From Pseudomonas fluorescens Q2-87 (GTDB lineage: Bacteria > Pseudomonadota > Gammaproteobacteria > Pseudomonadales > Pseudomonadaceae): a stretch of DNA of 64,000 bases. Where the stretch lies: positions 4,344,556 to 4,408,555 of the forward strand of contig NZ_CM001558.1 of NCBI RefSeq assembly GCF_000281895.1, read 5' to 3'. The position numbers were made by a program, and so were the translations under genes. Under the pieces are notes generated by a model that was not told the DNA's origin, made no database searches, and saw nothing but the letters and a program-made list of their open reading frames with translations. This document shows positions 1-64,000 of this stretch, piece after piece (the first letter of the stretch is position 1; every line of letters starts with the position of its first letter).

Positions 1-1522
1 GCCGCAACTGGATGGGCAAATCGACGCCTGGTTCCTGGACGGTTTCGCGCCGGCGAGAAACCCAGACATGTGGACCGCCGAGCTGTTCGCCGAACTGGCC
101 CGGCTGGCGGCCCCCGGCGCCACGCTCAGCACCTTCACCAGTACCGGTTGGGTACGACGGTTGTTGAACGCGGCGGGCTTCAAGATGAAGCGCACGCCGG
201 GCATTGGCCATAAATGGGAAATCCTGCGTGGGGTGTTTCTCGGTTGGCCGGAGCAGGCACCGCTGCCCACCCCGGCGAAGCCCTGGTACGCCCGCCCCGC
301 TCCGCTCACAGGCGAGCGTCGGGCCCTGGTGATCGGCGGCGGCCTCGCCGGTTGCGCCAGCGCTGCCAGCCTCGCGGCCCGTGGCTGGCAGGTAACCCTG
401 CTGGAGCGTCACGCCGGGCTGGCCGAAGAGGCTTCCGGCAACCCGCAAGGCGTGCTGTACCTCAAGCTGTCGGCCCATGGCACGGCGTTGTCACAGATGA
501 TCCTCAGCGGCTTCGGCTACACGCGGCGCGTGCTGGAGCAACTGCAACGCGGCGTGGACTGGGATGGGTGTGGGGTTTTGCAGCTGGCTTTCAACAGCAA
601 GGAAGCCGAGCGCCAGGCGCAACTGGCCGAAGCGTTCCCACAGGATTTGCTCCACAGCCTGGATCAGGCGCAGGCCCAAGCGCGGTCTGGCATCGGCCTG
701 GCTTGTGGCGGCTTGTTCTACCCCGAAGGCGGCTGGGTGCATCCGCCGGCGCTGTGCCGCTGGCAGGCCGCAGGCGCGACAATCGACGTGCAGCCTCACC
801 ATGAAGTGCTGGAGTTGCGCCGCGTGGAAGACCAGTGGCAGGCCTGGGACGGCGAACACTGCCTGGCCAGCGCCCCCGTGGTAATCCTCGCCAGCGCCGC
901 CGAGATCAAGCGTTTCGAACCGGCCGCCGAGCTGCCCCTCAAGCGCATTCGCGGGCAAATCACCCGGTTGCCGCAAACCGCCCGCAGCCAGGACTTGGCC
1001 ACAGTGGTCTGCGCCGAAGGCTACGTGGCCCCGCCGCGCTTGGGCGAACACACCCTGGGCGCCAGCTTCGACTTCAAGAGCGACGACCTGACCCCCACCG
1101 CCGCCGAGCACGCCGGCAACCTGCTGATGCTCGAAGAAATTTCCCTGGACCTGGCGGACCGCCTCAACGCCAGCGCCCTGGAGGCCGAACACCTTGAAGG
1201 GCGCGCGGCGTTCCGTTGCACCAGCCCGGATTACCTGCCGATTGTCGGCCCGTTAGCGCACAGCCCGGCCTTCACCGAAGCGTATTCGGCCCTGGCCAAG
1301 GACGCCCGCCAGGTGCCGGATATCCCCTGCCCTTGGCTCGATGGCCTGTATATCAACAGCGGCCACGGTTCCCGAGGCCTGATCACCGCGCCGCTGTCGG
1401 GCGAACTGATCGCCGCGTGGCTGGACAACGAACCCCTGCCGCTGCCACGAAGCGTGGCCGAGGCCTGCCATCCGAACCGGTTTGCACTGCGGGCGCTGGT
1501 TCGAGGCAAGGCCAAGGACTAA
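1..1522 (+). CDS. mnmC: MnmC, bifunctional tRNA 5-methylaminomethyl-2-thiouridine enzyme (3' part)
   Basis: The reading frame is already open at base 2, so the start lies before the window; about 506 residues are visible. The first residues (DAWFLDGFAPARNPDMW) match the end of the N-terminal methyltransferase domain, which methylates nm5U to mnm5U at tRNA position 34. From about base 325 follows an FAD-dependent oxidase domain with a dinucleotide-binding motif (VIGGGLAGCASAASLA), which removes the carboxymethyl group of cmnm5(s2)U. The C-terminal NSGHGSRGLITAP stretch is typical of the family. The ATG at 68 is an internal methionine, not the start. A REP pair follows the stop codon. Confidence 0.93.
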   Translation, partial: PQLDGQIDAWFLDGFAPARNPDMWTAELFAELARLAAPGATLSTFTSTGWVRRLLNAAGFKMKRTPGIGHKWEILRGVFLGWPEQAPLPTPAKPWYARPAPLTGERRALVIGGGLAGCASAASLAARGWQVTLLERHAGLAEEASGNPQGVLYLKLSAHGTALSQMILSGFGYTRRVLEQLQRGVDWDGCGVLQLAFNSKEAERQAQLAEAFPQDLLHSLDQAQAQARSGIGLACGGLFYPEGGWVHPPALCRWQAAGATIDVQPHHEVLELRRVEDQWQAWDGEHCLASAPVVILASAAEIKRFEPAAELPLKRIRGQITRLPQTARSQDLATVVCAEGYVAPPRLGEHTLGASFDFKSDDLTPTAAEHAGNLLMLEEISLDLADRLNASALEAEHLEGRAAFRCTSPDYLPIVGPLAHSPAFTEAYSALAKDARQVPDIPCPWLDGLYINSGHGSRGLITAPLSGELIAAWLDNEPLPLPRSVAEACHPNRFALRALVRGKAKD

Positions 1523-1539
1523 CGCCTACCGAATGACCT

Positions 1540-1625
1540 GTGGGAGCGGGCTTGCTCGCGAAGGCGGTGTGTCAGTTACTCAAACGTCACAGGTACGCCG
1601 CCTTCGCGAGCAAGCTCGCTCCCAC
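1540..1625. repeat. REP pair (inverted, GGGAGCGGGCTTGCTCGCG type)
   Basis: Two inverted arms, TGTGGGAGCGGGCTTGCTCG at the left and its near-complement ending in AAGCTCGCTCCCACA at the right, enclose a short spacer. This is the common Pseudomonas REP doublet. It lies 18 bases after mnmC and before the NAGGN genes. Similar doublets recur at 6708, 41340 and 51287. Confidence 0.85.
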
Positions 1626-1776
1626 AAGGGTTGCGGGACATTCACCAGACCCCGCCCGTCGGCTTATAACGCATCGATATAAAACTCACAGCTATCCCCT
1701 CGGTCAGTTTCAGAGTACCCGCCATTTCGGCGCGCGTTGCTTGACCCCTCCCCAACGGAAAAACCGGTAAGGACTT

Positions 1777-3549
1777 ATGTGCGGATTAGCTGGAGAGTTA
1801 CGTTTCGATCAACAACCTGCGGACCTTGCGGCCGTAGAGCGAATCACCCATCACCTGGCCCCTCGCGGCCCCGACGCATGGGGTTTCCATAGCCAGGGGC
1901 CGATTGCCCTTGGCCACCGTCGTCTGAAAATCATGGACCTGTCCGACGGCTCGGCCCAGCCCATGATCGACAATCAACTGGGCTTGTCCCTGGCCTTCAA
2001 CGGCGCGATCTACAACTACCCGGAACTGCGAGCCGAGCTCGAAGCCTTGGGCTACGCCTTTTATTCCGGTGGCGACACCGAAGTGCTGCTCAAGGGCTAC
2101 CACGCCTGGGGCGAAGCGCTGCTGCCCAAACTCAATGGCATGTTCGCCTTTGCGATCTGGGAGCGCGATGCCAAGCGGCTGTTCATTGCCCGCGACCGCC
2201 TCGGCGTCAAGCCGCTGTACCTGTCGCGCACCGGCCAACGCCTGCGTTTCGCCTCCGCGCTGCCGGCGTTGCTCAAGGGCGGTGACATCAACCCGATGCT
2301 CGATCCGGTGGCGCTCAACCATTACTTGAATTTCCATGCGGTGGTCCCGGCACCCCGTACCCTGCTGGCCGGTGTGGAAAAACTGCCGCCCGCCACTTGG
2401 ATGCGCATCGAAGCCGACGGCACCACCGAGCAGAAAACCTGGTGGACCCTGCCCTACGGCCCCCGGGACGATGAGAAGAACCTGAAGCTGGAAGACTGGA
2501 TCGACCGTGTGCTCGACAGTACCCGCGAAGCGGTTGCCATCCGCCAGCGCGCCGCCGTGGATGTCGGCGTGCTGCTGTCCGGCGGCGTGGATTCGAGCAT
2601 GCTCGTTGGCCTGCTGCGGGAAGTCGGCGTGCAAGACTTGTCGACGTTCTCCATCGGCTTCCAGGATGCCGGCGGCGAGCGTGGCGACGAGTTTCAGTAT
2701 TCGGACCTGATCGCCAAGCATTACGGCACCCGTCACCACCAATTGCGCATCGATGAGAAAGAGATCATCGAACAACTGCCTGCAGCGTTCCGCGCCATGA
2801 GCGAACCGATGGTCAGCCATGACTGCATCGCGTTCTACCTGCTGTCGCGAGAAGTCGCCAAGCATTGCAAAGTGGTGCAGAGCGGCCAGGGCGCCGACGA
2901 ATTGTTCGCCGGTTACCACTGGTACCCGCAGGTGGACGGCGCCAGCGATCCGTACGCGGCCTATCGCGCCGCGTTCTTCGACCGCAGCTACGAGGAATAC
3001 GCCGCCACTGTGCAGCCCAAATGGCTGACCGACCACGATGCGGCCGGCGATTTCGTCAAGGAACATTTCGCCCAGCCGGGCGCCGACGCGGCGGTGGACA
3101 AGGCCCTGCGCCTGGACAGCACCGTGATGCTGGTGGACGACCCGGTCAAGCGAGTCGACAACATGACTATGGCTTGGGGCCTGGAGGCGCGGACGCCGTT
3201 CCTGGACTACCGGCTGGTGGAACTTTCGGCCCGGGTGCCGGCACAATTCAAGCTGCCCGACGGCGGCAAGCAGGTGCTCAAGGAAGCCGCCCGGCGGGTG
3301 ATCCCCAGCGAAGTGATCGACCGCAAGAAAGGTTATTTCCCGGTGCCCGGCCTCAAGCACCTGGATGGCGACACGCTGGCCTGGGTCCGCGAATTGCTGC
3401 TGGATCCGAGCCAGGACCGTGGCTTGTTCAACCCCACCATGCTCGACCGCCTGCTGACCGATCCCAACGGCCAGCTCACCCCGTTGCGCGGCTCGAGGCT
3501 GTGGCAATTGGCGGCGCTGAACCTATGGCTCAGCGAGCAAGGAATCTGA
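1777..3549 (+). CDS. asnO: N-acetylglutaminylglutamine amidotransferase (asparagine synthase family)
   Basis: A 590-residue class II glutamine amidotransferase/asparagine synthetase-like protein. The N-terminal nucleophile Cys2 (MCGLAGELRF) and the glutaminase domain fill roughly residues 2-210. The synthetase half carries the PP-loop LLSGGVDSSMLVG near residue 264. In Pseudomonas and rhizobia, proteins of this type next to ngg amidate N-acetylglutaminylglutamine to NAGGN, an osmoprotectant dipeptide. The ATG is preceded by TAAGGA at good spacing. The stop is 3 bases before the ngg start, so the two are surely cotranscribed. The general asparagine synthetase AsnB is an alternative, but the ngg and M42 neighbours make the NAGGN role much more likely. 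The symbol follows the Sinorhizobium name. Confidence 0.88.
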   Translation: MCGLAGELRFDQQPADLAAVERITHHLAPRGPDAWGFHSQGPIALGHRRLKIMDLSDGSAQPMIDNQLGLSLAFNGAIYNYPELRAELEALGYAFYSGGDTEVLLKGYHAWGEALLPKLNGMFAFAIWERDAKRLFIARDRLGVKPLYLSRTGQRLRFASALPALLKGGDINPMLDPVALNHYLNFHAVVPAPRTLLAGVEKLPPATWMRIEADGTTEQKTWWTLPYGPRDDEKNLKLEDWIDRVLDSTREAVAIRQRAAVDVGVLLSGGVDSSMLVGLLREVGVQDLSTFSIGFQDAGGERGDEFQYSDLIAKHYGTRHHQLRIDEKEIIEQLPAAFRAMSEPMVSHDCIAFYLLSREVAKHCKVVQSGQGADELFAGYHWYPQVDGASDPYAAYRAAFFDRSYEEYAATVQPKWLTDHDAAGDFVKEHFAQPGADAAVDKALRLDSTVMLVDDPVKRVDNMTMAWGLEARTPFLDYRLVELSARVPAQFKLPDGGKQVLKEAARRVIPSEVIDRKKGYFPVPGLKHLDGDTLAWVRELLLDPSQDRGLFNPTMLDRLLTDPNGQLTPLRGSRLWQLAALNLWLSEQGI

Positions 3550-3552
3550 TTG

Positions 3553-5298
3553 ATGAAACCCCACCCGACCGTTCACAACCAACGCCTGCTGCGCGGCCAG
3601 GCGCCTTCCTACGAGCGCTTGCAAGCACGCCTGGCCGAAGACGGCAGCGAATTGAACGCTGCCCCGATTGCCGTGCATTGCGGCTGGGGCCGCCTGCTGA
3701 TCGGCCACACGTTTGCCGACCCAGCGAGCCTGGCCCAAGAACTCCTTAACGAGCAACCCGGCGAGCGTGACATAGCCTTGTACGTCGCCGCGCCGCAGCA
3801 GGTGCTGGGGCTGGAACCGGCGCAACTGTTCCTCGATCCGTCCGACACCTTGCGCCTGTGGTTCAGCGATTATCGCCAGGCCACGCGAGTCTTCCGTGGC
3901 TTCCGTATTCGCCGGGCCCAGAGCGAGGCCGACTGGCAAGCCATCAACCAGCTTTATCAAGCCCGGGGCATGCTGCCCATCGACCCACAGCGACTGACCC
4001 CGCGACACCAGGGCGGGCCGGTCTATTGGCTGGCCGAGGACGACGACACCGGTGCGGTGATCGGCAGCGTCATGGGCCTGAACCACCAGAAGGCCTTCAA
4101 CGACCCGGAAAACGGCAGCAGCCTGTGGTGCCTGGCCGTAGACCCGCATTGCTCGCGGCCCGGGGTCGGGGAAGTATTGGTGCGTCACCTGATCGAGCAC
4201 TTCATGAGCCGTGGCTTGAGCTACCTGGACCTGTCGGTGCTGCACGACAATCGCCTGGCGAAAAACCTCTACGCCAAACTCGGCTTCCGCAACCTTTCGA
4301 CCTTTGCCATCAAACGCAAGAATGGCATCAACCAGCCGTTGTTCCTCGGGCCGGGCCCCGAAGCGCAGTTCAATCCTTATGCGCGGATCATTGTCGAAGA
4401 GGCGCACCGTCGCGGCATCGACGTGCAGGTGGATGACGCCGAGGCCGGGTTGTTCACCCTGGTCCACGGCAGTCGCCGGGTCCGTTGCCGCGAATCCCTG
4501 AGCGACCTGACCAGCGCCATTAGCATGACCCTGTGCCAGAACAAAAGCCTGACCCACAAAGTGCTGAAGAATGCCGGTTTGAACCTGCCGGCCCAACAGT
4601 TGGCGGGTAATGCCGATGACAATCTGGCCTTTCTCGACGAACACGAGCGAATCGTGGTCAAGCCGTTGGACGGTGAGCAGGGCCAGGGCGTGGCGGTGGA
4701 TCTGAGTACGATCGAGCAGGTGCAGAGCGCTATCGAAGCGGCTCGGCAATTCGACAGCCGTGTGTTGCTGGAAAGCTTCCACGAAGGGCTGGACTTACGG
4801 ATCCTGGTCATCGGTTTTGAAGTGGTGGCCGCGGCGATCCGGCGGCCGGCCGAGGTGATCGGCGATGGCCAGCACACCATCGGTGCATTGATCGAAGCCC
4901 AGAGCCGTCGACGGCAAGCGGCCACGGGAGGTGAAAGCAAGATCCCGATGGACGCCGAGACCCTGCGCACCCTGAGCGCGGCGGGTTACGACTATGACAG
5001 CGTGCTGTCCGCCGGGGAGCATCTGTTCGTACGGCGCACGGCGAACCTGCACACCGGTGGGGTACTGGAGGACGTCACCGGCATCCTTCATCCAACCCTC
5101 GCCGAGGCGGCGGTGCGCGCCGCGCGGGCATTGGACATCCCAGTGGTCGGCCTCGACCTGCTGGTACCGGCGGCCGATCGACCCGAGTACGTGTTCATCG
5201 AAGCCAACGAACGCGCCGGCCTGGCCAACCACGAACCACAACCCACCGCCGAACGTTTTGTGGATTTGTTGTTTCCCCATAGCCAAGCGGTGGCCTGA
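3553..5298 (+). CDS. ngg: N-acetylglutaminylglutamine synthetase (GNAT + ATP-grasp fusion)
   Basis: A 581-residue two-domain protein. An acetyltransferase (GNAT) domain lies at about residues 115-255 (GVGEVLVRHLIEHFMSRG, then NRLAKNLYAKLGF). A C-terminal ATP-grasp ligase domain begins near residue 333 (NKSLTHKVLKNAGLNLP, VVKPLDGEQGQGVAV, EANERAGLANHEP). The fusion fits formation and acetylation of the glutamine dipeptide before amidation by the upstream amidotransferase. I chose the ATG at 3553, 9 bases after AAGGA; an in-frame TTG at 3550 directly before it would add one residue. A REP pair separates it from the peptidase gene, but the three genes belong to one known system. Confidence 0.9.
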   Translation: MKPHPTVHNQRLLRGQAPSYERLQARLAEDGSELNAAPIAVHCGWGRLLIGHTFADPASLAQELLNEQPGERDIALYVAAPQQVLGLEPAQLFLDPSDTLRLWFSDYRQATRVFRGFRIRRAQSEADWQAINQLYQARGMLPIDPQRLTPRHQGGPVYWLAEDDDTGAVIGSVMGLNHQKAFNDPENGSSLWCLAVDPHCSRPGVGEVLVRHLIEHFMSRGLSYLDLSVLHDNRLAKNLYAKLGFRNLSTFAIKRKNGINQPLFLGPGPEAQFNPYARIIVEEAHRRGIDVQVDDAEAGLFTLVHGSRRVRCRESLSDLTSAISMTLCQNKSLTHKVLKNAGLNLPAQQLAGNADDNLAFLDEHERIVVKPLDGEQGQGVAVDLSTIEQVQSAIEAARQFDSRVLLESFHEGLDLRILVIGFEVVAAAIRRPAEVIGDGQHTIGALIEAQSRRRQAATGGESKIPMDAETLRTLSAAGYDYDSVLSAGEHLFVRRTANLHTGGVLEDVTGILHPTLAEAAVRAARALDIPVVGLDLLVPAADRPEYVFIEANERAGLANHEPQPTAERFVDLLFPHSQAVA

Positions 5299-5310
5299 GC
5301 TTTTTCTACC

Positions 5311-5440
5311 GTGGCGAGGGAGCTTGCTCCCGCTGGGCTGCGAGGCAGCGCCTCCATGGGTGTCCAGGTTTTCTGGATAGACCCGGACACTATGATGGCA
5401 ACCGCTTCGCGGTCGAGCGGGAGCAAGCTCCCTCGCCACA
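5311..5440. repeat. REP pair (GTGGCGAGGGAGCTTGCTCC type)
   Basis: The left arm GTGGCGAGGGAGCTTGCTCC and the right arm GGAGCAAGCTCCCTCGCCAC are inverted copies flanking about 90 bases. This is a second REP type, distinct from the GGGAGCGGGCTTGC type at 1540. It lies between ngg and the M42 peptidase gene, so it is within a presumed transcription unit. The only other good example in the window is at 11515. Confidence 0.85.
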
Positions 5441-5474
5441 GGTTTCCCCCTACTTAATATTCCGAGGAATTTCC

Positions 5475-6665
5475 ATGATCAGCAAAATTCCCGAACCGGA
5501 TCTCGAATACCTGCAAAAAGTCTTGCTGGAGATGCTCGCCATTCCCAGCCCCACCGGCTTCACCGACACCATCGTGCGCTATGTCGCCGAACGGCTTGAG
5601 GAGCTGGGCATTCCTTTTGAAATGACTCGCCGTGGCACGATCCGCGCCACCCTCAAGGGCCGCAAGAGCAGCCCCGACCGCGCCGTGTCGGCGCACCTGG
5701 ACACCATCGGGGCCTCGGTGCGCGCCATCAAGGACAACGGTCGCCTGACCCTGGCCCCGGTGGGCTGCTGGTCCAGCCGGTTTGCCGAAGGCAGTCGGGT
5801 CAGCCTGTTTACCGACACTGGCGTGATTCGTGGCAGCGTGCTGCCCTTGATGGCGTCCGGGCACGCCTTCAACACCGCCGTGGATGAAATGCCCATCAGT
5901 TGGGACCACATCGAGCTGCGCCTGGATGCCTACTGCACCACCCGTGCCGACTGCGAAACCCTGGGCGTGGGCATCGGCGACTATGTCGCCTTCGATCCCC
6001 TGCCGGAGTTCACCGAAAGCGGCCACATCAGTGCCCGCCACCTGGACGACAAGGCCGGTGTCGCCGCGCTGCTGGCGGCGCTCAAGGCGATTGTCGACAG
6101 CGGCGAAGAGCTGCTGATCGACTGCCACCCCCTGTTCACCATCACCGAGGAAACCGGCAGCGGCGCGGCGGCGGCACTGCCCTGGGACGTCAGTGAGTTC
6201 GTCGGTATCGACATCGCCCCGGTCGCGCCAGGGCAGCACTCCAGCGAGCATGCGGTCAGTGTGGCCATGCAGGATTCCGGAGGGCCTTACGACTATCACC
6301 TGTCACGGCACTTGCTGAAACTGGCCAAGGAGAACGAGCTACCGGCGCGCCGCGACCTGTTTCGCTATTACTTCAGCGATGCCCATTCGGCCATCACTGC
6401 CGGCCATGACATCCGCACCGCCCTGCTCGCCTTCGGCTGCGACGCCACCCATGGCTACGAACGCACCCACATCGACAGCCTGGCCGCCCTCAGCCGCCTG
6501 CTCGGCGCCTACATCCTCAGCCCGCCGGTGTTCGCCAGCGACGCGCAACCGGCCCAGGGCTCGCTGGACCGCTTCAGCCACCAGATCGAGCATGATGCGC
6601 AGATGGAAAGTGATACCCGGGTGCCGTCCGTGGACAGCTTGATTGGGCAGCGGTCAGAGAACTGA
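5475..6665 (+). CDS. Osmoprotectant NAGGN system M42 family peptidase
   Basis: A 396-residue metallopeptidase of the M42/M20-like aminopeptidase group. Metal-ligand motifs are visible: AHLDTIGASVR (about residue 73), HLDDKAGVAALLAAL (about residue 193) and ITEETGSGAAAALP with the catalytic Glu. DAHSAITAG and ATHGYERTHIDSL near the C-terminus supply further ligands. Peptidases of this type are consistently encoded with the NAGGN synthesis genes and are presumed to turn over the dipeptide; that function is inferred from context. The start ATG follows GAGGAA at ideal spacing. The C-terminal 40 residues, rich in Gln, Asp and Ser, lie outside the catalytic fold. Confidence 0.88.
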   Translation: MISKIPEPDLEYLQKVLLEMLAIPSPTGFTDTIVRYVAERLEELGIPFEMTRRGTIRATLKGRKSSPDRAVSAHLDTIGASVRAIKDNGRLTLAPVGCWSSRFAEGSRVSLFTDTGVIRGSVLPLMASGHAFNTAVDEMPISWDHIELRLDAYCTTRADCETLGVGIGDYVAFDPLPEFTESGHISARHLDDKAGVAALLAALKAIVDSGEELLIDCHPLFTITEETGSGAAAALPWDVSEFVGIDIAPVAPGQHSSEHAVSVAMQDSGGPYDYHLSRHLLKLAKENELPARRDLFRYYFSDAHSAITAGHDIRTALLAFGCDATHGYERTHIDSLAALSRLLGAYILSPPVFASDAQPAQGSLDRFSHQIEHDAQMESDTRVPSVDSLIGQRSEN

Positions 6666-6707
6666 TCCAGCTAACGACATGGTTCGCGGGTGTATCGAAA
6701 TCCTACT

Positions 6708-6796
6708 GTGGGAGCGGGCTTGCTCGCGAAGACGGCGGCACAGGCAGCATTGGCGCAAACTGACCCACCACTTTCGCGAGCAAGCCCGCTCCCACA
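6708..6796. repeat. REP pair (GGGAGCGGGCTTGCTCGCG type)
   Basis: The inverted arms GTGGGAGCGGGCTTGCTCGC and GCGAGCAAGCCCGCTCCCAC enclose about 49 bases. The pair lies 42 bases after the M42 peptidase stop, at the end of the NAGGN unit. Confidence 0.85.
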
Positions 6797-6882
6797 AGGA
6801 TATGCAGTGACCGAAAAACCACAGGCTAGCCGCAAAAGCCCATTGGCCGTAGCATCGCCCTATTGTCTAGCCGAGGTACCCC

Positions 6883-7110
6883 ATGCTCATCCCCTACGAC
6901 CAACTCGAAGTCGACACGCTCACTCGCCTGATCGAGGATTTCGTCACCCGCGACGGCACCGACAACGGTGACGACACGCCCCTGGAGACTCGGGTGCTAC
7001 GGGTCAGGCAGGCCTTGACCAAAGGCCAGGCGATGATCGTCTTCGACCCCGACAGCGAACAGTGCCAACTGATGCTCAAGCACGACGTGCCCAAGCACCT
7101 ATTCGACTGA
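6883..7110 (+). CDS. yheU: YheU family protein (UPF0270)
   Basis: A 75-residue acidic protein beginning MLIPYDQLEVDTLTRLIEDF, with a central stretch LETRVLRVRQALTKGQAMIV. This is the UPF0270/YheU pattern of small conserved gammaproteobacterial proteins of unknown function. The ATG follows a GAGGT-like site. The gene converges on csrA and their 3' ends overlap by 12 bases; a terminator-like hairpin for this gene lies inside the csrA coding region. Confidence 0.85.
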   Translation: MLIPYDQLEVDTLTRLIEDFVTRDGTDNGDDTPLETRVLRVRQALTKGQAMIVFDPDSEQCQLMLKHDVPKHLFD

Positions 7111-7299
7111 ACAGGCCCTGCGAGCGGCGTGGGCCTTTTTCTTCTGGATCTTTTCGTAGATTTCCGAGCGATGGACATCGACGTGCCGGGGCGCTTCCAC
7201 GCCAAAACGCACGGTGCCGCCGTTGATCGACAGCACTCGGACCGAAATATCGTCGCCAATGGAAATCAACTCACCCACGGCGCGGCTTAATACGAGCAT
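7099..7299 (-). CDS. csrA: CsrA/Rsm family translational regulator
   Basis: A 66-residue RNA-binding protein of the CsrA/RsmA family, which binds GGA motifs near ribosome-binding sites and controls secondary metabolism, motility and biofilm. The core has the family pattern: MLVLSRAVGELISIGDDISV at the N-terminus and VRFGVEAPRHVDVHRSEIYE, the region that carries the conserved RNA-contacting Arg. It differs from typical RsmA and RsmE at several positions (LSRAVGE, RFGVEAPRHV) and may be the third, RsmI-like paralogue of fluorescent pseudomonads; I cannot settle this by eye. The tail KKKAHAARRACSVE is unusually basic. AAGGA stands 8 bases before the ATG. Confidence 0.88.
   Translation of the reverse strand: MLVLSRAVGELISIGDDISVRVLSINGGTVRFGVEAPRHVDVHRSEIYEKIQKKKAHAARRACSVE
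7113..7140 (+). terminator. Candidate intrinsic terminator of yheU, inside csrA
   Basis: AGGCCC at 7113 pairs with GGGCCT ending at 7136 and is followed by TTTTT on the plus strand, 3 bases after the yheU stop. The site lies in the antisense strand of the last codons of csrA. The 12-base loop is long, so efficiency is uncertain. Confidence 0.5.
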
Positions 7300-7450
7300 G
7301 GTTCTTGTCCTTAAGAATGTCTGGACCTAGACCATGCCCGGCCCGCTTCATGTTCTCAAGGCACCCGCGAGAATTCAGTAAAGCCCTACAAGCAAAGCTC
7401 TCGCGACTGAAGGAAACGTCCTGCAAAACTCTGTCAGACCGCGCCTCGCT

Positions 7451-7783
7451 TCACGGAGCAGAGAACCGCGGGCCGAACAGAATCACGCTTGCCCCCAGCA
7501 CACAGAGCGCCACGCCCACCCAGTCGGAACCCAGCGGTCGCACCCGCTCCACCACCGCCAGCCAGCCGATCGAGGCGATGATATAGATGCCGCCATAGGC
7601 AGCGTATGCGCGGCCGGCGTAGGTCGCTTCGATGCGGGTCAGCAACAGGGCGAACAAAGTGAGACTGAGCAGCGCCGGCGCGATCCACCAGGCGCTCTTG
7701 CCCTGGCGCAGCCACATCCAGAAGGCATAGCAGCCGGCGATCTCAAATAACGCCGCAAGTAGGAACCACAGGTAATTGAGCAT
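7451..7783 (-). CDS. ynfA: YnfA family membrane protein (UPF0060)
   Basis: A 110-residue, very hydrophobic protein with four predicted membrane segments, consistent with the UPF0060/YnfA family of small inner-membrane proteins in the drug/metabolite transporter-like fold. Typical stretches are [27 protein letters not shown] and [17 protein letters not shown] chose the ATG at 7783, giving the usual family length; an ATG four codons upstream (7795) is possible. Neither has a strong ribosome-binding site. The substrate is unknown. About 150 bases without a recognisable feature separate it from csrA. Confidence 0.85.
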
Positions 7784-7838
7784 GCAGGTGTCCATCAGAA
7801 GGCGAATGGCGCCATCCTGAGGACACCGGGCCCGGCGG

Positions 7839-8654
7839 TCAACCTGGGGTGTGACGGGCCTTGGCGCGCATCTTGTCTGCCATGACGGTCATTTCGTCGT
7901 ACAGCAACTGGGGATTTTTCTGCTTCATCGCCCATGCCATTCGGCCCTGTTCATGGGGCAGGATCATGAATTGGCCTTGGGCGACCTGCTCGAAGATGTA
8001 ATCCGCGATATCGGCAGCGCTGATCGGTGAGCTTTCCAGCAATTTACCCACCTGGGCTTTCATCGCCGGGGTCGGGCCACGGAACGAGTCCAACAAGTTG
8101 GTCTGGAAGAAGGACGGGCAGACAACGTGTACGCCAATTTCCTGCTGGGCCAGCTCGACCAGCAAACTCTCCGACAATGCCACCACGCCGGCCTTGGCCA
8201 CGTTGTAGTTGCTCATGGCCGGCCCCTGCATCAAGGCCGCCATGGAGGCGATATTGATGATCTTGCCGCGGCTTTTCTCCAGCAGCGGCAGGAACGCCTT
8301 GCATCCCTTGACCACGCCCATCAGGTTGATTGCGATCTGCCAGTCCCAATCCTCCAGGGAGAGCTCGCTGAAAAATCCACCCGAGGCCACGCCGGCGTTA
8401 TTGACGATGATGTCGATGCCACCGAACTTTTCTTCACAAGCCTGGGCGAACGCCGTCAATTGGCTGTAGTCGCGCACATCGCAGCGCTGGATGAAACCGT
8501 CACCGCCGGCGCTGCGGACTTGCTTCAGGGTTTCCTGAAGGCCTGGTTCACTGACATCCGACAAGGCCAGGCGCCAACCTTCACGGGCCCAGCGCAGCGC
8601 GATTTCGCGACCCAGGCCAGAGCCGGCACCAGTGATCATCATGCGATTTTGCAT
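7839..8654 (-). CDS. SDR family oxidoreductase
   Basis: A 271-residue classical short-chain dehydrogenase/reductase. The cofactor motif TGAGSGLG lies at residues 8-15, NNAG near residue 85, and the catalytic Ser137, Tyr150 and Lys154 in the YNVAK pattern. The C-terminal third holds the extended helical part typical of this length class. Substrate and cofactor preference cannot be read from the sequence. The open frame extends upstream to 8837, but the start at 8654 places the Rossmann motif at the usual position, so the upstream part is rejected. It precedes ynfA on the same strand with 55 bases between them. Confidence 0.85.
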
Positions 8655-8781
8655 AGCAAACAGCCTTGTCGTTCCGGGAGAGATAGGCCGAGTGTAGCGA
8701 AGGACCCTGCCCGACCCACGCTCCATCAGATTGGTGAATGGCCGCGGCAAACCGTAATAGGTCTTGAAGACTCTATTGGGG

Positions 8782-8817
8782 CCCCGTGGCAAGGAAGCTG
8801 GCTCCCTTGGCACGGGG
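8782..8817. repeat. Imperfect hairpin in the 313-base SDR/DUF3309 intergenic region
   Basis: CCCCGTGGCAAGG at the left pairs, with one mismatch, with CCTTGGCACGGGG at the right around a short loop. It looks like a degenerate single REP-like hairpin and has no T run. The rest of the divergent region 8655-8967 must hold the promoters of the SDR gene (minus) and the DUF3309 gene (plus); I see no convincing promoter boxes there. Confidence 0.5.
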
Positions 8818-8967
8818 TTGGCTTCCATCAAGTTCAAGCATCAAAAAACATTGAATTTTTTACAGGACGTTACGGTCGGACTTATTAAGCCGCCCGGATT
8901 CATTGCATGCGCGCTGGCAGTTGAAAGTTGCAATCACTCCAGAACCGACCAAATAAGGAAATCTACA

Positions 8968-9120
8968 ATGGGCACGATTCTTATCATTATCCTGATCCTC
9001 CTGCTGATCGGTGGCCTGCCGGTCTTCCCGCACTCCAGAAGTTGGGGTTACGGCCCGTCCGGCATCATTGGTGTCGTATTGGTGGTGCTGTTGGTCCTGC
9101 TATTGCTTGGCAAGATATGA
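8968..9120 (+). CDS. DUF3309 family small membrane protein
   Basis: A 50-residue protein made of two hydrophobic stretches (TILIIILILLLIGGLPV and GIIGVVLVVLLVLLLLG) around a short polar turn (HSRSWGYGPS). This is the pattern of the DUF3309 family of tiny membrane proteins, whose function is unknown. AAGGAA stands 9 bases before the ATG. It stands alone between a long upstream region and a strong terminator, so it is probably transcribed on its own. Confidence 0.82.
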   Translation: MGTILIIILILLLIGGLPVFPHSRSWGYGPSGIIGVVLVVLLVLLLLGKI

Positions 9121-9131
9121 CGCACTAAGCA

Positions 9132-9170
9132 GCATAAAAAAAGAGGCCTTGAAGGCCTCTTTTTTTATGC
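9132..9170. terminator. Bidirectional intrinsic terminator (perfect 39-base palindrome)
   Basis: Two 19-base arms are exact reverse complements around a single G at 9151. The GC-rich core AGAGGCCTT/AAGGCCTCT is flanked by a run of seven A's on one side and seven T's on the other. It therefore works as a terminator in both directions, for the DUF3309 gene on the plus strand and the sulfatase gene on the minus strand. Confidence 0.92.
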
Positions 9171-9180
9171 GCGTCGGTGT

Positions 9181-11274
9181 TCAGTCCGGTTTACCGTCAA
9201 CGACACCCGCGGTGTTATCCAGCAAGCTCTTCGTCGCGGTTTGCAGGAACGATTCAAGTTGCTGCTTCATCTTCGCAGTGTCCGGTGCATCCGGGATGAT
9301 TTCAGCGTGGGGATTGGCGCCCAATTCATAGCGGTACATCTTCGGCGGCATTTCCTTTTCCTTGGGCAGGACCAGGATCTGATCGTCGCGGATGATCGCC
9401 GTGGTCTGTTCGCTGCCCGAAGGCTTGATCACGCCAAAACCGGTATCGCCTTGCGGCAGGTTCAACAAGTCACGGCCCCAGCACTGGTTGCGCACTTGCC
9501 CGCCGAGGCGGCCCATGATGGTCGGCACGATATCGACCTGAGTGCCCACGGTGTGGTTACGCTGGCCGAATTTTTCCTGGATGCCCGGGCCGATCATCAG
9601 CATCGGCACGTTGAAACGCCCCAGGTCCATTTCGGTGATCTGCCGTTCGTTGCCAAAGCCATGGTCGCCGACCACGATGAACAGGGTTTCCTTGAAGTAA
9701 GGCTCCTTGCGGGCCTTCTCGAAGAACTGGCCCAGCGCCCAATCGGCATAACGCATGGCGGTCAGGTGTTCGTTCAGGCTGCCACGGTCGGTGACCCGTT
9801 CCACCGGCAACGGCGTCGGCAGGGCGTATGGCGTGTGGTTGGAGAGCGTTTGCAGCAAGGCATAGAACGGCTTGCCATTTTCCCGCGCCTTGAGTTCCAC
9901 CAGGCCCCGGTCGAACATGTCCTGGTCGGACACGCCCCAGGTTGGATCGGAAAACACCGGATTCACGAAGTCGTTACGCCCGATGAAGGTGGTCATGCCC
10001 TGGCTGCTGAAGAAGCCCGATTGGTTGTCCCAGGCAAAGTCGCCGTTGTAGACATACACGTCGTCGTAGTCACGGGCGCTGAGCAACTGCGGCAGGCCCG
10101 ACAGCTTGTGGCTGCCTTCCGGCGTCTGCATCAGGTATTCGAAACCCGGCAGGTTCGGGAAGCAGGCCATGGTGGCGAACATGCCTTGGTGGGTATGGGT
10201 GCCGTTGGAGAAGAAGCGGTCGAACAGCAGGCCTTCCTTGGACAGTTTGTCCAGGTAAGGCGTGATGTTGCCCGGCGCGCCCAGGGCGCCCACCGAGTGA
10301 CCGGCCATGCTTTCCATCAGGATCACGACCACGTTCTTGATCGGCAGGGTCTTGTCCGCCAGCGGCGTATAGTCACGGCGTACGGCGGCGGTGCCGGCAT
10401 CCACCAGCTTGTCGTCGGGCATCACCAGCATGTCGCGCACGGTCTGCTGTGCCTGCGACTGGTCAAGGGTGGCTTTCCAGATATTGTCGCGGTCTTCGGA
10501 CATCCGGCTCTTGGCTGCGGCTACCAATGACAGCGTACCGTTGAGGCCCAACTGGTTGGCGAAGTTCGAATCGGTGGTGTAGACATCCCCCCAACGCAGG
10601 GGCGGCCCTTGGCGCAGGGTGCCACGGGCGGCAATCACAGCGACCAGCAAACAGACGACAAACACCGCGACACGCCCGTACCACGGGGCGATCTGCCGGG
10701 TGCCGATGCTGCCACCGCTGAAAGGCCCACGTGGACGGGTCGCACGGTCGGCGCCCTTGAATGCCAGGCTCAGGATAATGGTGCCGCCGGCCCAGGCCAG
10801 CAGGTAGCGCACCACCGGAAAACCGTACCAGAGCATGCTCATCACGGTTTTCGGGTCTTCCTTCACATACTGGAAGACCAGGCCGTTGAGGCGCTGGTGG
10901 AATTCACGGTAGAAGTCCATCTCCATCAGGCCCAGGAACAGCGCGATGCTGGAGGTGACGGTCAGCCAGAAACGGAAGAACCCGCGTGCGGCCATGGCCC
11001 GTGCGCTGAACAATGCCAGCAGCAGCGGAACGCTGAGGTACACCACCAGGCGCAGGTCGAAACGCAGGCCATTGACGAACGCCTCCACGAAAGTAGCGGC
11101 CGGGGTATCGAGGATCATCTCGCGGTTATAGACCAGCAGCGCAACGCGCAGCAGGCTGAACATGACCATCATCACCAAGGCACAGAGCAACGTGTAGGCC
11201 AGGTGCGATTTGACGGTCGGTTGCAGCAGGCGTTGCGTGGTGCGCTGCTGACTCAGGGCGTCCGGGATTGCCAT
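9181..11274 (-). CDS. LTA synthase family membrane-bound phosphoglycerol transferase/sulfatase
   Basis: A 697-residue inner-membrane enzyme. About five transmembrane segments fill the first 200 residues, followed by a periplasmic alkaline phosphatase/sulfatase-type domain. Motifs include VVVILMESMAGHS (metal-binding Glu), THTHQGMFATMACFPN (candidate catalytic Thr), SNHTPYALP and VVGDHGFGNE (metal Asp/His). Gram-negative members of the family transfer phosphoglycerol to periplasmic glucans (OpgB-like) or have unknown acceptors, so I do not assign a substrate. It converges on the DUF3309 gene, and the two share a terminator. Confidence 0.87.
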   Translation of the reverse strand: MAIPDALSQQRTTQRLLQPTVKSHLAYTLLCALVMMVMFSLLRVALLVYNREMILDTPAATFVEAFVNGLRFDLRLVVYLSVPLLLALFSARAMAARGFFRFWLTVTSSIALFLGLMEMDFYREFHQRLNGLVFQYVKEDPKTVMSMLWYGFPVVRYLLAWAGGTIILSLAFKGADRATRPRGPFSGGSIGTRQIAPWYGRVAVFVVCLLVAVIAARGTLRQGPPLRWGDVYTTDSNFANQLGLNGTLSLVAAAKSRMSEDRDNIWKATLDQSQAQQTVRDMLVMPDDKLVDAGTAAVRRDYTPLADKTLPIKNVVVILMESMAGHSVGALGAPGNITPYLDKLSKEGLLFDRFFSNGTHTHQGMFATMACFPNLPGFEYLMQTPEGSHKLSGLPQLLSARDYDDVYVYNGDFAWDNQSGFFSSQGMTTFIGRNDFVNPVFSDPTWGVSDQDMFDRGLVELKARENGKPFYALLQTLSNHTPYALPTPLPVERVTDRGSLNEHLTAMRYADWALGQFFEKARKEPYFKETLFIVVGDHGFGNERQITEMDLGRFNVPMLMIGPGIQEKFGQRNHTVGTQVDIVPTIMGRLGGQVRNQCWGRDLLNLPQGDTGFGVIKPSGSEQTTAIIRDDQILVLPKEKEMPPKMYRYELGANPHAEIIPDAPDTAKMKQQLESFLQTATKSLLDNTAGVVDGKPD

Positions 11275-11481
11275 GTCGTTTAAGGACCTATTGGAGTTGA
11301 AGTGACAAAAAGAACAACGGCGCGCCCTCTGTTGGCCAATGCATGGCCCCGGGGCTTGCGCGAGTGCGCAAATGTTGCACGAACAGCTACTTCATTGCCA
11401 TTAAATAACCGACGGCGATAAGGCGCGGGGATTGTCCGCAAGATTTTGTGAAAATTTCGTTCAATGAATATTCAGAAACAC

Positions 11482-11514
11482 AAAAAGCCCCGATCACCGT
11501 TGATCCGAGCTTTC
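11482..11514 (-). terminator. Terminator of the ccm-lipoprotein operon
   Basis: Read on the minus strand, AAAGCTCGGATCA pairs imperfectly with TGATCGGGGCTTT and is followed by more T's. It lies downstream of the small lipoprotein gene at 11653 and the REP pair at 11515. The 378-base gap 11275-11652 otherwise holds that REP pair and the upstream region of the sulfatase gene, where I recognise no promoter. Confidence 0.7.
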
Positions 11515-11639
11515 GTGGCGAGGGAGCTTGCTCCCGCTCGACTGCGAAGCAGTCGTAAAACCCCTGCAAACAAACCTTATAACTGGCGGAGTGCATTGGG
11601 CTGCTGCGCAGCCCAGCGGGAGCAAGCTCCCTCGCCACC
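11515..11639. repeat. REP pair (GTGGCGAGGGAGCTTGCTCC type)
   Basis: The inverted arms GTGGCGAGGGAGCTTGCTCC and GGAGCAAGCTCCCTCGCCAC flank about 85 bases. It is the same subtype as the pair at 5311. It sits between the last gene of the ccm operon and its terminator hairpin. Confidence 0.85.
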
Positions 11640-11652
11640 GGGGTTATCGGTG

Positions 11653-12060
11653 TCAGTGGAACTGGCGCCCAAGGCCCGCCGGCACGCCTTCGATGGTGGT
11701 GTCTTCCCAAGGGCCATTGGGGCTGACGGAGCGGCTCCAGCCGTTGTTCCAGCGGTAATAGGTGCGCTGGCGATAGAAGGTATTGGTCTGGTTATCCAGC
11801 ACGTACACCCCAAGCTTGGCGTCCCAATGACTGTTGCCGCCCGGTGGCGGAGCGAAACTGGCGGAGGTGCGCGGCACCGGCTTGGCCGGCTTGTTCGGAG
11901 TGACGGGCTTGCCTGGCGGGGTGGACGGGCCAGGCTTGGTGGTCGGCGTCGAAGGCGGGATAGGTGGCAGCGGCGTCGAAGGCTCCGGCGGACGCTGGAC
12001 CGCACAAGCGCTCAGGCCCAAGACGAGCGTGAGCAGGGTGATACGAGCGATGGCGGTCAT
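11653..12060 (-). CDS. Small proline-rich lipoprotein
   Basis: A 135-residue predicted lipoprotein. The N-terminal signal ends in a lipobox (LGLSAC, Cys19), followed by a low-complexity Pro/Thr/Lys linker to about residue 65. A C-terminal segment rich in aromatic residues (YVLDNQTNTFYRQRTYYRW, then NNGWSRS) probably forms a small folded module. AGGAA stands before the ATG. It starts 14 bases after ccmI, so it is probably the last gene of the ccm operon. I do not recognise a named family. Localisation to the outer membrane is likely, since Ala follows the Cys. Confidence 0.8.
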   Translation of the reverse strand: MTAIARITLLTLVLGLSACAVQRPPEPSTPLPPIPPSTPTTKPGPSTPPGKPVTPNKPAKPVPRTSASFAPPPGGNSHWDAKLGVYVLDNQTNTFYRQRTYYRWNNGWSRSVSPNGPWEDTTIEGVPAGLGRQFH

Positions 12061-12074
12061 GGTGCGAATTCCTG

Positions 12075-13277
12075 TTATTGGTCCGGGCTATCGATGGTCA
12101 GTTGTTGCTGCGCGGTGGTGCTGCTCGCCAAGGGCTGGCTGCGGCCGATCCACTCACCGGCGGTCGGTTGACCGGCCCGGGAAATGCGCGCCACCAGTTG
12201 GACTTCAGGGAAGTTCGACAGTTTCAGCTGCGGCATCATCGCGTCTGCGTCGCCCAGTTCTACGGTCGCGGGCAGATCGCCAACGGTCAGGCGCTTGGCG
12301 GCCAACGGCGCAGGCGGACCGGAAACCGCACGGGCGAAGATGAACACGCTGTCACCCGGCTGCACCTTGGCCTTGAGGGCCGGCGCCAGGTCGACGCGGA
12401 CCTTGAGCAATGCCGCAGCCTTGGTCGCTGGGGCCTGGGCGACCTTGCCACCGCTGGCCTGGAGCTTCTCGGTGGCACGGGCGATACCCCCCTGCAACGC
12501 TTCGCGGGATTTGTCGCCTTCGGGCAGTTCAGCGAGCAGACGCCCCCAATAATCGACCGCCTCCTGGTAGCGCTCGCCTTCGAACGCGGCGATGCCCAAC
12601 AGGCCAAGACTGGTGACTTCCTTGGGATCGAGCTTCAGCGCTTCGTCGGTCAGGGCCTGGACCTTGTCCGACCATTTCTTGCCATCGGCGAAATATTGCG
12701 CCTGGGCCCATTGGCCCAGCAGCTCCGGTTGTTTACCCGCCACCGCCACGGTGCGCTCGAAGATCTTTGCCGCATCCGCGGGACGATCCTGGGCCATGTA
12801 GGTGCGCCCGAGGAAATACAAGCCCTCGGCGTTCTCCGGCTGCGCCGCCACCGCACGTTCCAGGCGCAGGGTCATTTCTTCCATCGATTGTGGCGCCTGG
12901 GCGAATTCGCGGGTCAGCTCGACCTTGTCGCTGGCGCCAAAATGCAGATACAGCCCCAGGCCCAACAAGGGCACTAATACTGCGGCGAGCAGTGGCAAGG
13001 GTTTGCCCATGCGCGACTCCCGTGGCGCATCGGCGCCCTCGGTGTCGGCGAGCAGTTCACGGGCAGCCTCGGCGCGACCGGTGTCCAGTTGCGCCGCATT
13101 GAGCACACCCTCCTCTCGCTCGGCCTGTAGCTCGGCGACCCGCTCTTGATACAGCGCCACGTTGAGCGCGGTACGGTCCTCTTCGAGTTGGGCGCGACGA
13201 CCGCGCAGTACAGGGATCAACAGGAAACTCAGGGCAATAAGCAGCAGTAGACCTGCGGCGAGCCAGAAATCAATCAT
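12075..13277 (-). CDS. ccmI: CcmI, cytochrome c biogenesis apocytochrome chaperone
   Basis: A 400-residue protein with two N-terminal membrane segments (starting [20 protein letters not shown], and a second near residue 95). A periplasmic region with TPR-like helices follows ([38 protein letters not shown]), then a C-terminal beta-rich domain. CcmI holds apocytochrome c for the CcmFH ligation complex. I chose the ATG at 13277, overlapping the ccmH 3' end by 8 bases, over the frame's further upstream extension, because it begins with the conserved membrane anchor. Confidence 0.93.
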
Positions 13278-13743
13278 GCTTGGTCTTATCCAACAGTTGG
13301 TCGAGGCGCTGGCGCTCTTCGACGGAAAGCGTGTCCGGAGCGGCACTGCGCTGGACCCGGCGGCGGCGCACGATCACGGCAATGACGACGAAACCGCCGA
13401 GCAACAGCCCGGCAGGGCCGAACCAGAGCAGCGCGGTCTTGGAGGACAGGGCCGGGTTGTAACGCACGAACTCACCGTAGCGATCCACCATGAAATCGAT
13501 GATCTGCTGGTTGTCCTTGCCCTCGCCGAGCATGCGGAAGATTTCCTTGCGCAGGTCAGCGGCAATCGGGGCGTTGGAGTCGGCGATGTCCTGGTTCTGG
13601 CATTTGGGGCAGCGCAGTTCCTTGGTCAGCTCACGAAACCGATCACGCTCGCCCTCGTTGGCGAATTCATAGGTGTCGATGGCGGCGTGAGCCACACCGA
13701 CCAGGCTCAACCCGAGGATGGCGGCGGCTAACCAACGCTTCAT
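13270..13743 (-). CDS. ccmH: CcmH, cytochrome c maturation thioredoxin-fold subunit
   Basis: A 157-residue periplasmic membrane protein with a cleavable signal (to about Ala20), the conserved LRCPKCQ motif (Cys45, Cys48) that reduces the apocytochrome CXXCH thiols, and a C-terminal membrane segment ([13 protein letters not shown]). It overlaps ccmG upstream by 4 bases and ccmI downstream by 8, as usual in translationally coupled ccm operons. Confidence 0.94.
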
Positions 13744-14275
13744 GGCTTGGCCTCGTCCACCAGTGCCTGATATTTGGCGGCCAGTTTCTCGCGCCAGGCC
13801 TGCTCATCGATCACGCCGACATACTTGTCGCGGATCACACCCTTGGCATCGATGAAAAAGGTTTCCGGCGCCCCGTAGACGCCCAGGTTCAGGCCCAGGG
13901 AGCCCTCTTCGTCGCGGATGTCCAATTGATAGGGGTTATGGAATTCGGTGAGCCACTTCAAGGCATCGGCATTGACGTCCTTATAGTTCACGCCGTAGAT
14001 CACCACGCCGTTCTGGGCCAGCTTATTCAGCACCGGATGCTCGACCCGGCAGGAAATGCACCAGGTGCCCCATACGTTGACCAGCGCCGGCTTGCCCAGC
14101 AGGTCGGCGCGGGTCAGGGTCTTGTCGCCCTGCACCGACGGCAGGGAAAACTCGGGGAACGGCTTGCCGATCATCGCCGAGGGCAACTCGCTCGGGTTCA
14201 GGTAAAGCCCCCGATACAAAACACCGCCATCAACAGAAACAGTGCCAGCGGCACCAGCATCAACCAACGTTTCAT
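13740..14275 (-). CDS. ccmG: CcmG/DsbE thiol:disulfide oxidoreductase with an apparent one-base frameshift
   Basis: This is the thioredoxin-like reductant of the ccm pathway; the WGTWCISC active site is present, as is the FSLPSVQGDKTLTRADLLGK region. The expected ATG at 14275 overlaps the ccmF stop in an ATGA arrangement and encodes a normal signal anchor (MKRWLMLVPLALFLLMAVF). That frame then hits a stop after 25 codons. The rest (LYRGLYLNPSELPS onward) is in another frame. The shift falls at a run of four A's on the plus strand (14218-14221), where five would restore one continuous protein of about 178 residues. It is either an assembly or sequencing error or a real inactivating mutation; without the anchor the protein would not reach the periplasm. 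Confidence 0.85.
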
Positions 14276-16260
14276 GCAGCGGCTCCCGTCATGCCCAGGG
14301 TCTCACGCACCCGGGCCTTCACTTTGACTCGATAACGACGATCCAGCGCCGCCAACACCCCGCCCAGGCCGGTGAGCAAGCCACCGAACCAGATCCAGCG
14401 CACGAACGGCTTGACGTGAACCCGCACCGCCCACGCGCCATCACCGAGGGATTCCCCCAGGGCCACGTAGAGGTCGCGGGTGAAACCGGCATCGATCCCG
14501 GCTTCGGTCATTACCGAGTTTTGCACGGTGTAGAGGCGTTTCTCCGGGTGCAGCACAGTGATCTCCTGGCCGTCGCGAATGACCCGAACGGTGCCTTTGT
14601 CGGAGGTGAAGTTCGGGCCCTCGAAATGCTTGGCGCCCTCGAACATGAACTGATAGCCCCCCAAGTCCATGGACTCGCCCGGTGCCAGGCGCAGGTCGCG
14701 TTCGGCGCTGTTCTGGCTGGACAGGACCACGCCCAGGGCGCAGACGGCGATGCCCAGGTGGGCGACCTGCATGCCCCAGTAGCTACGGGTCAGGGTCGGC
14801 AGGCCCTTGATCAGACCTTTGTGACGGGTCTTGTCGAAGATGTCCCGTACCCCGGCCAGCAACACCCAGGCCGCCAGCACGAATGTCGCCAGCACCGCCC
14901 AGTTGAAATCGCCATAGGCGATGCCGGCCACCACGGCCAGTGCGGCAGTACCCAGCAATACCGGGGTCAACATGCCCAACAGCCATTTGACTGGCGTGTC
15001 TTTCCAGCGCACCAGCACGCCGATCGCCATCACCACCATCAGGATCGCCATCAGCGGAATGAACAGCGCATTGAAGTACGGCGGGCCGACCGACAGCTTG
15101 GCGCCGGACAACGCATCGAGCACCAGCGGGTACAGCGTGCCCAGCAGGATCATCGACGCGGCCACCACCAGCACCAGGTTGTTGCCCAGCAGCAGGGTTT
15201 CCCGCGACCAGAGGTTGAAGCCGACTTGGCTTTTCACCACCGGCGCACGCAGGGCGAACAAGGTCAGCGAACCGCCAACGACGAATAGCAGGAACATCAG
15301 AATGAAGACGCCGCGCTCGGGATCCGAGGCGAAGGCATGCACCGACGTGAGCACGCCGGAGCGGACGAGGAAGGTCCCCAGCAAGCTCAGGGAGAACGCC
15401 GCGATGGCCAGCAGCACAGTCCAGCTCTTGAACACGCCACGTTTTTCCGTGACCGCCAATGAGTGGATCAGCGCTGTACCGACGAGCCAAGGCATGAAGG
15501 AGGCATTCTCCACCGGGTCCCAGAACCACCAGCCGCCCCAGCCGAGTTCGTAATAGGCCCACCACGAACCGAGGGTGATGCCGATGCCGAGGAAGGCCCA
15601 GGCGACGATGGTCCAAGGGCGGGACCAGCGAGCCCAGGCAGCGTCGAGACGGCCACCGAGCAACGCGGCGATGGCGAAGGCGAAGGCCACCGAGAAGCCC
15701 ACATAGCCCATATAAAGCATCGGCGGGTGGACGATCAGGCCGATGTCCTGCAGCAACGGATTGAGGTCGCGGCCGTCCATCGGCACCTGGGGCAGGATGC
15801 GCTCGAATGGGTTGGAGGTGACGATCAGGAACAGCAGGAAACCGGTGCTGATCATGCCCATCACCGCCAGCACCCGGGCCAGCATCACTTGGGGCAATTG
15901 TCGGGAAAACACCGAGACCGCAAAGGTCCAGCCGGCGAGGATCAACGCCCAGAGCAGCAGCGAGCCTTCATGGGCACCCCACACTGCGCTGAACTTGTAG
16001 TACCAGGGCAAGGCGCTGTTGGAGTTGCTGGCGACGTAGGCCACGGAAAAATCGTCGGTCATGAACGCGTAGGTCAGGCAACCGAAAGCAAACACCATGA
16101 ACGCGAACTGGCCCCACGCTGCTGGCTGGGCCAGGCTCATCCACAAACGGTCGCCGCGCCAGGCACCGAGCAACGGCACCACGGCTTGTACCAGGGAAAA
16201 GCACAAGGCCAGGATCATCGCCAGATGGCCAAGTTCTGGAATAAAAATACCGGTGGTCAT
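14272..16260 (-). CDS. ccmF: CcmF, heme lyase large subunit
   Basis: A 662-residue polytopic membrane protein of the heme-handling family. The tryptophan-rich WWD signature is clear (ELGWGGWWFWDPVENASFMP), with conserved histidines in flanking loops and about 14-15 membrane segments. It attaches heme from holo-CcmE to apocytochrome c together with CcmH and CcmI. It starts 3 bases after ccmE and overlaps ccmG by 4. Confidence 0.95.
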   Translation of the reverse strand: MTTGIFIPELGHLAMILALCFSLVQAVVPLLGAWRGDRLWMSLAQPAAWGQFAFMVFAFGCLTYAFMTDDFSVAYVASNSNSALPWYYKFSAVWGAHEGSLLLWALILAGWTFAVSVFSRQLPQVMLARVLAVMGMISTGFLLFLIVTSNPFERILPQVPMDGRDLNPLLQDIGLIVHPPMLYMGYVGFSVAFAFAIAALLGGRLDAAWARWSRPWTIVAWAFLGIGITLGSWWAYYELGWGGWWFWDPVENASFMPWLVGTALIHSLAVTEKRGVFKSWTVLLAIAAFSLSLLGTFLVRSGVLTSVHAFASDPERGVFILMFLLFVVGGSLTLFALRAPVVKSQVGFNLWSRETLLLGNNLVLVVAASMILLGTLYPLVLDALSGAKLSVGPPYFNALFIPLMAILMVVMAIGVLVRWKDTPVKWLLGMLTPVLLGTAALAVVAGIAYGDFNWAVLATFVLAAWVLLAGVRDIFDKTRHKGLIKGLPTLTRSYWGMQVAHLGIAVCALGVVLSSQNSAERDLRLAPGESMDLGGYQFMFEGAKHFEGPNFTSDKGTVRVIRDGQEITVLHPEKRLYTVQNSVMTEAGIDAGFTRDLYVALGESLGDGAWAVRVHVKPFVRWIWFGGLLTGLGGVLAALDRRYRVKVKARVRETLGMTGAAA

Positions 16261-16263
16261 CGA

Positions 16264-16719
16264 TCAACCCTCCTTCGCGGGAGCGGGCGCCGACTGGCCG
16301 CTGTCTTTCAATGCCTTGGTCACTTCCGGCGGCATGTATTTTTCATCGTGCTTGGCCAGCACTTCATCGGCCACCACCACGCCGTCGGCGTTGAGCTTGC
16401 CGAGGGCGACGATGCCCTGTCCTTCGCGAAACAGGTCCGGGAGGATGCCGCGATAGGTGATGGTCACGGTCTTGCTGAAATCGGTGACGTTGAATTTCAC
16501 GTCCAGCGAATCCCCGGAGCGCACCAGGGAGCCCTTCTCCACCATGCCGCCCGCGCGGATACGCGTGTCCTTGGGGGCTTCGCCATTGGCGATCTGGGTC
16601 GGGGTGTAGAACAGGTTGATGTTCTGCTGCAGGGCGCTCAAGGCCAAGCCGACCGCGGCACCGACACCCACCAGGATCGCCAGGATGATGACAAGACGTT
16701 TTTTGCGCAGCGGATTCAC
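16264..16719 (-). CDS. ccmE: CcmE, heme chaperone
   Basis: A 151-residue periplasmic heme carrier with one N-terminal membrane anchor ([18 protein letters not shown]) and an OB-like beta barrel. The heme-binding motif LAKHDEKY (His124 covalent heme ligand, Tyr128 axial) lies near the flexible C-terminus. The start is a GTG at 16719 that overlaps the ccmD stop (GTGA). Confidence 0.95.
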
Positions 16720-16892
16720 TGACCGTTCTCCCGGCGCAGACGACGCGCCTCTTGTTGCAGATACCGCTTGCGGGCCAGGATCGGCACCGCCACGTTGAGG
16801 GCCACGACCGCCAGGCAGATGCCGTAGGCTGACCAGACATACAGGCCATGATGGCCCATGGCGAGGAAATCGCCGAATGAAGCGAAACTCAT
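16716..16892 (-). CDS. ccmD: CcmD, small heme exporter accessory protein
   Basis: A 58-residue protein with a single membrane helix ([20 protein letters not shown]) followed by a basic cytoplasmic tail ([14 protein letters not shown]), as in CcmD, which helps release holo-CcmE from the CcmABC complex. The start at 16892 overlaps the ccmC stop (ATGA). Confidence 0.92.
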
Positions 16893-17644
16893 CGAGCGGC
16901 CTCCAGGCTGTTCTGTACTTCGGCCTTCACCCAACTGGCGCGGGATTCACGCTTGAGCACTTCCAGGCGCATGCGCAGCAGCAGCACCGCGCCGAAGAAA
17001 CAATAGAAACCCAGCACCGTGAGCAACAGCGGCAGCCACATTTCGACGGGCATCGCCGGTTTTTCCGTGAGGGTGAAGGTCGCGCCCTGGTGCAGGGTGT
17101 TCCACCACTCCACCGAATACTTGATGATCGGGATGTTGATCACCCCGACAATCGCCAGCACCGCACACGCCTTGGCGGCGCTGTCACGATTGCTGATGGC
17201 GTTGCCCAACGCAATAAGACCGAAGTACAGGAACAGCAGGATAAGCATCGACGTCAGTCGGGCATCCCAGACCCACCATGAACCCCAGGTCGGCTTGCCC
17301 CAGATCGCGCCAGTGACCAGCGCCACCGCCGTCATCCAGGCGCCAATGGGCGCGGCGCATTGCAGGGCGACGTCGGCCAGTTTCATTTTCCACACCAGCC
17401 CGACCACGCCGCACACCGCCAGCATCACGTAGATAGACTGGGCCAGCATCGCGGTGGGAACGTGGATATAAATGATGCGAAAGCTGTTGCCTTGCTGGTA
17501 ATCCGGCGGCGCGAACGCCAGGCCCCAGACCACGCCGGAGCCAATCAGCAGCAGAGCAGCGACGCTCAACCAAGGCAACAACTTGCCGCTGATGCCGTAG
17601 AACCACTTGGGTGAGCCGAGCTTATGAAACCAGGTCCAGTTCAT
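16889..17644 (-). CDS. ccmC: CcmC, heme-handling membrane protein
   Basis: A 251-residue protein with six membrane segments and the WWD motif ([15 protein letters not shown]) between conserved histidines ([18 protein letters not shown]). It binds heme and delivers it to CcmE. The start at 17644 ([16 protein letters not shown]) matches the family better than the ATG four codons upstream. Confidence 0.94.
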
Positions 17645-17739
17645 TGCTGTTTCCAATCACGGTTGCGGCTCGCCATCACGAACCGCCGGGGTGGCCTTTA
17701 CTTCAAGGGAAGCGGTCAATTTTTGACCAGACCTCGTTA

Positions 17740-18408
17740 TTATTCGCCGACGCTGATCTTCAGGCCAGCGGCTATTGCAAAGGGTGTCAGGGTTATCGCC
17801 AGGGCGGTCAGGCTCCCGAGCCACAGCAGATAACCGGTCGCCGGCATGCCCTGCAACGCCGCCTGCAAGGCACCGCTGCCCAGGATCAATACCGGGATAT
17901 ACAGCGGCAGGATCAGCAAGGCCAGCAACAGACCGCCACGCTTCAATCCCACCGTCAATGCCGCGCCCACCGCACCGAGCAAGCTCAGTACCGGTGTGCC
18001 CAGCAGCAGCGACACCAGCAGCACTGGCATGCAGGCGGCAGGCAAGCCCAGCATCATCGCCAGCAACGGCGAAAGCAGTACCAGCGCCAGGCCGGAAAAA
18101 ACCCAGTGTGCCAGTACCTTGGCTAAAACCAGAAGGGCCAGGGGGTGCGACGAAAGGACCCACTGCTCCAGGGAACCGTCTTCGAAATCACTGCGGAAAA
18201 GCCCGTCCAGCGAGAGCAGGACCGACAAAAGCGCTGCCACCCAGACCAGTCCTGGAGACAAGGTTTGCAACAATTGAGTCTCCGGGCCGACCGCCAATGG
18301 GAACAGTGCGATGACGATCGCAAAGAACACCAAGGGGTTGGCCAGTTCCGCCGGACGACGGAACAGCAGGCGCGCCTCGCGGGCCAGTAACAAGCCAAAC
18401 ACACTCAT
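17740..18408 (-). CDS. ccmB: CcmB, heme exporter permease
   Basis: A 222-residue protein with six membrane segments. It shows the CcmB pattern [19 protein letters not shown] at the N-terminus and [13 protein letters not shown] after helix 2. It forms the ABC-type CcmAB complex with CcmA, whose ATP hydrolysis releases holo-CcmE. It overlaps ccmA by 4 bases. A 95-base gap to ccmC shows nothing recognisable. Confidence 0.93.
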
Positions 18409-19040
18409 AAGGCCCAGGTTCCCAGATCGATGCTGCGATAGCCGGATGGTATCCGCGACAAGGTGTGGTGAGTGGTCAAGAGCACCATGCCGCCCTTTTC
18501 GCAGTGCCGCGCCAAGTGCTCCTCCAACTGCGCCACGCCCTGTTTATCCAGCGCGGTGAAAGGCTCGTCGAGGATCCACAGTGGCGGGCTGTCCAGGTAC
18601 AGACGGGCCAGGGCCACGCGACGCTGCTGACCGGCGGAAAGGGTGTGGCACGGCACGTCTTCGAAACCGCGCAACCCCACCGTCGCCAACGCCTGCCAGA
18701 TGGCGTCGCGACTGGCCGGTTGATGCAGGGCGCAGAGCCAGCTGAGGTTTTCCTCGGGCGTCAGCAGGTCCTTGATCCCAGCGGCGTGGCCGATCCAGAG
18801 CAGGTTGCGCGCCAATTCGCTGCGCTGGTCCTGCAAGGGCTGGCCATTGAGCAATACCTGGCCGGCGGTCGGTTGCATCAACCCGGCCAACAGGCGCAAC
18901 AGGCTGGTCTTGCCGCTGCCGTTGGGGCCACTGACTTGCACCATATCGCCTTGGGAGAGTCTCAATTCGAGATTTTCGAAAAGCAGCCGCAAGTCTCGCT
19001 CACAGGCGAGGCCGACGGTTTGCAAAAGAGGACTGGTCAA
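18405..19040 (-). CDS. ccmA: CcmA, cytochrome c biogenesis ATP-binding protein
   Basis: A 211-residue ABC ATPase with Walker [10 protein letters not shown], the signature [14 protein letters not shown] and Walker [13 protein letters not shown]. It is the first gene of the ccm operon and lies divergently from the fliK-like gene. The 197-base divergent region 19041-19237 must contain both promoters. An ATTATACAT stretch near 19181 is a possible -10 box, but no partner is convincing. Confidence 0.94.
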
Positions 19041-19237
19041 GGGATCGAGGGCCTTATACGGTTCAAGTCGGCGGTGCAGCAGCCGTTAAAGAGATGCAGC
19101 ATAGATGCATTGACGGCCTGTTCCACAGAGCTGCGTCAAACAATTGCATGGTTTTCGCCACTGCCTGAAAGACGGGCGGCATTATACATGTCATGCCCTA
19201 CTCTATTGAGGGCTATTTTCCCAGGGTAAGACTGCAG

Positions 19238-20812
19238 ATGACAGGCGACATGAACATCCTGCCGCTGCCTCAGGCCACGGCAACGACGCGTATGCCGGCG
19301 GTCAGTGGCGAGCTGCTCAAGCTGCTGACGCCGGCCGAAGGCCTGATCGGCTCCGGCCAGACCGCCCAGGCCGAAGTGCTGTCGCTCAAGCAGGCCGACC
19401 AGACTTTCCAGCTGCTGCTCAAGGTCACCCTGGAGAGCGGCCGCCAGACCACGGTGCAAGCCACCAGCACCCAACCGCTGCCGCAGGGCACCAGCCTGGC
19501 CGTGACCCAACCGTCCGCCAGCAACCTGGCGATCGCGGTGCAGCAGGCCGTCGCTTCCAGTGTCGCCACCCTGACCCGCATCGACACAGCGCAATTGCCG
19601 GTCGGCACCTTGTTGCAAGGCAAGGTGCTCACCAGCCAGCCATTGCCTCAATTACCCGGGCAACCGGCGGTGTATCGGTCATTGGTGAGCCTGCTCAATA
19701 CCGCCCAGGCCGGCGCGACCCTGGACATCGACAGCCCCCAGCCATTGCGCATCGGCACGCTGTTGAGCGCCCAGGTGCAGGATGCCCAGACGCTCAAGTT
19801 CGTGCCCTTGAGCAACCGCCAGGAACAATTGGCAGTGAGCCAGCAACTGGTCAACCAAGTGAGCCGCCAGGGCTCGCTGGACAGCCTGATCACCGTATTG
19901 CAGAACCTGCCTACCACCGACGACACCGGCACCGAACTGCGCGCTGCGGTCACACGACTGCTGGCCGGCCTGCCGGATATCCAGCAATTGAGCACGCCCA
20001 AGGGACTGGCCCAAGCCATGATCGCCAGCGGCGCGTTTCTGGAAAGCAAATTACTGGCTGGACAGCCGCCAAGCCTGGCACCGGACATGAAAGGCGACCT
20101 GCTGAAATTGATCGCGCAGTTGACCCCGGCCCCGCCTGCTTCCACCAACCTCACTGCAATCATCGCCGCCAATACAATGGCCCAGGTGTTGCCCAGTTTC
20201 GTGCGCAGCGCCTTGGGAATGCTCGGCCAGGTCAGCGCCAAGCCGCAACCCACCAGCTTCCCCCTGCCCTCGCGTCAATTGAAGGAGCAGGACGAGGAAG
20301 GCGATTTGCAGCATCTGCTGCGCCTGGCCGCCGCCGCCGTATCGCGCTTGCAAAGTCATCAACTGTCGAGCCTGGAGCAGACCGGCCTGACTGACGACGG
20401 TCGGCTGATGAGCACTTGGCAATTGGAAATCCCGATGCGCAACCTGCAGGACATCGTGCCTTTGCAGGTCAAGTTCCAGCGCGAGGAAACGCCGCCCAGA
20501 GAGCAGCAGCCAAACGAGCGCCGGGAAGAACGCGAAACGAAACAGCAACTCTGGCGCGTCGAGCTGGCGTTCGACATGGAACCGCTTGGGCCGTTGCAGG
20601 TTCAGGTCCAGCTACTGAGCGGCAGCCTGTCGAGCCAGTTATGGGCACAACGGCCATATACCGCGAGCCTGATCGAAAGCAACCTGACCGCACTGCGCGA
20701 GCGCCTCGTGACGTGCGGCCTGAACGTTGGCGACCTGGATTGCCACCTCGGCACTCCGCCGCAAGGCCCCAAGACTCGCCTGGAACAACGCTGGGTGGAT
20801 GAAACCGCATGA
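19238..20812 (+). CDS. FliK-like flagellar hook-length control family protein (second copy)
   Basis: A 524-residue protein. The N-terminal and central parts are Gln/Leu/Ala/Thr rich. The C-terminal part (LWRVELAFDMEPLGPLQVQV, QLWAQRPYTASLIESNLTAL) has the FliK C-terminal secretion-switch pattern. The canonical fliK is at 41443, so this is a paralogue. Its stop overlaps the next start (ATGA), and that next gene encodes a stand-alone FlhB C-terminal domain, so the two look like a coupled FliK/FlhB-type module. The start is uncertain: ATGs at 19193, 19238 and 19250 are in frame. The one chosen matches Pseudomonas relatives best from memory. Confidence 0.82.
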   Translation: MTGDMNILPLPQATATTRMPAVSGELLKLLTPAEGLIGSGQTAQAEVLSLKQADQTFQLLLKVTLESGRQTTVQATSTQPLPQGTSLAVTQPSASNLAIAVQQAVASSVATLTRIDTAQLPVGTLLQGKVLTSQPLPQLPGQPAVYRSLVSLLNTAQAGATLDIDSPQPLRIGTLLSAQVQDAQTLKFVPLSNRQEQLAVSQQLVNQVSRQGSLDSLITVLQNLPTTDDTGTELRAAVTRLLAGLPDIQQLSTPKGLAQAMIASGAFLESKLLAGQPPSLAPDMKGDLLKLIAQLTPAPPASTNLTAIIAANTMAQVLPSFVRSALGMLGQVSAKPQPTSFPLPSRQLKEQDEEGDLQHLLRLAAAAVSRLQSHQLSSLEQTGLTDDGRLMSTWQLEIPMRNLQDIVPLQVKFQREETPPREQQPNERREERETKQQLWRVELAFDMEPLGPLQVQVQLLSGSLSSQLWAQRPYTASLIESNLTALRERLVTCGLNVGDLDCHLGTPPQGPKTRLEQRWVDETA

Positions 20813-21138
20813 CGACCCATACCGAACCCCGCCAGGCCATCGCCCTCAAGTACGACGGCCACCATGCCCCGACGCTCACCGCCAAGGGCGACGAAGCCCT
20901 GGCCGAGGAAATCCTGCGGATCGCCCGGGACAGCGAAGTACCGATTTATGAAAATGCCGAGTTGGTGAAATTGCTGGCTCGCATGGAACTGGGCGATAGC
21001 ATCCCGGAAGAGCTGTACCGCACAATCGCCGAGATCATCGCGTTTGCCTGGAACCTGAAGGGCAAATTCCCCCAGGGTCATGACCCAAATGCGCCGAGCG
21101 TTGAGAAAGACGTGACCGAGCGTGGGGATGATTACTGA
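20809..21138 (+). CDS. Stand-alone FlhB C-terminal domain protein (EscU/YscU/HrcU switch family, YlqH-like)
   Basis: A 109-residue protein aligning with the part of FlhB after its NPTH cleavage site: AIALKYDGHHAPTLTAKG here against AVALKYDPEKGNAPVLLAKG in the window's own FlhB, then an IYENAELVKLLARMELGDSI region against the FlhB pattern LLESPALARSIY. It has no membrane part and no NPTH, so it represents only the cleaved FlhB-CC fragment. In Bacillus a similar protein, YlqH, can stand in for that fragment. It is translationally coupled to the second fliK. The role in Pseudomonas is unproven. Confidence 0.85.
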   Translation: MTTHTEPRQAIALKYDGHHAPTLTAKGDEALAEEILRIARDSEVPIYENAELVKLLARMELGDSIPEELYRTIAEIIAFAWNLKGKFPQGHDPNAPSVEKDVTERGDDY

Positions 21139-21157
21139 CTACGGCAACGCCGCTCCT

Positions 21158-21250
21158 GTGGCTAGGGAGCTTGCTCCCGTTCGGTTGCGCAGCAGCCGCA
21201 GAAAGAGGGGCCGCTTGGCGACCCAGCGGGAACGAGCCCCCCCTCTTCAC
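21158..21250. repeat. Diverged REP pair at a convergent gene junction
   Basis: The left arm GTGGCTAGGGAGCTTGCTCC is a clear REP; the right arm (GGGAACGAGCCCCCCCTC) has drifted. It fills nearly the whole gap between the convergent FlhB-like and DUF2802 genes and may help end transcription from both sides. Confidence 0.7.
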
Positions 21251-21254
21251 GCAC

Positions 21255-21650
21255 TTAGCCGCCCTTGTGCAACTTGCTCATCAATTCCGCTTCGGCCTGG
21301 GTCAAGCCACAGGCCTGGGTCAGTTCGTCGACACTGGCGCCCATGCCCACCAGGCGGGCTGCCTGGGCGAAGGACAGGCTGGAGGGGTCGCGCTGTTCCA
21401 GTTGGGCGAGTTTGTCGGGCAACGGCGCGACCACGGCACGCAGCTCATGGAGTGCTTCGCCCATGCGCACGGTGCCGTTCTGGTAATCGTCGACGCGCTT
21501 GGCCAGGTCCTTGATGCGCTGATCGCGCAGCGCATCGCCCTGGGCCTGCTGAGCGGCTATTTGACGCTGGCCGCGTATGTACGCCAAAAACATCGCCAGC
21601 GTGCCTGCCCAGAAAAGGAACAGGACAATGACTGCAACCTCAAGAATCAA
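21255..21650 (-). CDS. DUF2802 domain protein, last gene of the chemotaxis unit
   Basis: A 131-residue protein with one N-terminal membrane segment (EVAVIVLFLFWAGTLAMFLAY), a coiled-coil-like middle and a C-terminal helix-turn-helix-like stretch (SFAQAARLVGMGASVDELTQ, then GLTQAEAELMSKLH). This pattern is DUF2802, commonly encoded after cheW in pseudomonads. It starts 1 base after the cheW stop, so it is cotranscribed. No function is known. Confidence 0.85.
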   Translation of the reverse strand: MILEVAVIVLFLFWAGTLAMFLAYIRGQRQIAAQQAQGDALRDQRIKDLAKRVDDYQNGTVRMGEALHELRAVVAPLPDKLAQLEQRDPSSLSFAQAARLVGMGASVDELTQACGLTQAEAELMSKLHKGG

Positions 21651-21651
21651 A

Positions 21652-22137
21652 TCAGATACTCTCCAGTTCCGACCACTCTTCTTCGCTCATCATTTTTTCA
21701 AGCTCGACCAGGATCAGCAACTCGTTGTTCTTGTTGCAAACGCCCTGGATGAACTTGGCCGATTCCTCGTTACCGACGTTAGGCGCGGTTTCGATTTCCG
21801 ACTGACGCAAGTAAACCACTTCGGCGACGCTGTCGACGAGGATACCGACCACTTGCTTGTCCGCCTCGATGATCACGATACGGGTGTTGTCGTTGACCTC
21901 GGTAGAGCTCAGGCCGAAACGCTGGCGAGTATCGATCACCGTTACCACGTTGCCACGCAGGTTGATGATGCCCAGCACATAGCTTGGTGCACCTGGAACC
22001 GGGGCGATCTCGGTATAGCGCAGCACTTCCTGTACGCGCATCACATTGATGCCGTAGGTTTCGTTATCGAGCTTGAAGGTTACCCATTGCAAAATCGGAT
22101 CTTCGGAACCCTTGAGAGACGACGCCTTATCATTCAT
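21652..22137 (-). CDS. cheW: CheW, chemotaxis coupling protein
   Basis: A 161-residue scaffold protein linking chemoreceptors to CheA. It shows the CheW fold sequence: WVTFKLDNETYGINVMRVQE, APSYVLGIINLRGNVVTVID (the conserved NLRG) and VGILVDSVAEV. It lies 70 bases downstream of parP on the same strand. It is part of the main polar chemotaxis (Che I) set together with cheYZAB upstream. Confidence 0.95.
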   Translation of the reverse strand: MNDKASSLKGSEDPILQWVTFKLDNETYGINVMRVQEVLRYTEIAPVPGAPSYVLGIINLRGNVVTVIDTRQRFGLSSTEVNDNTRIVIIEADKQVVGILVDSVAEVVYLRQSEIETAPNVGNEESAKFIQGVCNKNNELLILVELEKMMSEEEWSELESI

Positions 22138-22207
22138 ACCCTGACCCCTCGAAAAACCGCCTGTGGCGGCGTGTGTTCTGTCCGGCGACTGTGCGCCACC
22201 GGTTGTC

Positions 22208-23080
22208 TTATTTCGGTTTCTGGACCGGCTTGGTGCCGCCCAGGTGTTTTGCCCCGCCGCTGGCGATCAACTCGGCCAACTCGGAAACGTCCAGCAAGGC
22301 GCACATGTGTTCGATCACCGTACCGGCCAACCATGGCCGCTGCCCTCGATGGCTGCGCCACTTGATCTCGTTCGGGTCCAGGCGCAGCGAGCGGCTGACC
22401 TGATGCACCGCTAGCCCCCACTCGTAACCCTGTACCGAAATCACGTATTGCAGGCCCTGGCGAAAATCATCGCGATAACGGTCCGGCATCACCCATCGCG
22501 CGGTATCCAGCACCTTCAGGTTGCCGGCCTGGCTCGGCAGGATTCCGAGGAACCATTCCGGCTGGCCGAACAACGGCGTCAGTTCTTGCCCGGCCAGGGA
22601 ATAAATCGATCCCAGGCATACCAGCGGCACCGCCAGGGTCAACCCGGCCACATCGAACAACAGGCACTCGAACGGCTCGGCGGCCCAGGCCGGACGGTCA
22701 TCGCCCGGCACCGGCGGCGGCGGAGTGCTCGGCGGCAGGTGGATTTCCACCACCGGCGTCACCAGCCCCTGCAGTAACGGTGCAACGGTCGAGACCGGCG
22801 CCAGGATCGGCGCTGGCGCGTCCATTACCGCCACTGGCGGCTTGACGAACGCTGCCTCGACCGCCGCGGTCAACACAGTCACCTGCGCGTCACGGGCCTG
22901 CTCTTCGAGCACGGCGGCTTGAAATTCATCCAACTCACCCGGGGCCTGAACGGTTTCGGGCAATGCCTCGATCACGCTCGGCTCAGGTGGCAATTCTTCG
23001 GTCGCTTCCTGCAACAGCCCGTCCAGATAGGACTGCAGGGCCATTTGCGGACGCGAGGTCGTCTTTATCGGCCGGTTCAT
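22208..23080 (-). CDS. parP: CheW-domain protein, ParP-like chemotaxis array partner
   Basis: A 290-residue protein with a short N-terminal helix (MALQSYLDGLLQEATEE), a long acidic/Pro-rich linker to about residue 140, and a C-terminal CheW-like domain (CLLFDVAGLTLAVPLVCLG, YVISVQGYEWGLAVHQVSRS). In Vibrio the equivalent ParP binds CheA and ParC and keeps arrays at the pole. The parC neighbour, directly upstream, supports the same role. The symbol is by analogy. The start at 23080 was chosen from family length; its ribosome-binding site is weak. Confidence 0.8.
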   Translation of the reverse strand: MNRPIKTTSRPQMALQSYLDGLLQEATEELPPEPSVIEALPETVQAPGELDEFQAAVLEEQARDAQVTVLTAAVEAAFVKPPVAVMDAPAPILAPVSTVAPLLQGLVTPVVEIHLPPSTPPPPVPGDDRPAWAAEPFECLLFDVAGLTLAVPLVCLGSIYSLAGQELTPLFGQPEWFLGILPSQAGNLKVLDTARWVMPDRYRDDFRQGLQYVISVQGYEWGLAVHQVSRSLRLDPNEIKWRSHRGQRPWLAGTVIEHMCALLDVSELAELIASGGAKHLGGTKPVQKPK

Positions 23081-23176
23081 GGGAACAGTGCGCCACTTGA
23101 AAAGGTTATCGGCATGAATGCGCCAGGACTTGAGCGCTCGCAAGCGAACGCGATGCCTGTGGAGAGCCTGGTCACC

Positions 23177-23968
23177 TTAAGCCACCTGCTGGGGAACGAG
23201 TTGTTGGGCCAGCAGGTGCTTGAGCAGCGCGCGGTAGGCCAGCACACCACGGCTCTTGCCATCAAATTGTGAAGGGGTCACGCCGGCACGACTGGCATCG
23301 CGCAGGCGGGTATCGACCGGTATGTAGCCCTGCCAGATGTCGTCCGGGTACATGTCCCGCAATACGCGCAGGGTCCCCAGGGACGCCTGGGTGCGGCGGT
23401 CGAACAGGGTCGGCACGATATTGAAGGCCAGGGTTTGCTTGCGCGAACGGTTGACCATCGCCAGGGTATTGACCATGCGCTCCAGGCCTTTCACCGCCAA
23501 GTGTTCGGTCTGCACCGGAATCACCAATTGCTGGCTGGCTGCCAGGGCGTTGACCATGAGCAGCCCCAGCAGCGGCGGGCTGTCGATAATCGCGTAATCG
23601 AAATCCTGCCACAGTTGTGCCAGAGTCTTGGCGATCACCAGGCCGAGGCCGCTCTGTCCTGGCGACTGACGCTCCAGGGTGGCCAGGGCGGTGCTCGACG
23701 GCAGCAGGGAAATCCGCTCGTCGCTGGTGGACAGCAGCAATTGCCCCGGCAAGCCTTCGGGCACGGTGCCCTTATGCAGGAACAGGTCGTAATTGCTGTG
23801 TTCCAGGGTATCGGGATCGTAGCCAAAGTAACTGGTCATGGAGCCGTGGGGGTCCAGATCGACGATGACCACGCGCTTGCCCGCCTCGGCCAGCAATCCG
23901 GCTAAAGCGATGGAAGATGTGGTTTTGCCCACACCACCTTTTTGATTGGCGACTGCCCAGACTCTCAT
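23177..23968 (-). CDS. parC: ParA-type ATPase (ParC-like), chemotaxis localisation
   Basis: A 263-residue ParA/MinD-type ATPase with deviant Walker A at residues 8-16 (NQKGGVGKT), the DLDPHGSMTSYF switch region and IIDSPPLLGLLMVNAL. The partner genes are chemotactic (motD upstream, parP downstream), not chromosomal parB, so the likely job is polar placement of chemotaxis arrays as shown for Vibrio ParC. I start it at the ATG at 23968, just before the Walker motif; the upstream open frame is rejected. Do not confuse it with topoisomerase IV subunit ParC. Confidence 0.85.
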   Translation of the reverse strand: MRVWAVANQKGGVGKTTSSIALAGLLAEAGKRVVIVDLDPHGSMTSYFGYDPDTLEHSNYDLFLHKGTVPEGLPGQLLLSTSDERISLLPSSTALATLERQSPGQSGLGLVIAKTLAQLWQDFDYAIIDSPPLLGLLMVNALAASQQLVIPVQTEHLAVKGLERMVNTLAMVNRSRKQTLAFNIVPTLFDRRTQASLGTLRVLRDMYPDDIWQGYIPVDTRLRDASRAGVTPSQFDGKSRGVLAYRALLKHLLAQQLVPQQVA

Positions 23969-24017
23969 TCGGATCGTTCCTCCCGGCCGAAACAGGCTCG
24001 ACCGAGAAATAGCTCGG

Positions 24018-24902
24018 TTATAAAGCGGGTGACGGAGAATTGACGGCACTCTGTCTTCCCGGCGACTTGACCGGGGCCGGTGCAGTTTGTGTGCCAGCAC
24101 GCTTCAATGCCGCATCGGGTTTTGCATTGGCCGTACCGGTACCCGTCAGGCTGCGGCGGACGTCGAGGTTGCGCGACACCACCAGCACCACTCGCCGGTT
24201 GCGCGCGCGCCCCTCGACAGTAGCGTTGTTGGCCACCGGCTGGAACTCGCCATAGCCTACCGAGGCCAGGCGACCGGGGTTCACGCCCTGCATGGCGAGC
24301 ATGCGGACGATGCTCGCCGAACGGGCCGAAGACAGCTCCCAGTTGGTCGGATACTGCGCGGTACGGATCGGCTGGTCGTCGGTAAAGCCTTCGACATGGA
24401 TCGGGTTGTCGAATGGCTTCAGGATCGCCGCCACTTTGTCGACGATGTTGAAGGCCAGGTCGCTGGGCATGGCATCACCACTGCCGAACAACAGGCTGGA
24501 ATTGAGTTCGATCTCGACCCACAGTTCGTTGCCGCGTACCGTCATCTGGTTGGAGCTGATCAGGTCACCGAACGCGGCGCTGATGTCATCGGCAATGCTT
24601 TTCAACGGATCGCTGCCGCCGGCGATACCGGTATCGACCTGATCGGTGTCCTTGACCAGCGGCTTGGCCGGGGTCGTGCTCTTGGGCCGCTCATCGCCGA
24701 TGGGAATGGGCTTGAGGGCACGATCGGAGTCGGTGAAGACGCCGATCAGCGCCTCGGAAATAACCTTGTACTTGCCTTCGTTGACCGACGAGATCGAATA
24801 CATGACCACGAAAAAGGCAAACAGCAGTGTGATGAAGTCGGCGTAGGAAACCAGCCAACGTTCATGATTGACGTGTTCTTCAGTGTGCCTGCGACGTGCC
24901 AT
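24018..24902 (-). CDS. motD: MotD, flagellar stator peptidoglycan-anchoring subunit
   Basis: A 294-residue MotB-family protein. It has a short basic N-terminus and one membrane helix with the proton-binding Asp (VSYADFITLLFAFFVVMYS). An OmpA/MotB peptidoglycan-binding domain follows (VEGFTDDQPI, NWELSSARSASIVRML, LASVGYGEFQPVANN, RARNRRVVLVV). The C-terminal Ala/Pro-rich tail is extra. It pairs with motC 15 bases upstream as the second Pseudomonas stator, MotCD, used for swarming and motion in viscous media. Confidence 0.93.
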   Translation of the reverse strand: MARRRHTEEHVNHERWLVSYADFITLLFAFFVVMYSISSVNEGKYKVISEALIGVFTDSDRALKPIPIGDERPKSTTPAKPLVKDTDQVDTGIAGGSDPLKSIADDISAAFGDLISSNQMTVRGNELWVEIELNSSLLFGSGDAMPSDLAFNIVDKVAAILKPFDNPIHVEGFTDDQPIRTAQYPTNWELSSARSASIVRMLAMQGVNPGRLASVGYGEFQPVANNATVEGRARNRRVVLVVSRNLDVRRSLTGTGTANAKPDAALKRAGTQTAPAPVKSPGRQSAVNSPSPAL

Positions 24903-24917
24903 GTGTCATCTCCCCCA

Positions 24918-25658
24918 TCAGTCCATGAAGCCCTGGAGCTTCAACTCAATGGAACGCGGGTTCTCGCCTTCGGCGATCGACAGGATCCCCTCCAGCAGCA
25001 TTTCGCGATAGCGCGACTGGCGCAACGCGATGGACTTGAGCTTGGCGGCAATCGGCAGCAGCACCAGGTTGGCACTCGCCACACCATAGATCGTGGCCAC
25101 GAACGCAACCGCGATGCCGCTGCCCAGTTGCGACGGATCGGCCAGGTTGCCCATGACATGGATCAAGCCCATCACCGCACCGATGATGCCGATGGTCGGC
25201 GCGTAGCCGCCCATGCTTTCGAATACCTTGGCCGCTTCGATGTCACGGCTCTCCTGGGTGTAGAAATCCACCTCCAGGATGCTGCGGATGGCTTCCGGCT
25301 CGGCGCCGTCCACCAGCAATTGCAGGCCTTTGCGCGAGTAATTGTCGGGTTCGGCATCGGCCACCCCTTCCAGGCCCAGCAAGCCTTCCTTGCGAGCGGT
25401 CAGGCTCCAGTTCACGACCCGATCGATACCGCCGGCCAGGTCGACCCGCGGCGGGAACAGGATCCAGATCAGCACCTGCATGGCGCGCTTGAACGCGCTC
25501 ATCGGCGACTGCAGCAATGCAGCGCCGACGGTGCCACCGAGCACGATCAAGGCGGCCGGGCCGTTAGCCAACGCCCCCAGGTGACCGCCTTCCAGGTAGT
25601 TGCCGCCAATGATGGCGACGAACGCCATGATGATGCCAATCAGGCTGAGCACATCCAT
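24918..25658 (-). CDS. motC: MotC, flagellar stator proton-channel subunit
   Basis: A 246-residue MotA-family protein with four membrane segments ([20 protein letters not shown] first) and the conserved loop Pro/Gly region before helix 3 (YAPTIGIIGAVMGLIHVMGN). The ATG shares its A with the cheB stop (TAATG), so translation is coupled. It forms the MotCD stator with the downstream gene. Confidence 0.93.
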   Translation of the reverse strand: MDVLSLIGIIMAFVAIIGGNYLEGGHLGALANGPAALIVLGGTVGAALLQSPMSAFKRAMQVLIWILFPPRVDLAGGIDRVVNWSLTARKEGLLGLEGVADAEPDNYSRKGLQLLVDGAEPEAIRSILEVDFYTQESRDIEAAKVFESMGGYAPTIGIIGAVMGLIHVMGNLADPSQLGSGIAVAFVATIYGVASANLVLLPIAAKLKSIALRQSRYREMLLEGILSIAEGENPRSIELKLQGFMD

Positions 25659-26797
25659 TACAGGCACGCCTCGACCAGGTGCCTGCCGATATCGTCCAAC
25701 CCGTACACCGCGTCGGCAAGATCCGCTTTCACGATCGCCATCGGCATGCCGTAGATCACGCAGCTGGCTTCATCCTGGGCCCAGATCGCGCTGCCGCCCT
25801 GCTTGAGCAGGCGCGCGCCTTCGCGACCGTCGGCGCCCATGCCGGTGAGCACCACCGCCAGAACCTTGTCGCCGTAGGACTTGGCGGCGGAACCGAAAGT
25901 GATGTCCACACAAGGCTTGTAGTTCAGGCGCTCGTCACCCGGCAGGATTTTCACCGCGCCGCGGCCGTCGACCATCATCTGCTTGCCACCAGGGGCCAAC
26001 AACGCCAGGCCCGGTCGCAGGATGTCGCCATCCTCGGCTTCCTTGACGCTGATGTTGCACAGCTTGTCCAGCCGCTCCGCGAACGCCTTGGTAAACGCCG
26101 CCGGCATGTGCTGGATCAGCACGATGGGGGCCGGGAAATTGGCCGGCAATTGGGTCAGGACCCGTTGCAGCGCCACCGGGCCACCCGTGGACGTACCGAT
26201 GGCGACCAGCTTGTAGGCCTTGCGCTTGGGTGCCGGTGACGACGTGCTGGCGGGTGCCGGCGCCGGGCGAGCAGGCGCGGGGGCCGGAGCGCTGCGCACC
26301 GGTGCCGGATTGAAGCTGCTCGAGGAAACCGGGGTCGATACAGGGCTTGGCGCTGCAACAGGTGCAGGCGTCGGTGCGCTGTAGGCGGAGACACGCCGGT
26401 TGCTGCGGGAAATGCTATGGACCTTTTCGCACAACAATTGCCGGACCTTGTCCGGATTGCGGGAAATGTCCTCAAAATTCTTCGGCAGGAAATCCACCGC
26501 CCCGGCGTCCAGCGCATCGAGGGTCACCCGGGCGCCTTCATGGGTCAGGGAGGAGAACATCAATACGGGGGTCGGGCAGCGCTGCATGATATGTCGCACT
26601 GCCGTGATGCCATCCATCATCGGCATCTCGTAGTCCATGGTGATCACGTCTGGCTTGAGGGCCAGCGCCTGATCGATCGCCTCTTTGCCGTTGGTCGCCG
26701 TACCGACGACCTGAATCGTTGTGTCAGCCGAAAGAATTTCCGAGACGCGGCGGCGGAAGAACCCCGAATCATCCACCACCAGGACTTTAACTACCAT
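25658..26797 (-). CDS. cheB: CheB, chemotaxis protein-glutamate methylesterase
   Basis: A 379-residue response regulator-methylesterase. The receiver domain has Asp55 ([13 protein letters not shown]). An unusually long Ala/Pro/Ser linker covers about residues 140-190. The CheB catalytic domain has its Ser ([10 protein letters not shown]), His (LIQHMP) and Asp (GMGADG). It demethylates or deamidates receptors in adaptation. The start at 26797 follows CGGAG. No cheR is present in the window. Confidence 0.94.
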
Positions 26798-26845
26798 AAA
26801 CACTCCGTTAGACGAGGCGCGGCTCTGGGCCACGCCTGTCTTGAA

Positions 26846-29104
26846 TCAAATACGCCGTGCGGCGTAGCGCTTGAGCATGCTTGGCACATCGAGAATCAAC
26901 GCGATGCGGCCGTCGCCGGTGATGGTGGCGCCGGACATGCCCGGGGTGCCTTGGAGCATCTTGCCCAACGGCTTGATGACCACTTCTTCCTGGCCCACCA
27001 ACTGGTCGACGACAAAGCCGATCCGCTGGGTGCCCACCGAAAGGATCACCACATGGCCTTCGCCCTGTTCCACGTGAGCCGCAGAGCTGACCAGCCAGCG
27101 CTTGAGGTAGAACAACGGCAGTGCCTTGTCCCGCACGATCACCACTTCCTGGCCGTCCACCACGTTGGTGCGCGACAGGTCGAGGTGGAAAATCTCGTTG
27201 ACGTTGACTAGCGGGAAGGCGAACGCCTGGTTGCCCAGCATCACCATCAGGGTTGGCATGATCGCCAGGGTCAGCGGGACCTTGATGACGATCTTCGAGC
27301 CCTTGCCCTTGGTCGAGTAGATGTTGATGGTGCCATTGAGCTGGGCGATCTTGGTTTTCACCACGTCCATGCCCACGCCACGTCCGGAGACGTCGGAAAT
27401 TTCGGTCTTGGTCGAGAAGCCTGGTGCGAAGATCAGGTTAAAGCAATCCGACTCGCTGAGCCGGTCCGCCGCGTCCTTGTCCATCAGGCCTTTCTTCACG
27501 GCGATACCGCGCAGGACATCAGCGTCCATGCCCTTGCCGTCATCGGAGATGGACAACAGGATGTGGTCGCCTTCCTGTTCAGCCGACAGGATGACCTTGC
27601 CGCTGCGGGGCTTGCCCATCGCTTCGCGGTCAGCCGGCTCTTCGATACCGTGGTCGACCGAGTTGCGCACCAAGTGGACCAATGGGTCGGCCAGGGCCTC
27701 GACAAGGTTCTTGTCCAGGTCGGTCTCTTCGCCCACCAGTTCCAGATTGATTTCTTTCTTGAGCTGGCGAGCCAGGTCACGAACCAGGCGCGGGAAGCGC
27801 CCGAAGACTTTCTTGATCGGCTGCATCCGCGTCTTCATGACGGCGGTCTGCAGGTCGGCCGTGACCACGTCGAGGTTCGACACGGCCTTGGACATGGCTT
27901 CGTCCTGGCTGTTGAGGCCCAGGCGAACCAGGCGGTTACGCACCAGCACCAGTTCGCCGACCATGTTCATGATCTCGTCCAGGCGCGCAGTGTCGACCCG
28001 CACAGTGGTCTCGGCTTCGCTGGCGGGTTTTTCCGCCGGCGCAGCCGCAGGGGCACGGGCCGGCGCCGGGGCAGCTGCAGCGGCAGGCTTGGGGGCCTCG
28101 GCTTTCGGCTCCGGTGCCTTGGCGGCGGGTTTAGGCGCTGCCTTGGCCGCGGGTGCGACGGTGGCGGCGGGCGCAACAGAAGCCGTACCGACTTCGCTGA
28201 ACTTGCCTTTGCCGTGCAGCTCGTCGAGCAGCGACTCGAATTCGTGGTCGCTGATCAGGTCGCTGCCGGCCGCAGCAGCGGCAGGCTTGGCCGGAGTCGG
28301 CGCGGAAGCGATGGCCGAATCCAGCGCGTCAACGGCAAAGGTGCCCTTGCCGTGCAACTGATCGAGCAGCGCTTCGAATTCATCATCGGTGATGTCGGAG
28401 TTGTCGCCGGCCGCTTTCGGCGCGGCTGGGGTCGCCGGGGCTGCCGCAGGAACGACGGCATCGACCGCGAACTGGCCCTTGCCATGCAACTGATCGAGCA
28501 GTGACTCGAACTCAGCGTCGGTGATTTCATCGCTGCCAGCAGCAGAGGCCGCCGGCGCAGCAGGGGCGACAGGAGCGGCTGGTGCCTCGGCCTCGGCCTT
28601 GACGGCGTTCAGCGAGTCCAGCAGTTGTTCGAATTCATTATCGGTGATGTCACCCGATGCTTCGGCGACCGGTTCTTCAACGATCGTCTCGACCACCGGT
28701 GCGGCGTCAGCCGATTGCGGCTCGGCCAGGCGCGACAGCGCGGCAAGCAACTCAGGGGTGGCCGGGGTAATCGGCGAGCGCTCACGCACTTCGCTGAACA
28801 TGCTGTTGACCGCATCCAGCGCTTCAAGCACCACGTCCATCAATTCCGAATCGACGCGTCGCTCACCCTTGCGCAGGATGTCGAACACGTTTTCGGCAAT
28901 GTGGCAGCACTCCACCAGCTCATTGAGCTGGAGGAAGCCGGCGCCTCCTTTTACAGTGTGGAAACCGCGAAAAATTGCATTGAGCAGATCTGCATCATCC
29001 GGTCGGCTTTCCAGCTCGACCAGTTGCTCAGACAGTTGCTCTAGAATCTCGCCGGCCTCAACCAGGAAATCCTGAAGGATCTCTTCATCGGCGCCGAAGC
29101 TCAT
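26846..29104 (-). CDS. cheA: CheA, chemotaxis histidine kinase
   Basis: A 752-residue kinase. The P1 domain carries phospho-acceptor His49 (RGFHTVKGGAGF). Dimerisation (P3), ATPase (P4, with LVHLVRNSVDHGIE, SDDGKGMD and GRGVGMDVV) and CheW-like P5 domains fill residues about 370-752. I see no recognisable P2 domain. Instead the Ala/Pro-rich linker between P1 and P3 has four spaced copies (residues about 151-168, 191-212, 236-256 and 281-302) of a peptide of the form ITDxEFExLLDQLHGKG, which resembles the FliM CheY-binding peptide. It lies within the cheYZAB order. Confidence 0.95.
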   Translation of the reverse strand: MSFGADEEILQDFLVEAGEILEQLSEQLVELESRPDDADLLNAIFRGFHTVKGGAGFLQLNELVECCHIAENVFDILRKGERRVDSELMDVVLEALDAVNSMFSEVRERSPITPATPELLAALSRLAEPQSADAAPVVETIVEEPVAEASGDITDNEFEQLLDSLNAVKAEAEAPAAPVAPAAPAASAAGSDEITDAEFESLLDQLHGKGQFAVDAVVPAAAPATPAAPKAAGDNSDITDDEFEALLDQLHGKGTFAVDALDSAIASAPTPAKPAAAAAGSDLISDHEFESLLDELHGKGKFSEVGTASVAPAATVAPAAKAAPKPAAKAPEPKAEAPKPAAAAAPAPARAPAAAPAEKPASEAETTVRVDTARLDEIMNMVGELVLVRNRLVRLGLNSQDEAMSKAVSNLDVVTADLQTAVMKTRMQPIKKVFGRFPRLVRDLARQLKKEINLELVGEETDLDKNLVEALADPLVHLVRNSVDHGIEEPADREAMGKPRSGKVILSAEQEGDHILLSISDDGKGMDADVLRGIAVKKGLMDKDAADRLSESDCFNLIFAPGFSTKTEISDVSGRGVGMDVVKTKIAQLNGTINIYSTKGKGSKIVIKVPLTLAIMPTLMVMLGNQAFAFPLVNVNEIFHLDLSRTNVVDGQEVVIVRDKALPLFYLKRWLVSSAAHVEQGEGHVVILSVGTQRIGFVVDQLVGQEEVVIKPLGKMLQGTPGMSGATITGDGRIALILDVPSMLKRYAARRI
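28196..28654 (-). repeat. Four-copy FliM-like peptide repeat in the CheA linker
   Basis: Four copies, spaced about 40-45 residues apart, read GDITDNEFEQLLDSLNAVK, DEITDAEFESLLDQLHGKG, SDITDDEFEALLDQLHGKG and SDLISDHEFESLLDELHGKG. They are separated by Ala/Pro linkers. The copies match FliM residues 7-18 (LSQDEIDALLHG) at the acidic, hydrophobic and double-Leu positions. Confidence 0.85.
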
Positions 29105-29134
29105 TAGTGGCTGCTCCTAAAACAGGGCTAAAAC

Positions 29135-29920
29135 TCAGAATCCAAGGCTGGACAGCAAATCGTCCACATCGTCCTGACCGGACATAACGTCTTCTCTTTT
29201 ATCGGCATGAATCTGCGGACCTTCACCCTGAGAGAGATGTTTTTGTGGATCTTTTTCAGCAAGTATCGCTTCACGGTCGTGTTCGATGCCTGCAAAGCGG
29301 TCGACCTGGCTGGCCATCAACACCAGTTTGAGCAGATTGCTTTCCACTTCGGTGACCAGTTGGGTCACACGCTTGATTACCTGGCCTGTCAGGTCCTGAT
29401 AGTCCTGGGCCAGCAGAATGTCATTGAGGTTGCTCGCCACCGCACGGTTCTCGGTGCTGCTGCGCGTCAGGAAACCGTCGACTCGACGGGCCAGTTCGCG
29501 AAACTCCTCGGCACCCACTTCGCGGCGCATGAAGCGGCCCCAGTCGGTGCTCAGGGCCTGGGCTTCTTCGCTCAGTCCATTGACCAACGGGGTAGCGCTT
29601 TCCACCAGGTCCATGGTGCGGTTGGCCGCGGCCTCGGTGAGCTTGACCACATAACCCAGGCGCTCGGTGGCGTCAGTGATCTGCGAGACTTCCTCGGCCT
29701 GCGGCATGTGCGGGTCGATCTGGAAATTGACGATCGCACTGTGCAGTTCACGGGTGAGCTTGCCGACTTCCTGGTACAGACCACGATCGCGGGTCTGGTT
29801 GAGCTCATGAATCATTTGAACCGCATCACCGAAGCGGCCCTTTTCAAGGCTGTCGACCAGTTCGCGGGCATGTTTTTTCAGGGTCGATTCGAAATCGCCC
29901 ATTGAAGATTCGTTATCCAT
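29135..29920 (-). CDS. cheZ: CheZ, CheY-phosphate phosphatase
   Basis: A 261-residue, mostly helical protein. The active-site helix is present (LAQDYQDLTGQVIKRV, with the Asp and Gln that attack phospho-CheY). The C-terminal tail ends in DDVDDLLSSLGF, the amphipathic CheY-binding peptide typical of CheZ. It starts 18 bases after the cheY stop and is cotranscribed with it. Confidence 0.94.
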   Translation of the reverse strand: MDNESSMGDFESTLKKHARELVDSLEKGRFGDAVQMIHELNQTRDRGLYQEVGKLTRELHSAIVNFQIDPHMPQAEEVSQITDATERLGYVVKLTEAAANRTMDLVESATPLVNGLSEEAQALSTDWGRFMRREVGAEEFRELARRVDGFLTRSSTENRAVASNLNDILLAQDYQDLTGQVIKRVTQLVTEVESNLLKLVLMASQVDRFAGIEHDREAILAEKDPQKHLSQGEGPQIHADKREDVMSGQDDVDDLLSSLGF

Positions 29921-29938
29921 AGCTCCCCCGTGGCGCCG

Positions 29939-30310
29939 TTAACCGATGCGTTCAAAGATTTTTTCGATCTTCTCTTTCAACGCCTGGGCCGTGAAGGGTT
30001 TGACCACGTAGCCGTTCACACCGGCCTGGGCCGCTTCGATGATCTGCTCGCGCTTGGCTTCGGCGGTGACCATCAGCACCGGGAGGTGCTTGAGTTTTTC
30101 ATCGGCGCGCACGTGGCGCAGCAAGTCGATACCGGTCATGCCGGGCATGTTCCAGTCAGTCACCAGAAAGTCGATGCTCCCGCTGTTGAGGACCGGGATG
30201 GCAGTAGTGCCATCGTCGGCCTCGACCGTGTTGGTGAACCCAAGGTCACGCAACAGGTTCTTAATGATCCGCCGCATCGTTGAGAAGTCATCAACGATGA
30301 GGATTTTCAT
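29939..30310 (-). CDS. cheY: CheY, chemotaxis response regulator
   Basis: A 123-residue single receiver domain with the acidic pocket (VDDFS), phospho-acceptor Asp52 ([12 protein letters not shown]), a switch Thr (LMVTAEAK) and the conserved Lys (VVKPF). Phospho-CheY binds FliM to change flagellar rotation. It starts at 30310; an upstream in-frame extension to 30334 is less likely. The 163 bases to fliA may hold a promoter, but I see no clear sigma-28 box there. Confidence 0.95.
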
Positions 30311-30473
30311 GTTCTTGTCCAATTCGACCTCCAAGCAGTCTTAAACGCGTCCAGCACCTGAACGCGCCATTTCAATCAATCCGGCACAACACTCGACAAC
30401 GGTACGGAGCACAACGAATGACGACTGGTACGGCGCACGCCATACCTGTCTTGCCATGTCTCCACACTGCCTG

Positions 30474-31217
30474 TCAGCGCGCTCGCCACTCCCCCAAACG
30501 CCCCCGCAAACGGGCCGCGCACTGGCTGTGTAACTGGCTGACCCGCGATTCGCTGACCCCCAGGACTTCACCGATTTCCTTGAGGTTCAGCTCTTCGTCG
30601 TAGTACAGCGCCAAGACCAGTCGCTCACGCTCCGGCAAATTGGCAATCGCATCCGCCAGCGCGCTCTGGAAACGCTCATCTTCCAGGTCACGCGACGGCT
30701 CCATGTGAGCACTCGCGCCGTCCTCGTGCAGTCCTTCGTGTTCGCCGTCCTGCAACAGGTCGTCGAAACTGAACAGGCGACTGCCCAAGGTATCGTTCAA
30801 AATCCCGTAATAATCATCGAGACTTAACTGGAGTTCGGCCGCAACCTCGTGATCTTTAGCGTCACGCCCGGTTTTAGCTTCAATTGCACGAATGGCATCA
30901 CTGACCATGCGGGTATTGCGATGCACCGAACGCGGTGCCCAATCACCCTTGCGGACTTCATCGAGCATTGCGCCGCGAATGCGGATACCGGCATAGGTCT
31001 CGAAACTGGCACCCTTGCTCGCGTCATATTTGTTCGACACTTCAAGCAAACCGATCATGCCCGCCTGGATCAAGTCCTCGACCTGGACACTGGCCGGCAA
31101 CCGGGCCAGCAAGTGATAGGCGATGCGCTTGACCAGGGGCGCGTAACGCTCGATCAGTTCGTATTGGGCGTCCCGTGCCGATTTCTTGTAGAGATGGTTG
31201 TAACCGCTGGCTGTCAT
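30474..31217 (-). CDS. fliA: FliA, sigma-28 factor
   Basis: A 247-residue flagellar sigma factor with regions 2 (YAPLVKRIAYHLLARLP, EDLIQAGMIGLLE), 3 and 4 (LPERERLVLALYYDEELNLK, EIGEVLGVSESRVSQLHSQ). It drives late genes; the window has FliA-like sites before fliC and fliS. Its ATG overlaps the fleN stop (ATGA), so it is translated from the flhA-flhF-fleN-fliA message. Confidence 0.95.
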   Translation of the reverse strand: MTASGYNHLYKKSARDAQYELIERYAPLVKRIAYHLLARLPASVQVEDLIQAGMIGLLEVSNKYDASKGASFETYAGIRIRGAMLDEVRKGDWAPRSVHRNTRMVSDAIRAIEAKTGRDAKDHEVAAELQLSLDDYYGILNDTLGSRLFSFDDLLQDGEHEGLHEDGASAHMEPSRDLEDERFQSALADAIANLPERERLVLALYYDEELNLKEIGEVLGVSESRVSQLHSQCAARLRGRLGEWRAR

Positions 31218-32044
31218 AACACGGGCCCTGCTGTTTGTTGCACGAGACGCTCGACGAAAAATTCCAGATGCCCGCGTGGGTTGGCCGGCAGTGGCCAGGT
31301 ATCGACCTTCTGGGCGATTGCCTTGAACGCCAGCGCGCATTTGGAACGTGGAAAGGCTTCATAGACGGCACGTTGCTTCTGGACAGCCTTACGTACGCTT
31401 TCGTCGTAAGGCACGGCGCCGACGTATTGTAGGGCGACGTCCAGGAAGCGATCCGTGACCTTTGTCAACTTGGCGAACAGGTTGCGTCCTTCCTGAGGGC
31501 TCTGGGCCATGTTGGCCAGGACACGGAAGCGGTTCATGCCGTAGTCGCGGTTCAATAACTTGATCAGGGCATAGGCGTCGGTGATGGACGTCGGCTCGTC
31601 GCAGACCACCAGCAATACCTCCTGGGCGGCGCGGACGAAACTGACGACCGAGTCGCCGATGCCGGCTGCGGTGTCGATCACCAGCACATCGAGGTTGTCC
31701 CCGATGTCGCTGAAGGCCTGGATCAGGCCCGCGTGCTGGGCCGGGGTCAGGTGAACCATGCTCTGGGTGCCGGAGGCTGCCGGCACGATGCGAATCCCGC
31801 CGGGCCCTTGCAAGAGCACATCGCGAAGTTCGCAACGGCCTTCGATGACGTCCGCCAGGGTGCGCTTGGGTGTGAGCCCCAGCAGCACGTCGACGTTCGC
31901 CAGGCCCAGGTCGGCGTCCAGCAGCATGACCCGTCGGCCAAGCTCTGCCAGAGCCAGGGACAAGTTCACTGACACGTTAGTCTTCCCGACGCCACCTTTG
32001 CCGCCGGTCACCGCGATCACCTGTACGGGATGCATGCTGCCCAT
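31214..32044 (-). CDS. fleN: FleN (FlhG), flagellar number regulator
   Basis: A 276-residue MinD/ParA-type ATPase with Walker A at residues 14-22 (GGKGGVGKT), the DADLGLANVDVLLG motif and VIDTAAGIGDSVVSF. FleN binds FleQ and lowers its activity, which keeps flagellar number low, and works with FlhF. It overlaps fliA by 4 bases. The 116 bases to flhF show nothing recognisable. Confidence 0.95.
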   Translation of the reverse strand: MGSMHPVQVIAVTGGKGGVGKTNVSVNLSLALAELGRRVMLLDADLGLANVDVLLGLTPKRTLADVIEGRCELRDVLLQGPGGIRIVPAASGTQSMVHLTPAQHAGLIQAFSDIGDNLDVLVIDTAAGIGDSVVSFVRAAQEVLLVVCDEPTSITDAYALIKLLNRDYGMNRFRVLANMAQSPQEGRNLFAKLTKVTDRFLDVALQYVGAVPYDESVRKAVQKQRAVYEAFPRSKCALAFKAIAQKVDTWPLPANPRGHLEFFVERLVQQTAGPVL

Positions 32045-32160
32045 GTTCGTTCTTTACCTTGTCTTACTTAGACGGAGGCCACATTACTGGCTGCGCGTTC
32101 ACATACGGAACAATGCATGGCAGACCATCGATGTAGGTACAAAAAATATTCATGATTACC

Positions 32161-33507
32161 TCAGCCGACCTGCTTGGTCGGGCTGTGGTAGATATCAGCG
32201 AACATGTCAGCCATGGCTTCTTCGCTGGGTTCTTCCTGCATTTGCACACTCACGGCACGGCTGACCAGTTGATGACGGCGCGGCAGATGCAAATCATCCG
32301 GGATCCGCGGCCCGTCGGTCAGGTAAGCCACCGGCAGTTCATGGCCGATCGCCAGGCTCAACACCTCGCCCAGGCTTGCCGTTTCATCCAGCTTAGTCAG
32401 GATGCAGCCGGCCAGCCCGCAGCGCTTGTAGCTGTGGTATGCGGCGGTTAGAACCTGTTTCTGGCTGGTGGTTGCCAACACGAGATAATTTTTCGACTTG
32501 ATACCACGCCCGGCCAGGCTTTCAAGCTGCATGCGCAGGGCCGGATCGCTGGCTTGCAGGCCGGCGGTATCGATCAGCACGACGCGCTTGCGCAGCAATG
32601 GCTCCAGCGCCTGGGCCAGGGATTGGCCCGGATCCACATGGGTCACCGACACATTGAGGATCCGGCCCAGGGTCTTGAGTTGCTCCTGGGCACCGATGCG
32701 GAAACTGTCCATGCTCACCAGGGCGATGCTCTGGGCGCCGTACTTGAGAACATAACGGGCGGCGAGCTTGGCCAAGGTGGTGGTCTTGCCCATGCCGGCA
32801 GGACCGACCATGGCAATCACACCGCCCTCTTCCAGCGGCTCGACTTCCGGTGTGGCAATCATGCGTGCCAGGTGCGCCAGCAACATGCGCCAGGCCTGGC
32901 GAGGCTCTTCGATGCCGTTGATCAGCGCCAGCAGGTCCCGGGACAACGGGCCGGACAGGCCGATGCGTTGCAGGCGACGCCACAGGTTGGCCTGGGCCGG
33001 ACGGCTGCCTTGCAGCTGGTTCCAGGCCAGGGAGCCCAATTGAACTTCCATCAGTTCACGCAGGCTGTTGAGTTCGAAGCGCATCGAGTCCAGGGCACGC
33101 GGGTCGACACCACGGGCTGGCGCGGCCTGGGCCGGTGCAGCGCGACGCGGTTCGGCCGGGGCCGGTTCGATGAGTGGTTCAGCTGCGGTCAGCGGCAGGC
33201 CGGCGGTGAGCGGCTGGCCAGCGAACAATTGACGATTGGTGCCGGCAGCCTCGCCTTCACTGCTGCGCAGGCTCAATTCGGCCTGGGCGCTGGCGATGCG
33301 CGACTGGGTCTTGCGCAGCTCGTCCTCGAGTTCCATGTTCGGAACCCGCGGGGCCAGCGCCGACAATTTGTAATCCAGAGCCGCCGTCAGCTCGACACCG
33401 CCAGCGATCCGGCGATTGCCGATGATGGCTGCTTCAGCGCCCAGCTCGTCACGAACCAGCTTCATGGCCTGACGCATATCGGCGGCGAAAAAACGCTTCA
33501 CTTGCAT
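32161..33507 (-). CDS. flhF: FlhF, flagellar placement GTPase
   Basis: A 448-residue SRP-type GTPase. The N-terminal B domain (MQVKRFFAADMRQAMKLVRD) is followed by an Ala/Pro-rich linker. The NG domain carries the P-loop MVGPAGMGKTTTLAKL, VSMDSFRIGAQEQL, LIDTAGL and CILTKLDETASLGEV. It determines the polar site of flagellum assembly. It starts 11 bases after flhA. Confidence 0.95.
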   Translation of the reverse strand: MQVKRFFAADMRQAMKLVRDELGAEAAIIGNRRIAGGVELTAALDYKLSALAPRVPNMELEDELRKTQSRIASAQAELSLRSSEGEAAGTNRQLFAGQPLTAGLPLTAAEPLIEPAPAEPRRAAPAQAAPARGVDPRALDSMRFELNSLRELMEVQLGSLAWNQLQGSRPAQANLWRRLQRIGLSGPLSRDLLALINGIEEPRQAWRMLLAHLARMIATPEVEPLEEGGVIAMVGPAGMGKTTTLAKLAARYVLKYGAQSIALVSMDSFRIGAQEQLKTLGRILNVSVTHVDPGQSLAQALEPLLRKRVVLIDTAGLQASDPALRMQLESLAGRGIKSKNYLVLATTSQKQVLTAAYHSYKRCGLAGCILTKLDETASLGEVLSLAIGHELPVAYLTDGPRIPDDLHLPRRHQLVSRAVSVQMQEEPSEEAMADMFADIYHSPTKQVG

Positions 33508-33518
33508 AAACCACTACC

Positions 33519-35648
33519 TCAGCCGTTGGGCCCTACTGTCGCAACGATGGTCACTTGCTTGTTGTCCGGTATTTCCTGGTACGCCAGCACGTGCAGCCCC
33601 GGGACCGCGAGGCGCCCGAATCGCGAGAGCATCGCGCGAATCGGACCGGCCACCAGCAGGATCACCGGTTGGCCTTGCATCTCTTGCCGTTGGGCTGCGT
33701 CGATCAGCGAACGCTGCAGCTTCTCGGCCATGCTTGGCTCCAGCAGGACACCCTCTTCCGAGCCTTGTCCTGCCTTCTGAAGACTATTGAGCAATATCTG
33801 TTCCAACCTTGGTTCCAGAGTGATCACAGGCAGCTCGGACTCAGTGCCTACAATGCTTTGGACGATTGCGCGGGAGACGCCGACGCGCACCGCCGCCACC
33901 ATAGCGGCGGTATCTTGACTCTTGGAAGCGTTGTTGGCGATGGCTTCGGCGATGCTGCGGATGTCGCGCACCGGCACTTGCTCGGCCAGCAGCGCCTGAA
34001 GAATCTTGAGCAGTTGCGACAGCGAAAGCACACCCGGCACCAATTCTTCGGCCAGTTTCGGCGAGCCCTTGGCCAGTACTTGCAGCAATTGCTGGACTTC
34101 TTCGTGGCCAATCAGCTCGCTGGAGTGCTTGTAGAGGATCTGGTTCAAATGGGTTGCCACCACGGTACTGGCGTCCACTACGGTATAGCCGAGGGACTGG
34201 GCCTGGGCCCGCTGGCTGATTTCGATCCACACCGCTTCCAGGCCGAAAGCCGGATCCTTGGCGGTGATGCCGTTGAGCGTGCCGTAGACCTGCCCCGGGT
34301 TGATCGCCAGCTCGCGGTCCGGGTAGATCTCGGCCTCGGCCAGGATCACCCCCATCAGCGTCAGGCGATAGGCGCTCGGCGCCAGGTCGAGGTTGTCGCG
34401 GATATGGACCGTGGGCATCAGGAACCCCAGATCCTGGGACAGCTTCTTGCGCACGCCCTTGATCCGCGCCAGCAACTGGCCGCCCTGGTTGCGGTCGACC
34501 AAAGGAATCAGGCGGTAGCCGACTTCCAGGCCAATCATGTCGATCGGCGTCACGTCGTCCCAGCCCAGTTCCTTGGTTTCCATGGCGCGAGCCGGCGAAG
34601 GCAACAATTCCTGCTGACGCTTGACCTCTTGCAGGGCCTGGAGCTTCTGCATGTTCTGCTTCTTCCAGAACAGGTAGGCGCCGCCCGCCGCAACGGCGGC
34701 CATGGTCAGGAAGGAAACGTGTGGCATGCCCGGCACCAGGCCCATCACCGCCATCAGGCCGGCCGCAACGGCCAGGGCCTTGGGCGAGGCGAACATCTGC
34801 CGACCGATCTGCTTGCCCATGTCTTCGGAGCCCGAAGCACGGGTCACCATGATCGCCGCCGCTGTGGATAACAACAGTGATGGCAATTGCGCCACCAAAC
34901 CGTCACCAATGGTCAGCAAGGCGTAAACCTTGCCAGCATCACCGAACGACATGTTGTGCTGGAAGATACCGACCGCCATGCCACCGATCAGGTTGATGAA
35001 CAGAATCAGCAGGCCGGCGATGGCGTCACCGCGCACGAACTTACTGGCACCGTCCATGGAACCGTAGAACTCGGCTTCCTGGGCCACTTCCAGGCGTCGC
35101 AGCTTGGCCTGGTTCTGATCGATCAGGCCGGCGTTGAGGTCGGCGTCGATCGCCATCTGCTTGCCGGGCATCGCATCGAGGGTGAACCGTGCGCTCACCT
35201 CGGAGATCCGCCCGGCGCCCTTGGTCACCACAACGAAGTTGATGATCATCAAAATGGCGAAAAACACGATACCGACCACGTAGTTGCCGCCGATCACCAC
35301 CTCACCGAAGGCCTGGATGACCTTACCGGCGGCGGCGTGACCGTCCTGGCCGTGGAGCATGACCACACGGGTGGACGCCACGTTCAGCGCCAGGCGCAAC
35401 AGCGTGGCCACCAGCAGGATGGTCGGGAATACGGCAAAGTCCAGCGGCCGCAAAGCGTAGACGCACACCAGCAGGACGACAATGGACAAGGCGATGTTGA
35501 ACGTGAAGAACACGTCCAGCAGGAACGGCGGCACCGGCAGCATCATCATGGCAAGCATGACCAGCAGCAACAACGGCACGCCCAGGTTACCCCGACTGAG
35601 GTCTACGACGTTGCTGCGCGCGGCGCTGAGTAACTGAGAGCGATCCAC
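33519..35648 (-). CDS. flhA: FlhA, flagellar export gate protein
   Basis: A 709-residue protein with eight membrane segments and the conserved loop region (LDAMPGKQMAIDADLNAGLI), followed by a large cytosolic domain ending in VTIVATVGPNG. It forms the nonameric ring of the type III export gate. The start is taken as GTG at 35648 (VDRSQLLSAARSN), the usual Pseudomonas start; a longer open frame continues upstream. A sigma-54 site lies about 60 bases before it. Confidence 0.94.
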   Translation of the reverse strand: MDRSQLLSAARSNVVDLSRGNLGVPLLLLVMLAMMMLPVPPFLLDVFFTFNIALSIVVLLVCVYALRPLDFAVFPTILLVATLLRLALNVASTRVVMLHGQDGHAAAGKVIQAFGEVVIGGNYVVGIVFFAILMIINFVVVTKGAGRISEVSARFTLDAMPGKQMAIDADLNAGLIDQNQAKLRRLEVAQEAEFYGSMDGASKFVRGDAIAGLLILFINLIGGMAVGIFQHNMSFGDAGKVYALLTIGDGLVAQLPSLLLSTAAAIMVTRASGSEDMGKQIGRQMFASPKALAVAAGLMAVMGLVPGMPHVSFLTMAAVAAGGAYLFWKKQNMQKLQALQEVKRQQELLPSPARAMETKELGWDDVTPIDMIGLEVGYRLIPLVDRNQGGQLLARIKGVRKKLSQDLGFLMPTVHIRDNLDLAPSAYRLTLMGVILAEAEIYPDRELAINPGQVYGTLNGITAKDPAFGLEAVWIEISQRAQAQSLGYTVVDASTVVATHLNQILYKHSSELIGHEEVQQLLQVLAKGSPKLAEELVPGVLSLSQLLKILQALLAEQVPVRDIRSIAEAIANNASKSQDTAAMVAAVRVGVSRAIVQSIVGTESELPVITLEPRLEQILLNSLQKAGQGSEEGVLLEPSMAEKLQRSLIDAAQRQEMQGQPVILLVAGPIRAMLSRFGRLAVPGLHVLAYQEIPDNKQVTIVATVGPNG

Positions 35649-35707
35649 CAATAATCCCCGTTCCTGTGAAGCAAACTTTTGACGCCCGGAGGGGGCGCAG
35701 ACGGGGT

Positions 35708-35726
35708 ATTGCAAGAAGCCTTCCAA
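35708..35726 (-). promoter_or_regulatory. Sigma-54 promoter of flhA
   Basis: On the minus strand TTGGAAGGCTTCTTGCA has the invariant GG and GC separated by 10 bases, with TTGC at -12. The -24 box is TTGGAA instead of the better TGGCA. It lies about 60 bases before the flhA GTG. In P. aeruginosa flhA is a FleQ/RpoN target. Confidence 0.75.
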
Positions 35727-35760
35727 CTTTGGCCGGAGGCTGAGATAGAGGTCTCAACAC

Positions 35761-35781
35761 CAGGCAAGCCCGCTCCCACAG
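35761..35781. repeat. Single REP half-site
   Basis: AGGCAAGCCCGCTCCCACAG matches one arm of the GGGAGCGGGCTTGC REP type. No second arm is present nearby. It lies between the flhB stop and the flhA promoter, so it may mark the end of the fliLMNOPQR-flhB unit. Confidence 0.65.
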
Positions 35782-35796
35782 GGTTTAGCGTTCGCT

Positions 35797-36933
35797 TCAG
35801 GAATCGCGCCGCAGATCCGGCGGAATCGGCAAATCCTTGAGCGGTTCGGGACGCTTGCCCTTGCCGGCGCGGTGCTGGCGGATCTGGTAGACGTAGGCCA
35901 ATACCTGGGCCACGGCCAGGTACAGGCCACCGGGAATTTCCTGGTCCAGTTCCGTGGAGTAGTAGATCGACCGCGCCAGGGCTGGGGATTCGAGCAGCAT
36001 CACTTCGTTGGCCACGGCAATTTCGCGGATCTTCAGCGCCAGGAAATCGCTGCCCTTGGCGAGCAATACCGGCGCGTTGCCTTTTTCGGGGTCGTATTTG
36101 AGCGCTACGGCATAGTGGGTCGGGTTGGTGATGACCACATCGGCGTCCGGGATAGCCGCCATCATCCGGCGCTGGGAGACCTCGCGCTGCAACTGGCGGA
36201 TCCGTTGCTTGACCTCTGGCTTGCCCTCCTGGTCCTTGTACTCGTCGCGAATCTCCTGCTTGGTCATCATCAGCTTCTGCTTGCTCTGATAAAGCTGGAT
36301 CGGCACGTCGATGGCGGCGATCAATATCAAGCCACAGGCCATCCACAGGGTGCTCCAACCCACCAACTGGACGCTGTGGATGATGGCCTGTTCCAGCGGC
36401 TCGTGAGCAATACGCAGCAAGTCGTCAATATCGGACTGCAAAACCGTCAACGCCACGAACAGAACCAGGAAAAACTTGCCAAGAGCCTTGAGCAGCTCCA
36501 TCAAAGCCGTGGTGGAGAACATGCGCTTGATGCCGGCAGCCGGGTTCATCCGACTGAACTTGGGGGCCATGCTTCCGGCGGCGAACAGCCAGCCACCCAG
36601 GGAAATCGGACCGACAACAGCAGCCAGCAACAATAAAAGCAACACCGGCTGCACCGCCAGGATCGCGATCTTGCCTGAATGCAGCAGGTATTGCGCCATG
36701 GCCCCCGGGGTGAGCAGCACTTCGCGAGGCAGGGAAAAGTTCAGACGCATGATTTCCAGCAGATCCATGGCCAACCCACCGCCATAGATCAACAGACCGC
36801 CCGCCCCGGCGAGCATCACCGCCAGGGTATTGAGCTCCTTGGAACGAGCGATCTCGCCCTTCTCACGGGATTCGCGCTTGCGCTTATCCGTGGGGTCTTC
36901 TGTCTTGTCCTGGCCACTCTCGCTCTCAGCCAT
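35797..36933 (-). CDS. flhB: FlhB, export-specificity switch protein
   Basis: A 378-residue export-gate protein. Four membrane segments are followed by a cytosolic domain with the self-cleaving NPTH motif (Asn270-His273 in DVVITNPTHYAVALKYD). Cleavage and interaction with FliK switch export from hook to filament subunits. A stand-alone copy of its C-terminal part is encoded at 20809. It starts 3 bases after the fliR stop. Confidence 0.95.
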   Translation of the reverse strand: MAESESGQDKTEDPTDKRKRESREKGEIARSKELNTLAVMLAGAGGLLIYGGGLAMDLLEIMRLNFSLPREVLLTPGAMAQYLLHSGKIAILAVQPVLLLLLLAAVVGPISLGGWLFAAGSMAPKFSRMNPAAGIKRMFSTTALMELLKALGKFFLVLFVALTVLQSDIDDLLRIAHEPLEQAIIHSVQLVGWSTLWMACGLILIAAIDVPIQLYQSKQKLMMTKQEIRDEYKDQEGKPEVKQRIRQLQREVSQRRMMAAIPDADVVITNPTHYAVALKYDPEKGNAPVLLAKGSDFLALKIREIAVANEVMLLESPALARSIYYSTELDQEIPGGLYLAVAQVLAYVYQIRQHRAGKGKRPEPLKDLPIPPDLRRDS

Positions 36934-36936
36934 GGT

Positions 36937-37719
36937 TCAGCGCGCCTGTGCCATGTCGCGTAGCAGCTGCAAGGCCTCGGTGGCCAAGGGCTGATATTGA
37001 TTGAGGATGTCGCCCATGCTGATCCAGAAAATCACCATGCCCAACACCAGCGTCAGCGGAAAACCGATGGAGAAGATGTTCAACTGCGGAGCCGCCCTGG
37101 TCATCACGCCAAAGGCAATGTTGACCACCAGCAACGCCGTGATCGCAGGCAATACCAGCACCATCGCTGCGCCCAAGACCCAGCCGAGCTTGCCGGCGAT
37201 CTCCCAGAAATGGTTGACCAGCAAGGCACTGCCCACCGGCATGGTGGTGAAGCTCTCGGTGAGGACTTCGAACACCACCAGATGCCCGTTCATGGCGAGA
37301 AACAGCAAGGTCACCAGCATTGTCAGGAACTGGCCGATCACCGCGGTATTGACGCCGTTGGTGGGGTCGACCATGGACGCGAAGGCCATGCCCATCTGGA
37401 CCGAGATGATTTGTCCGGCGACCACGAACGCCTGGAAAAACAGCTGCAGCGAAAAGCCCATCAAGGCACCGATGAGAATTTGCTCGGCCACCAGCATCAA
37501 TGCACTCAGATCCAGGGCATGGATCTGTGGCATCGGTGGCAGCCCAGGCGCGATAACCACGGTGATTGCCAGGGCGAAATACAGGCGTACGCGCCTCGGT
37601 ACCAGGGTGGTGCCGAAGACCGGCATGCTCATCAGCACGGCGGTGACGCGAAACAGCGGCAGCACGAACGCCGCCACCCAGGAACTGATCTGGGTGTCCG
37701 TCAACGCGAGCATCGACAT
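36937..37719 (-). CDS. fliR: FliR, flagellar export gate protein
   Basis: A 260-residue membrane protein with about six hydrophobic segments and the FliR pattern (LPLFRVTAVLMSMPVFG, FALAITVVIAPGLPPMP). It forms the export core with FliP and FliQ. ATGs at 37719 and 37713 are both possible; neither has a strong ribosome-binding site because fliQ ends 4 bases upstream, so coupling is likely. Confidence 0.94.
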   Translation of the reverse strand: MSMLALTDTQISSWVAAFVLPLFRVTAVLMSMPVFGTTLVPRRVRLYFALAITVVIAPGLPPMPQIHALDLSALMLVAEQILIGALMGFSLQLFFQAFVVAGQIISVQMGMAFASMVDPTNGVNTAVIGQFLTMLVTLLFLAMNGHLVVFEVLTESFTTMPVGSALLVNHFWEIAGKLGWVLGAAMVLVLPAITALLVVNIAFGVMTRAAPQLNIFSIGFPLTLVLGMVIFWISMGDILNQYQPLATEALQLLRDMAQAR

Positions 37720-37723
37720 CGGG

Positions 37724-37993
37724 TCAGCCGATCAACTGCGGAATACTGCCGTACAACTGCAGGATGTATTCCATGAAAGTTTGCACCAGCCAAGGCCCGG
37801 CGACGATCAACGTCACCAGCATGACCAACAGGCGTGGCAGGAAGCTCAGGGTCTGTTCATTGATCTGGGTCGCGGCCTGGAACATTGCCACCAGCAACCC
37901 CACCAGCAGGCTGGGGATCACCAGGATGGCGACCATCATGGTGGTCAGCCAGAGCGCTTCGCGAAACAGGTCAACCGCTACTTCAGGCGTCAT
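37724..37993 (-). CDS. fliQ: FliQ, flagellar export gate protein
   Basis: An 89-residue protein with two membrane segments (EALWLTTMMVAILVIPSLLV; PRLLVMLVTLIVAGPWLVQT) and the FliQ start MTPEVAVDLFREAL. It is part of the FliPQR core. Its length is normal, and it sits between fliP and fliR as usual. Confidence 0.95.
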   Translation of the reverse strand: MTPEVAVDLFREALWLTTMMVAILVIPSLLVGLLVAMFQAATQINEQTLSFLPRLLVMLVTLIVAGPWLVQTFMEYILQLYGSIPQLIG

Positions 37994-38016
37994 ATCTTGC
38001 TACCCGCACAAAAGGC

Positions 38017-38766
38017 TTAAACACCGCCGAAACTGCCCGCCAGGGTGCCAATGATCAACGCCCAGCCGTCCACCAGCACAAACAGCATGATCTTGAACGG
38101 TAAGGAAATGATCAACGGCGATAGCATCATCATCCCCATGGCCATCAACACACTGGCAACCACCAGGTCGATGATCAGGAACGGAATGAAGATCATGAAG
38201 CCGATCTGGAACGCGGTTTTCAGCTCGGAGGTCACGAACGCCGGCACCAGGATGGTCAGTGGCGCCTGGTCGGGACTGGCGATGTCGGTACGCTTGGACA
38301 GGCGCATGAACAGTTCCAGGTCGCTGCTGCGGGTCTGGGCCAGCATGAAATCCTTGATCGGGACCTCAGCCTTGGCTACCGCATCCTGGGCACTGAGCTT
38401 TTCCGCCAGATACGGTTGCAGCGCATCCTGGTTCACCCGGTCGAACACCGGGGCCATGATGAACATGGTCAGGAACAGCGCCATGCCGGTGAGGATCTGG
38501 TTCGACGGCGTCTGTTGCAAGCCGAGGGCCTGGCGCAGGATCGAAAAGACGATGATGATCCGGGTGAAGCTGGTCATCAGCATGACGAACGCCGGGATGA
38601 AACTCAGCGCGGTCATGATCAGCAGGATCTGCAGGCTGACCGAGTATTCCTGAGCACCCTGGGCGTTGGTGCCCAGGGTAATCGCCGGGATCGACAGCGG
38701 ATCGGCGGCGAACACCAACGGCGCGGCCAGCATCAGGGCCAGCGCCAACAGAATGCGCAACGGCAT
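38017..38766 (-). CDS. fliP: FliP, flagellar export gate protein
   Basis: A 249-residue protein with a cleavable signal (about residues 1-20, ending VFAADP) and four membrane segments. It has the FliP motifs [38 protein letters not shown] and [20 protein letters not shown]. Its ATG shares a base with the fliO stop (TAATG), indicating coupled translation. Confidence 0.95.
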
Positions 38767-39203
38767 TACTTTTTATCCTTCTGGTCTTTCCCCAGCAACT
38801 CCATGAGGCGCTGGGCAAATTCGGGGCTGGCCTGCTCGGTGGAGGGCACCTGCACCGGCTCCTTGAGCACGTGCAATGCGGTAATCGTGCCCGGGCTCAG
38901 GCCCAGCAGAATCTGCTCGTTACCCACTTGCACCAACACCAGCCGATCCCGGGGACCGAGCGCGCGGGAACCGACGATGTCGATGACCTGCCCCTTGCCG
39001 GCCGGCCCGGCCTGTTGCACACGCCGCAGCATCCAGGCGAGGAAGAAAATCAACCCCAGCACCAGCAGCAAACCGAGCACCAACTGCGCCAGTTGCCCGG
39101 CCACGCCGCTGCCCGTCGCCGGCGCAGCGGCCACACTGGCCACCGGTTCGGCCGCCAGCACACTGAACGGCAGCATCAATGCGGCTGCGAAGAAAGCTTT
39201 CAC
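38766..39203 (-). CDS. fliO: FliO, flagellar export assembly factor
   Basis: A 145-residue protein with an N-terminal signal-like segment, an Ala-rich stretch, one membrane helix ([20 protein letters not shown]) and a small cytosolic domain ([20 protein letters not shown]). FliO helps assemble the FliP ring. It begins directly after the fliN stop. Confidence 0.92.
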
Positions 39204-39662
39204 TCAGCGCAACTTCTTGATGCGTTCGCTCGGGCTGATCACGTCCGTCAGGCGAATGCCGAACTTCTCGTTGACCACCACCACTTCGCCATGGGCGATC
39301 AGCGTGCCGTTGACCAGCACATCCAGCGGCTCGCCCGCCAGGCGGTCCAGCTCGATCACCGAGCCCTGGTTGAGCTGCAGCAGGTTGCGGATGTTGATGT
39401 CGGTACTGCCCACTTCCATTGAAATGGACACCGGGATGTCGAGGATCACATCCAGGTTCGGACCGTCCAGCGTCACCGGCTCATGGCTCTTGGGCACGCT
39501 GCCAAACTCTTCCATCGGCAGGCGGTTGGACCCGTGGGCGCCGGTGTCGGCTGCCAGCAAGGCATCGATGTCGGACTGCCCGGCGTCGCCGGTTTCTTCC
39601 AGGGCCGCAGCCCACTCGTCGGCCAGCGCCTGGTCATCCTGGGTATTCATATCGTCAGCCAT
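39204..39662 (-). CDS. fliN: FliN, flagellar C-ring protein
   Basis: A 152-residue switch protein. The SpoA/FliN domain fills the C-terminal half (LDVILDIPVSISMEVGSTDI, NQGSVIELDRLAGEPLDVLV). The N-terminus is acidic and contains QSDIDALLAADTG, which resembles the FliM N-terminal CheY-binding peptide. The second of two adjacent ATGs (39662) is preferred because GAGGA stands at better spacing. The gene lies 65 bases after fliM. Confidence 0.94.
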   Translation of the reverse strand: MADDMNTQDDQALADEWAAALEETGDAGQSDIDALLAADTGAHGSNRLPMEEFGSVPKSHEPVTLDGPNLDVILDIPVSISMEVGSTDINIRNLLQLNQGSVIELDRLAGEPLDVLVNGTLIAHGEVVVVNEKFGIRLTDVISPSERIKKLR

Positions 39663-39730
39663 CATTTGTCCTCGGCGGGCAAAAATCAGTTAAAAACGTA
39701 AATTCTTCAAACTTAGGAGTACGACACCGC

Positions 39731-40699
39731 TCAGCGGCGTTCGATCGGCTCGATCACCTGCAACGCCAGGTTGCCTTTGTGAGAGCCCATCTTGACCTTG
39801 AAGGCCGGTACGCCATTGGCGCGCATGATCATGTCTTCGGGCATCTCGACGGGGATGATGTCCCCCGGCTGCATGTGCAGGATGTCCCGCAGGCGCAATT
39901 GACGACGAGCGACCGTCGCACCGATCGGCACGTCGACGTCCAGCACGTCCTGGCGCAGCGCGTTGATCCAGCGCTCGTCCTGGTCGTCGAGGTCCGACTG
40001 GAAACCGGCGTCGAGCATTTCACGTACTGGCTCGATCATCGAGTACGGCATGGTCACATGCAGGTCGCCGCCACCGCCATCGAGTTCGATGTGGAAGGTC
40101 GAGACCACAATGGCTTCGCTCGGCCCGACGATGTTGGCCATGGCCGGGTTCACTTCCGAGTTGATGTACTCGAAGTTCACTTCCATGATCGCCTGCCAGG
40201 CTTCTTTCAGGTCGACGAAAGCCTGCTCCAGCACCATGCGCACTACCCGCAACTCGGTTGGGGTGAATTCACGGCCTTCGATCTTGGCGTGGCGACCATC
40301 ACCACCAAAGAAGTTGTCCACCAGCTTGAACACCAGCTTGGCGTCAAGGATGAACAGTGCCGTGCCGCGCAACGGTTTGATCTTCACCAGGTTGAGGCTG
40401 GTGGGTACGTACAGCGAGTGCACGTATTCACCGAACTTCATCACCTGCACGCCACCAACGGCCACGTCGGCGGAGCGGCGCAGCATGTTGAACATGCTGA
40501 TGCGGGTGTAGCGGGCGAAACGCTCGTTGATCATTTCCAGGGTCGGCATGCGTCCGCGAACGATGCGATCCTGGCTGGTCAGGTCGTAGCTTTTGACGCT
40601 GCCCGGTTCAGCAGCGTTTTCGGTTTGCACCAGGCCGTCGTCGACACCGTGCAACAGCGCGTCGATTTCGTCCTGGGACAACAGGTCCTGCACGGCCAT
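39731..40699 (-). CDS. fliM: FliM, flagellar motor switch protein
   Basis: A 322-residue C-ring protein. The N-terminal CheY-binding peptide (LSQDEIDALLHG, residues 7-18) is followed by the CheC-like middle domain and a C-terminal SpoA domain (VARRQLRLRDILHMQPGDII). Phospho-CheY binding here reverses or pauses the motor. It starts 9 bases after fliL. Confidence 0.96.
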   Translation of the reverse strand: MAVQDLLSQDEIDALLHGVDDGLVQTENAAEPGSVKSYDLTSQDRIVRGRMPTLEMINERFARYTRISMFNMLRRSADVAVGGVQVMKFGEYVHSLYVPTSLNLVKIKPLRGTALFILDAKLVFKLVDNFFGGDGRHAKIEGREFTPTELRVVRMVLEQAFVDLKEAWQAIMEVNFEYINSEVNPAMANIVGPSEAIVVSTFHIELDGGGGDLHVTMPYSMIEPVREMLDAGFQSDLDDQDERWINALRQDVLDVDVPIGATVARRQLRLRDILHMQPGDIIPVEMPEDMIMRANGVPAFKVKMGSHKGNLALQVIEPIERR

Positions 40700-40708
40700 G
40701 TCGTGTTC

Positions 40709-41212
40709 CTACTGCAATACGAAGTTAGTGAAGAGCAACTGTTCGATCACCACTTTGCCCAGCTCTTTCTGAGCCACTTCCTGCACGCTGGCCGTGGCTT
40801 TCTGACGCAGCATTTCCTGGCCGACGGGCGTGGCGAGGGTGTCGAAGTTCTGCCCGGAAAACAGCATCACCAGGTTATTGCGGATCAGCGGCATGTGCAC
40901 TCGCAAGGCCTCCAGGTCGGCCTGGTTACGGCCCACCAAAGTAATGCTGACCTGCATGTAGCGTTGGCGACCGTTCTGCGTGTAGTTGGCCACGAAGGCA
41001 GGCGCCATGGGCTCGAAAACCGCCGGCTGCTTGCCCACCGGCGCGGCTTCGGCCGCCGCCGCAGGCTTGCCTTGAGCGCTGTGCATGAAATACCAGGTTG
41101 CCCCCACGGACACACCGATGGCCAGGAGCAAGCCCACTACGATCACGATGATCAGCTTGAGCTTGCCTTTGGTTGCAGGGTCTTTTACAGCTGCCGCTTC
41201 ACTCTTCGCCAT
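40709..41212 (-). CDS. fliL: FliL, flagellar basal body-associated protein
   Basis: A 167-residue protein with one membrane segment (LIIVIVVGLLLAIGVSVGAT) and a periplasmic FliL domain (NGRQRYMQVSITLVGRNQAD, RNNLVMLFSGQNFD). It associates with the stator and basal body. It heads the fliLMNOPQR-flhB unit and has a strong sigma-54 site upstream. Confidence 0.94.
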   Translation of the reverse strand: MAKSEAAAVKDPATKGKLKLIIVIVVGLLLAIGVSVGATWYFMHSAQGKPAAAAEAAPVGKQPAVFEPMAPAFVANYTQNGRQRYMQVSITLVGRNQADLEALRVHMPLIRNNLVMLFSGQNFDTLATPVGQEMLRQKATASVQEVAQKELGKVVIEQLLFTNFVLQ

Positions 41213-41263
41213 GCCAATAATCCGTCACTAATCGGGGTTTTCATTGTTGCTTGGCTAGGCTGG

Positions 41264-41279
41264 AGCAAGTGTTATGCCA
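41264..41279 (-). promoter_or_regulatory. Sigma-54 promoter of fliL
   Basis: TGGCATAACACTTGCT on the minus strand fits the sigma-54 consensus (TGGCA at -24, TTGCT at -12, GG-N10-GC). It lies about 52 bases before the fliL ATG. FleQ is the expected activator, as for fliL in P. aeruginosa. Confidence 0.88.
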
Positions 41280-41339
41280 GAAGTGTCAGGAAACGAGGAT
41301 TAGGGGCCGGCCTGATCTTCAGGGCGCCATAAACCAAAT

Positions 41340-41427
41340 GTGGGAGCGGGCTTGCCCGCGAATGCTGGGTATCAATCAACATCGCATTGACTGAAAAACC
41401 GCTTTCGCGAGCAAGCCCGCTCCCACA
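41340..41427. repeat. REP pair between fliK and fliL
   Basis: The arms GTGGGAGCGGGCTTGCCCGC and GCGAGCAAGCCCGCTCCCAC are inverted around about 50 bases. It stands between the fliK stop and the fliL promoter, so it separates two sigma-54 units. Confidence 0.85.
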
Positions 41428-41442
41428 GAGGACTTCTTTGGA

Positions 41443-42816
41443 TCAAGCGTAATAATCGACCGCGCTGCTGCCGATCACGCTGGTGGTAGCGGCCGCCACT
41501 TCAGCGACACTGGCCGGCAGGCCCTCATCCACCGAGTCCACTCGGCCGCCGGAAGATGTGGTGCGACCGGCCTGGGCCTGCTGCTGCGCCTGCTGGCCCG
41601 GGTTCTGCGAGCCGCTGGACTGGTCGGACACGCTGACATCGACCTGGCCCATGCCCTGTTGGGCAAAACCGTCGCGAAGGCGATGCAACTGGCCTTCCAG
41701 GGCCTCGCGAACGCCGGGATGGGCGCTCATGAAGGAAATCTGGGTCTGCTGGTCTGGAACCATATTCACGCGGATGTCCAAGCGTCCGAGTTCGGCCGGC
41801 TGCAGTTGAATATCGGCCGCCTTGAGATTGGCGCTCGACAGGTACATCACGCGGTTGACCACCTCTTCGGTCCAGCCGCCCTGGTTCATGGCGATGGGCT
41901 GGTTGACTGGCACCGCATTGGCGGTCTTCGGCGTGGCGGCCTGGGTCAGCGCCGCCAGACGGTTGGCGAAATCGTCAACGCGGGTATCGCTGGAAGCGGC
42001 TGTGAGATCCTTGAGCCCCTCGCTGATCAAGCCGCCAAATGCCTTGTCACCGCCCTGGCTGCCTGGCTCGGTACTGTTCTGATCGGCTTGCACAGTGAGC
42101 ATGCTCGCCATGCCTGCGGCGAAGGTCTGCGCTGACGTCGGCTCACCATCGAGCGACGCTGGGGCCGGTGCCTTGGGCTGCGCCTGGCTGGCGGCGGAAA
42201 CATGGCCGCCCTGCTCCATCGCCAGGCGCAACGCCGGCATGGCGTCGAGCGGGTCGACCGTGGGATCGAAGGCAGGATCGGCCACCGGGGTCGTTATCGG
42301 GGCTGCCTGGACCGGCGTAGCGAGCGGAGCCGCCACCGCTGCCGTGACCTGGACTTCAGTGGTGACCGCCACAGGCGCAGGTTCCGGCGCAGCGATAACG
42401 ACCGGCACGAGCATGTCCGGCAGCAGGGCTGGATCGAGTGTTGGATCGACAGGCGTTTGCTGCGCGATGGGCGTTTCAGTCGAGTCGGCGCTATCGTCAC
42501 TGGCGGACTTGTCGTCGTCGCTGACCGGTTTGTCCGCAGGCAAGGGATTGCCGCTATCGGCAACCGCCGGTTCCCGGGTGGCAGCGGTTTCATTGTCGTC
42601 AGTCTTTTTGACGGTGGTGTCCGGCCCCTTGTCGCGCATCGGTTTTACCGCTGGATCGGCGGCCGCTGACGATTTGGCAGGTGCCTGCGTGGCGAAGACC
42701 TGAGCGAAGCTGGAGGCTTTATCGCCGAGGTCCGGGGCCGCTGCCGGTGAATTGACGGCGGCCTGGGGCTTGGCCTGGGCAGTGGCCTGAAGCAGTGTAT
42801 TAGGGGTGACGGGCAT
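41443..42816 (-). CDS. fliK: FliK, flagellar hook-length control protein
   Basis: A 457-residue secreted ruler. The N-terminal three quarters are Ala/Pro/Thr/Asp rich and disordered. The C-terminal substrate-switch domain is clear (LQLQPAELGRLDIRVNMVPD, ISFMSAHPGVREALEGQLHR), followed by a Gln/Ser-rich tail. It acts with FlhB to stop hook growth. It has its own sigma-54 site, and a second FliK-like protein is encoded at 19238. Confidence 0.93.
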   Translation of the reverse strand: MPVTPNTLLQATAQAKPQAAVNSPAAAPDLGDKASSFAQVFATQAPAKSSAAADPAVKPMRDKGPDTTVKKTDDNETAATREPAVADSGNPLPADKPVSDDDKSASDDSADSTETPIAQQTPVDPTLDPALLPDMLVPVVIAAPEPAPVAVTTEVQVTAAVAAPLATPVQAAPITTPVADPAFDPTVDPLDAMPALRLAMEQGGHVSAASQAQPKAPAPASLDGEPTSAQTFAAGMASMLTVQADQNSTEPGSQGGDKAFGGLISEGLKDLTAASSDTRVDDFANRLAALTQAATPKTANAVPVNQPIAMNQGGWTEEVVNRVMYLSSANLKAADIQLQPAELGRLDIRVNMVPDQQTQISFMSAHPGVREALEGQLHRLRDGFAQQGMGQVDVSVSDQSSGSQNPGQQAQQQAQAGRTTSSGGRVDSVDEGLPASVAEVAAATTSVIGSSAVDYYA

Positions 42817-42865
42817 AACAAGGTCTCCGCTGCACTGGAATCATAGGTACAGTCGGAAGAAGAGA

Positions 42866-42883
42866 ATGCAAGGGGCGGGCCAA
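42866..42883 (-). promoter_or_regulatory. Sigma-54 promoter of fliK
   Basis: TTGGCCCGCCCCTTGCA on the minus strand has GG-N10-GC spacing and a perfect TTGCA at -12. It lies about 50 bases before the fliK ATG, in the gap after hptB, and would free fliK from readthrough of the hsbA-hsbR-hptB unit. Confidence 0.82.
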
Positions 42884-42904
42884 CGCAGCCTCAGCCGTAA
42901 AATC

Positions 42905-43249
42905 TCAGCAATGGAAACCTTCGCGCTCTTCCCGGCAAAGTGTCCGGACATGCGCAAATTCGCTTTCGATTTCATTGACCAGCTTTTCGATGCCGCCCAA
43001 CGATGGCTGCTTGGCTCGCTGCTCAAGCTCGCCGCACAGCTCGGCCAAACGCAGCGCGCCCATGTTGCTGCTGCTGCCTTTGAAGCTATGGGCAGTGGCG
43101 CTCAGCTTTTCTGCGTCCCGGGCCTCATGCAGCACGCGCAGGCGAGCTTCGGAATCGTTGAGGAAGGTGTCCAATAATTCCGGATACCCTTCTTCCATGA
43201 CTTCCTTCAACGTGCTGAGCACGTCGCGGTCCAGATGAACTTCACTCAC
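42905..43249 (-). CDS. hptB: Histidine phosphotransfer protein, HptB-like
   Basis: A 114-residue Hpt domain with the phospho-accepting His54 in AHSFKGSSSNMGA. In P. aeruginosa HptB receives phosphate from hybrid sensors (e.g. RetS, PA1611, SagS) and passes it to HsbR. The neighbouring HsbR-like and HsbA-like genes support this call over a chemotaxis role. It follows the hsbR-like gene by 31 bases on the same strand. Confidence 0.85.
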   Translation of the reverse strand: MSEVHLDRDVLSTLKEVMEEGYPELLDTFLNDSEARLRVLHEARDAEKLSATAHSFKGSSSNMGALRLAELCGELEQRAKQPSLGGIEKLVNEIESEFAHVRTLCREEREGFHC

Positions 43250-43280
43250 TTGTTCGCTCCCTGATCAAGAATGGCCCTGA

Positions 43281-44987
43281 TTATGCCAGAGCCTCCCAGA
43301 AAAACTCCACGCGCACACTTCGACCATCGTCTGACCAACTGGCCTGCTGGCTCAGCTGGCGTACCAGGCTCACGCCCCGCCCTGATAACCGGTCACTGTC
43401 CTGAGGCTGTGCCAACACGCGTGCAACATCGAAACCTTCACCGCTGTCCTCAACTTCAATGAGCAGTCGCCCGCCTTCGCTGTTCGGCGTGACGTGCAAG
43501 TGTACCCGCACGTAACCGTCGCTCAATTCGTCCAGGCGCAAATTGCGCTCCCGGTAATAGCGGGCAAATCCCGACGCATCGCGCTTAAGGCTCGAATCCA
43601 GTCCCAGCACACCGTGATCCAGCGCGTTGGAATAGAGCTCCGACATAACGCTGTAAAGGGCGCCACTCTGAGCCCTGAGCCCATGAACCTCAAGCAGCAA
43701 CTGCAGCAGGTACGGCATGGGGTTGAACCGCTTGAGCGTCTGCGCCCGAAACTCGAAGCTCACCGACCAGTCCAGCGGACTCGACTGGCCACTGTCGGAA
43801 TAGACCGGCGGCGGCGGATTGAGTTGCGTCGGGGCGACCAATCGCACCTCGACCATGCTGAAATCGTCCCGGGCCTCACCGCGAAAATCCCGCAGGGCCT
43901 GCTGGATGTCTTCAAACAACAAGTCGGGTTCACGGTTGGCTGCAAATACCTGTTGCAACCGCTCCACGCCAAACAGTTGCTCGCTGTCGTCGGTGGTATC
44001 GATTACGCCGTCGGACAACAGAAATACCCGGTCACCCAGCAGCATGGGGTGGACTTCGGTGCGGTCGTCGAACAATTGCGGGGTGAGCACGCCCAACGGC
44101 AGGTGCCGGGCCGGCAATGGCGTACGGACGCCGCTGAGGCTGTCATGCAAATAGCCATCGGGCATGCCGCCGTTCCAGACTTCCACCGTGCAGCGCTGAA
44201 AACTCAGGCACAACAGCGTCGCACAGCAGAACATGTCCACCGGCAGGATGCGCTTGAGCTTGGCATTCATCTCCCGCAGGATCTGCGCCAAGCCATACCC
44301 CTTGGCCGTCATGCCATAGAACACTTCCGCCAGCGGCATCGCGCCGACCGCCGCCGGCAAACCATGGCCGGTGAAATCGCCCAGCAATACGTGCATGTCG
44401 CCGGCCGGGTTGAACGCAGCCAGCAGCAGGTCGCCGTTGAACAAGGCATAAGGCGATTGCATGTAGCGGATGTTTGGCGCGCTCAAGCAGCCGGAGTGGG
44501 CAATCTTGTCGAACACTGCCTTGGCGACCCGTTGCTCGTTGAGCAGATGTTCATGGTGCCGGGCAATCTGGTCACGCTGTTCGACCACCGTGGCCTGCAA
44601 CCGACGCAAGCGGTCCATGGCCTTGATCTTGGCGGCCAGGATGACCTGGTTGTAAGGCTTGGCCAGGAAATCGTCACCGCCGGCTTCCAGGCAACGGGCC
44701 AGGGCTTCGCTCTCGGTCAGTGAGGTGAGGAAAATGATCGGGACCAACTGGTCCCCGGCCAACTGCTTGATCTTCTGCGCCGCTTCGAAGCCATCCATCA
44801 CCGGCATCATCGCGTCCATCAATACCAGGTGCGGGCGCTGCTGCAGGTAGACCTCGACCGCCTCGGCGCCATCGGCTGCGGTGAGCACGTGATGCCCCTG
44901 ACGGCGGACGATGGTCGACAGCAGCAACCGGTCAGCGGCACTGTCTTCGGCGATCAGGACCGTCAGCGGCTCCGATGACGATTGCAT
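43281..44987 (-). CDS. hsbR: HsbR-like response regulator with PP2C phosphatase and kinase domains
   Basis: A 568-residue protein. It has a receiver domain (Asp58 in VLMDAMMPVMDG), a SpoIIE/PPM serine phosphatase at about 170-395 (LLGDFTGHGLPAAVGAMPLA, VFLLSDGVIDTTD, ARDDFSMVEV), and a C-terminal HATPase-like anti-sigma kinase (MSELYSNALDHGVLGLDSS, IEVEDSGEGFD, SGRGVSLVRQL). This order is that of P. aeruginosa HsbR, which controls phosphorylation of HsbA. I start it at the ATG at 44987; a TTG three codons upstream overlaps the hsbA stop. Confidence 0.87.
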   Translation of the reverse strand: MQSSSEPLTVLIAEDSAADRLLLSTIVRRQGHHVLTAADGAEAVEVYLQQRPHLVLMDAMMPVMDGFEAAQKIKQLAGDQLVPIIFLTSLTESEALARCLEAGGDDFLAKPYNQVILAAKIKAMDRLRRLQATVVEQRDQIARHHEHLLNEQRVAKAVFDKIAHSGCLSAPNIRYMQSPYALFNGDLLLAAFNPAGDMHVLLGDFTGHGLPAAVGAMPLAEVFYGMTAKGYGLAQILREMNAKLKRILPVDMFCCATLLCLSFQRCTVEVWNGGMPDGYLHDSLSGVRTPLPARHLPLGVLTPQLFDDRTEVHPMLLGDRVFLLSDGVIDTTDDSEQLFGVERLQQVFAANREPDLLFEDIQQALRDFRGEARDDFSMVEVRLVAPTQLNPPPPVYSDSGQSSPLDWSVSFEFRAQTLKRFNPMPYLLQLLLEVHGLRAQSGALYSVMSELYSNALDHGVLGLDSSLKRDASGFARYYRERNLRLDELSDGYVRVHLHVTPNSEGGRLLIEVEDSGEGFDVARVLAQPQDSDRLSGRGVSLVRQLSQQASWSDDGRSVRVEFFWEALA

Positions 44988-44992
44988 GGCGA

Positions 44993-45298
44993 TCAACTGA
45001 TATCGAAGAGCTTGTCGAAATTGGAGATCGCAAGGATTTTCTTGACATCGCTATTGCCGTTGACAACCCGAACATCGGAGCTGTCGCCCCCTGCATGATC
45101 GCGCAGCAGCAAGAGCATGCCCAAGGCAGAGCTGTCGAGGTAGGCTGTTTCTTTGAGATCGACGATATAGGCGTCGGGGGTCGTATCGAGCTTTTCGTAA
45201 GACTCGCGAAATTCCTGATGCGTCCCGAAATCGAATCGCCCCTTGATCGAAATCGTCAGCTTCTTCCCATCGTCGGACACTTCGGTGATGACTGACAT
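44993..45298 (-). CDS. hsbA: HsbA-like anti-anti-sigma factor (STAS domain)
   Basis: A 101-residue STAS protein with the phosphorylatable serine motif YLDSSALGMLLLLRDHAGG (Ser56/57). In P. aeruginosa HsbA, according to its phosphorylation state, binds the anti-sigma factor FlgM or the diguanylate cyclase HsbD and so tips cells between swimming and biofilm. The start at 45298 was chosen from STAS family length. The partners hsbR and hptB follow directly. Confidence 0.85.
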   Translation of the reverse strand: MSVITEVSDDGKKLTISIKGRFDFGTHQEFRESYEKLDTTPDAYIVDLKETAYLDSSALGMLLLLRDHAGGDSSDVRVVNGNSDVKKILAISNFDKLFDIS

Positions 45299-45401
45299 AG
45301 CTGGCTTCCTTGTCATGAACATACGTGTACAAGGTGTAGCATCTGGTAAAGGTCTGAGCAAGGTTTAGGATCATTCATCCGACAAACTCCTGGCTTGATG
45401 G

Positions 45402-45851
45402 TCAATAGGGATCCTGGCGTGGCAGGCGCTGGGACAATTCGTCCAACAGCTTTTGCTCGCGCTTGTCCTCCAGTTGTCGCGCTTCATCGATGTAGCGCTG
45501 CACCAGTTTGCGCAGCCCTTCGACCCGGGCAAAAGCCTCTTGCCAGCTCTGGCGGGCCTTTTCCAGGTTGTTCTGGTGCCAGACCAGGCTCTGGCGCTGC
45601 TGGTCGATGGCTGTGCCCAGTTGCGCAAGAAAACCCTGGTAACCCAAGAGCCACTGGCCGGAGACCCCATGACTGCCTCGGGCAATCCACTGCTCCTGAT
45701 ATTCGAGCCGGAAATTCTCCAGGTCGGCCAGCTTGCTTTCGGCCACCGCCACTTGCCCTTGGAAATAGGCCAAGCGCTGGACGGCGGTTTTCTCAGCCTT
45801 TTCCGCCATGTCCACCACTGGCGCCAGGCGCGCCGCGCGACTCGTGGCCAT
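45402..45851 (-). CDS. fliJ: FliJ, flagellar export chaperone
   Basis: A 149-residue, almost entirely helical, charged protein starting MATSRAARLAPVVDMAEKAE, with long coiled-coil heptads (NNLEKARQSWQEAFARVEGL). It is the central stalk of the FliHIJ ATPase complex. It starts 6 bases after fliI and ends 103 bases before hsbA. Confidence 0.92.
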   Translation of the reverse strand: MATSRAARLAPVVDMAEKAEKTAVQRLAYFQGQVAVAESKLADLENFRLEYQEQWIARGSHGVSGQWLLGYQGFLAQLGTAIDQQRQSLVWHQNNLEKARQSWQEAFARVEGLRKLVQRYIDEARQLEDKREQKLLDELSQRLPRQDPY

Positions 45852-45857
45852 GGCCGG

Positions 45858-47216
45858 TTAAGTGCCTGCGACCGGAGCGAAAATACTTTGCAGATGCGCT
45901 TCGCTGGCACCCATGCCGATGTTGTCGTTCAGGCTCTGGCGCAGGTAGACCGCCATTGCCGGGTACAGATTGATCGCCGTGTCGGTCTCGCGATCCCCGC
46001 CGGGCACATAGGCGCCGACACTGATCAGGTCGCGGCTTTGCTGGTAGCGTGACCAATACTGCTTGAATTGCTGGGCACGCTTCATGTGCTCGGCACTGAT
46101 GACCGACGGCATGACCCGACTGATGGAAGCCTCGATGTCGATGGCCGGATAATGCCCTTCTTCGGCCAGGCGCCGGGACAAAACGATGTGACCGTCAAGC
46201 ACGCCCCGGGCCGAGTCGGCGATGGGGTCTTGCTGGTCGTCGCCTTCGGACAGCACGGTATAGAACGCGGTGATCGAGCCGCCACCCTTCTCCGCATTAC
46301 CGGCACGCTCCACCAGCTTGGGCAGCTTGGCGAACACCGACGGCGGATAGCCCTTGGTGGCCGGCGGTTCTCCGATGGCCAGGGCAATTTCCCGCTGGGC
46401 CTGGGCGAAGCGGGTGAGCGAATCCATCAGCAACAGGACGTTCTTGCCCTTGTCGCGAAAATACTCGGCAATGCGTGTGCAATACATGGCCGCTCGCAGA
46501 CGCATCAACGGCGCATCATCCGCCGGGGACGCGACGACGACCGAACGCTTGAGGCCTTCCTCGCCGAGGATGTGCTCGATGAATTCCTTCACCTCGCGAC
46601 CCCGCTCGCCGATCAGCCCCACCACGATGATGTCGGCCTCCGTAAAGCGGGTCATCATGCCCAGCAGCACACTCTTGCCCACCCCTGTACCGGCGAACAG
46701 GCCCAGGCGCTGGCCGCGACCGACCGTCAATAAACCATTGATGCAGCGAATACCCACGTCCAGCGGCACGCTGATCGGGTCACGCTTGAGGGGGTTGATG
46801 GTTGGGCCGTCCATCGGCACCCAATCCTCGGCCTTCATGCCGCCCTTGCCATCCAGGGCACGCCCGGCGCCGTCCAGCACCCGCCCCAACATGCTCATGC
46901 CCATGGGCAACCGGCCGGTATCGGCCAGCGGAACCACGCGGGCGCCAGGAGCGATGCCAGCGACACTGCCCACCGGCATCAGGAATACTTTACTGCCGGA
47001 AAAACCCATGACTTCAGCTTCGACCTGCACCGGGTGATAGCTGTCGTCGTTGATGACCATGCAGCGGCTGCCCATGGCGGCCCGCAGGCCCTCGGCTTCC
47101 AGGGTCAAGCCGACCATGCGCAGCAGGCGGCCTTCCAGGATCGGTTGGCCAGCCAATTCGGTGGCCTCGGCATAACTGCCCAGGCGTTTGCCGAAACTGG
47201 TTCGCTCAAGGCGCAT
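45858..47216 (-). CDS. fliI: FliI, flagellum-specific ATPase
   Basis: A 452-residue F1-beta-like ATPase with Walker A at about residues 174-182 ([11 protein letters not shown]), Walker B ([16 protein letters not shown]) and the arginine-finger region. It powers initial unfolding and export of flagellar substrates. The start at 47216 ([15 protein letters not shown]) overlaps the fliH 3' end by 11 bases and matches the Pseudomonas start. Confidence 0.95.
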
Positions 47217-48036
47217 CGCGACCATCCACTTCAGGGGCAATCAGCTCGGCACCGTCCGGCTCGACAATGAGGGCGGCCTCGGGCTCATCCGGCAATTGGA
47301 GATTGAGGTCGGCAGGGGCCGGATGCAGGGCCTGTTCATGCAGTTGGTCAAACAGCTTGGCCATGATCTGGCCGATGCGGGTTTCTACCGTTGCATCGAT
47401 GCGGCTGTGCTCGGTTTCGACCCGGCAACCACCCGGCAGCAGGGTTTCATCCTCGACAATGCGCCAGGTTTCCTCATGGCGTTCGCGCAGCGCCTTGACC
47501 AGCTCGAAGTCTTGCGGGTTGATGTACAAGCGCACGTTGCCCACGCCCAACGGCAATAGCTTGAGGGCTTCGCGCATGACGTGTTCGATCTGGCTCGAAT
47601 CGATGGCCAGCTCGCGCTGGATAACCTGTTTGGCGATGTGCTGTACCAGCCCGACCAAAGACTTCTCGATCTGGGTGTCCTGCTCGGCGATGGGCTCGAA
47701 CAGGTTCAACATCAGCGATTCCAGGGCTCGCAGCTTGGCGGTGAGCGCCACGTCGGCTTCCTGGCGGACCTTGAGCGTGGTGCTGTGGAAGCCTTCCTTT
47801 TCACCGACGGCGAAACCTTCGTTATAGGCCTCCTGGCGGATACTCTCGACTTCCTCGAGGGTCAGTGGCTGGACTTCTTCCAGCGGCACTTCTTCCATTT
47901 CCGGCAGTTCTTCTACCGGTGCAGGCTCAGGCTCAGGTACGTGGGGGTCGAAGCTGGGCAACGACCAGACGTCGAAACCACCGACGTCCCGGCCGCGAAT
48001 CAGGTCGCTGGGCGCATCATCACTCTTGGCAGACAT
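47206..48036 (-). CDS. fliH: FliH, flagellar ATPase stator/regulator
   Basis: A 276-residue protein. An acidic, Pro/Glu-rich N-terminus ([20 protein letters not shown]) precedes the FliH helical domain with [15 protein letters not shown] and the C-terminal [20 protein letters not shown] region. It binds FliI and the C-ring. It starts 7 bases after fliG. Confidence 0.93.
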
Positions 48037-48043
48037 AACGACC

Positions 48044-49063
48044 TTAAATCATCTCTTCGCCGCCCTTGCCACCGAGAACGATCTCTCCGGCTTCGGCCAT
48101 GCGGCGGGCGATGGTGAGGATTTCCTTCTGTGCGGTTTCCACGTCGCTGACACGCACCGGGCCTTTGGCCTCGAGGTCGTCGCGCAACAGTTCGGCCGCT
48201 CGTTTGGACATGTTCTTGAAGATCTTTTCCTTGACGCCTTCGTCCGAACCTTTGAGGGCCAGGACCAGCACGTCGGAGGACACTTCGCGCAACAGTGCCT
48301 GGATACCGCGGTCGTCGACATCGGACAGGTTGTTGAACACGAACATGAGGTCTTCGATCTGACCGGACAGGTCTTCGTCGACTTCGCGGATCGAGTCCAT
48401 CAACTGACCTTCGATCGAGCTGTCGAGGAAGTTCATGATGTCCGCTGCGCGCTTGATGCCACCCAGGGTGGTGCGCGAAGCATTGGAGTTGCCCGAGAAT
48501 TGCTTCTCGAGAATCTGGTTCAATTCTTTCAGGGCCGCCGGCTGCACGGTATTGAGCGACGAAACCCGCAGGATGATGTCCAGGCGCACTTTATGGTCGA
48601 AGTTGCCCAGCACCTCACCAGCCTGGTCCGGGTCGAGGTAAGCCACCACGATTGCCTGGATCTGCGGGTGTTCGTAACGGATCACGTCGGCAACAGCGCG
48701 CGGCTCCATCCACTTGAGGCTGTCCAGGCCGCTGGTATTGCCGCCCAGCAGGATGCGGTCGATGAGGCCGTTGGCCTTGTCCTCGCCCAGGGCCTGGGTC
48801 AGCATCTTGCGCACATAGTCATCGGAACCGACGCCAAGGCTGGTTTGATCGCCGACGATGTCGACGAACTCGCTCATCACCTGCTCGACCTGCTCACGGT
48901 GCACATTACCCATTTGCGCCATGGCCACGCCCACACGCTGGACCTCCTTGGGCCCCATGTGGCGCAGCACCTGGGCAGCATCGGTCGAACCCAGGGACAG
49001 CAGCAGAATCGCGGCTTTGTCGACCCGGGACAATTTGGCAACAGCGGCTCGATTATCACTCAT
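48044..49063 (-). CDS. fliG: FliG, flagellar motor switch protein
   Basis: A 339-residue rotor protein with three armadillo-like domains (KAAILLLSLGSTDAAQVLRH at the N-terminus) and the C-terminal charged torque helix (DDRGIQALLREVSSDVLVLA, SKRAAELLRDDLEAKGPVRV). It meets MotA/MotC of the stators. It overlaps fliF by 8 bases. Confidence 0.96.
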   Translation of the reverse strand: MSDNRAAVAKLSRVDKAAILLLSLGSTDAAQVLRHMGPKEVQRVGVAMAQMGNVHREQVEQVMSEFVDIVGDQTSLGVGSDDYVRKMLTQALGEDKANGLIDRILLGGNTSGLDSLKWMEPRAVADVIRYEHPQIQAIVVAYLDPDQAGEVLGNFDHKVRLDIILRVSSLNTVQPAALKELNQILEKQFSGNSNASRTTLGGIKRAADIMNFLDSSIEGQLMDSIREVDEDLSGQIEDLMFVFNNLSDVDDRGIQALLREVSSDVLVLALKGSDEGVKEKIFKNMSKRAAELLRDDLEAKGPVRVSDVETAQKEILTIARRMAEAGEIVLGGKGGEEMI

Positions 49064-50840
49064 CTGCGTTAATCCACTCTTTCACGACCTGGGCCACACG
49101 ACCCGGATCTTCTGCCACCAGACTCTTGATGGCGTTCAACTGAGCGTCATAGCCTTCGCTCGGGCTTGGCAGCAGAATGCTCTGCGGTCCGCCCAGGCTG
49201 ACGCGATCATTGGCCAATTCGCCATCCAGGCCGCCCATGCCACCGAGCTCGACATCACCCAAGCCAGCCAACTGCTTGTTCTTGCCACCACCGGTGATGT
49301 TGTTGAGCACCGGACGCAGCACGCCAAACACCAGGATCAGGATAAACAGCACACCCAATACTTGCTTGACCACATCCCAGAACCAGGGTTGCGAATAAAA
49401 CGGAATATCGGCGACCACCTCGCCGCGCTCCAGGGAGAACGGCACGTTGATCACGCTGACGCTGTCGCCACGGCTGGCGTCGAAACCAACGGCGTCCTGC
49501 ACCAGGCGGGTAAAACGCGCCAATTCGTCGGCGCTCCATGGCGCACGGCTGGTTTCGCCGTTGGCCGGGTTGATCTTGACCTGATCATCCACCACCACCG
49601 CGACCGACAGGCGATTCAAGCGACCCTGTTGTTGCTTGGTGTGGCTGATGGAACGGTCGAGCTCGAAGTTCTTGGTCGATTGTTGACGCTTGTCGGCCGG
49701 GTACGGCGCCAACATCGGTTGGCCAGTGGCCGGGTCCATGATCTGCTGGCCATTGGCGTCGATCAGCGGCTGGCCTGGCTGCACCATGCCGGCGGCCGCG
49801 GTAGCCCCACCGGTGGTTTGCGGCGCGCTGGCCGGCGATGGCGGCTGGTTGCTCAGGGCACCGGGCACGCCTTGCGGGCCGTTGCTGGCGGTACGTTGCT
49901 CGTTGACCGACTGCTCGCTGCGCAACGCCGGCTGATCCGGGTTGAACTGCTCGGACGTCGATTCGACCGCACTGAAATCCACATCGGCCGAGACTTCGGC
50001 TTTATAGCGATCGTTGCCCAGGACCGGTTGCAGGATGTTGTGCACCCGCTGGGTGAGCATGCCTTCCATGCGACGGCTGTAATCGAATTGCTTGCCGGCC
50101 ATGGTCAGTTCGGAATTTTCCGCCTGGTCGGACAGCAGGTTGCCTTTCTGGTCAACCACGGTAATCTGGGATTTGCTCAGCTCAGGTACGCTGGTTGCCA
50201 CCAAGTTGATGATGGCAAGCACCTGGCCCGGCTCCAGGGAGCGACCCGAATACAGTTCCACCAGGACCGACGCACTTGGCTTGCGCTCATCGCGCACAAA
50301 CACCGAGCTTTTCGGAATCGCCAGGTGCACGCGGGCACCCTTGACGTTGTTCAGGCTGGAAATGGTCCGCGCCAACTCACCTTCCAGGCCGCGACGATAA
50401 CGAGTCGCTTCCATGAATTGGCTGGTGCCCAGGCCCTGGTCCTTGTCGAGGATCTCGAAACCGATGTTGCCATCGGTAGGCGTCACGCCGGCGCCGGCGA
50501 GCTTGAGGCGCGCGCGGGCAACGTCGTCGGCCTTGACCAACAAGGCGCCAGAATTGGGTTCGACGGTATAGGGAATATCGGCAGAAGCCAGGGTTTCCAT
50601 GACTTGCTTGGCGTCCATGCCCGCCAGGCTGCCGTACAGCGGACGGTAGTCCGGCTGTTGCGACCACAGCACCACGGCAAAACCAATCGCCACGCTGGCA
50701 GCCAGGCCGACCAACAGGCCAACCTGACGCAACATGGTCATCTCGGAGAGGTTTTCCAGGAAAGACAGACCGAACAACGGCGGTTTGCCGTCGGGCGGAG
50801 TGGCCTTGGCCGGAACGTTATCAACGACTGCTTCTGCCAT
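49056..50840 (-). CDS. fliF: FliF, flagellar MS-ring protein
   Basis: A 594-residue protein with two membrane segments (about 38-58 and 450-470: VVKQVLGVLFILILVFGVL). The ring-building motifs lie between them (YTVEPNSGALLVKADDVARA, ETLASADIPY, ARVHLAIPKSSVFVRDE). A long periplasmic linker rich in Ala, Gly and Gln separates ring-building motif 3, and the C-terminal tail binds FliG. It starts 15 bases after fliE. Confidence 0.95.
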   Translation of the reverse strand: MAEAVVDNVPAKATPPDGKPPLFGLSFLENLSEMTMLRQVGLLVGLAASVAIGFAVVLWSQQPDYRPLYGSLAGMDAKQVMETLASADIPYTVEPNSGALLVKADDVARARLKLAGAGVTPTDGNIGFEILDKDQGLGTSQFMEATRYRRGLEGELARTISSLNNVKGARVHLAIPKSSVFVRDERKPSASVLVELYSGRSLEPGQVLAIINLVATSVPELSKSQITVVDQKGNLLSDQAENSELTMAGKQFDYSRRMEGMLTQRVHNILQPVLGNDRYKAEVSADVDFSAVESTSEQFNPDQPALRSEQSVNEQRTASNGPQGVPGALSNQPPSPASAPQTTGGATAAAGMVQPGQPLIDANGQQIMDPATGQPMLAPYPADKRQQSTKNFELDRSISHTKQQQGRLNRLSVAVVVDDQVKINPANGETSRAPWSADELARFTRLVQDAVGFDASRGDSVSVINVPFSLERGEVVADIPFYSQPWFWDVVKQVLGVLFILILVFGVLRPVLNNITGGGKNKQLAGLGDVELGGMGGLDGELANDRVSLGGPQSILLPSPSEGYDAQLNAIKSLVAEDPGRVAQVVKEWINADE

Positions 50841-50855
50841 GACTCAATAATTTCC

Positions 50856-51182
50856 TTAAACCGGCATCTGCATGATGTCTTGGTAGGCTTGAACCAGCTT
50901 GTTACGTACCTGGGTCAAGGCCTGAAACGAGACACTGGCTTTCTGCGAGGAGATCATTACGTCCGTCAGGTCGACGCCACTTTTGCCAATTTCGAAAGCA
51001 CTGGCCAACTGGTTCGACGCCTGCTGGGTATCGTTCACTTTATTGACGGCCTGACCGAGCATGTCGGAAAAGCTGCTGCCACCCACCTGGGGGACCGCGA
51101 CCGATTTCGGCTGGGCCATGGCGTCCATTTGCATGGATCGCATGTCCAACATCAATCGATTAAATTCAATACCTTGGCTCAT
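50856..51182 (-). CDS. fliE: FliE, hook-basal body protein
   Basis: A 108-residue protein linking MS ring and rod, with the typical C-terminus ([26 protein letters not shown]) and [19 protein letters not shown]. It is the first gene of fliEFGHIJ and lies about 62 bases after a perfect sigma-54 site. Confidence 0.95.
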
Positions 51183-51243
51183 GGTCTATTCTCTCTGGCG
51201 GCCCGCATTTTTTTGACACTTGCTCAGCGGGTACACAGGTAGT

Positions 51244-51259
51244 AGCAACAAGGGTGCCA
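51244..51259 (-). promoter_or_regulatory. Sigma-54 promoter of fliE
   Basis: TGGCACCCTTGTTGCT on the minus strand is a full match to TGGCAC-N5-TTGCT. Its -12 box is about 62 bases before the fliE ATG. In P. aeruginosa fliE is activated by FleQ/FleR with RpoN. Confidence 0.92.
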
Positions 51260-51286
51260 GCTCCGTGGCGACAGGAAACAAATGCA

Positions 51287-51372
51287 TGTGGGAGCGGCTT
51301 GCTCGCGAAGGCGGTGGTTCAGTCAATGCAACGGTGACTGGCAAATCGCTTTCGCGAGCAATCCGCGCCCAC
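51287..51372. repeat. REP pair between fleR and fliE
   Basis: The left arm TGTGGGAGCGGCTTGCTCGC and a drifted right arm (GCGAGCAATCCGCGCCCAC) enclose about 48 bases. It stands just upstream of the fliE sigma-54 site and 23 bases after the fleR stop. Confidence 0.8.
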
Positions 51373-51395
51373 AAGGAATATTCGGCGCACATCAT

Positions 51396-52787
51396 TCAGC
51401 TGGCGAACAGATAGGCCTCGACGTCCATGCCCGCGTCGCGCATTTGCGCCAATTTATAGCGCAGCGTGCGGGGGCTGATGCCGAGACGTTCAGCCGCCTC
51501 CTTGCGACGACCGCGCTCGGCGCGCAGGGTGTCGATGATCATCTGGAATTCCCGGCGACGCAGGTCCTCGCCCAGGGCCCCGGCGGCTTCGCCCTCCTCC
51601 ATCGCAGGCACAAAGGTCGACACTGGCGTCAACGCCAATGCAGGCAACGGCGCACAGGCCACCGGCCCGGCCAGGCAGAAATCATCCGGCTGAATCAAAC
51701 CGCCCTGCTGCAGAATCAGCGCCCGCTGGATAGCGTTGTCCAACTCTCGTACATTGCCCGGCCATGGATAGGCGATCAGGCAAGCCTGGGCCTGCGCCGA
51801 AAACCTGGCGGCCGCATGCTTCATTTTATTGACGTGCTTGTTCAGCAGGCGCTCGGCCAGCGGCAGGATATCGGCGGTGCGCTCGCGCAACGGACGCCAG
51901 GCCAACGGGAATACCGACAGGCGATAATAAAGGTCTTCGCGAAAACGTCCTGCCGCCACTTCAGCGGCCAGGTCGCGGTTGGTGGTCGCCACCACGCGAA
52001 TGTCCAGGCTGATGGGCTTGCGCGCACCGACCCGCTCCACTTCCCGCTCCTGCAGGACCCGCAGCAACTTGGCTTGCAGGCCCATCGGCATTTCGGAAAT
52101 TTCGTCGAGCAGAATCGTGCCACCGTCGGCCTGTTCGAACTTGCCGGCCTGGGCGGCAATGGCGCCGGTGAACGAACCCTTTTCGTGACCGAACAGCGTC
52201 GCCTCGAGCATGTTGTCGGGAATGGCTGCACAGTTGATCGCGATAAACGGCTCACTGGCACGCCGGGACTGTTGGTGAATGTAGCGCGCCAACACTTCCT
52301 TGCCGGTGCCGGACTCGCCGGAAATCAAAACCGTGGAATCGCTGCGCGCCACTCGCGCGGCCAACTCCAATAATTGCGCGCTGGCCGGCTCGACAGCCAC
52401 CGGGCCTTCGCACTCGTCAGCGAGGCTACCCAGAGCATGGCGAGCCACCAGATCCAGCAGCGCCTTGGGTTCGAACGGCTTGACCAGGTAATCCGCCGCT
52501 CCCTGGCGCATGGCGTCCACCGCCCGCTCGACAGCGCCGTGGGCAGTCATCAGCAATACCGGCAATTGAGGTTGACGGGCACGCAACAGGCCGAGCAACT
52601 GGTGACCGTCCATGCCCGGCATGTTGACGTCGCTGACCACCAGGCTGAACGCTTCCTGACCCACAGCCAACAATGCCTCTTCGGCCGAACCGACAGCGGC
52701 GTAGTCATGCCCGGCGAGCACCAGCGTGTCGGCCAGCGCTTCGCGCAGGGCCCGGTCATCCTCAACCAGCAGTACCTTGATTGCCAT
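51396..52787 (-). CDS. fleR: FleR, sigma-54-dependent response regulator
   Basis: A 463-residue NtrC-type activator: a receiver domain with Asp53 (VVSDVNMPGMDG), an AAA+ domain ([33 protein letters not shown]), and a C-terminal Fis-type HTH (KEAAERLGISPRTLRYKLAQ). The sigma-54 contact loop reads GSFTGA, where GAFTGA is standard. It is the partner of FleS, which ends 5 bases upstream, and activates the class III genes (hook and basal body). The start is set at the receiver domain (52787). Confidence 0.94.
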   Translation of the reverse strand: MAIKVLLVEDDRALREALADTLVLAGHDYAAVGSAEEALLAVGQEAFSLVVSDVNMPGMDGHQLLGLLRARQPQLPVLLMTAHGAVERAVDAMRQGAADYLVKPFEPKALLDLVARHALGSLADECEGPVAVEPASAQLLELAARVARSDSTVLISGESGTGKEVLARYIHQQSRRASEPFIAINCAAIPDNMLEATLFGHEKGSFTGAIAAQAGKFEQADGGTILLDEISEMPMGLQAKLLRVLQEREVERVGARKPISLDIRVVATTNRDLAAEVAAGRFREDLYYRLSVFPLAWRPLRERTADILPLAERLLNKHVNKMKHAAARFSAQAQACLIAYPWPGNVRELDNAIQRALILQQGGLIQPDDFCLAGPVACAPLPALALTPVSTFVPAMEEGEAAGALGEDLRRREFQMIIDTLRAERGRRKEAAERLGISPRTLRYKLAQMRDAGMDVEAYLFAS

Positions 52788-52792
52788 GACCG

Positions 52793-54001
52793 TCACTCCA
52801 CCCCTGGCACATTGGAAAACAACGGCAAAAGCACCATCGCACAGGTGCCGCGCCCCAGCCGTGAACGCAGCTGCAATTCTCCCTGATGAGCCCGGGCCAC
52901 GGCCTTGACCACGGTCAGGCCCAGGCCGGTTCCGGTGGTCTTGGTGGTAAAGAATGGCTCGCCCAGGCGCTCCAGCACGACCGGCTCGATACCGCTGCCG
53001 CTGTCGCTGACACACAGGCGCAGGGTATTGCCGCGCGTGTATAAGTGCACCTTGAGGCGAACATCAGCGGCGCTGGCCTGGATCGCGTTTTCAATGAGAT
53101 TCAATACCGCGCCCACCAAGGTGTCGCGGTTACACAAGACTTCACCGGCATGGCTGTCGCATTGCCAGCGGATCGGTAGATCCTGCACATGAGTCAACGC
53201 TGCGGCCTGTAGCGATTGCAGTAAGGCCTTGGGCGTGACGCGGTCCGTCAACGGCAGCTCACCACGGGCGAAAACCAGCATGTCGCGCACCTGGTGCTCC
53301 AGCTCGTGCAGGCGCTCTTTCAAGCGTCCGGCAAACCGTTGCTGGGTTTCCATGGGCAATTGCTGTTCGGTCAGATGACTGGCGTAGAGCAGCGCGGCGG
53401 AAAGCGGTGTACGAATCTGGTGAGCCAGCGACGCGACCATTCGCCCCAACGAAGACAGGCGTTCGTGGCGGGCCAATTGGTCTTGCAGGTGACGGGTTTC
53501 AGTCAAATCATTGAGCAGCACCAACTGACCAGGCTCGGCATCCAGCGAACGCGTCGAGATCGACAAGCGTCGGCCATCCTTCAGGGACACTTCGTGACCA
53601 TCGTCTTCACGAGGAGCGAAACAGCGCGCAATGACATGTCGCCACAGCTCCCCCTCCAGCGGCAGGCCGAGCAGCTCGCACGCCGCCGGGTTGGCTTCAC
53701 GCACGCGGCCGTGGGCGTCGATGACGATAACGCCACCGGGCAACAGATCGAGGAGATTTTGCAGACGATTGGCCAGACGTTCCTTTTCCGCCAGTTCCTG
53801 CATGCGCTGGGCACTGACCACCGCCAGCTCACCCTTGAGCTCGGTGACCCGGGCTTCCAGCAGGCTGTAGGAATCGGTCAACTGGCTGGACATCTGATTG
53901 AACAGCGAAAACGCTTGCTCAAGCCCAAGCCGGCTTGCCTGCTCGGCGGACGGCATGTGCCCCGGCTCGGGGACAGGAGACATCTGGGCGACTTGGGTCA
54001 T
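52793..54001 (-). CDS. fleS: FleS, sensor histidine kinase
   Basis: A 402-residue cytosolic kinase. It has no membrane segment. A coiled coil covers about residues 30-80, a PAS domain follows (DLLPGGVIVIDAHGRVREAN), then HisKA (MVASLAHQIRTPLSAALLYA, phospho-His) and HATPase (NLIENAIQASA, VSDSGSGIEP, TTKTTGTGLGLTVVKAV). It phosphorylates FleR. A sigma-54 site lies about 54 bases upstream. Confidence 0.94.
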   Translation of the reverse strand: MTQVAQMSPVPEPGHMPSAEQASRLGLEQAFSLFNQMSSQLTDSYSLLEARVTELKGELAVVSAQRMQELAEKERLANRLQNLLDLLPGGVIVIDAHGRVREANPAACELLGLPLEGELWRHVIARCFAPREDDGHEVSLKDGRRLSISTRSLDAEPGQLVLLNDLTETRHLQDQLARHERLSSLGRMVASLAHQIRTPLSAALLYASHLTEQQLPMETQQRFAGRLKERLHELEHQVRDMLVFARGELPLTDRVTPKALLQSLQAAALTHVQDLPIRWQCDSHAGEVLCNRDTLVGAVLNLIENAIQASAADVRLKVHLYTRGNTLRLCVSDSGSGIEPVVLERLGEPFFTTKTTGTGLGLTVVKAVARAHQGELQLRSRLGRGTCAMVLLPLFSNVPGVE

Positions 54002-54054
54002 CGGGCTCTCTCGCGTGGCTGACCGTCAGTTAAACGGAACGTTGCGAGAGCTAT

Positions 54055-54070
54055 AGCAATAGCCGTGCCG
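54055..54070 (-). promoter_or_regulatory. Sigma-54 promoter of fleSR
   Basis: CGGCACGGCTATTGCT on the minus strand has GG-N10-GC spacing, GGCAC at -24 and TTGC at -12. The fleS ATG is about 54 bases away. The fleQ terminator T run directly touches its upstream edge. Confidence 0.85.
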
Positions 54071-54099
54071 AAAAAAAACCGCCTGAAAATCAGGCGGTT
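54071..54099 (-). terminator. Intrinsic terminator of fleQ
   Basis: On the minus strand AACCGCCTGA pairs perfectly with TCAGGCGGTT around TTT and is followed by a run of T's. It starts 13 bases after the fleQ stop. It ends fleQ transcription just before the fleSR promoter. Confidence 0.92.
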
Positions 54100-54111
54100 G
54101 TAAAACAGGCG

Positions 54112-55587
54112 TCAATCATCCGCCTGTTCATCTCCTTCGCGACGGCTCATGCCGTACTTGCGCATCTTCTCCACCAGGGTGGTACGACGGATGCGCAGGC
54201 GTTCCGCTGCACGGGCGACGATACCGTTGGCATCGTCCAGCGCCTGCTGGATCAGCCCTTGCTCCAGGCCTCCCAGGTAATCCTTGAGGTCCAGCCCCTC
54301 GGGCGGCAGCAAGGCATTGGTGGTGAAATCCGGCGTGTGGCCGTTGATGGCGACGCGCTCTTCCAAGTCGCTGCGCAGGCTGTCGACCATCTGCTCGTCT
54401 TCGTCGTCGACGTAGCGGAATTTCTTCGGCAGCTCGTTCACGCCGATCACCCCGTACGGGTGCATGATCGCCATGCGCTCCACCAGGTTAGCCAACTCGC
54501 GGACGTTGCCCGGCCAGCCATGACGGCACAGGGACATAATGGCCGCCGAGTTGAAGCGGATCGAACCGCGCTTTTCATGCTCCATGCGCGAAATCAGCTC
54601 GTTCATCAACAACGGGATGTCTTCGACCCGCTCACGCAGCGGCGCCATTTCGATCGGGAATACATTGAGGCGGTAATAGAGATCTTCGCGGAAACTGCCG
54701 ACCTCGATCATGCTCTCGAGGTTCTTGTGGGTCGCGGCAATGATTCGCACGTCGACGCTCTGGGTCTTGTTGCTGCCCACACGTTCGAAGGTGCGCTCCT
54801 GGAGGACCCGCAGCAGCTTGACCTGCATCGGCAGGGGCATGTCGCCGATTTCATCGAGAAACAGCGTGCCGCCGTTGGCCAGTTCGAAACGCCCGGCACG
54901 GCTGGTAATCGCGCCGGTAAACGCGCCCTTCTCATGACCGAACAGCTCGCTCTCCAGCAACTCGGCCGGAATCGCGCCACAGTTGACCGGCACGAATGGC
55001 GCTTCGCGACGCTTGGAGTGGTAATGCAGGTTGCGCGCAACCACTTCCTTGCCGGTGCCCGACTCGCCAAGGATCAACACGCTGGCGTCGGTGTCGGCGA
55101 CCTGCTGCATCATCTGGCGCACGTGCTGGATCGCCCGGCTGGTGCCGACGAGGCTGCGGAACAGGTTGGGTTCGCGGTGCCTGCCGCGCTCGCGAGCCTG
55201 GTCGTACATCTCGCGATAAACCTGGGCGCGATGCAACGAATCGAGCAGCTTGCTGTAGCTCGGCGGCATTTCAAGCGTCGAAAGAACCCGCCGGCGTTGG
55301 TCCTCAGGCAAGTCAAGGGAAGAATTTTCGCCCATTAACAAAACCGGAAGGAACTCATCCCAGGTGGAGAGTGTCTTTAGCAAGCCCAAAAGTGTAGCGG
55401 GAGCATTTACGGTCCCGATAAGGACACAAATGACTTCGCGACTGGATGACAAAGAGCCGACAGCCTGCTGCCAATCATGGCTTCCGCAGGGTAAATTTTC
55501 TTCGCCAAGAAAATTAAGGATCACCGCCAGGTCGCGGCGGCGGACGCTATCGTCATCGATCAGGAGAATTTTGGTTTCACGCCACAT
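54112..55587 (-). CDS. fleQ: FleQ, master flagellar regulator
   Basis: A 491-residue enhancer-binding protein. The N-terminal REC-like FleQ domain ([19 protein letters not shown]) seems to lack a usable phospho-Asp. The AAA+ domain has the Walker [15 protein letters not shown], the sigma-54 loop [12 protein letters not shown] and Walker B LFLDEIGD. The C-terminal HTH is [20 protein letters not shown]. FleQ activates the sigma-54 flagellar genes, is restrained by FleN, and responds to c-di-GMP. The 169-base region before it (55588-55756) should hold its promoter; I see only weak -35/-10-like boxes. Confidence 0.96.
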
Positions 55588-55756
55588 GCAATAGCAACTT
55601 CCCTAGTCAACCCAATGCCCGAAATTAGGGGGCAAGCTAGACGCTTGCAGACTTGTCATGCCTGTAGACGCCTTAAATCTGTAAACAGCTACTAGTTAAG
55701 TCAAAAAACCGTGCACAGTCAAATTTATGGCGCATCAGGTTCGAATTAACTGAATA

Positions 55757-56053
55757 TTAACCGAACAGATGGTAAACCTTTGCCGCGTTCTGTGCTTGAT
55801 GGATCTGCGACATCTCGTCGACGATCGCCTGGCGCTCTCCTGTCGCCGCCTCCAACAATTGCCGATACACCATCAACAACTGCTCAAGATTCGTGCGCAA
55901 TGCCGCCTCGTCCACCTGGGACTCGCTCAGCACGTCTTCCATGCAAGAACGACACGCTAGATCCAACTCACTGATGGCATCCCAGTTACGCTCGGCCAAG
56001 GCATCGACCAGGGCATTACGGGTTTGTTCGATTCGCAGCAGTGCTTGGCTCAT
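55757..56053 (-). CDS. fliT: FliT-like flagellar chaperone
   Basis: A 98-residue helical protein (MSQALLRIEQTRNALVDALA). It has the size, position (after fliS, before fleQ) and helical pattern of FliT, the export chaperone for FliD. The call rests mainly on position and length, since the family diverges strongly. It starts 24 bases after the fliS stop. Confidence 0.78.
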   Translation of the reverse strand: MSQALLRIEQTRNALVDALAERNWDAISELDLACRSCMEDVLSESQVDEAALRTNLEQLLMVYRQLLEAATGERQAIVDEMSQIHQAQNAAKVYHLFG

Positions 56054-56077
56054 TACGTCGTCCTCAGGCCCAACGGC

Positions 56078-56482
56078 CTATTGATTGACTGTCGCGTGAT
56101 CGGCGATTGCATCCCAACCACTTTTTAGCGTCTCAAGTAAACCCGAGACTTCATCGATGATTGCCACATCGTTATTACGGTTGGCTTCCATCAGGCGCGT
56201 CATCATGTAGGCGTACAAGTTGTCGAGCTGCTGGAGGGAGGCCGGATCCTCGGTCTTTTCCGGGTTCAAGCCATCTCGCAGGCCGATGATGATGTCGACG
56301 GCCTTACCCAGCATCAACCCCTTGAGTGCAATGTCACCCCGCTCCAAGGCGCCCTTGGCCTGGGCCATGCGATCGAGGCCGCCCTCCATCAGCATTTGCA
56401 CCAGGCGATGGGGATTGGCTTCAGAGATCTGAGCATGGGAATTGACCTTCTGGTACTGGCGAAGGGCTCTCATGGGGTTCAT
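56078..56482 (-). CDS. fliS: FliS, flagellin export chaperone
   Basis: A 134-residue protein with the FliS pattern (MNPMRALRQYQKVNSHAQIS, PHRLVQMLMEGGLDRMAQAK, YAYMMTRLMEANRNND). It keeps flagellin unpolymerised before export. I start it at the ATG at 56482, preceded by CGAGGT; the longer open frame to 56626 would include the fliD terminator and is rejected. Confidence 0.94.
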   Translation of the reverse strand: MNPMRALRQYQKVNSHAQISEANPHRLVQMLMEGGLDRMAQAKGALERGDIALKGLMLGKAVDIIIGLRDGLNPEKTEDPASLQQLDNLYAYMMTRLMEANRNNDVAIIDEVSGLLETLKSGWDAIADHATVNQ

Positions 56483-56531
56483 GTTTCTACCTCGTAACAG
56501 ATAACAACTGAAAAAGATTGCTCTGGTCTTT

Positions 56532-56558
56532 ATGTCGACTGAGCGACTGATAACTTTA
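56532..56558 (-). promoter_or_regulatory. Candidate FliA (sigma-28) promoter of fliST
   Basis: TAAAGTTA, 11 bases, then GTCGACAT on the minus strand. The -35 box matches the sigma-28 consensus TAAAGTTT at 7 of 8 positions, and the spacing is exact. The -10 box matches GCCGATAA at only about 5 of 8. It lies 50 bases before the fliS ATG and after the fliD terminator. Confidence 0.6.
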
Positions 56559-56577
56559 ATGCAAACCCAACGCCAAT

Positions 56578-56614
56578 AAAAAACCCAGGGGCCGTCGGAA
56601 CGGCTTGCCTGGGC
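56578..56614 (-). terminator. Intrinsic terminator of fliD
   Basis: On the minus strand GCCCAGG pairs with CCTGGG, with an inner GCCGT/ACGGC stem, followed by TTTTTT. It lies 21 bases after the fliD stop and separates fliD from fliS. Confidence 0.85.
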
Positions 56615-56635
56615 TTCAATCTTCAACTGTACGAA

Positions 56636-58024
56636 TCAGTTATCTGACGATGACGCTTTGTTGATGGCGTTGAGTGTGGCCATGACGCTGTCACCCTGTG
56701 CTCGCAGCCGGGCAACCAGGGAATCCATCGCTGTATATTTGGCGGAGAGACTCGCTTGCAGGCTGACCATGCGCTCATCAAGGTTATCCTGCTGCTTCTT
56801 CAATGCTGTCAGGCTATCGCTGAGGCTTGCCGAGCGCGCGGCAAAAACACCGGTTTTGCTTAAGGCGAAGCTATCTGTGGCGGTCTTCATTCGCGCCAGC
56901 AAGCCGTTGTCACCGGAGAAAATGCCATTGATGTCGGCCGCATTGGTCAATGCAGCGGCATCGAACAGCTTGTCATTGATCGACAGCGTGCCGGTTTTCT
57001 GGTCAGTCTGGACGCCGAACTGGGAGAGCGCCTTCAGCTGGCCGGTGCCCGCCATTGAGTTCAGCTCGGTACGCACCGCCGACAGCAACGCCCGCAAGGA
57101 AGCATCGCCAGTCAGTGCGCCAGATGTCACCTTACCATCGGCCGCAGTCGTGACCTGCGTCTCGGCATTAGCGGCCTTGATCAACGCGTTGTAGCTATCA
57201 ACGAACCCCTTGACCGACGACTTCAGATTCGCACCGCTGGCCGCCACCGTGATGTTGGTTGGCGTTGCGGTCCCGCTGGCAGGCACCACGGAAGCACCGA
57301 TCAGCTTGATGGTAACGCCACTGACGGCGTCAGCAATGGTATTGGTCTTGGACTCCATCGACAGCCCATCGAGCGTGTACAGGGCATTCTGTGGCGGAGC
57401 CAGCACTGTAACGCCGGTTTCCAGCCCCGAATCTCCCGTCACGGTCAGGTCCGAACCGACCCCGGTGGTCGTCGACGTCAACACCATTCGCGAACCATTG
57501 GCATCGGTCACGATGTTGGCGCTCAAGCCTTGGTTGGTGTACTGGGAGTTGATCGAATCGCGGACCTGTTGCAAGGTCGCGCCGGCAGGGACGCTAACGG
57601 TGAACGTGTTGGAGCCTTGCTTGATATTCAGCGAGGTCGGCCCAGTACCGGCATTGACCACTGAGGAAGCACCACCCGCAAAGACCTTCGTCGAGATCTT
57701 CGATGCCGTCGCCAGTTGGGTGACCGTCAAGGCGAAACTTCCGGCCGCCGCGCCATTACCTGTGGTCACGGTCGCGACTTTTTCGTCGGAGGACGAACCG
57801 CTGAGGCCACTGAAGCTCGACGCGGTTTTCATGTTGTCCAACGCGCCACGAAAAGCATCCAGCGCAGCCTGGATTTTGCCGAGCGACGACAGTGAGGTAG
57901 TCGCCTTCAACGTCTGGGTGTTGATCTGCGTCTGCTTCGGTGCCCTCTCGGCAGCTACCAGAGACGCCACGATCGCCTGGGTATCGATGTTCGAACCAGG
58001 CCCACTTATCGTTGCACCCGCCAT
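56636..58024 (-). CDS. fliD: FliD, flagellar filament cap protein
   Basis: A 462-residue cap protein. The N-terminal D0 region (GPGSNIDTQAIVASLVAAER) and the C-terminal coiled coil (KKQQDNLDERMVSLQASLSA, MDSLVARLRAQGDSV) are conserved, with a variable Ser/Thr/Gly-rich middle exposed at the tip. The second of two adjacent ATGs is preferred because of AGGAG spacing. A TGGCATGAATTTTGTT stretch near 58090 resembles a sigma-54 site but ends in GT, not GC, so I leave it as a weak candidate. Confidence 0.92.
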   Translation of the reverse strand: MAGATISGPGSNIDTQAIVASLVAAERAPKQTQINTQTLKATTSLSSLGKIQAALDAFRGALDNMKTASSFSGLSGSSSDEKVATVTTGNGAAAGSFALTVTQLATASKISTKVFAGGASSVVNAGTGPTSLNIKQGSNTFTVSVPAGATLQQVRDSINSQYTNQGLSANIVTDANGSRMVLTSTTTGVGSDLTVTGDSGLETGVTVLAPPQNALYTLDGLSMESKTNTIADAVSGVTIKLIGASVVPASGTATPTNITVAASGANLKSSVKGFVDSYNALIKAANAETQVTTAADGKVTSGALTGDASLRALLSAVRTELNSMAGTGQLKALSQFGVQTDQKTGTLSINDKLFDAAALTNAADINGIFSGDNGLLARMKTATDSFALSKTGVFAARSASLSDSLTALKKQQDNLDERMVSLQASLSAKYTAMDSLVARLRAQGDSVMATLNAINKASSSDN

Positions 58025-58105
58025 CATCTTTCTCCTTATCCAGTGGCTGCCGCTTTTTTGACTGAGGGCGCCCTAAACAGTCGTAACAACAAAATTCATG
58101 CCAGT

Positions 58106-58456
58106 TCAGGCCTTGTCATCAAACAACAAGTGACTGGCGTCCGATAGGCTTTGCGCCAGTTTCAGCGCGGTTTCCGATGGGATCTGGCGAATCACATCGC
58201 CGGTTTCGGTGGCGATCACCTTGACCACGACCCGGCCGGAAGAATCATCAATGGAGAAATCCAGCTTGCGCTGGGCAGCCTGGACGAACTCCTGAATATC
58301 GGTCACGGCCTTTTCCAGATCCTCGCGCTTGGGCTTGGCATCTGATGGCGCAACGGCCTCAACCTTCGGCTGGTCCGGTTTGCCGACAACAATCGGCGCT
58401 GCACTCTGGGGGGCAACGGGCGGATAAGACAGGTTCAACTTTACGCTCATGTCCAT
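58106..58456 (-). CDS. flaG: FlaG family flagellar protein
   Basis: A 116-residue protein with a Pro/Ala/Lys-rich N-terminus and a C-terminal FlaG domain (LDFSIDDSSGRVVVKVIATE, GDVIRQIPSETALKLAQSL). FlaG affects filament length. The start at 58456 follows GAGGAG at good spacing; a second ATG is two codons later. Confidence 0.9.
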   Translation of the reverse strand: MDMSVKLNLSYPPVAPQSAAPIVVGKPDQPKVEAVAPSDAKPKREDLEKAVTDIQEFVQAAQRKLDFSIDDSSGRVVVKVIATETGDVIRQIPSETALKLAQSLSDASHLLFDDKA

Positions 58457-58484
58457 GCTAAATCTCCTCATCACGGAAAAGACG

Positions 58485-58508
58485 AAAGGGCACGTAAACG
58501 CGCCCTTC
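58485..58508 (-). terminator. Hairpin between fliC and flaG (terminator or attenuator)
   Basis: On the minus strand GAAGGGCGCG pairs with CGTGCCCTTTC around TTTA, followed by a loose T-rich stretch. It lies about 20 bases after the fliC stop. The strong flagellin message probably ends here in part, and the rest reads into flaG. Confidence 0.65.
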
Positions 58509-58530
58509 CGTCAGTCACCAAGCGCTGGGA

Positions 58531-59976
58531 TTACTGAAGCAGCTTCAGTACAGCGGATGGCAGCTGGTTAGCCTGAGACAGGATCGCAGTGGAAGCCTGT
58601 TGCAGGGTTTGTTGCTTGGTCAGCTGAGCAGTTTCCGACGCGAAGTCGACGTCCTGGACCACACCACGAGCAGCGGTGGAGTTGTCCGAGATGCTGCGCA
58701 GGTTAGCTACGGTGCTGTCGAAACGGTTTTGTACAGCACCGAGGTCAGCACGCTGGGAGTCGATGTTGGCAATGGCCTGGGTGATCACATCTACAGCGTT
58801 CTGCGCGTTGGCAGCAGTGGTCACGTCGGTGTTGCTGACTACGGTTTTGGTCGAGCTGACGGTAGTACCGGCGGCTACGAACAGACCGGTAGCACCAGCG
58901 CCGTTCATCGAGTAGCTGTTGGTGGAGTTCAGGGAAACAGCACCAGTCACTTGCAGAGCACCAGCGGTAGCGGCAACAGCTGCGCCGTAGTTACCAGAGC
59001 CGTCTTTGGCAGCAACAGTGATACCAGCAGCGGCACTGAGGTCAGCCGAGTTGAAGGTGATGTTCTCACCGGTGTCGGACTTGATTTCCAGGTTGTTGGT
59101 GGTGGCGTTGAAGTTAACGCTGATGCCCAGTTTAGCGGCGTTGGACTTCAGTTGGTCAGCCAGGCCGGCGGTGTCGGTTACGCCGACGAGGTTGACCGCA
59201 GTACCCGAACCTACCTGGATGCTGAAGTTTGCAGTGCCTGGAACAGCGCCAGTGATGGCTGCGGTGTTCACGCCGAACTTGACTTCGGTGCTGGCGGTAG
59301 CCGCCAGGCCGCCGATAGCGCCGTTCAGTTGCGCAGCGGTAGCCTTGGCCGACTGACCGGCAGCTACGTTGATGTTAGCGGTCTGGCCACCACCAGTGAT
59401 GGCGATCGCACCAGCGGCAACACCGGTAGCGCTTGGCGCGATGGCAACGCTTTTCAACTGCTGGGAGCCGATGTTGTTGGCCGACACGTCGCCCAGGCTC
59501 ATGTTGATGGTTTCGTTAGCGTTGGCGCCCACTTGGAAAGCGGTGGTACCGAACGAACCGTCGAGGATCTTGCGACCACCGAAGGTAGTGGTGGTAGCGA
59601 TACGGCTCAGCTCAGCGGTCAGAGCGGCGTATTCGGAGTTGTTCGACTTACGGTCATCGGCGCTTGGCGAGCCGTTCGCGGAAGCCAGAGCCAGGGTACG
59701 CATTTTCTGCAGGATGTTGGTGGATTCTTGCATCGCACCTTCAGCAGTCTGTGCGATGGAGATACCGTCACCGGCGTTCTTGATCGCAGTGCCCAGGCCG
59801 TTGATCTGGCTGGTCAGACGGTTGGAGATCTGCAGGCCAGCTGCGTCGTCTTTTGCGCTGTTGATACGCAGACCGGAAGACAGGCGTTGCATCGAAGTTT
59901 GCTGAGCGGCGGAAGCCTTGTTCAGGTTGTTCTGAACGGTCAACGATGCAATGTTGGTGTTTACTGTTAAAGCCAT
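58531..59976 (-). CDS. fliC: Flagellin
   Basis: A 481-residue flagellin. Conserved D0/D1 ends ([21 protein letters not shown]-terminus [20 protein letters not shown]) flank a variable, Ala/Gly/Thr/Asn-rich middle (about 180-390) that is surface-exposed. Residues 30-51 (starting [20 protein letters not shown]) form the region recognised by the plant FLS2 receptor. A FliA promoter lies upstream. There is one flagellin gene in the window. Confidence 0.96.
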
Positions 59977-60056
59977 GACGAAATCCTCGTTGGATGGATA
60001 CTGCGGCTTCCGGCCCTGACATCCGTCGGGTGTGGCCTAGAGAACCTACATACTAG

Positions 60057-60083
60057 TTATCGTCGTGAAGGTGCTTTGCTTGA
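60057..60083 (-). promoter_or_regulatory. FliA (sigma-28) promoter of fliC
   Basis: TCAAGCAA, 11 bases, then GACGATAA on the minus strand. The -10 box matches GCCGATAA at 7 of 8, and the spacing is exact; the -35 box is of the TCAAG type common in Pseudomonas fliC. The fliC ATG is about 80 bases away. Confidence 0.85.
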
Positions 60084-60166
60084 GGGAATTTTTGGATATT
60101 TTTAGTGGCAGCGTGCCAGCCCTTTATTTTCAAGGCTTTAGCGTTATTTATTGGCGCCAGAAAAAC

Positions 60167-60205
60167 GCAAAACGCCCGGAAACTTTCGTTCCCGGGCGTT
60201 TTTCA
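60167..60205 (-). terminator. Terminator of the ketoacyl synthase gene
   Basis: AACGCCCGG pairs with CCGGGCGTT around about 12 bases, with T's on both strands. On the minus strand it follows the ketoacyl synthase stop by about 25 bases and separates it from fliC. Confidence 0.8.
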
Positions 60206-60225
60206 TTGCAGCGGAGGAGGTCGGA

Positions 60226-61155
60226 TCAGCCGCGATAGAGAATCGCCGAGCCCCACGACAGCCCTACACCGAAGCCGCTGATGGCCACGCGGGTCCATTT
60301 GGAATCGAACATGTGATTCTGCAGCAACAGCGGAATGCTCGATGACACCGTGTTGCCGGTCTCGAGCATGTCCTTGACGAACTGGGCCGAACCACTCTCA
60401 TCGAAACGACGCGCCACGGCGTCAACGATGGCTGCGCTGCCCTGGTGGATACAGAAGGCATCGATATCGCCGGCCTGCAAGTTGGATTCGTCCAGCAATT
60501 CATGCAAATGCGCCGGGACTTTGATCAAGGCGAAGTTGAAAACCTGGCGGCCGTTCATGAAGAACACACCATCGCTGACCTTGAGATGCGGAGCGCCGGA
60601 ACCATCGGTACCGAACTTCGACTTGCCCAGTTGCCAGACAGCGCTTTCACCCATCCAGGTCGCGGTGGCGGCATCGCCGAACAGCATGGTGGTGTTACGG
60701 TCTTCCGGATCGACGATCTTGGAATACGGGTCGGCGGTCACCAGCAGGCCATTCTTCAGCCCTGTCGCCTCCATGAAGCCCTTGAGCGCATAGATGCCAT
60801 AGACGTACCCGGAACAACCCAGGGAAATGTCAAAGGCGGCGACATGAGTTGGCAGGCCCAGCTTGTCCTGAACGATTGCGGCCGTGTGCGGCAAGCCTTC
60901 CTCATCACCGTTTTGGGTGACCACGATCAGGCAATCGATGGACTCACGCTTGAGTTCAGGGCTGGCGGCAAACAGTGCGTTGACTGCTTCGACACACAGA
61001 TCGGAAGTTTCCTGCTCAGCGCCCTTGCGCGGCAGAAATGCCGAGCCAATCTTGCCAAGGATGAAGGTTTCGTCCTTGTCGAACTTTGCACCTTGGGCGT
61101 AGTTATCAACCCCGGCCGCCGGCACGTAACTCGCTATATTTTTTATGCCAATCAT
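60226..61155 (-). CDS. FabH-like 3-oxoacyl-ACP synthase III, flagellin modification type
   Basis: A 309-residue thiolase-fold enzyme with the KAS III catalytic triad: Cys114 (DISLGCSGYVYG), His237 (AFCIHQGS) and Asn268 (ETGNTVSSS). Fatty-acid FabH is an alternative. However, the position just upstream of fliC and the orientation match the third gene (orf3) of the P. syringae flagellin glycosylation island, whose product helps make the acyl-decorated sugar on flagellin. Glycosyltransferase genes are not directly beside it here. The start at 61155 follows GGGAAG. Confidence 0.82.
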   Translation of the reverse strand: MIGIKNIASYVPAAGVDNYAQGAKFDKDETFILGKIGSAFLPRKGAEQETSDLCVEAVNALFAASPELKRESIDCLIVVTQNGDEEGLPHTAAIVQDKLGLPTHVAAFDISLGCSGYVYGIYALKGFMEATGLKNGLLVTADPYSKIVDPEDRNTTMLFGDAATATWMGESAVWQLGKSKFGTDGSGAPHLKVSDGVFFMNGRQVFNFALIKVPAHLHELLDESNLQAGDIDAFCIHQGSAAIVDAVARRFDESGSAQFVKDMLETGNTVSSSIPLLLQNHMFDSKWTRVAISGFGVGLSWGSAILYRG

Positions 61156-61401
61156 TATGGCTTCCCAATAATAAACAGCTGAACACCGCCGCTCGCTGAA
61201 TCGAGGGCGTCTACAGTCAGGGATTGGCCCCAGAAGAGGCAACGTCGGAGGCTAAAAAGGCCCCACCACCTTCACCGCCCGCAGACAGGATACAGTGAAG
61301 ATGCGCGTTTTGACTGGCAGGTCACTCCGGGAGCGGGGCTTTATTTGATTTTGTGGCCCGCGCAATGCTCCGCCCGGTCTCATCACACCTCCCAAAACCC
61401 A

Positions 61402-61434
61402 TAAAGAAGCCCCTCATTGAGAGGGGCTTCTTGT
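61402..61434 (-). terminator. Terminator of the RTX protein gene
   Basis: AAGAAGCCCCTC pairs perfectly with GAGGGGCTTCTT around ATTGA, with a short T run on the minus strand. It lies about 50 bases after the RTX gene stop. The rest of the 327-base gap 61156-61482 is the upstream region of the ketoacyl synthase gene, where I find no clear promoter. Confidence 0.82.
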
Positions 61435-61482
61435 GCGGTTTTGGCTGCCAAGTGTCACTGACAGCCGCAGTTTAAGTCAGGG

Positions 61483-64000
61483 TTAAACGGGAATAGTGAA
61501 TGTATCCCCGTTGGCGGTCTGAAACGACTCAATGGTGTTGGAGCCGGCATACCAGTCGGCCAGAATGACCGCATTGTCCTGATGGCCTGCATTCCATTCC
61601 ACAGCATTGAAAATGAAAGCGTTGGTGCCATCCGTCTGGACCATCACATCCGCGTAGGACTTGATGTTCAGGAGCTGTATCAAATCACGGCCAGAAGTGC
61701 CATCGTCTTTGATCAGCACACTGGAGGATGATTGCACTCGGTAAGTATCACCACCCTCCCCGCCATAGGCTTCACCTGATGCATTCATATTAAAGGTATC
61801 GAAACCCGCACCGCCTCGCAGTTGATAGCCATAGCCGTTCCCCGTCAGGGTGTCGCTGCCATCGCCGCCATCGGCAATACCAGAGGTGACTGTCAACGAG
61901 TCGTTGCCGGCCTCGCCGTACAGCACACTGCCGGTGTCGTAGTTGCTGCTGCGCATGGTGTCGTTGCCATTGCCACCCAAAAGCGTATCGGCCTCGTTGC
62001 CAGAAGGGGGCAACGCAAGGGCGCTGGTATCCGTGACGGTACCGCCATAGATAAAGTCATCGCCATCGCCGCCATAGAGCAAATCGTCACCCGCCCCACC
62101 TTCCAGTTTGTTGGCGTTGGCATTGCCTGTCAGGGTGTCGCTGAACTGCGAACCGATCAGATTATCGATATTGGCCAACACGTCGCCTTGCGCATCACCG
62201 CCCGACGTGGTTCCTGCCAGCAGGTCGATCTGCACACCAGCGCTGCTGGTCAGGTACCAGGCACCGTCGCCAAGGCCCGAGCCATTAAGCGTGTCAGCCC
62301 CCCCGCCACCGATGAAGTTTTCCGCAGCCCCAGCACTTCCAGTGAACGTATCAGCCTGAGCAGTCCCCTGGAAAATCTCGATGGAGGTGTAGCTATCACC
62401 CGCCGCGACTCCCGTCAGCAACGGCGCACTCAGATCCAGCGTGATGCCTGAACTCTCGCTAGCAAAACTCAGCATGTCCATGCCGGTGCCGCCATTGAAA
62501 ACGTTGATGCCTGCATCACCGACAAATACATCACTGAAGTTGGAACCGGTGATGGATTCGATGCTGTCGTAGGTATCGCCTGCCGCGATGCCGGTGTGGA
62601 TGCCGGTTTGGATATTGATGGTGACACCCGCAGTGCTGTCAGCGTAACTGACGGTATCGGCTCCCTCGCCGCCGAAGAATTTATCCGCACCCGCGCCACC
62701 GAACAGAAGATCATTCCCCGCACCGCTGGTGATGATGTTGTCCGAAACGTTGCCGCGCCCGATGAAGTTGCCCGTGCCGGTGAAGGTCAAGCGCTCGACT
62801 TCCGTGGCCAGAGTCACGTTGGTCTGGTTGGTACGCACTTCATCGTCACCGCCACCGGCAGATTCCCGAACGAACTGGCTGGCTGTGCCGTTGATGATGT
62901 AAAGATCGTTACCGCCACCACCGTAAAATTCGTTCGTACCCAGTGTGGTGCTGAAGACATCGTCATAGTTCGAGCCGGTAATTCTTTCGAAGCTACTGAA
63001 CGTGTCGCCTTGGGCATCGCCACCCGACCCCATCCCCGCCGTAGCAGAGGTCATGGTGATGCTCACCCCCTGTTCCGACTGCGTGTAAGAGAGCATGTCA
63101 GTACCGGAATAACCGTCCAGGGTGTCAGCTGCGGCACTGGCATAAAACGTGTCGTCGATGGTTGAGCCTCGGAACGTTTCGATATCGCTGAAGGTATCGC
63201 CCTTTGCAAACCCGGTGTGTACGCCGGTTTTTAGATTCAGCGTTACGCCACCTGAATCTTCGTAACTCGCGATGTCAATACCCGCGCCGCCAATCAATTG
63301 ATCCGCTCCGTTACCACCAATCAGCAGATCGTTACCCGCACCACCGGTAATGACGTTGTCCGAGGCGTTGCCGCGACCAGTAAAGTTGCTTGCGCCGGTA
63401 TAGGTGAGACGCTCCACCTCTGTCGCCAGGGCCACGGTGGCATAATTGGTGCGCACCTCATCGTCACCGCCACCGGCCAACTCTCGCACAAGTTGACTGG
63501 GAGCATTGATGACATAAACATCGTTACCACCACCGCCATAAAACTCAGTCGTATTAAAAGTGGTGCTGAATACATCGTCATAGTTGGAACCAGTAATCCT
63601 CTCAAAGCCATTGAACGTGTCGCCCTGAGCATCGCCCCCCAATCCAACCCCCGCTGTAGCAGAGGTCATGGTGATGTTCACGCCCTGTTCCGACTGCGAA
63701 TAAGACAGCATGTCTGTACCGGAGTAGCCGTCCAGGTTGTCAGCCGCGGCACTGGCATAAAACGTGTCGTCGATCGTCGAGCCTCGAAACGTCTCGATAC
63801 CACTGAAGGTGTCGCCTTTCGCAAACCCGGTATGTACGCCGGTTTTCAAGTTCAGGGTCACGCCACCCGAGTCTTCGTAACTGACGATGTCAACGCCGGC
63901 ACCGCCAATCAGTTGGTCCGCACCGTTACCACCGATCAGAAGGTCGTTGCCCGCGCCACCGGTGATGATGTTGTCCGAGGCATTGCCGCGGCCGGTAAAG
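61483..64000 (-). CDS. RTX-type calcium-binding repeat protein (C-terminal part)
   Basis: The frame is open to the window edge, so the start lies beyond; about 838 residues are visible. Many Gly/Asp-rich nonapeptide repeats occur (GGAGNDLLIGGNGADQLIGG, GGGGNDVYVI, GGAGDDLLYGGDGDDFIYGG), which form calcium-binding beta rolls. They alternate with SYEDSGGVTLNLKTGVHTG-type segments in units of about 205 residues. The C-terminus (ADWYAGSNTIESFQTANGDT, ending FTIPV) is typical of a type I secretion signal region. It is probably secreted as an adhesin or enzyme; no catalytic domain is visible in this part. Confidence 0.85.
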   Translation of the reverse strand, partial: FTGRGNASDNIITGGAGNDLLIGGNGADQLIGGAGVDIVSYEDSGGVTLNLKTGVHTGFAKGDTFSGIETFRGSTIDDTFYASAAADNLDGYSGTDMLSYSQSEQGVNITMTSATAGVGLGGDAQGDTFNGFERITGSNYDDVFSTTFNTTEFYGGGGNDVYVINAPSQLVRELAGGGDDEVRTNYATVALATEVERLTYTGASNFTGRGNASDNVITGGAGNDLLIGGNGADQLIGGAGIDIASYEDSGGVTLNLKTGVHTGFAKGDTFSDIETFRGSTIDDTFYASAAADTLDGYSGTDMLSYTQSEQGVSITMTSATAGMGSGGDAQGDTFSSFERITGSNYDDVFSTTLGTNEFYGGGGNDLYIINGTASQFVRESAGGGDDEVRTNQTNVTLATEVERLTFTGTGNFIGRGNVSDNIITSGAGNDLLFGGAGADKFFGGEGADTVSYADSTAGVTINIQTGIHTGIAAGDTYDSIESITGSNFSDVFVGDAGINVFNGGTGMDMLSFASESSGITLDLSAPLLTGVAAGDSYTSIEIFQGTAQADTFTGSAGAAENFIGGGGADTLNGSGLGDGAWYLTSSAGVQIDLLAGTTSGGDAQGDVLANIDNLIGSQFSDTLTGNANANKLEGGAGDDLLYGGDGDDFIYGGTVTDTSALALPPSGNEADTLLGGNGNDTMRSSNYDTGSVLYGEAGNDSLTVTSGIADGGDGSDTLTGNGYGYQLRGGAGFDTFNMNASGEAYGGEGGDTYRVQSSSSVLIKDDGTSGRDLIQLLNIKSYADVMVQTDGTNAFIFNAVEWNAGHQDNAVILADWYAGSNTIESFQTANGDTFTIPV
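62603..64000 (-). repeat. Long tandem repeats in the RTX gene (615- and 621-base units)
   Basis: The same landmark (CGCCGGTTT before the NLKTG segment) occurs at 63838, 63223 and 62602, giving unit lengths of 615 and 621 bases. The units are largely identical by eye. The sequence to the window edge matches the unit end again (GCCGCGGCCGGTAAAG at 63985 against GCCGCGACCAGTAAAG at 63370), so the array continues. Confidence 0.85.

Follow-up and report, generated by a model that had tools for sequence, protein, structure and literature searches.

A repeated FliM-like peptide in the CheA linker of Pseudomonas fluorescens Q2-87 and its relatives, a putative CheY-docking array in place of P2

How a CheA kinase with no recognisable P2 domain finds CheY is the question raised by the flagellar and chemotaxis region of Pseudomonas fluorescens Q2-87 considered here (a stretch of 64,000 nucleotides, hereafter the window). 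Its minus strand carries cheY, cheZ, cheA, cheB, two genes that look MotA/MotB-like by eye, parC, parP and cheW, with parC and parP in the same operon as cheA; the nearest named CheAs, from Pseudomonas kilonensis and others, are about 90% identical to that of the window. The alpha4-beta5-alpha5 face of CheY is the one used by FliM, CheZ and P2, and the C-terminal peptide of CheZ is a CheY binder. The features concerned are the following:

22208..23143, minus strand: parP, named from its place and its CheW-like end, a homolog of the partner of the Vibrio CheA-LID
23177..24100, minus strand: parC, a ParA-type ATPase
26846..29104, minus strand: cheA, 752 residues, with P1 (Hpt, 8-100), linker, P3 (366-425), P4 (472-612) and P5 (619-746), by Pfam
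28010..28714, minus strand: Ala/Pro linker of CheA, residues 131-365, predicted to be disordered except for four short helices
28598..28657, minus strand: motif copy 1, SGDITDNEFEQLLDSLNAVK, residues 150-169 (AlphaFold2 helix 155-171)
28475..28534, minus strand: motif copy 2, SDEITDAEFESLLDQLHGKG, residues 191-210 (AlphaFold2 helix 196-206)
28343..28402, minus strand: motif copy 3, NSDITDDEFEALLDQLHGKG, residues 235-254 (AlphaFold2 helix 240-250)
28205..28264, minus strand: motif copy 4, SDLISDHEFESLLDELHGKG, residues 281-300 (AlphaFold2 helix 286-296)
29138..29182, minus strand: C-terminal peptide of CheZ, SGQDDVDDLLSSLGF, with a DD-phi-D-x-LL core
29939..30334, minus strand: cheY, the proposed client of the CheA linker (Pfam Response_reg)
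40652..40681, minus strand: N-terminal peptide of FliM, LSQDEIDALL, residues 7-16

Pfam matches Hpt, H-kinase_dim, HATPase_c and CheW in the window CheA, and no P2 or CheY-binding domain. Between P1 and P3 the motif I-(T/S)-D-x-E-F-E-x-L-L-D-x-L is repeated four times, as the first-pass annotation had stated, with I before T/S in every copy rather than the I or L given there (L occurs in none). The LHGKG tail is absent from copy 1 and present in the other three. In an AlphaFold2 model of residues 1-378, made with 76 sequences, P1 is predicted with a pLDDT of about 97, while the linker has helices solely at the four motif copies and no strands, its ten-residue pLDDT means being 72-84 at the copies versus 46-63 elsewhere. 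A folded P2-like domain in this stretch was what the first-pass annotation had named as evidence against itself; with neither a Pfam P2 nor a P2-like fold in the AlphaFold2 model, its description of a linker lacking a recognisable P2 therefore survives.

The observation of candidate docking repeats in the CheA linker is confirmed, and extends far more widely than that annotation had said. A CheA match (E<=1e-60, the query being the kinase core without the motif) was found in 154 genomes of a class sample of 232, and 72 loci were taken by hand from this list, some kin and cut contigs being skipped. Among the 66 class loci whose kinase cores matched best (L004-L069) the motif is carried by 64. 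A scan of these 66 counted two copies in 29, three in 27, a single copy in 4, four in 3 and none in 3. The three loci scoring zero are L012, where the CheA frame is broken, L058, where the frame is split by masked bases and two copies lie in its other piece, and L068, which by eye has degenerate copies only; no copies were found in the six lower-scoring loci L070-L075. The 80 best-ranked of 580 relatives make up a set of named loci, 79 of them with at least one copy; as two motif copies were part of the ranking query, this set is biased. The motif-bearing named loci include Shewanella, Aeromonas sobria, Vibrio renipiscarius (whose CheA has three copies), Marinobacter, Methylophaga, Thiomicrorhabdus and Stenotrophomonas. 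Copies follow one another at about 41 residues, the median over 215 pairs that range from 26 to 83. The one exception among the named loci is a natural loss, the CheA of Xanthomonas cucurbitae (L167:9850-11647), which has a short linker, no motif and no P2 visible by eye; the motif is therefore dispensable. All 22 motif-bearing genomes of a phylum sample of 150 belong to the class of the window (open frames of 226-771 aa), a count in which the classes of the 108 genomes lacking a match do not figure. A viral scan with the CheA query yielded no match.

The first-pass annotation had also proposed that the number of copies tunes signal flow, and had suggested checking by alignment across Pseudomonas if copy number varies with the motif retained. 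Among the 120 closest homologs listed of 8,000 scored, the window's own protein included, identity to the window averages 97.8% in motif columns versus 83.6% in the spacers; the linkers have 552 deleted and 492 inserted residues, all of them outside the motifs. Because these homologs are near relatives, they test conservation weakly. The motif is thus kept, but copy number is constant: all 120 have four copies, so that tuning by copy number is unsupported within Pseudomonas. Across the class copy number does differ, from 1 to 4.

The pattern is close to a signature of CheA. In the 152 fetched loci a longer form of it was counted 339 times within 155 CheA ORFs, versus 3 times in all remaining ORFs (1,935,881 residues), where a single CheW-family protein has all three. 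An HMM of the motif, for which the copies of the window supplied part of the input, matches 41 of 43 genomes searched, and at E<=0.1 every match lies by position inside CheA save a weak one. This last, to a receiver/HTH-looking protein of genome G045 (L226:416-1186; E 0.025), is probably due to chance. The two genomes without a match, G217 and G082, have motif-less CheAs (L075 and L074). Such confinement, together with an F and an LL that are almost invariant over dozens of families, argues against the repeats being generic N-capped amphipathic helices with a structural role in the linker and no specific ligand. In favour of that very unlikely reading, SHOCT (PF09851), another short helix model, has matches at E<=0.01 in 49 of 65 pieces that contain the linker. 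Databases tag the motif as SHOCT in many Pseudomonas CheAs, for instance at 28343-28402 of the window. Against the full-length window CheA the model scores 24.8 bits (gathering cut-off 27) and against its N-terminal piece 29.5 bits; the label is probably spurious, since the best stretch covers only 14 of the 28 model positions, and it is not C-terminal.

None of 65 CheAs of the motif class has a Pfam P2 or CheY-binding match at E<=0.01, a result to be set beside the insensitivity of Pfam to P2, which matched in 1 of 26 other CheAs. The available text of a 2023 survey (PMC10782961) likewise describes Pfam as seldom detecting P2, and more than half of all CheAs as being without it and having an extended unstructured region there. 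The motif is absent from all 20 lower-similarity CheAs, which are about 41-47% identical in the core and were taken as other classes (11 of them share a genome with a fetched motif-bearing CheA). Nineteen of these 20 have in common a stretch, 87-89 residues long and conserved, at the place of P2, and the CheA of G217 (L075) has a clear Pfam CheY-binding domain there. A profile of the 19 stretches matched no P2 structure in a PDB set and was only weakly similar to three other pieces from the P2 place (hhalign P 0.0035, probability 9%); because these comparisons gave no proof, the identity of the stretches as P2 rests on position and look. In the available part of one study the CheA of P. putida is treated as having a CheY-binding (YB/P2) domain (PMC11978298), and this segment may be the motif linker. 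P2 is there said to dock CheB besides CheY, which lends something to the improbable idea that the repeats hold not CheY but another receiver or array protein (the CheB receiver, CheZ, CheV or P5); some motif-bearing loci, searched at the locus only, have no CheZ or no CheB match, which speaks against it. In published text on a CheY that moved from an F6 to an F7 CheA, ten positions changed, three of which face P2 (R92K, Q94N, V103A) (PMC7184735). As far as that text goes, these substitutions are consistent with the docking of CheY by the linker, and not decisive. At the three positions, matched by eye, the window CheY (29939-30334) appears to have the R, Q and V that were changed to K, N and A.

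The case for CheY as the client comes from the likeness of the repeats to peptides of two other proteins. The window FliM begins MAVQDLLSQDEIDALLHG, and the available text of one paper gives the N-terminal peptide of FliM ('EIDALL') as binding CheY (PMC9126983); the C-terminal peptide of CheZ is named as CheY-binding in that of another (PMC12270135). A matrix was made from CheA linkers alone and run on a background of 14,233 segments of 25 residues, drawn from those stop-to-stop frames of the fetched loci that exceed 300 aa, false ones among them. The N-terminus of the window FliM scores 11.0 bits with it, a value reached by 2 of the 14,233 segments, both pieces of the split CheA of L058; its lead is small because the next-best segments, two others, reach 10.7. 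A FliM match was obtained in 62 of 63 genomes, and 39 of the 40 FliM N-termini fetched score at least 8. In the reverse direction the result is weaker: with a FliM matrix, the 99th percentile of the background is exceeded by 64.5% of 155 CheA cores and the 99.9th by 22.6%. The short-motif HMM did not list FliM at E<=10 in the window's own genome. The likeness to FliM that the first-pass annotation had pointed out thus holds with a matrix owing nothing to FliM.

That annotation had named the CheZ end as another CheY binder, and the likeness extends to CheZ. With the CheA matrix the window CheZ tail scores poorly (-4.7), and 67 of 120 CheZ tails pass the 99th background percentile (the 120 are those with a CheZ match of at least 100 bits out of 139 loci with any match, weaker ones including Xanthomonadaceae being left out); with the FliM matrix 115 of the 120 pass the 99.9th. 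In 39 of 40 FliM N-termini and 113 of 120 CheZ C-termini there is a core of the form (D/E)(D/E)-phi-(D/E)-x-L-L, versus 8 matches in 746,014 residues of background frames (one in FliM, three from one CheW-family protein and four that look like chance). These counts are descriptive and no test, the pattern having been picked once all three families were in view. At phi, 35 FliM N-termini have I and 4 have V, the 113 CheZ tails have V, and every one of 300 strict-core copies counted over 151 CheA frames has F; 13 of these frames lack a strict copy. Since the CheA motifs resemble the peptides by which FliM and CheZ hold CheY, the same mode of holding CheY seems probable.

A different partner is suggested by published work on Vibrio, which, in the text available, describes the CheA-LID as a ParP-binding region found only together with ParC and ParP, and places it between P2 and P3 (PMC7534058). 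The window agrees with this description in having a linker between P1 and P3 of a CheA whose operon includes parC and parP. Of the 64 named loci that exceed 17 kb, 49 have a ParP match of at least 80 bits. Moreover, the LID very likely contains the motif repeats, since these are nearly the sole conserved stretches between P1 and P3 in this CheA class. The repeats could accordingly be the LID itself, binding the CheW-like AIF domain of ParP and tethering arrays to the pole, with the likeness to FliM reflecting shared helix chemistry; the published ParP-binding region, as far as it is described in the text available, falls in this very linker. We regard this as an unlikely account of the whole, as the motif is not confined to genomes with ParC and ParP. 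A ParP profile of 33 sequences was run on 25 whole genomes, picked for showing little or no sign of ParP at the locus, and on positive controls; 15 genomes had no match above 50 bits. Left out of the ParP-less count were G171, with a diverged ParP-like frame at the usual place, and the Xanthomonadaceae G009, G133 and G219, excluded because L067 (G133) shows a ParP-like extension on CheW. The motif is kept in 10 of the 11 genomes without detectable ParP, spread over 9 families, and the remaining one (G020) has degenerate copies only, although a ParP too diverged for the profile may be present in such genomes.

The sequence of the copies in these lineages bears on the same point. Twelve loci counted as ParP-less, two of them from Xanthomonadaceae (L066, L067), were compared with the 52 others, which include cut contigs without a visible ParP: E8 and F9 of the core are 100% conserved in the twelve, whereas the tail is looser (H 0.51 versus 0.74, final G 0.43 versus 0.72). 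Because the motif is kept without ParP, with E and F invariant there, ParP is unlikely to be the general partner of the array; it may be one partner, and as the published LID interaction maps to the same linker it could act in addition to CheY or instead of it. An array with two clients, CheY everywhere and ParP where present, the LHG-K-G tail serving ParP, would fit a tail that loosens while E and F stay invariant. The difference in the tail is modest, however, and confounded by descent, with cut contigs among the 52 loci, and we consider this version somewhat unlikely; as it overlaps with docking of CheY as such, the odds of the two are not additive.

The array does not seem to be restricted to CheA. 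In Pseudoxanthomonas japonensis, whose CheA has one motif copy by scan, the gene after parC (L159:14458-15555) encodes a CheW-domain protein (Pfam CheW, 3.8e-31) that carries the CheA motif three times and has a start that looks ParP-like by eye. Among its 1,585 homologs, each of the 120 listed has copies (three in 13, two in 106, one in 1), and those named among them are mostly Pseudoxanthomonas. A motif array inside a ParP-like protein of the CheW family is new here. Its presence in a ParP-like protein itself weighs against the repeats being simply the site for ParP, although binding of this protein to itself through the array is possible; an array on another baseplate protein is easier to reconcile with recruiting a client, for instance CheY, than with a role specific to CheA.

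To return to CheY, we put at roughly 0.6 the probability that the CheA linker presents multivalent docking peptides for the CheY receiver domain, which would replace P2 in this class of CheA, as judged from sequence and predicted structure. The CheY-docking interpretation of the first-pass annotation is thus plausible, partly supported and the best supported of those considered. Each copy would form a short helix with a T/S-x-x-E N-cap and present I, F and L-L, and the copies may bind the alpha4-beta5-alpha5 face of CheY; some 41 residues apart on a flexible tether, they would hold CheY close to P1, ready for phosphotransfer. The F found in CheA, where FliM has I or V and CheZ has V, might set a preference of the site for CheY over CheY-P, and ParP perhaps uses the same repeats in the lineages that have it. 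Structure prediction gave no sign of the proposed docking, which for a peptide of the FliM type would be tighter with phosphorylated CheY. A single read-through chain of Marinobacter litoralis CheY, a nonsense spacer and the CheA P1 and linker was folded for this one CheY, with an alignment of 59 rows. Ten-residue means over its three motif helices lie at about 59-77 with no copy raised, a weak negative because it was judged without coordinates or interface scores. In the open-licence literature, no paper was found that names the CheA linker motif as a CheY site, and six strings of 7-8 letters from the motif are printed in none.

More tentatively, with odds that we would put a little short of even, FliM, CheZ and this class of CheA may share one portable linear code for CheY binding, (D/E)(D/E)-phi-(D/E)-x-L-L, in which phi would set affinity and the preference between CheY and CheY-P; CheA would have lost P2 and gained tandem copies instead, and the array could be moved to another baseplate protein, as in Pseudoxanthomonas. 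Docking by the linker would be a concrete and testable answer to how a CheA without P2 finds CheY in a class that takes in Pseudomonas, Vibrio, Shewanella, Aeromonas and Marinobacter, and suggests that the LID region be read as a docking array, possibly with two clients.

Several known systems resemble this array without being identical to it. Like the FliM peptide, the CheA motif is a short helix with a (D/E)E-phi-(D/E)-A-L-L core and an S/T N-cap; the core chemistry is that of the FliM-type (D/E)E(I/V)DALL, but phi is F rather than I or V, the copies number one to four and lie internally in a linker, and three residues (such as DQL) stand between LL and HG. The CheZ tail has the core in common and differs by V at phi, by being single and C-terminal and by its weaker match to the CheA matrix. 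The folded P2 or CheY-binding domain (PF09078, with its clan partner P2) occupies the same place between P1 and P3 and has the same proposed task, whereas the motif class has linear motifs on a linker predicted to be disordered. With the Vibrio CheA-LID the array shares its linker and its class of CheA; the LID is described, in the text available, as present only with ParC and ParP, while the CheA motif also occurs where no ParP was detected.
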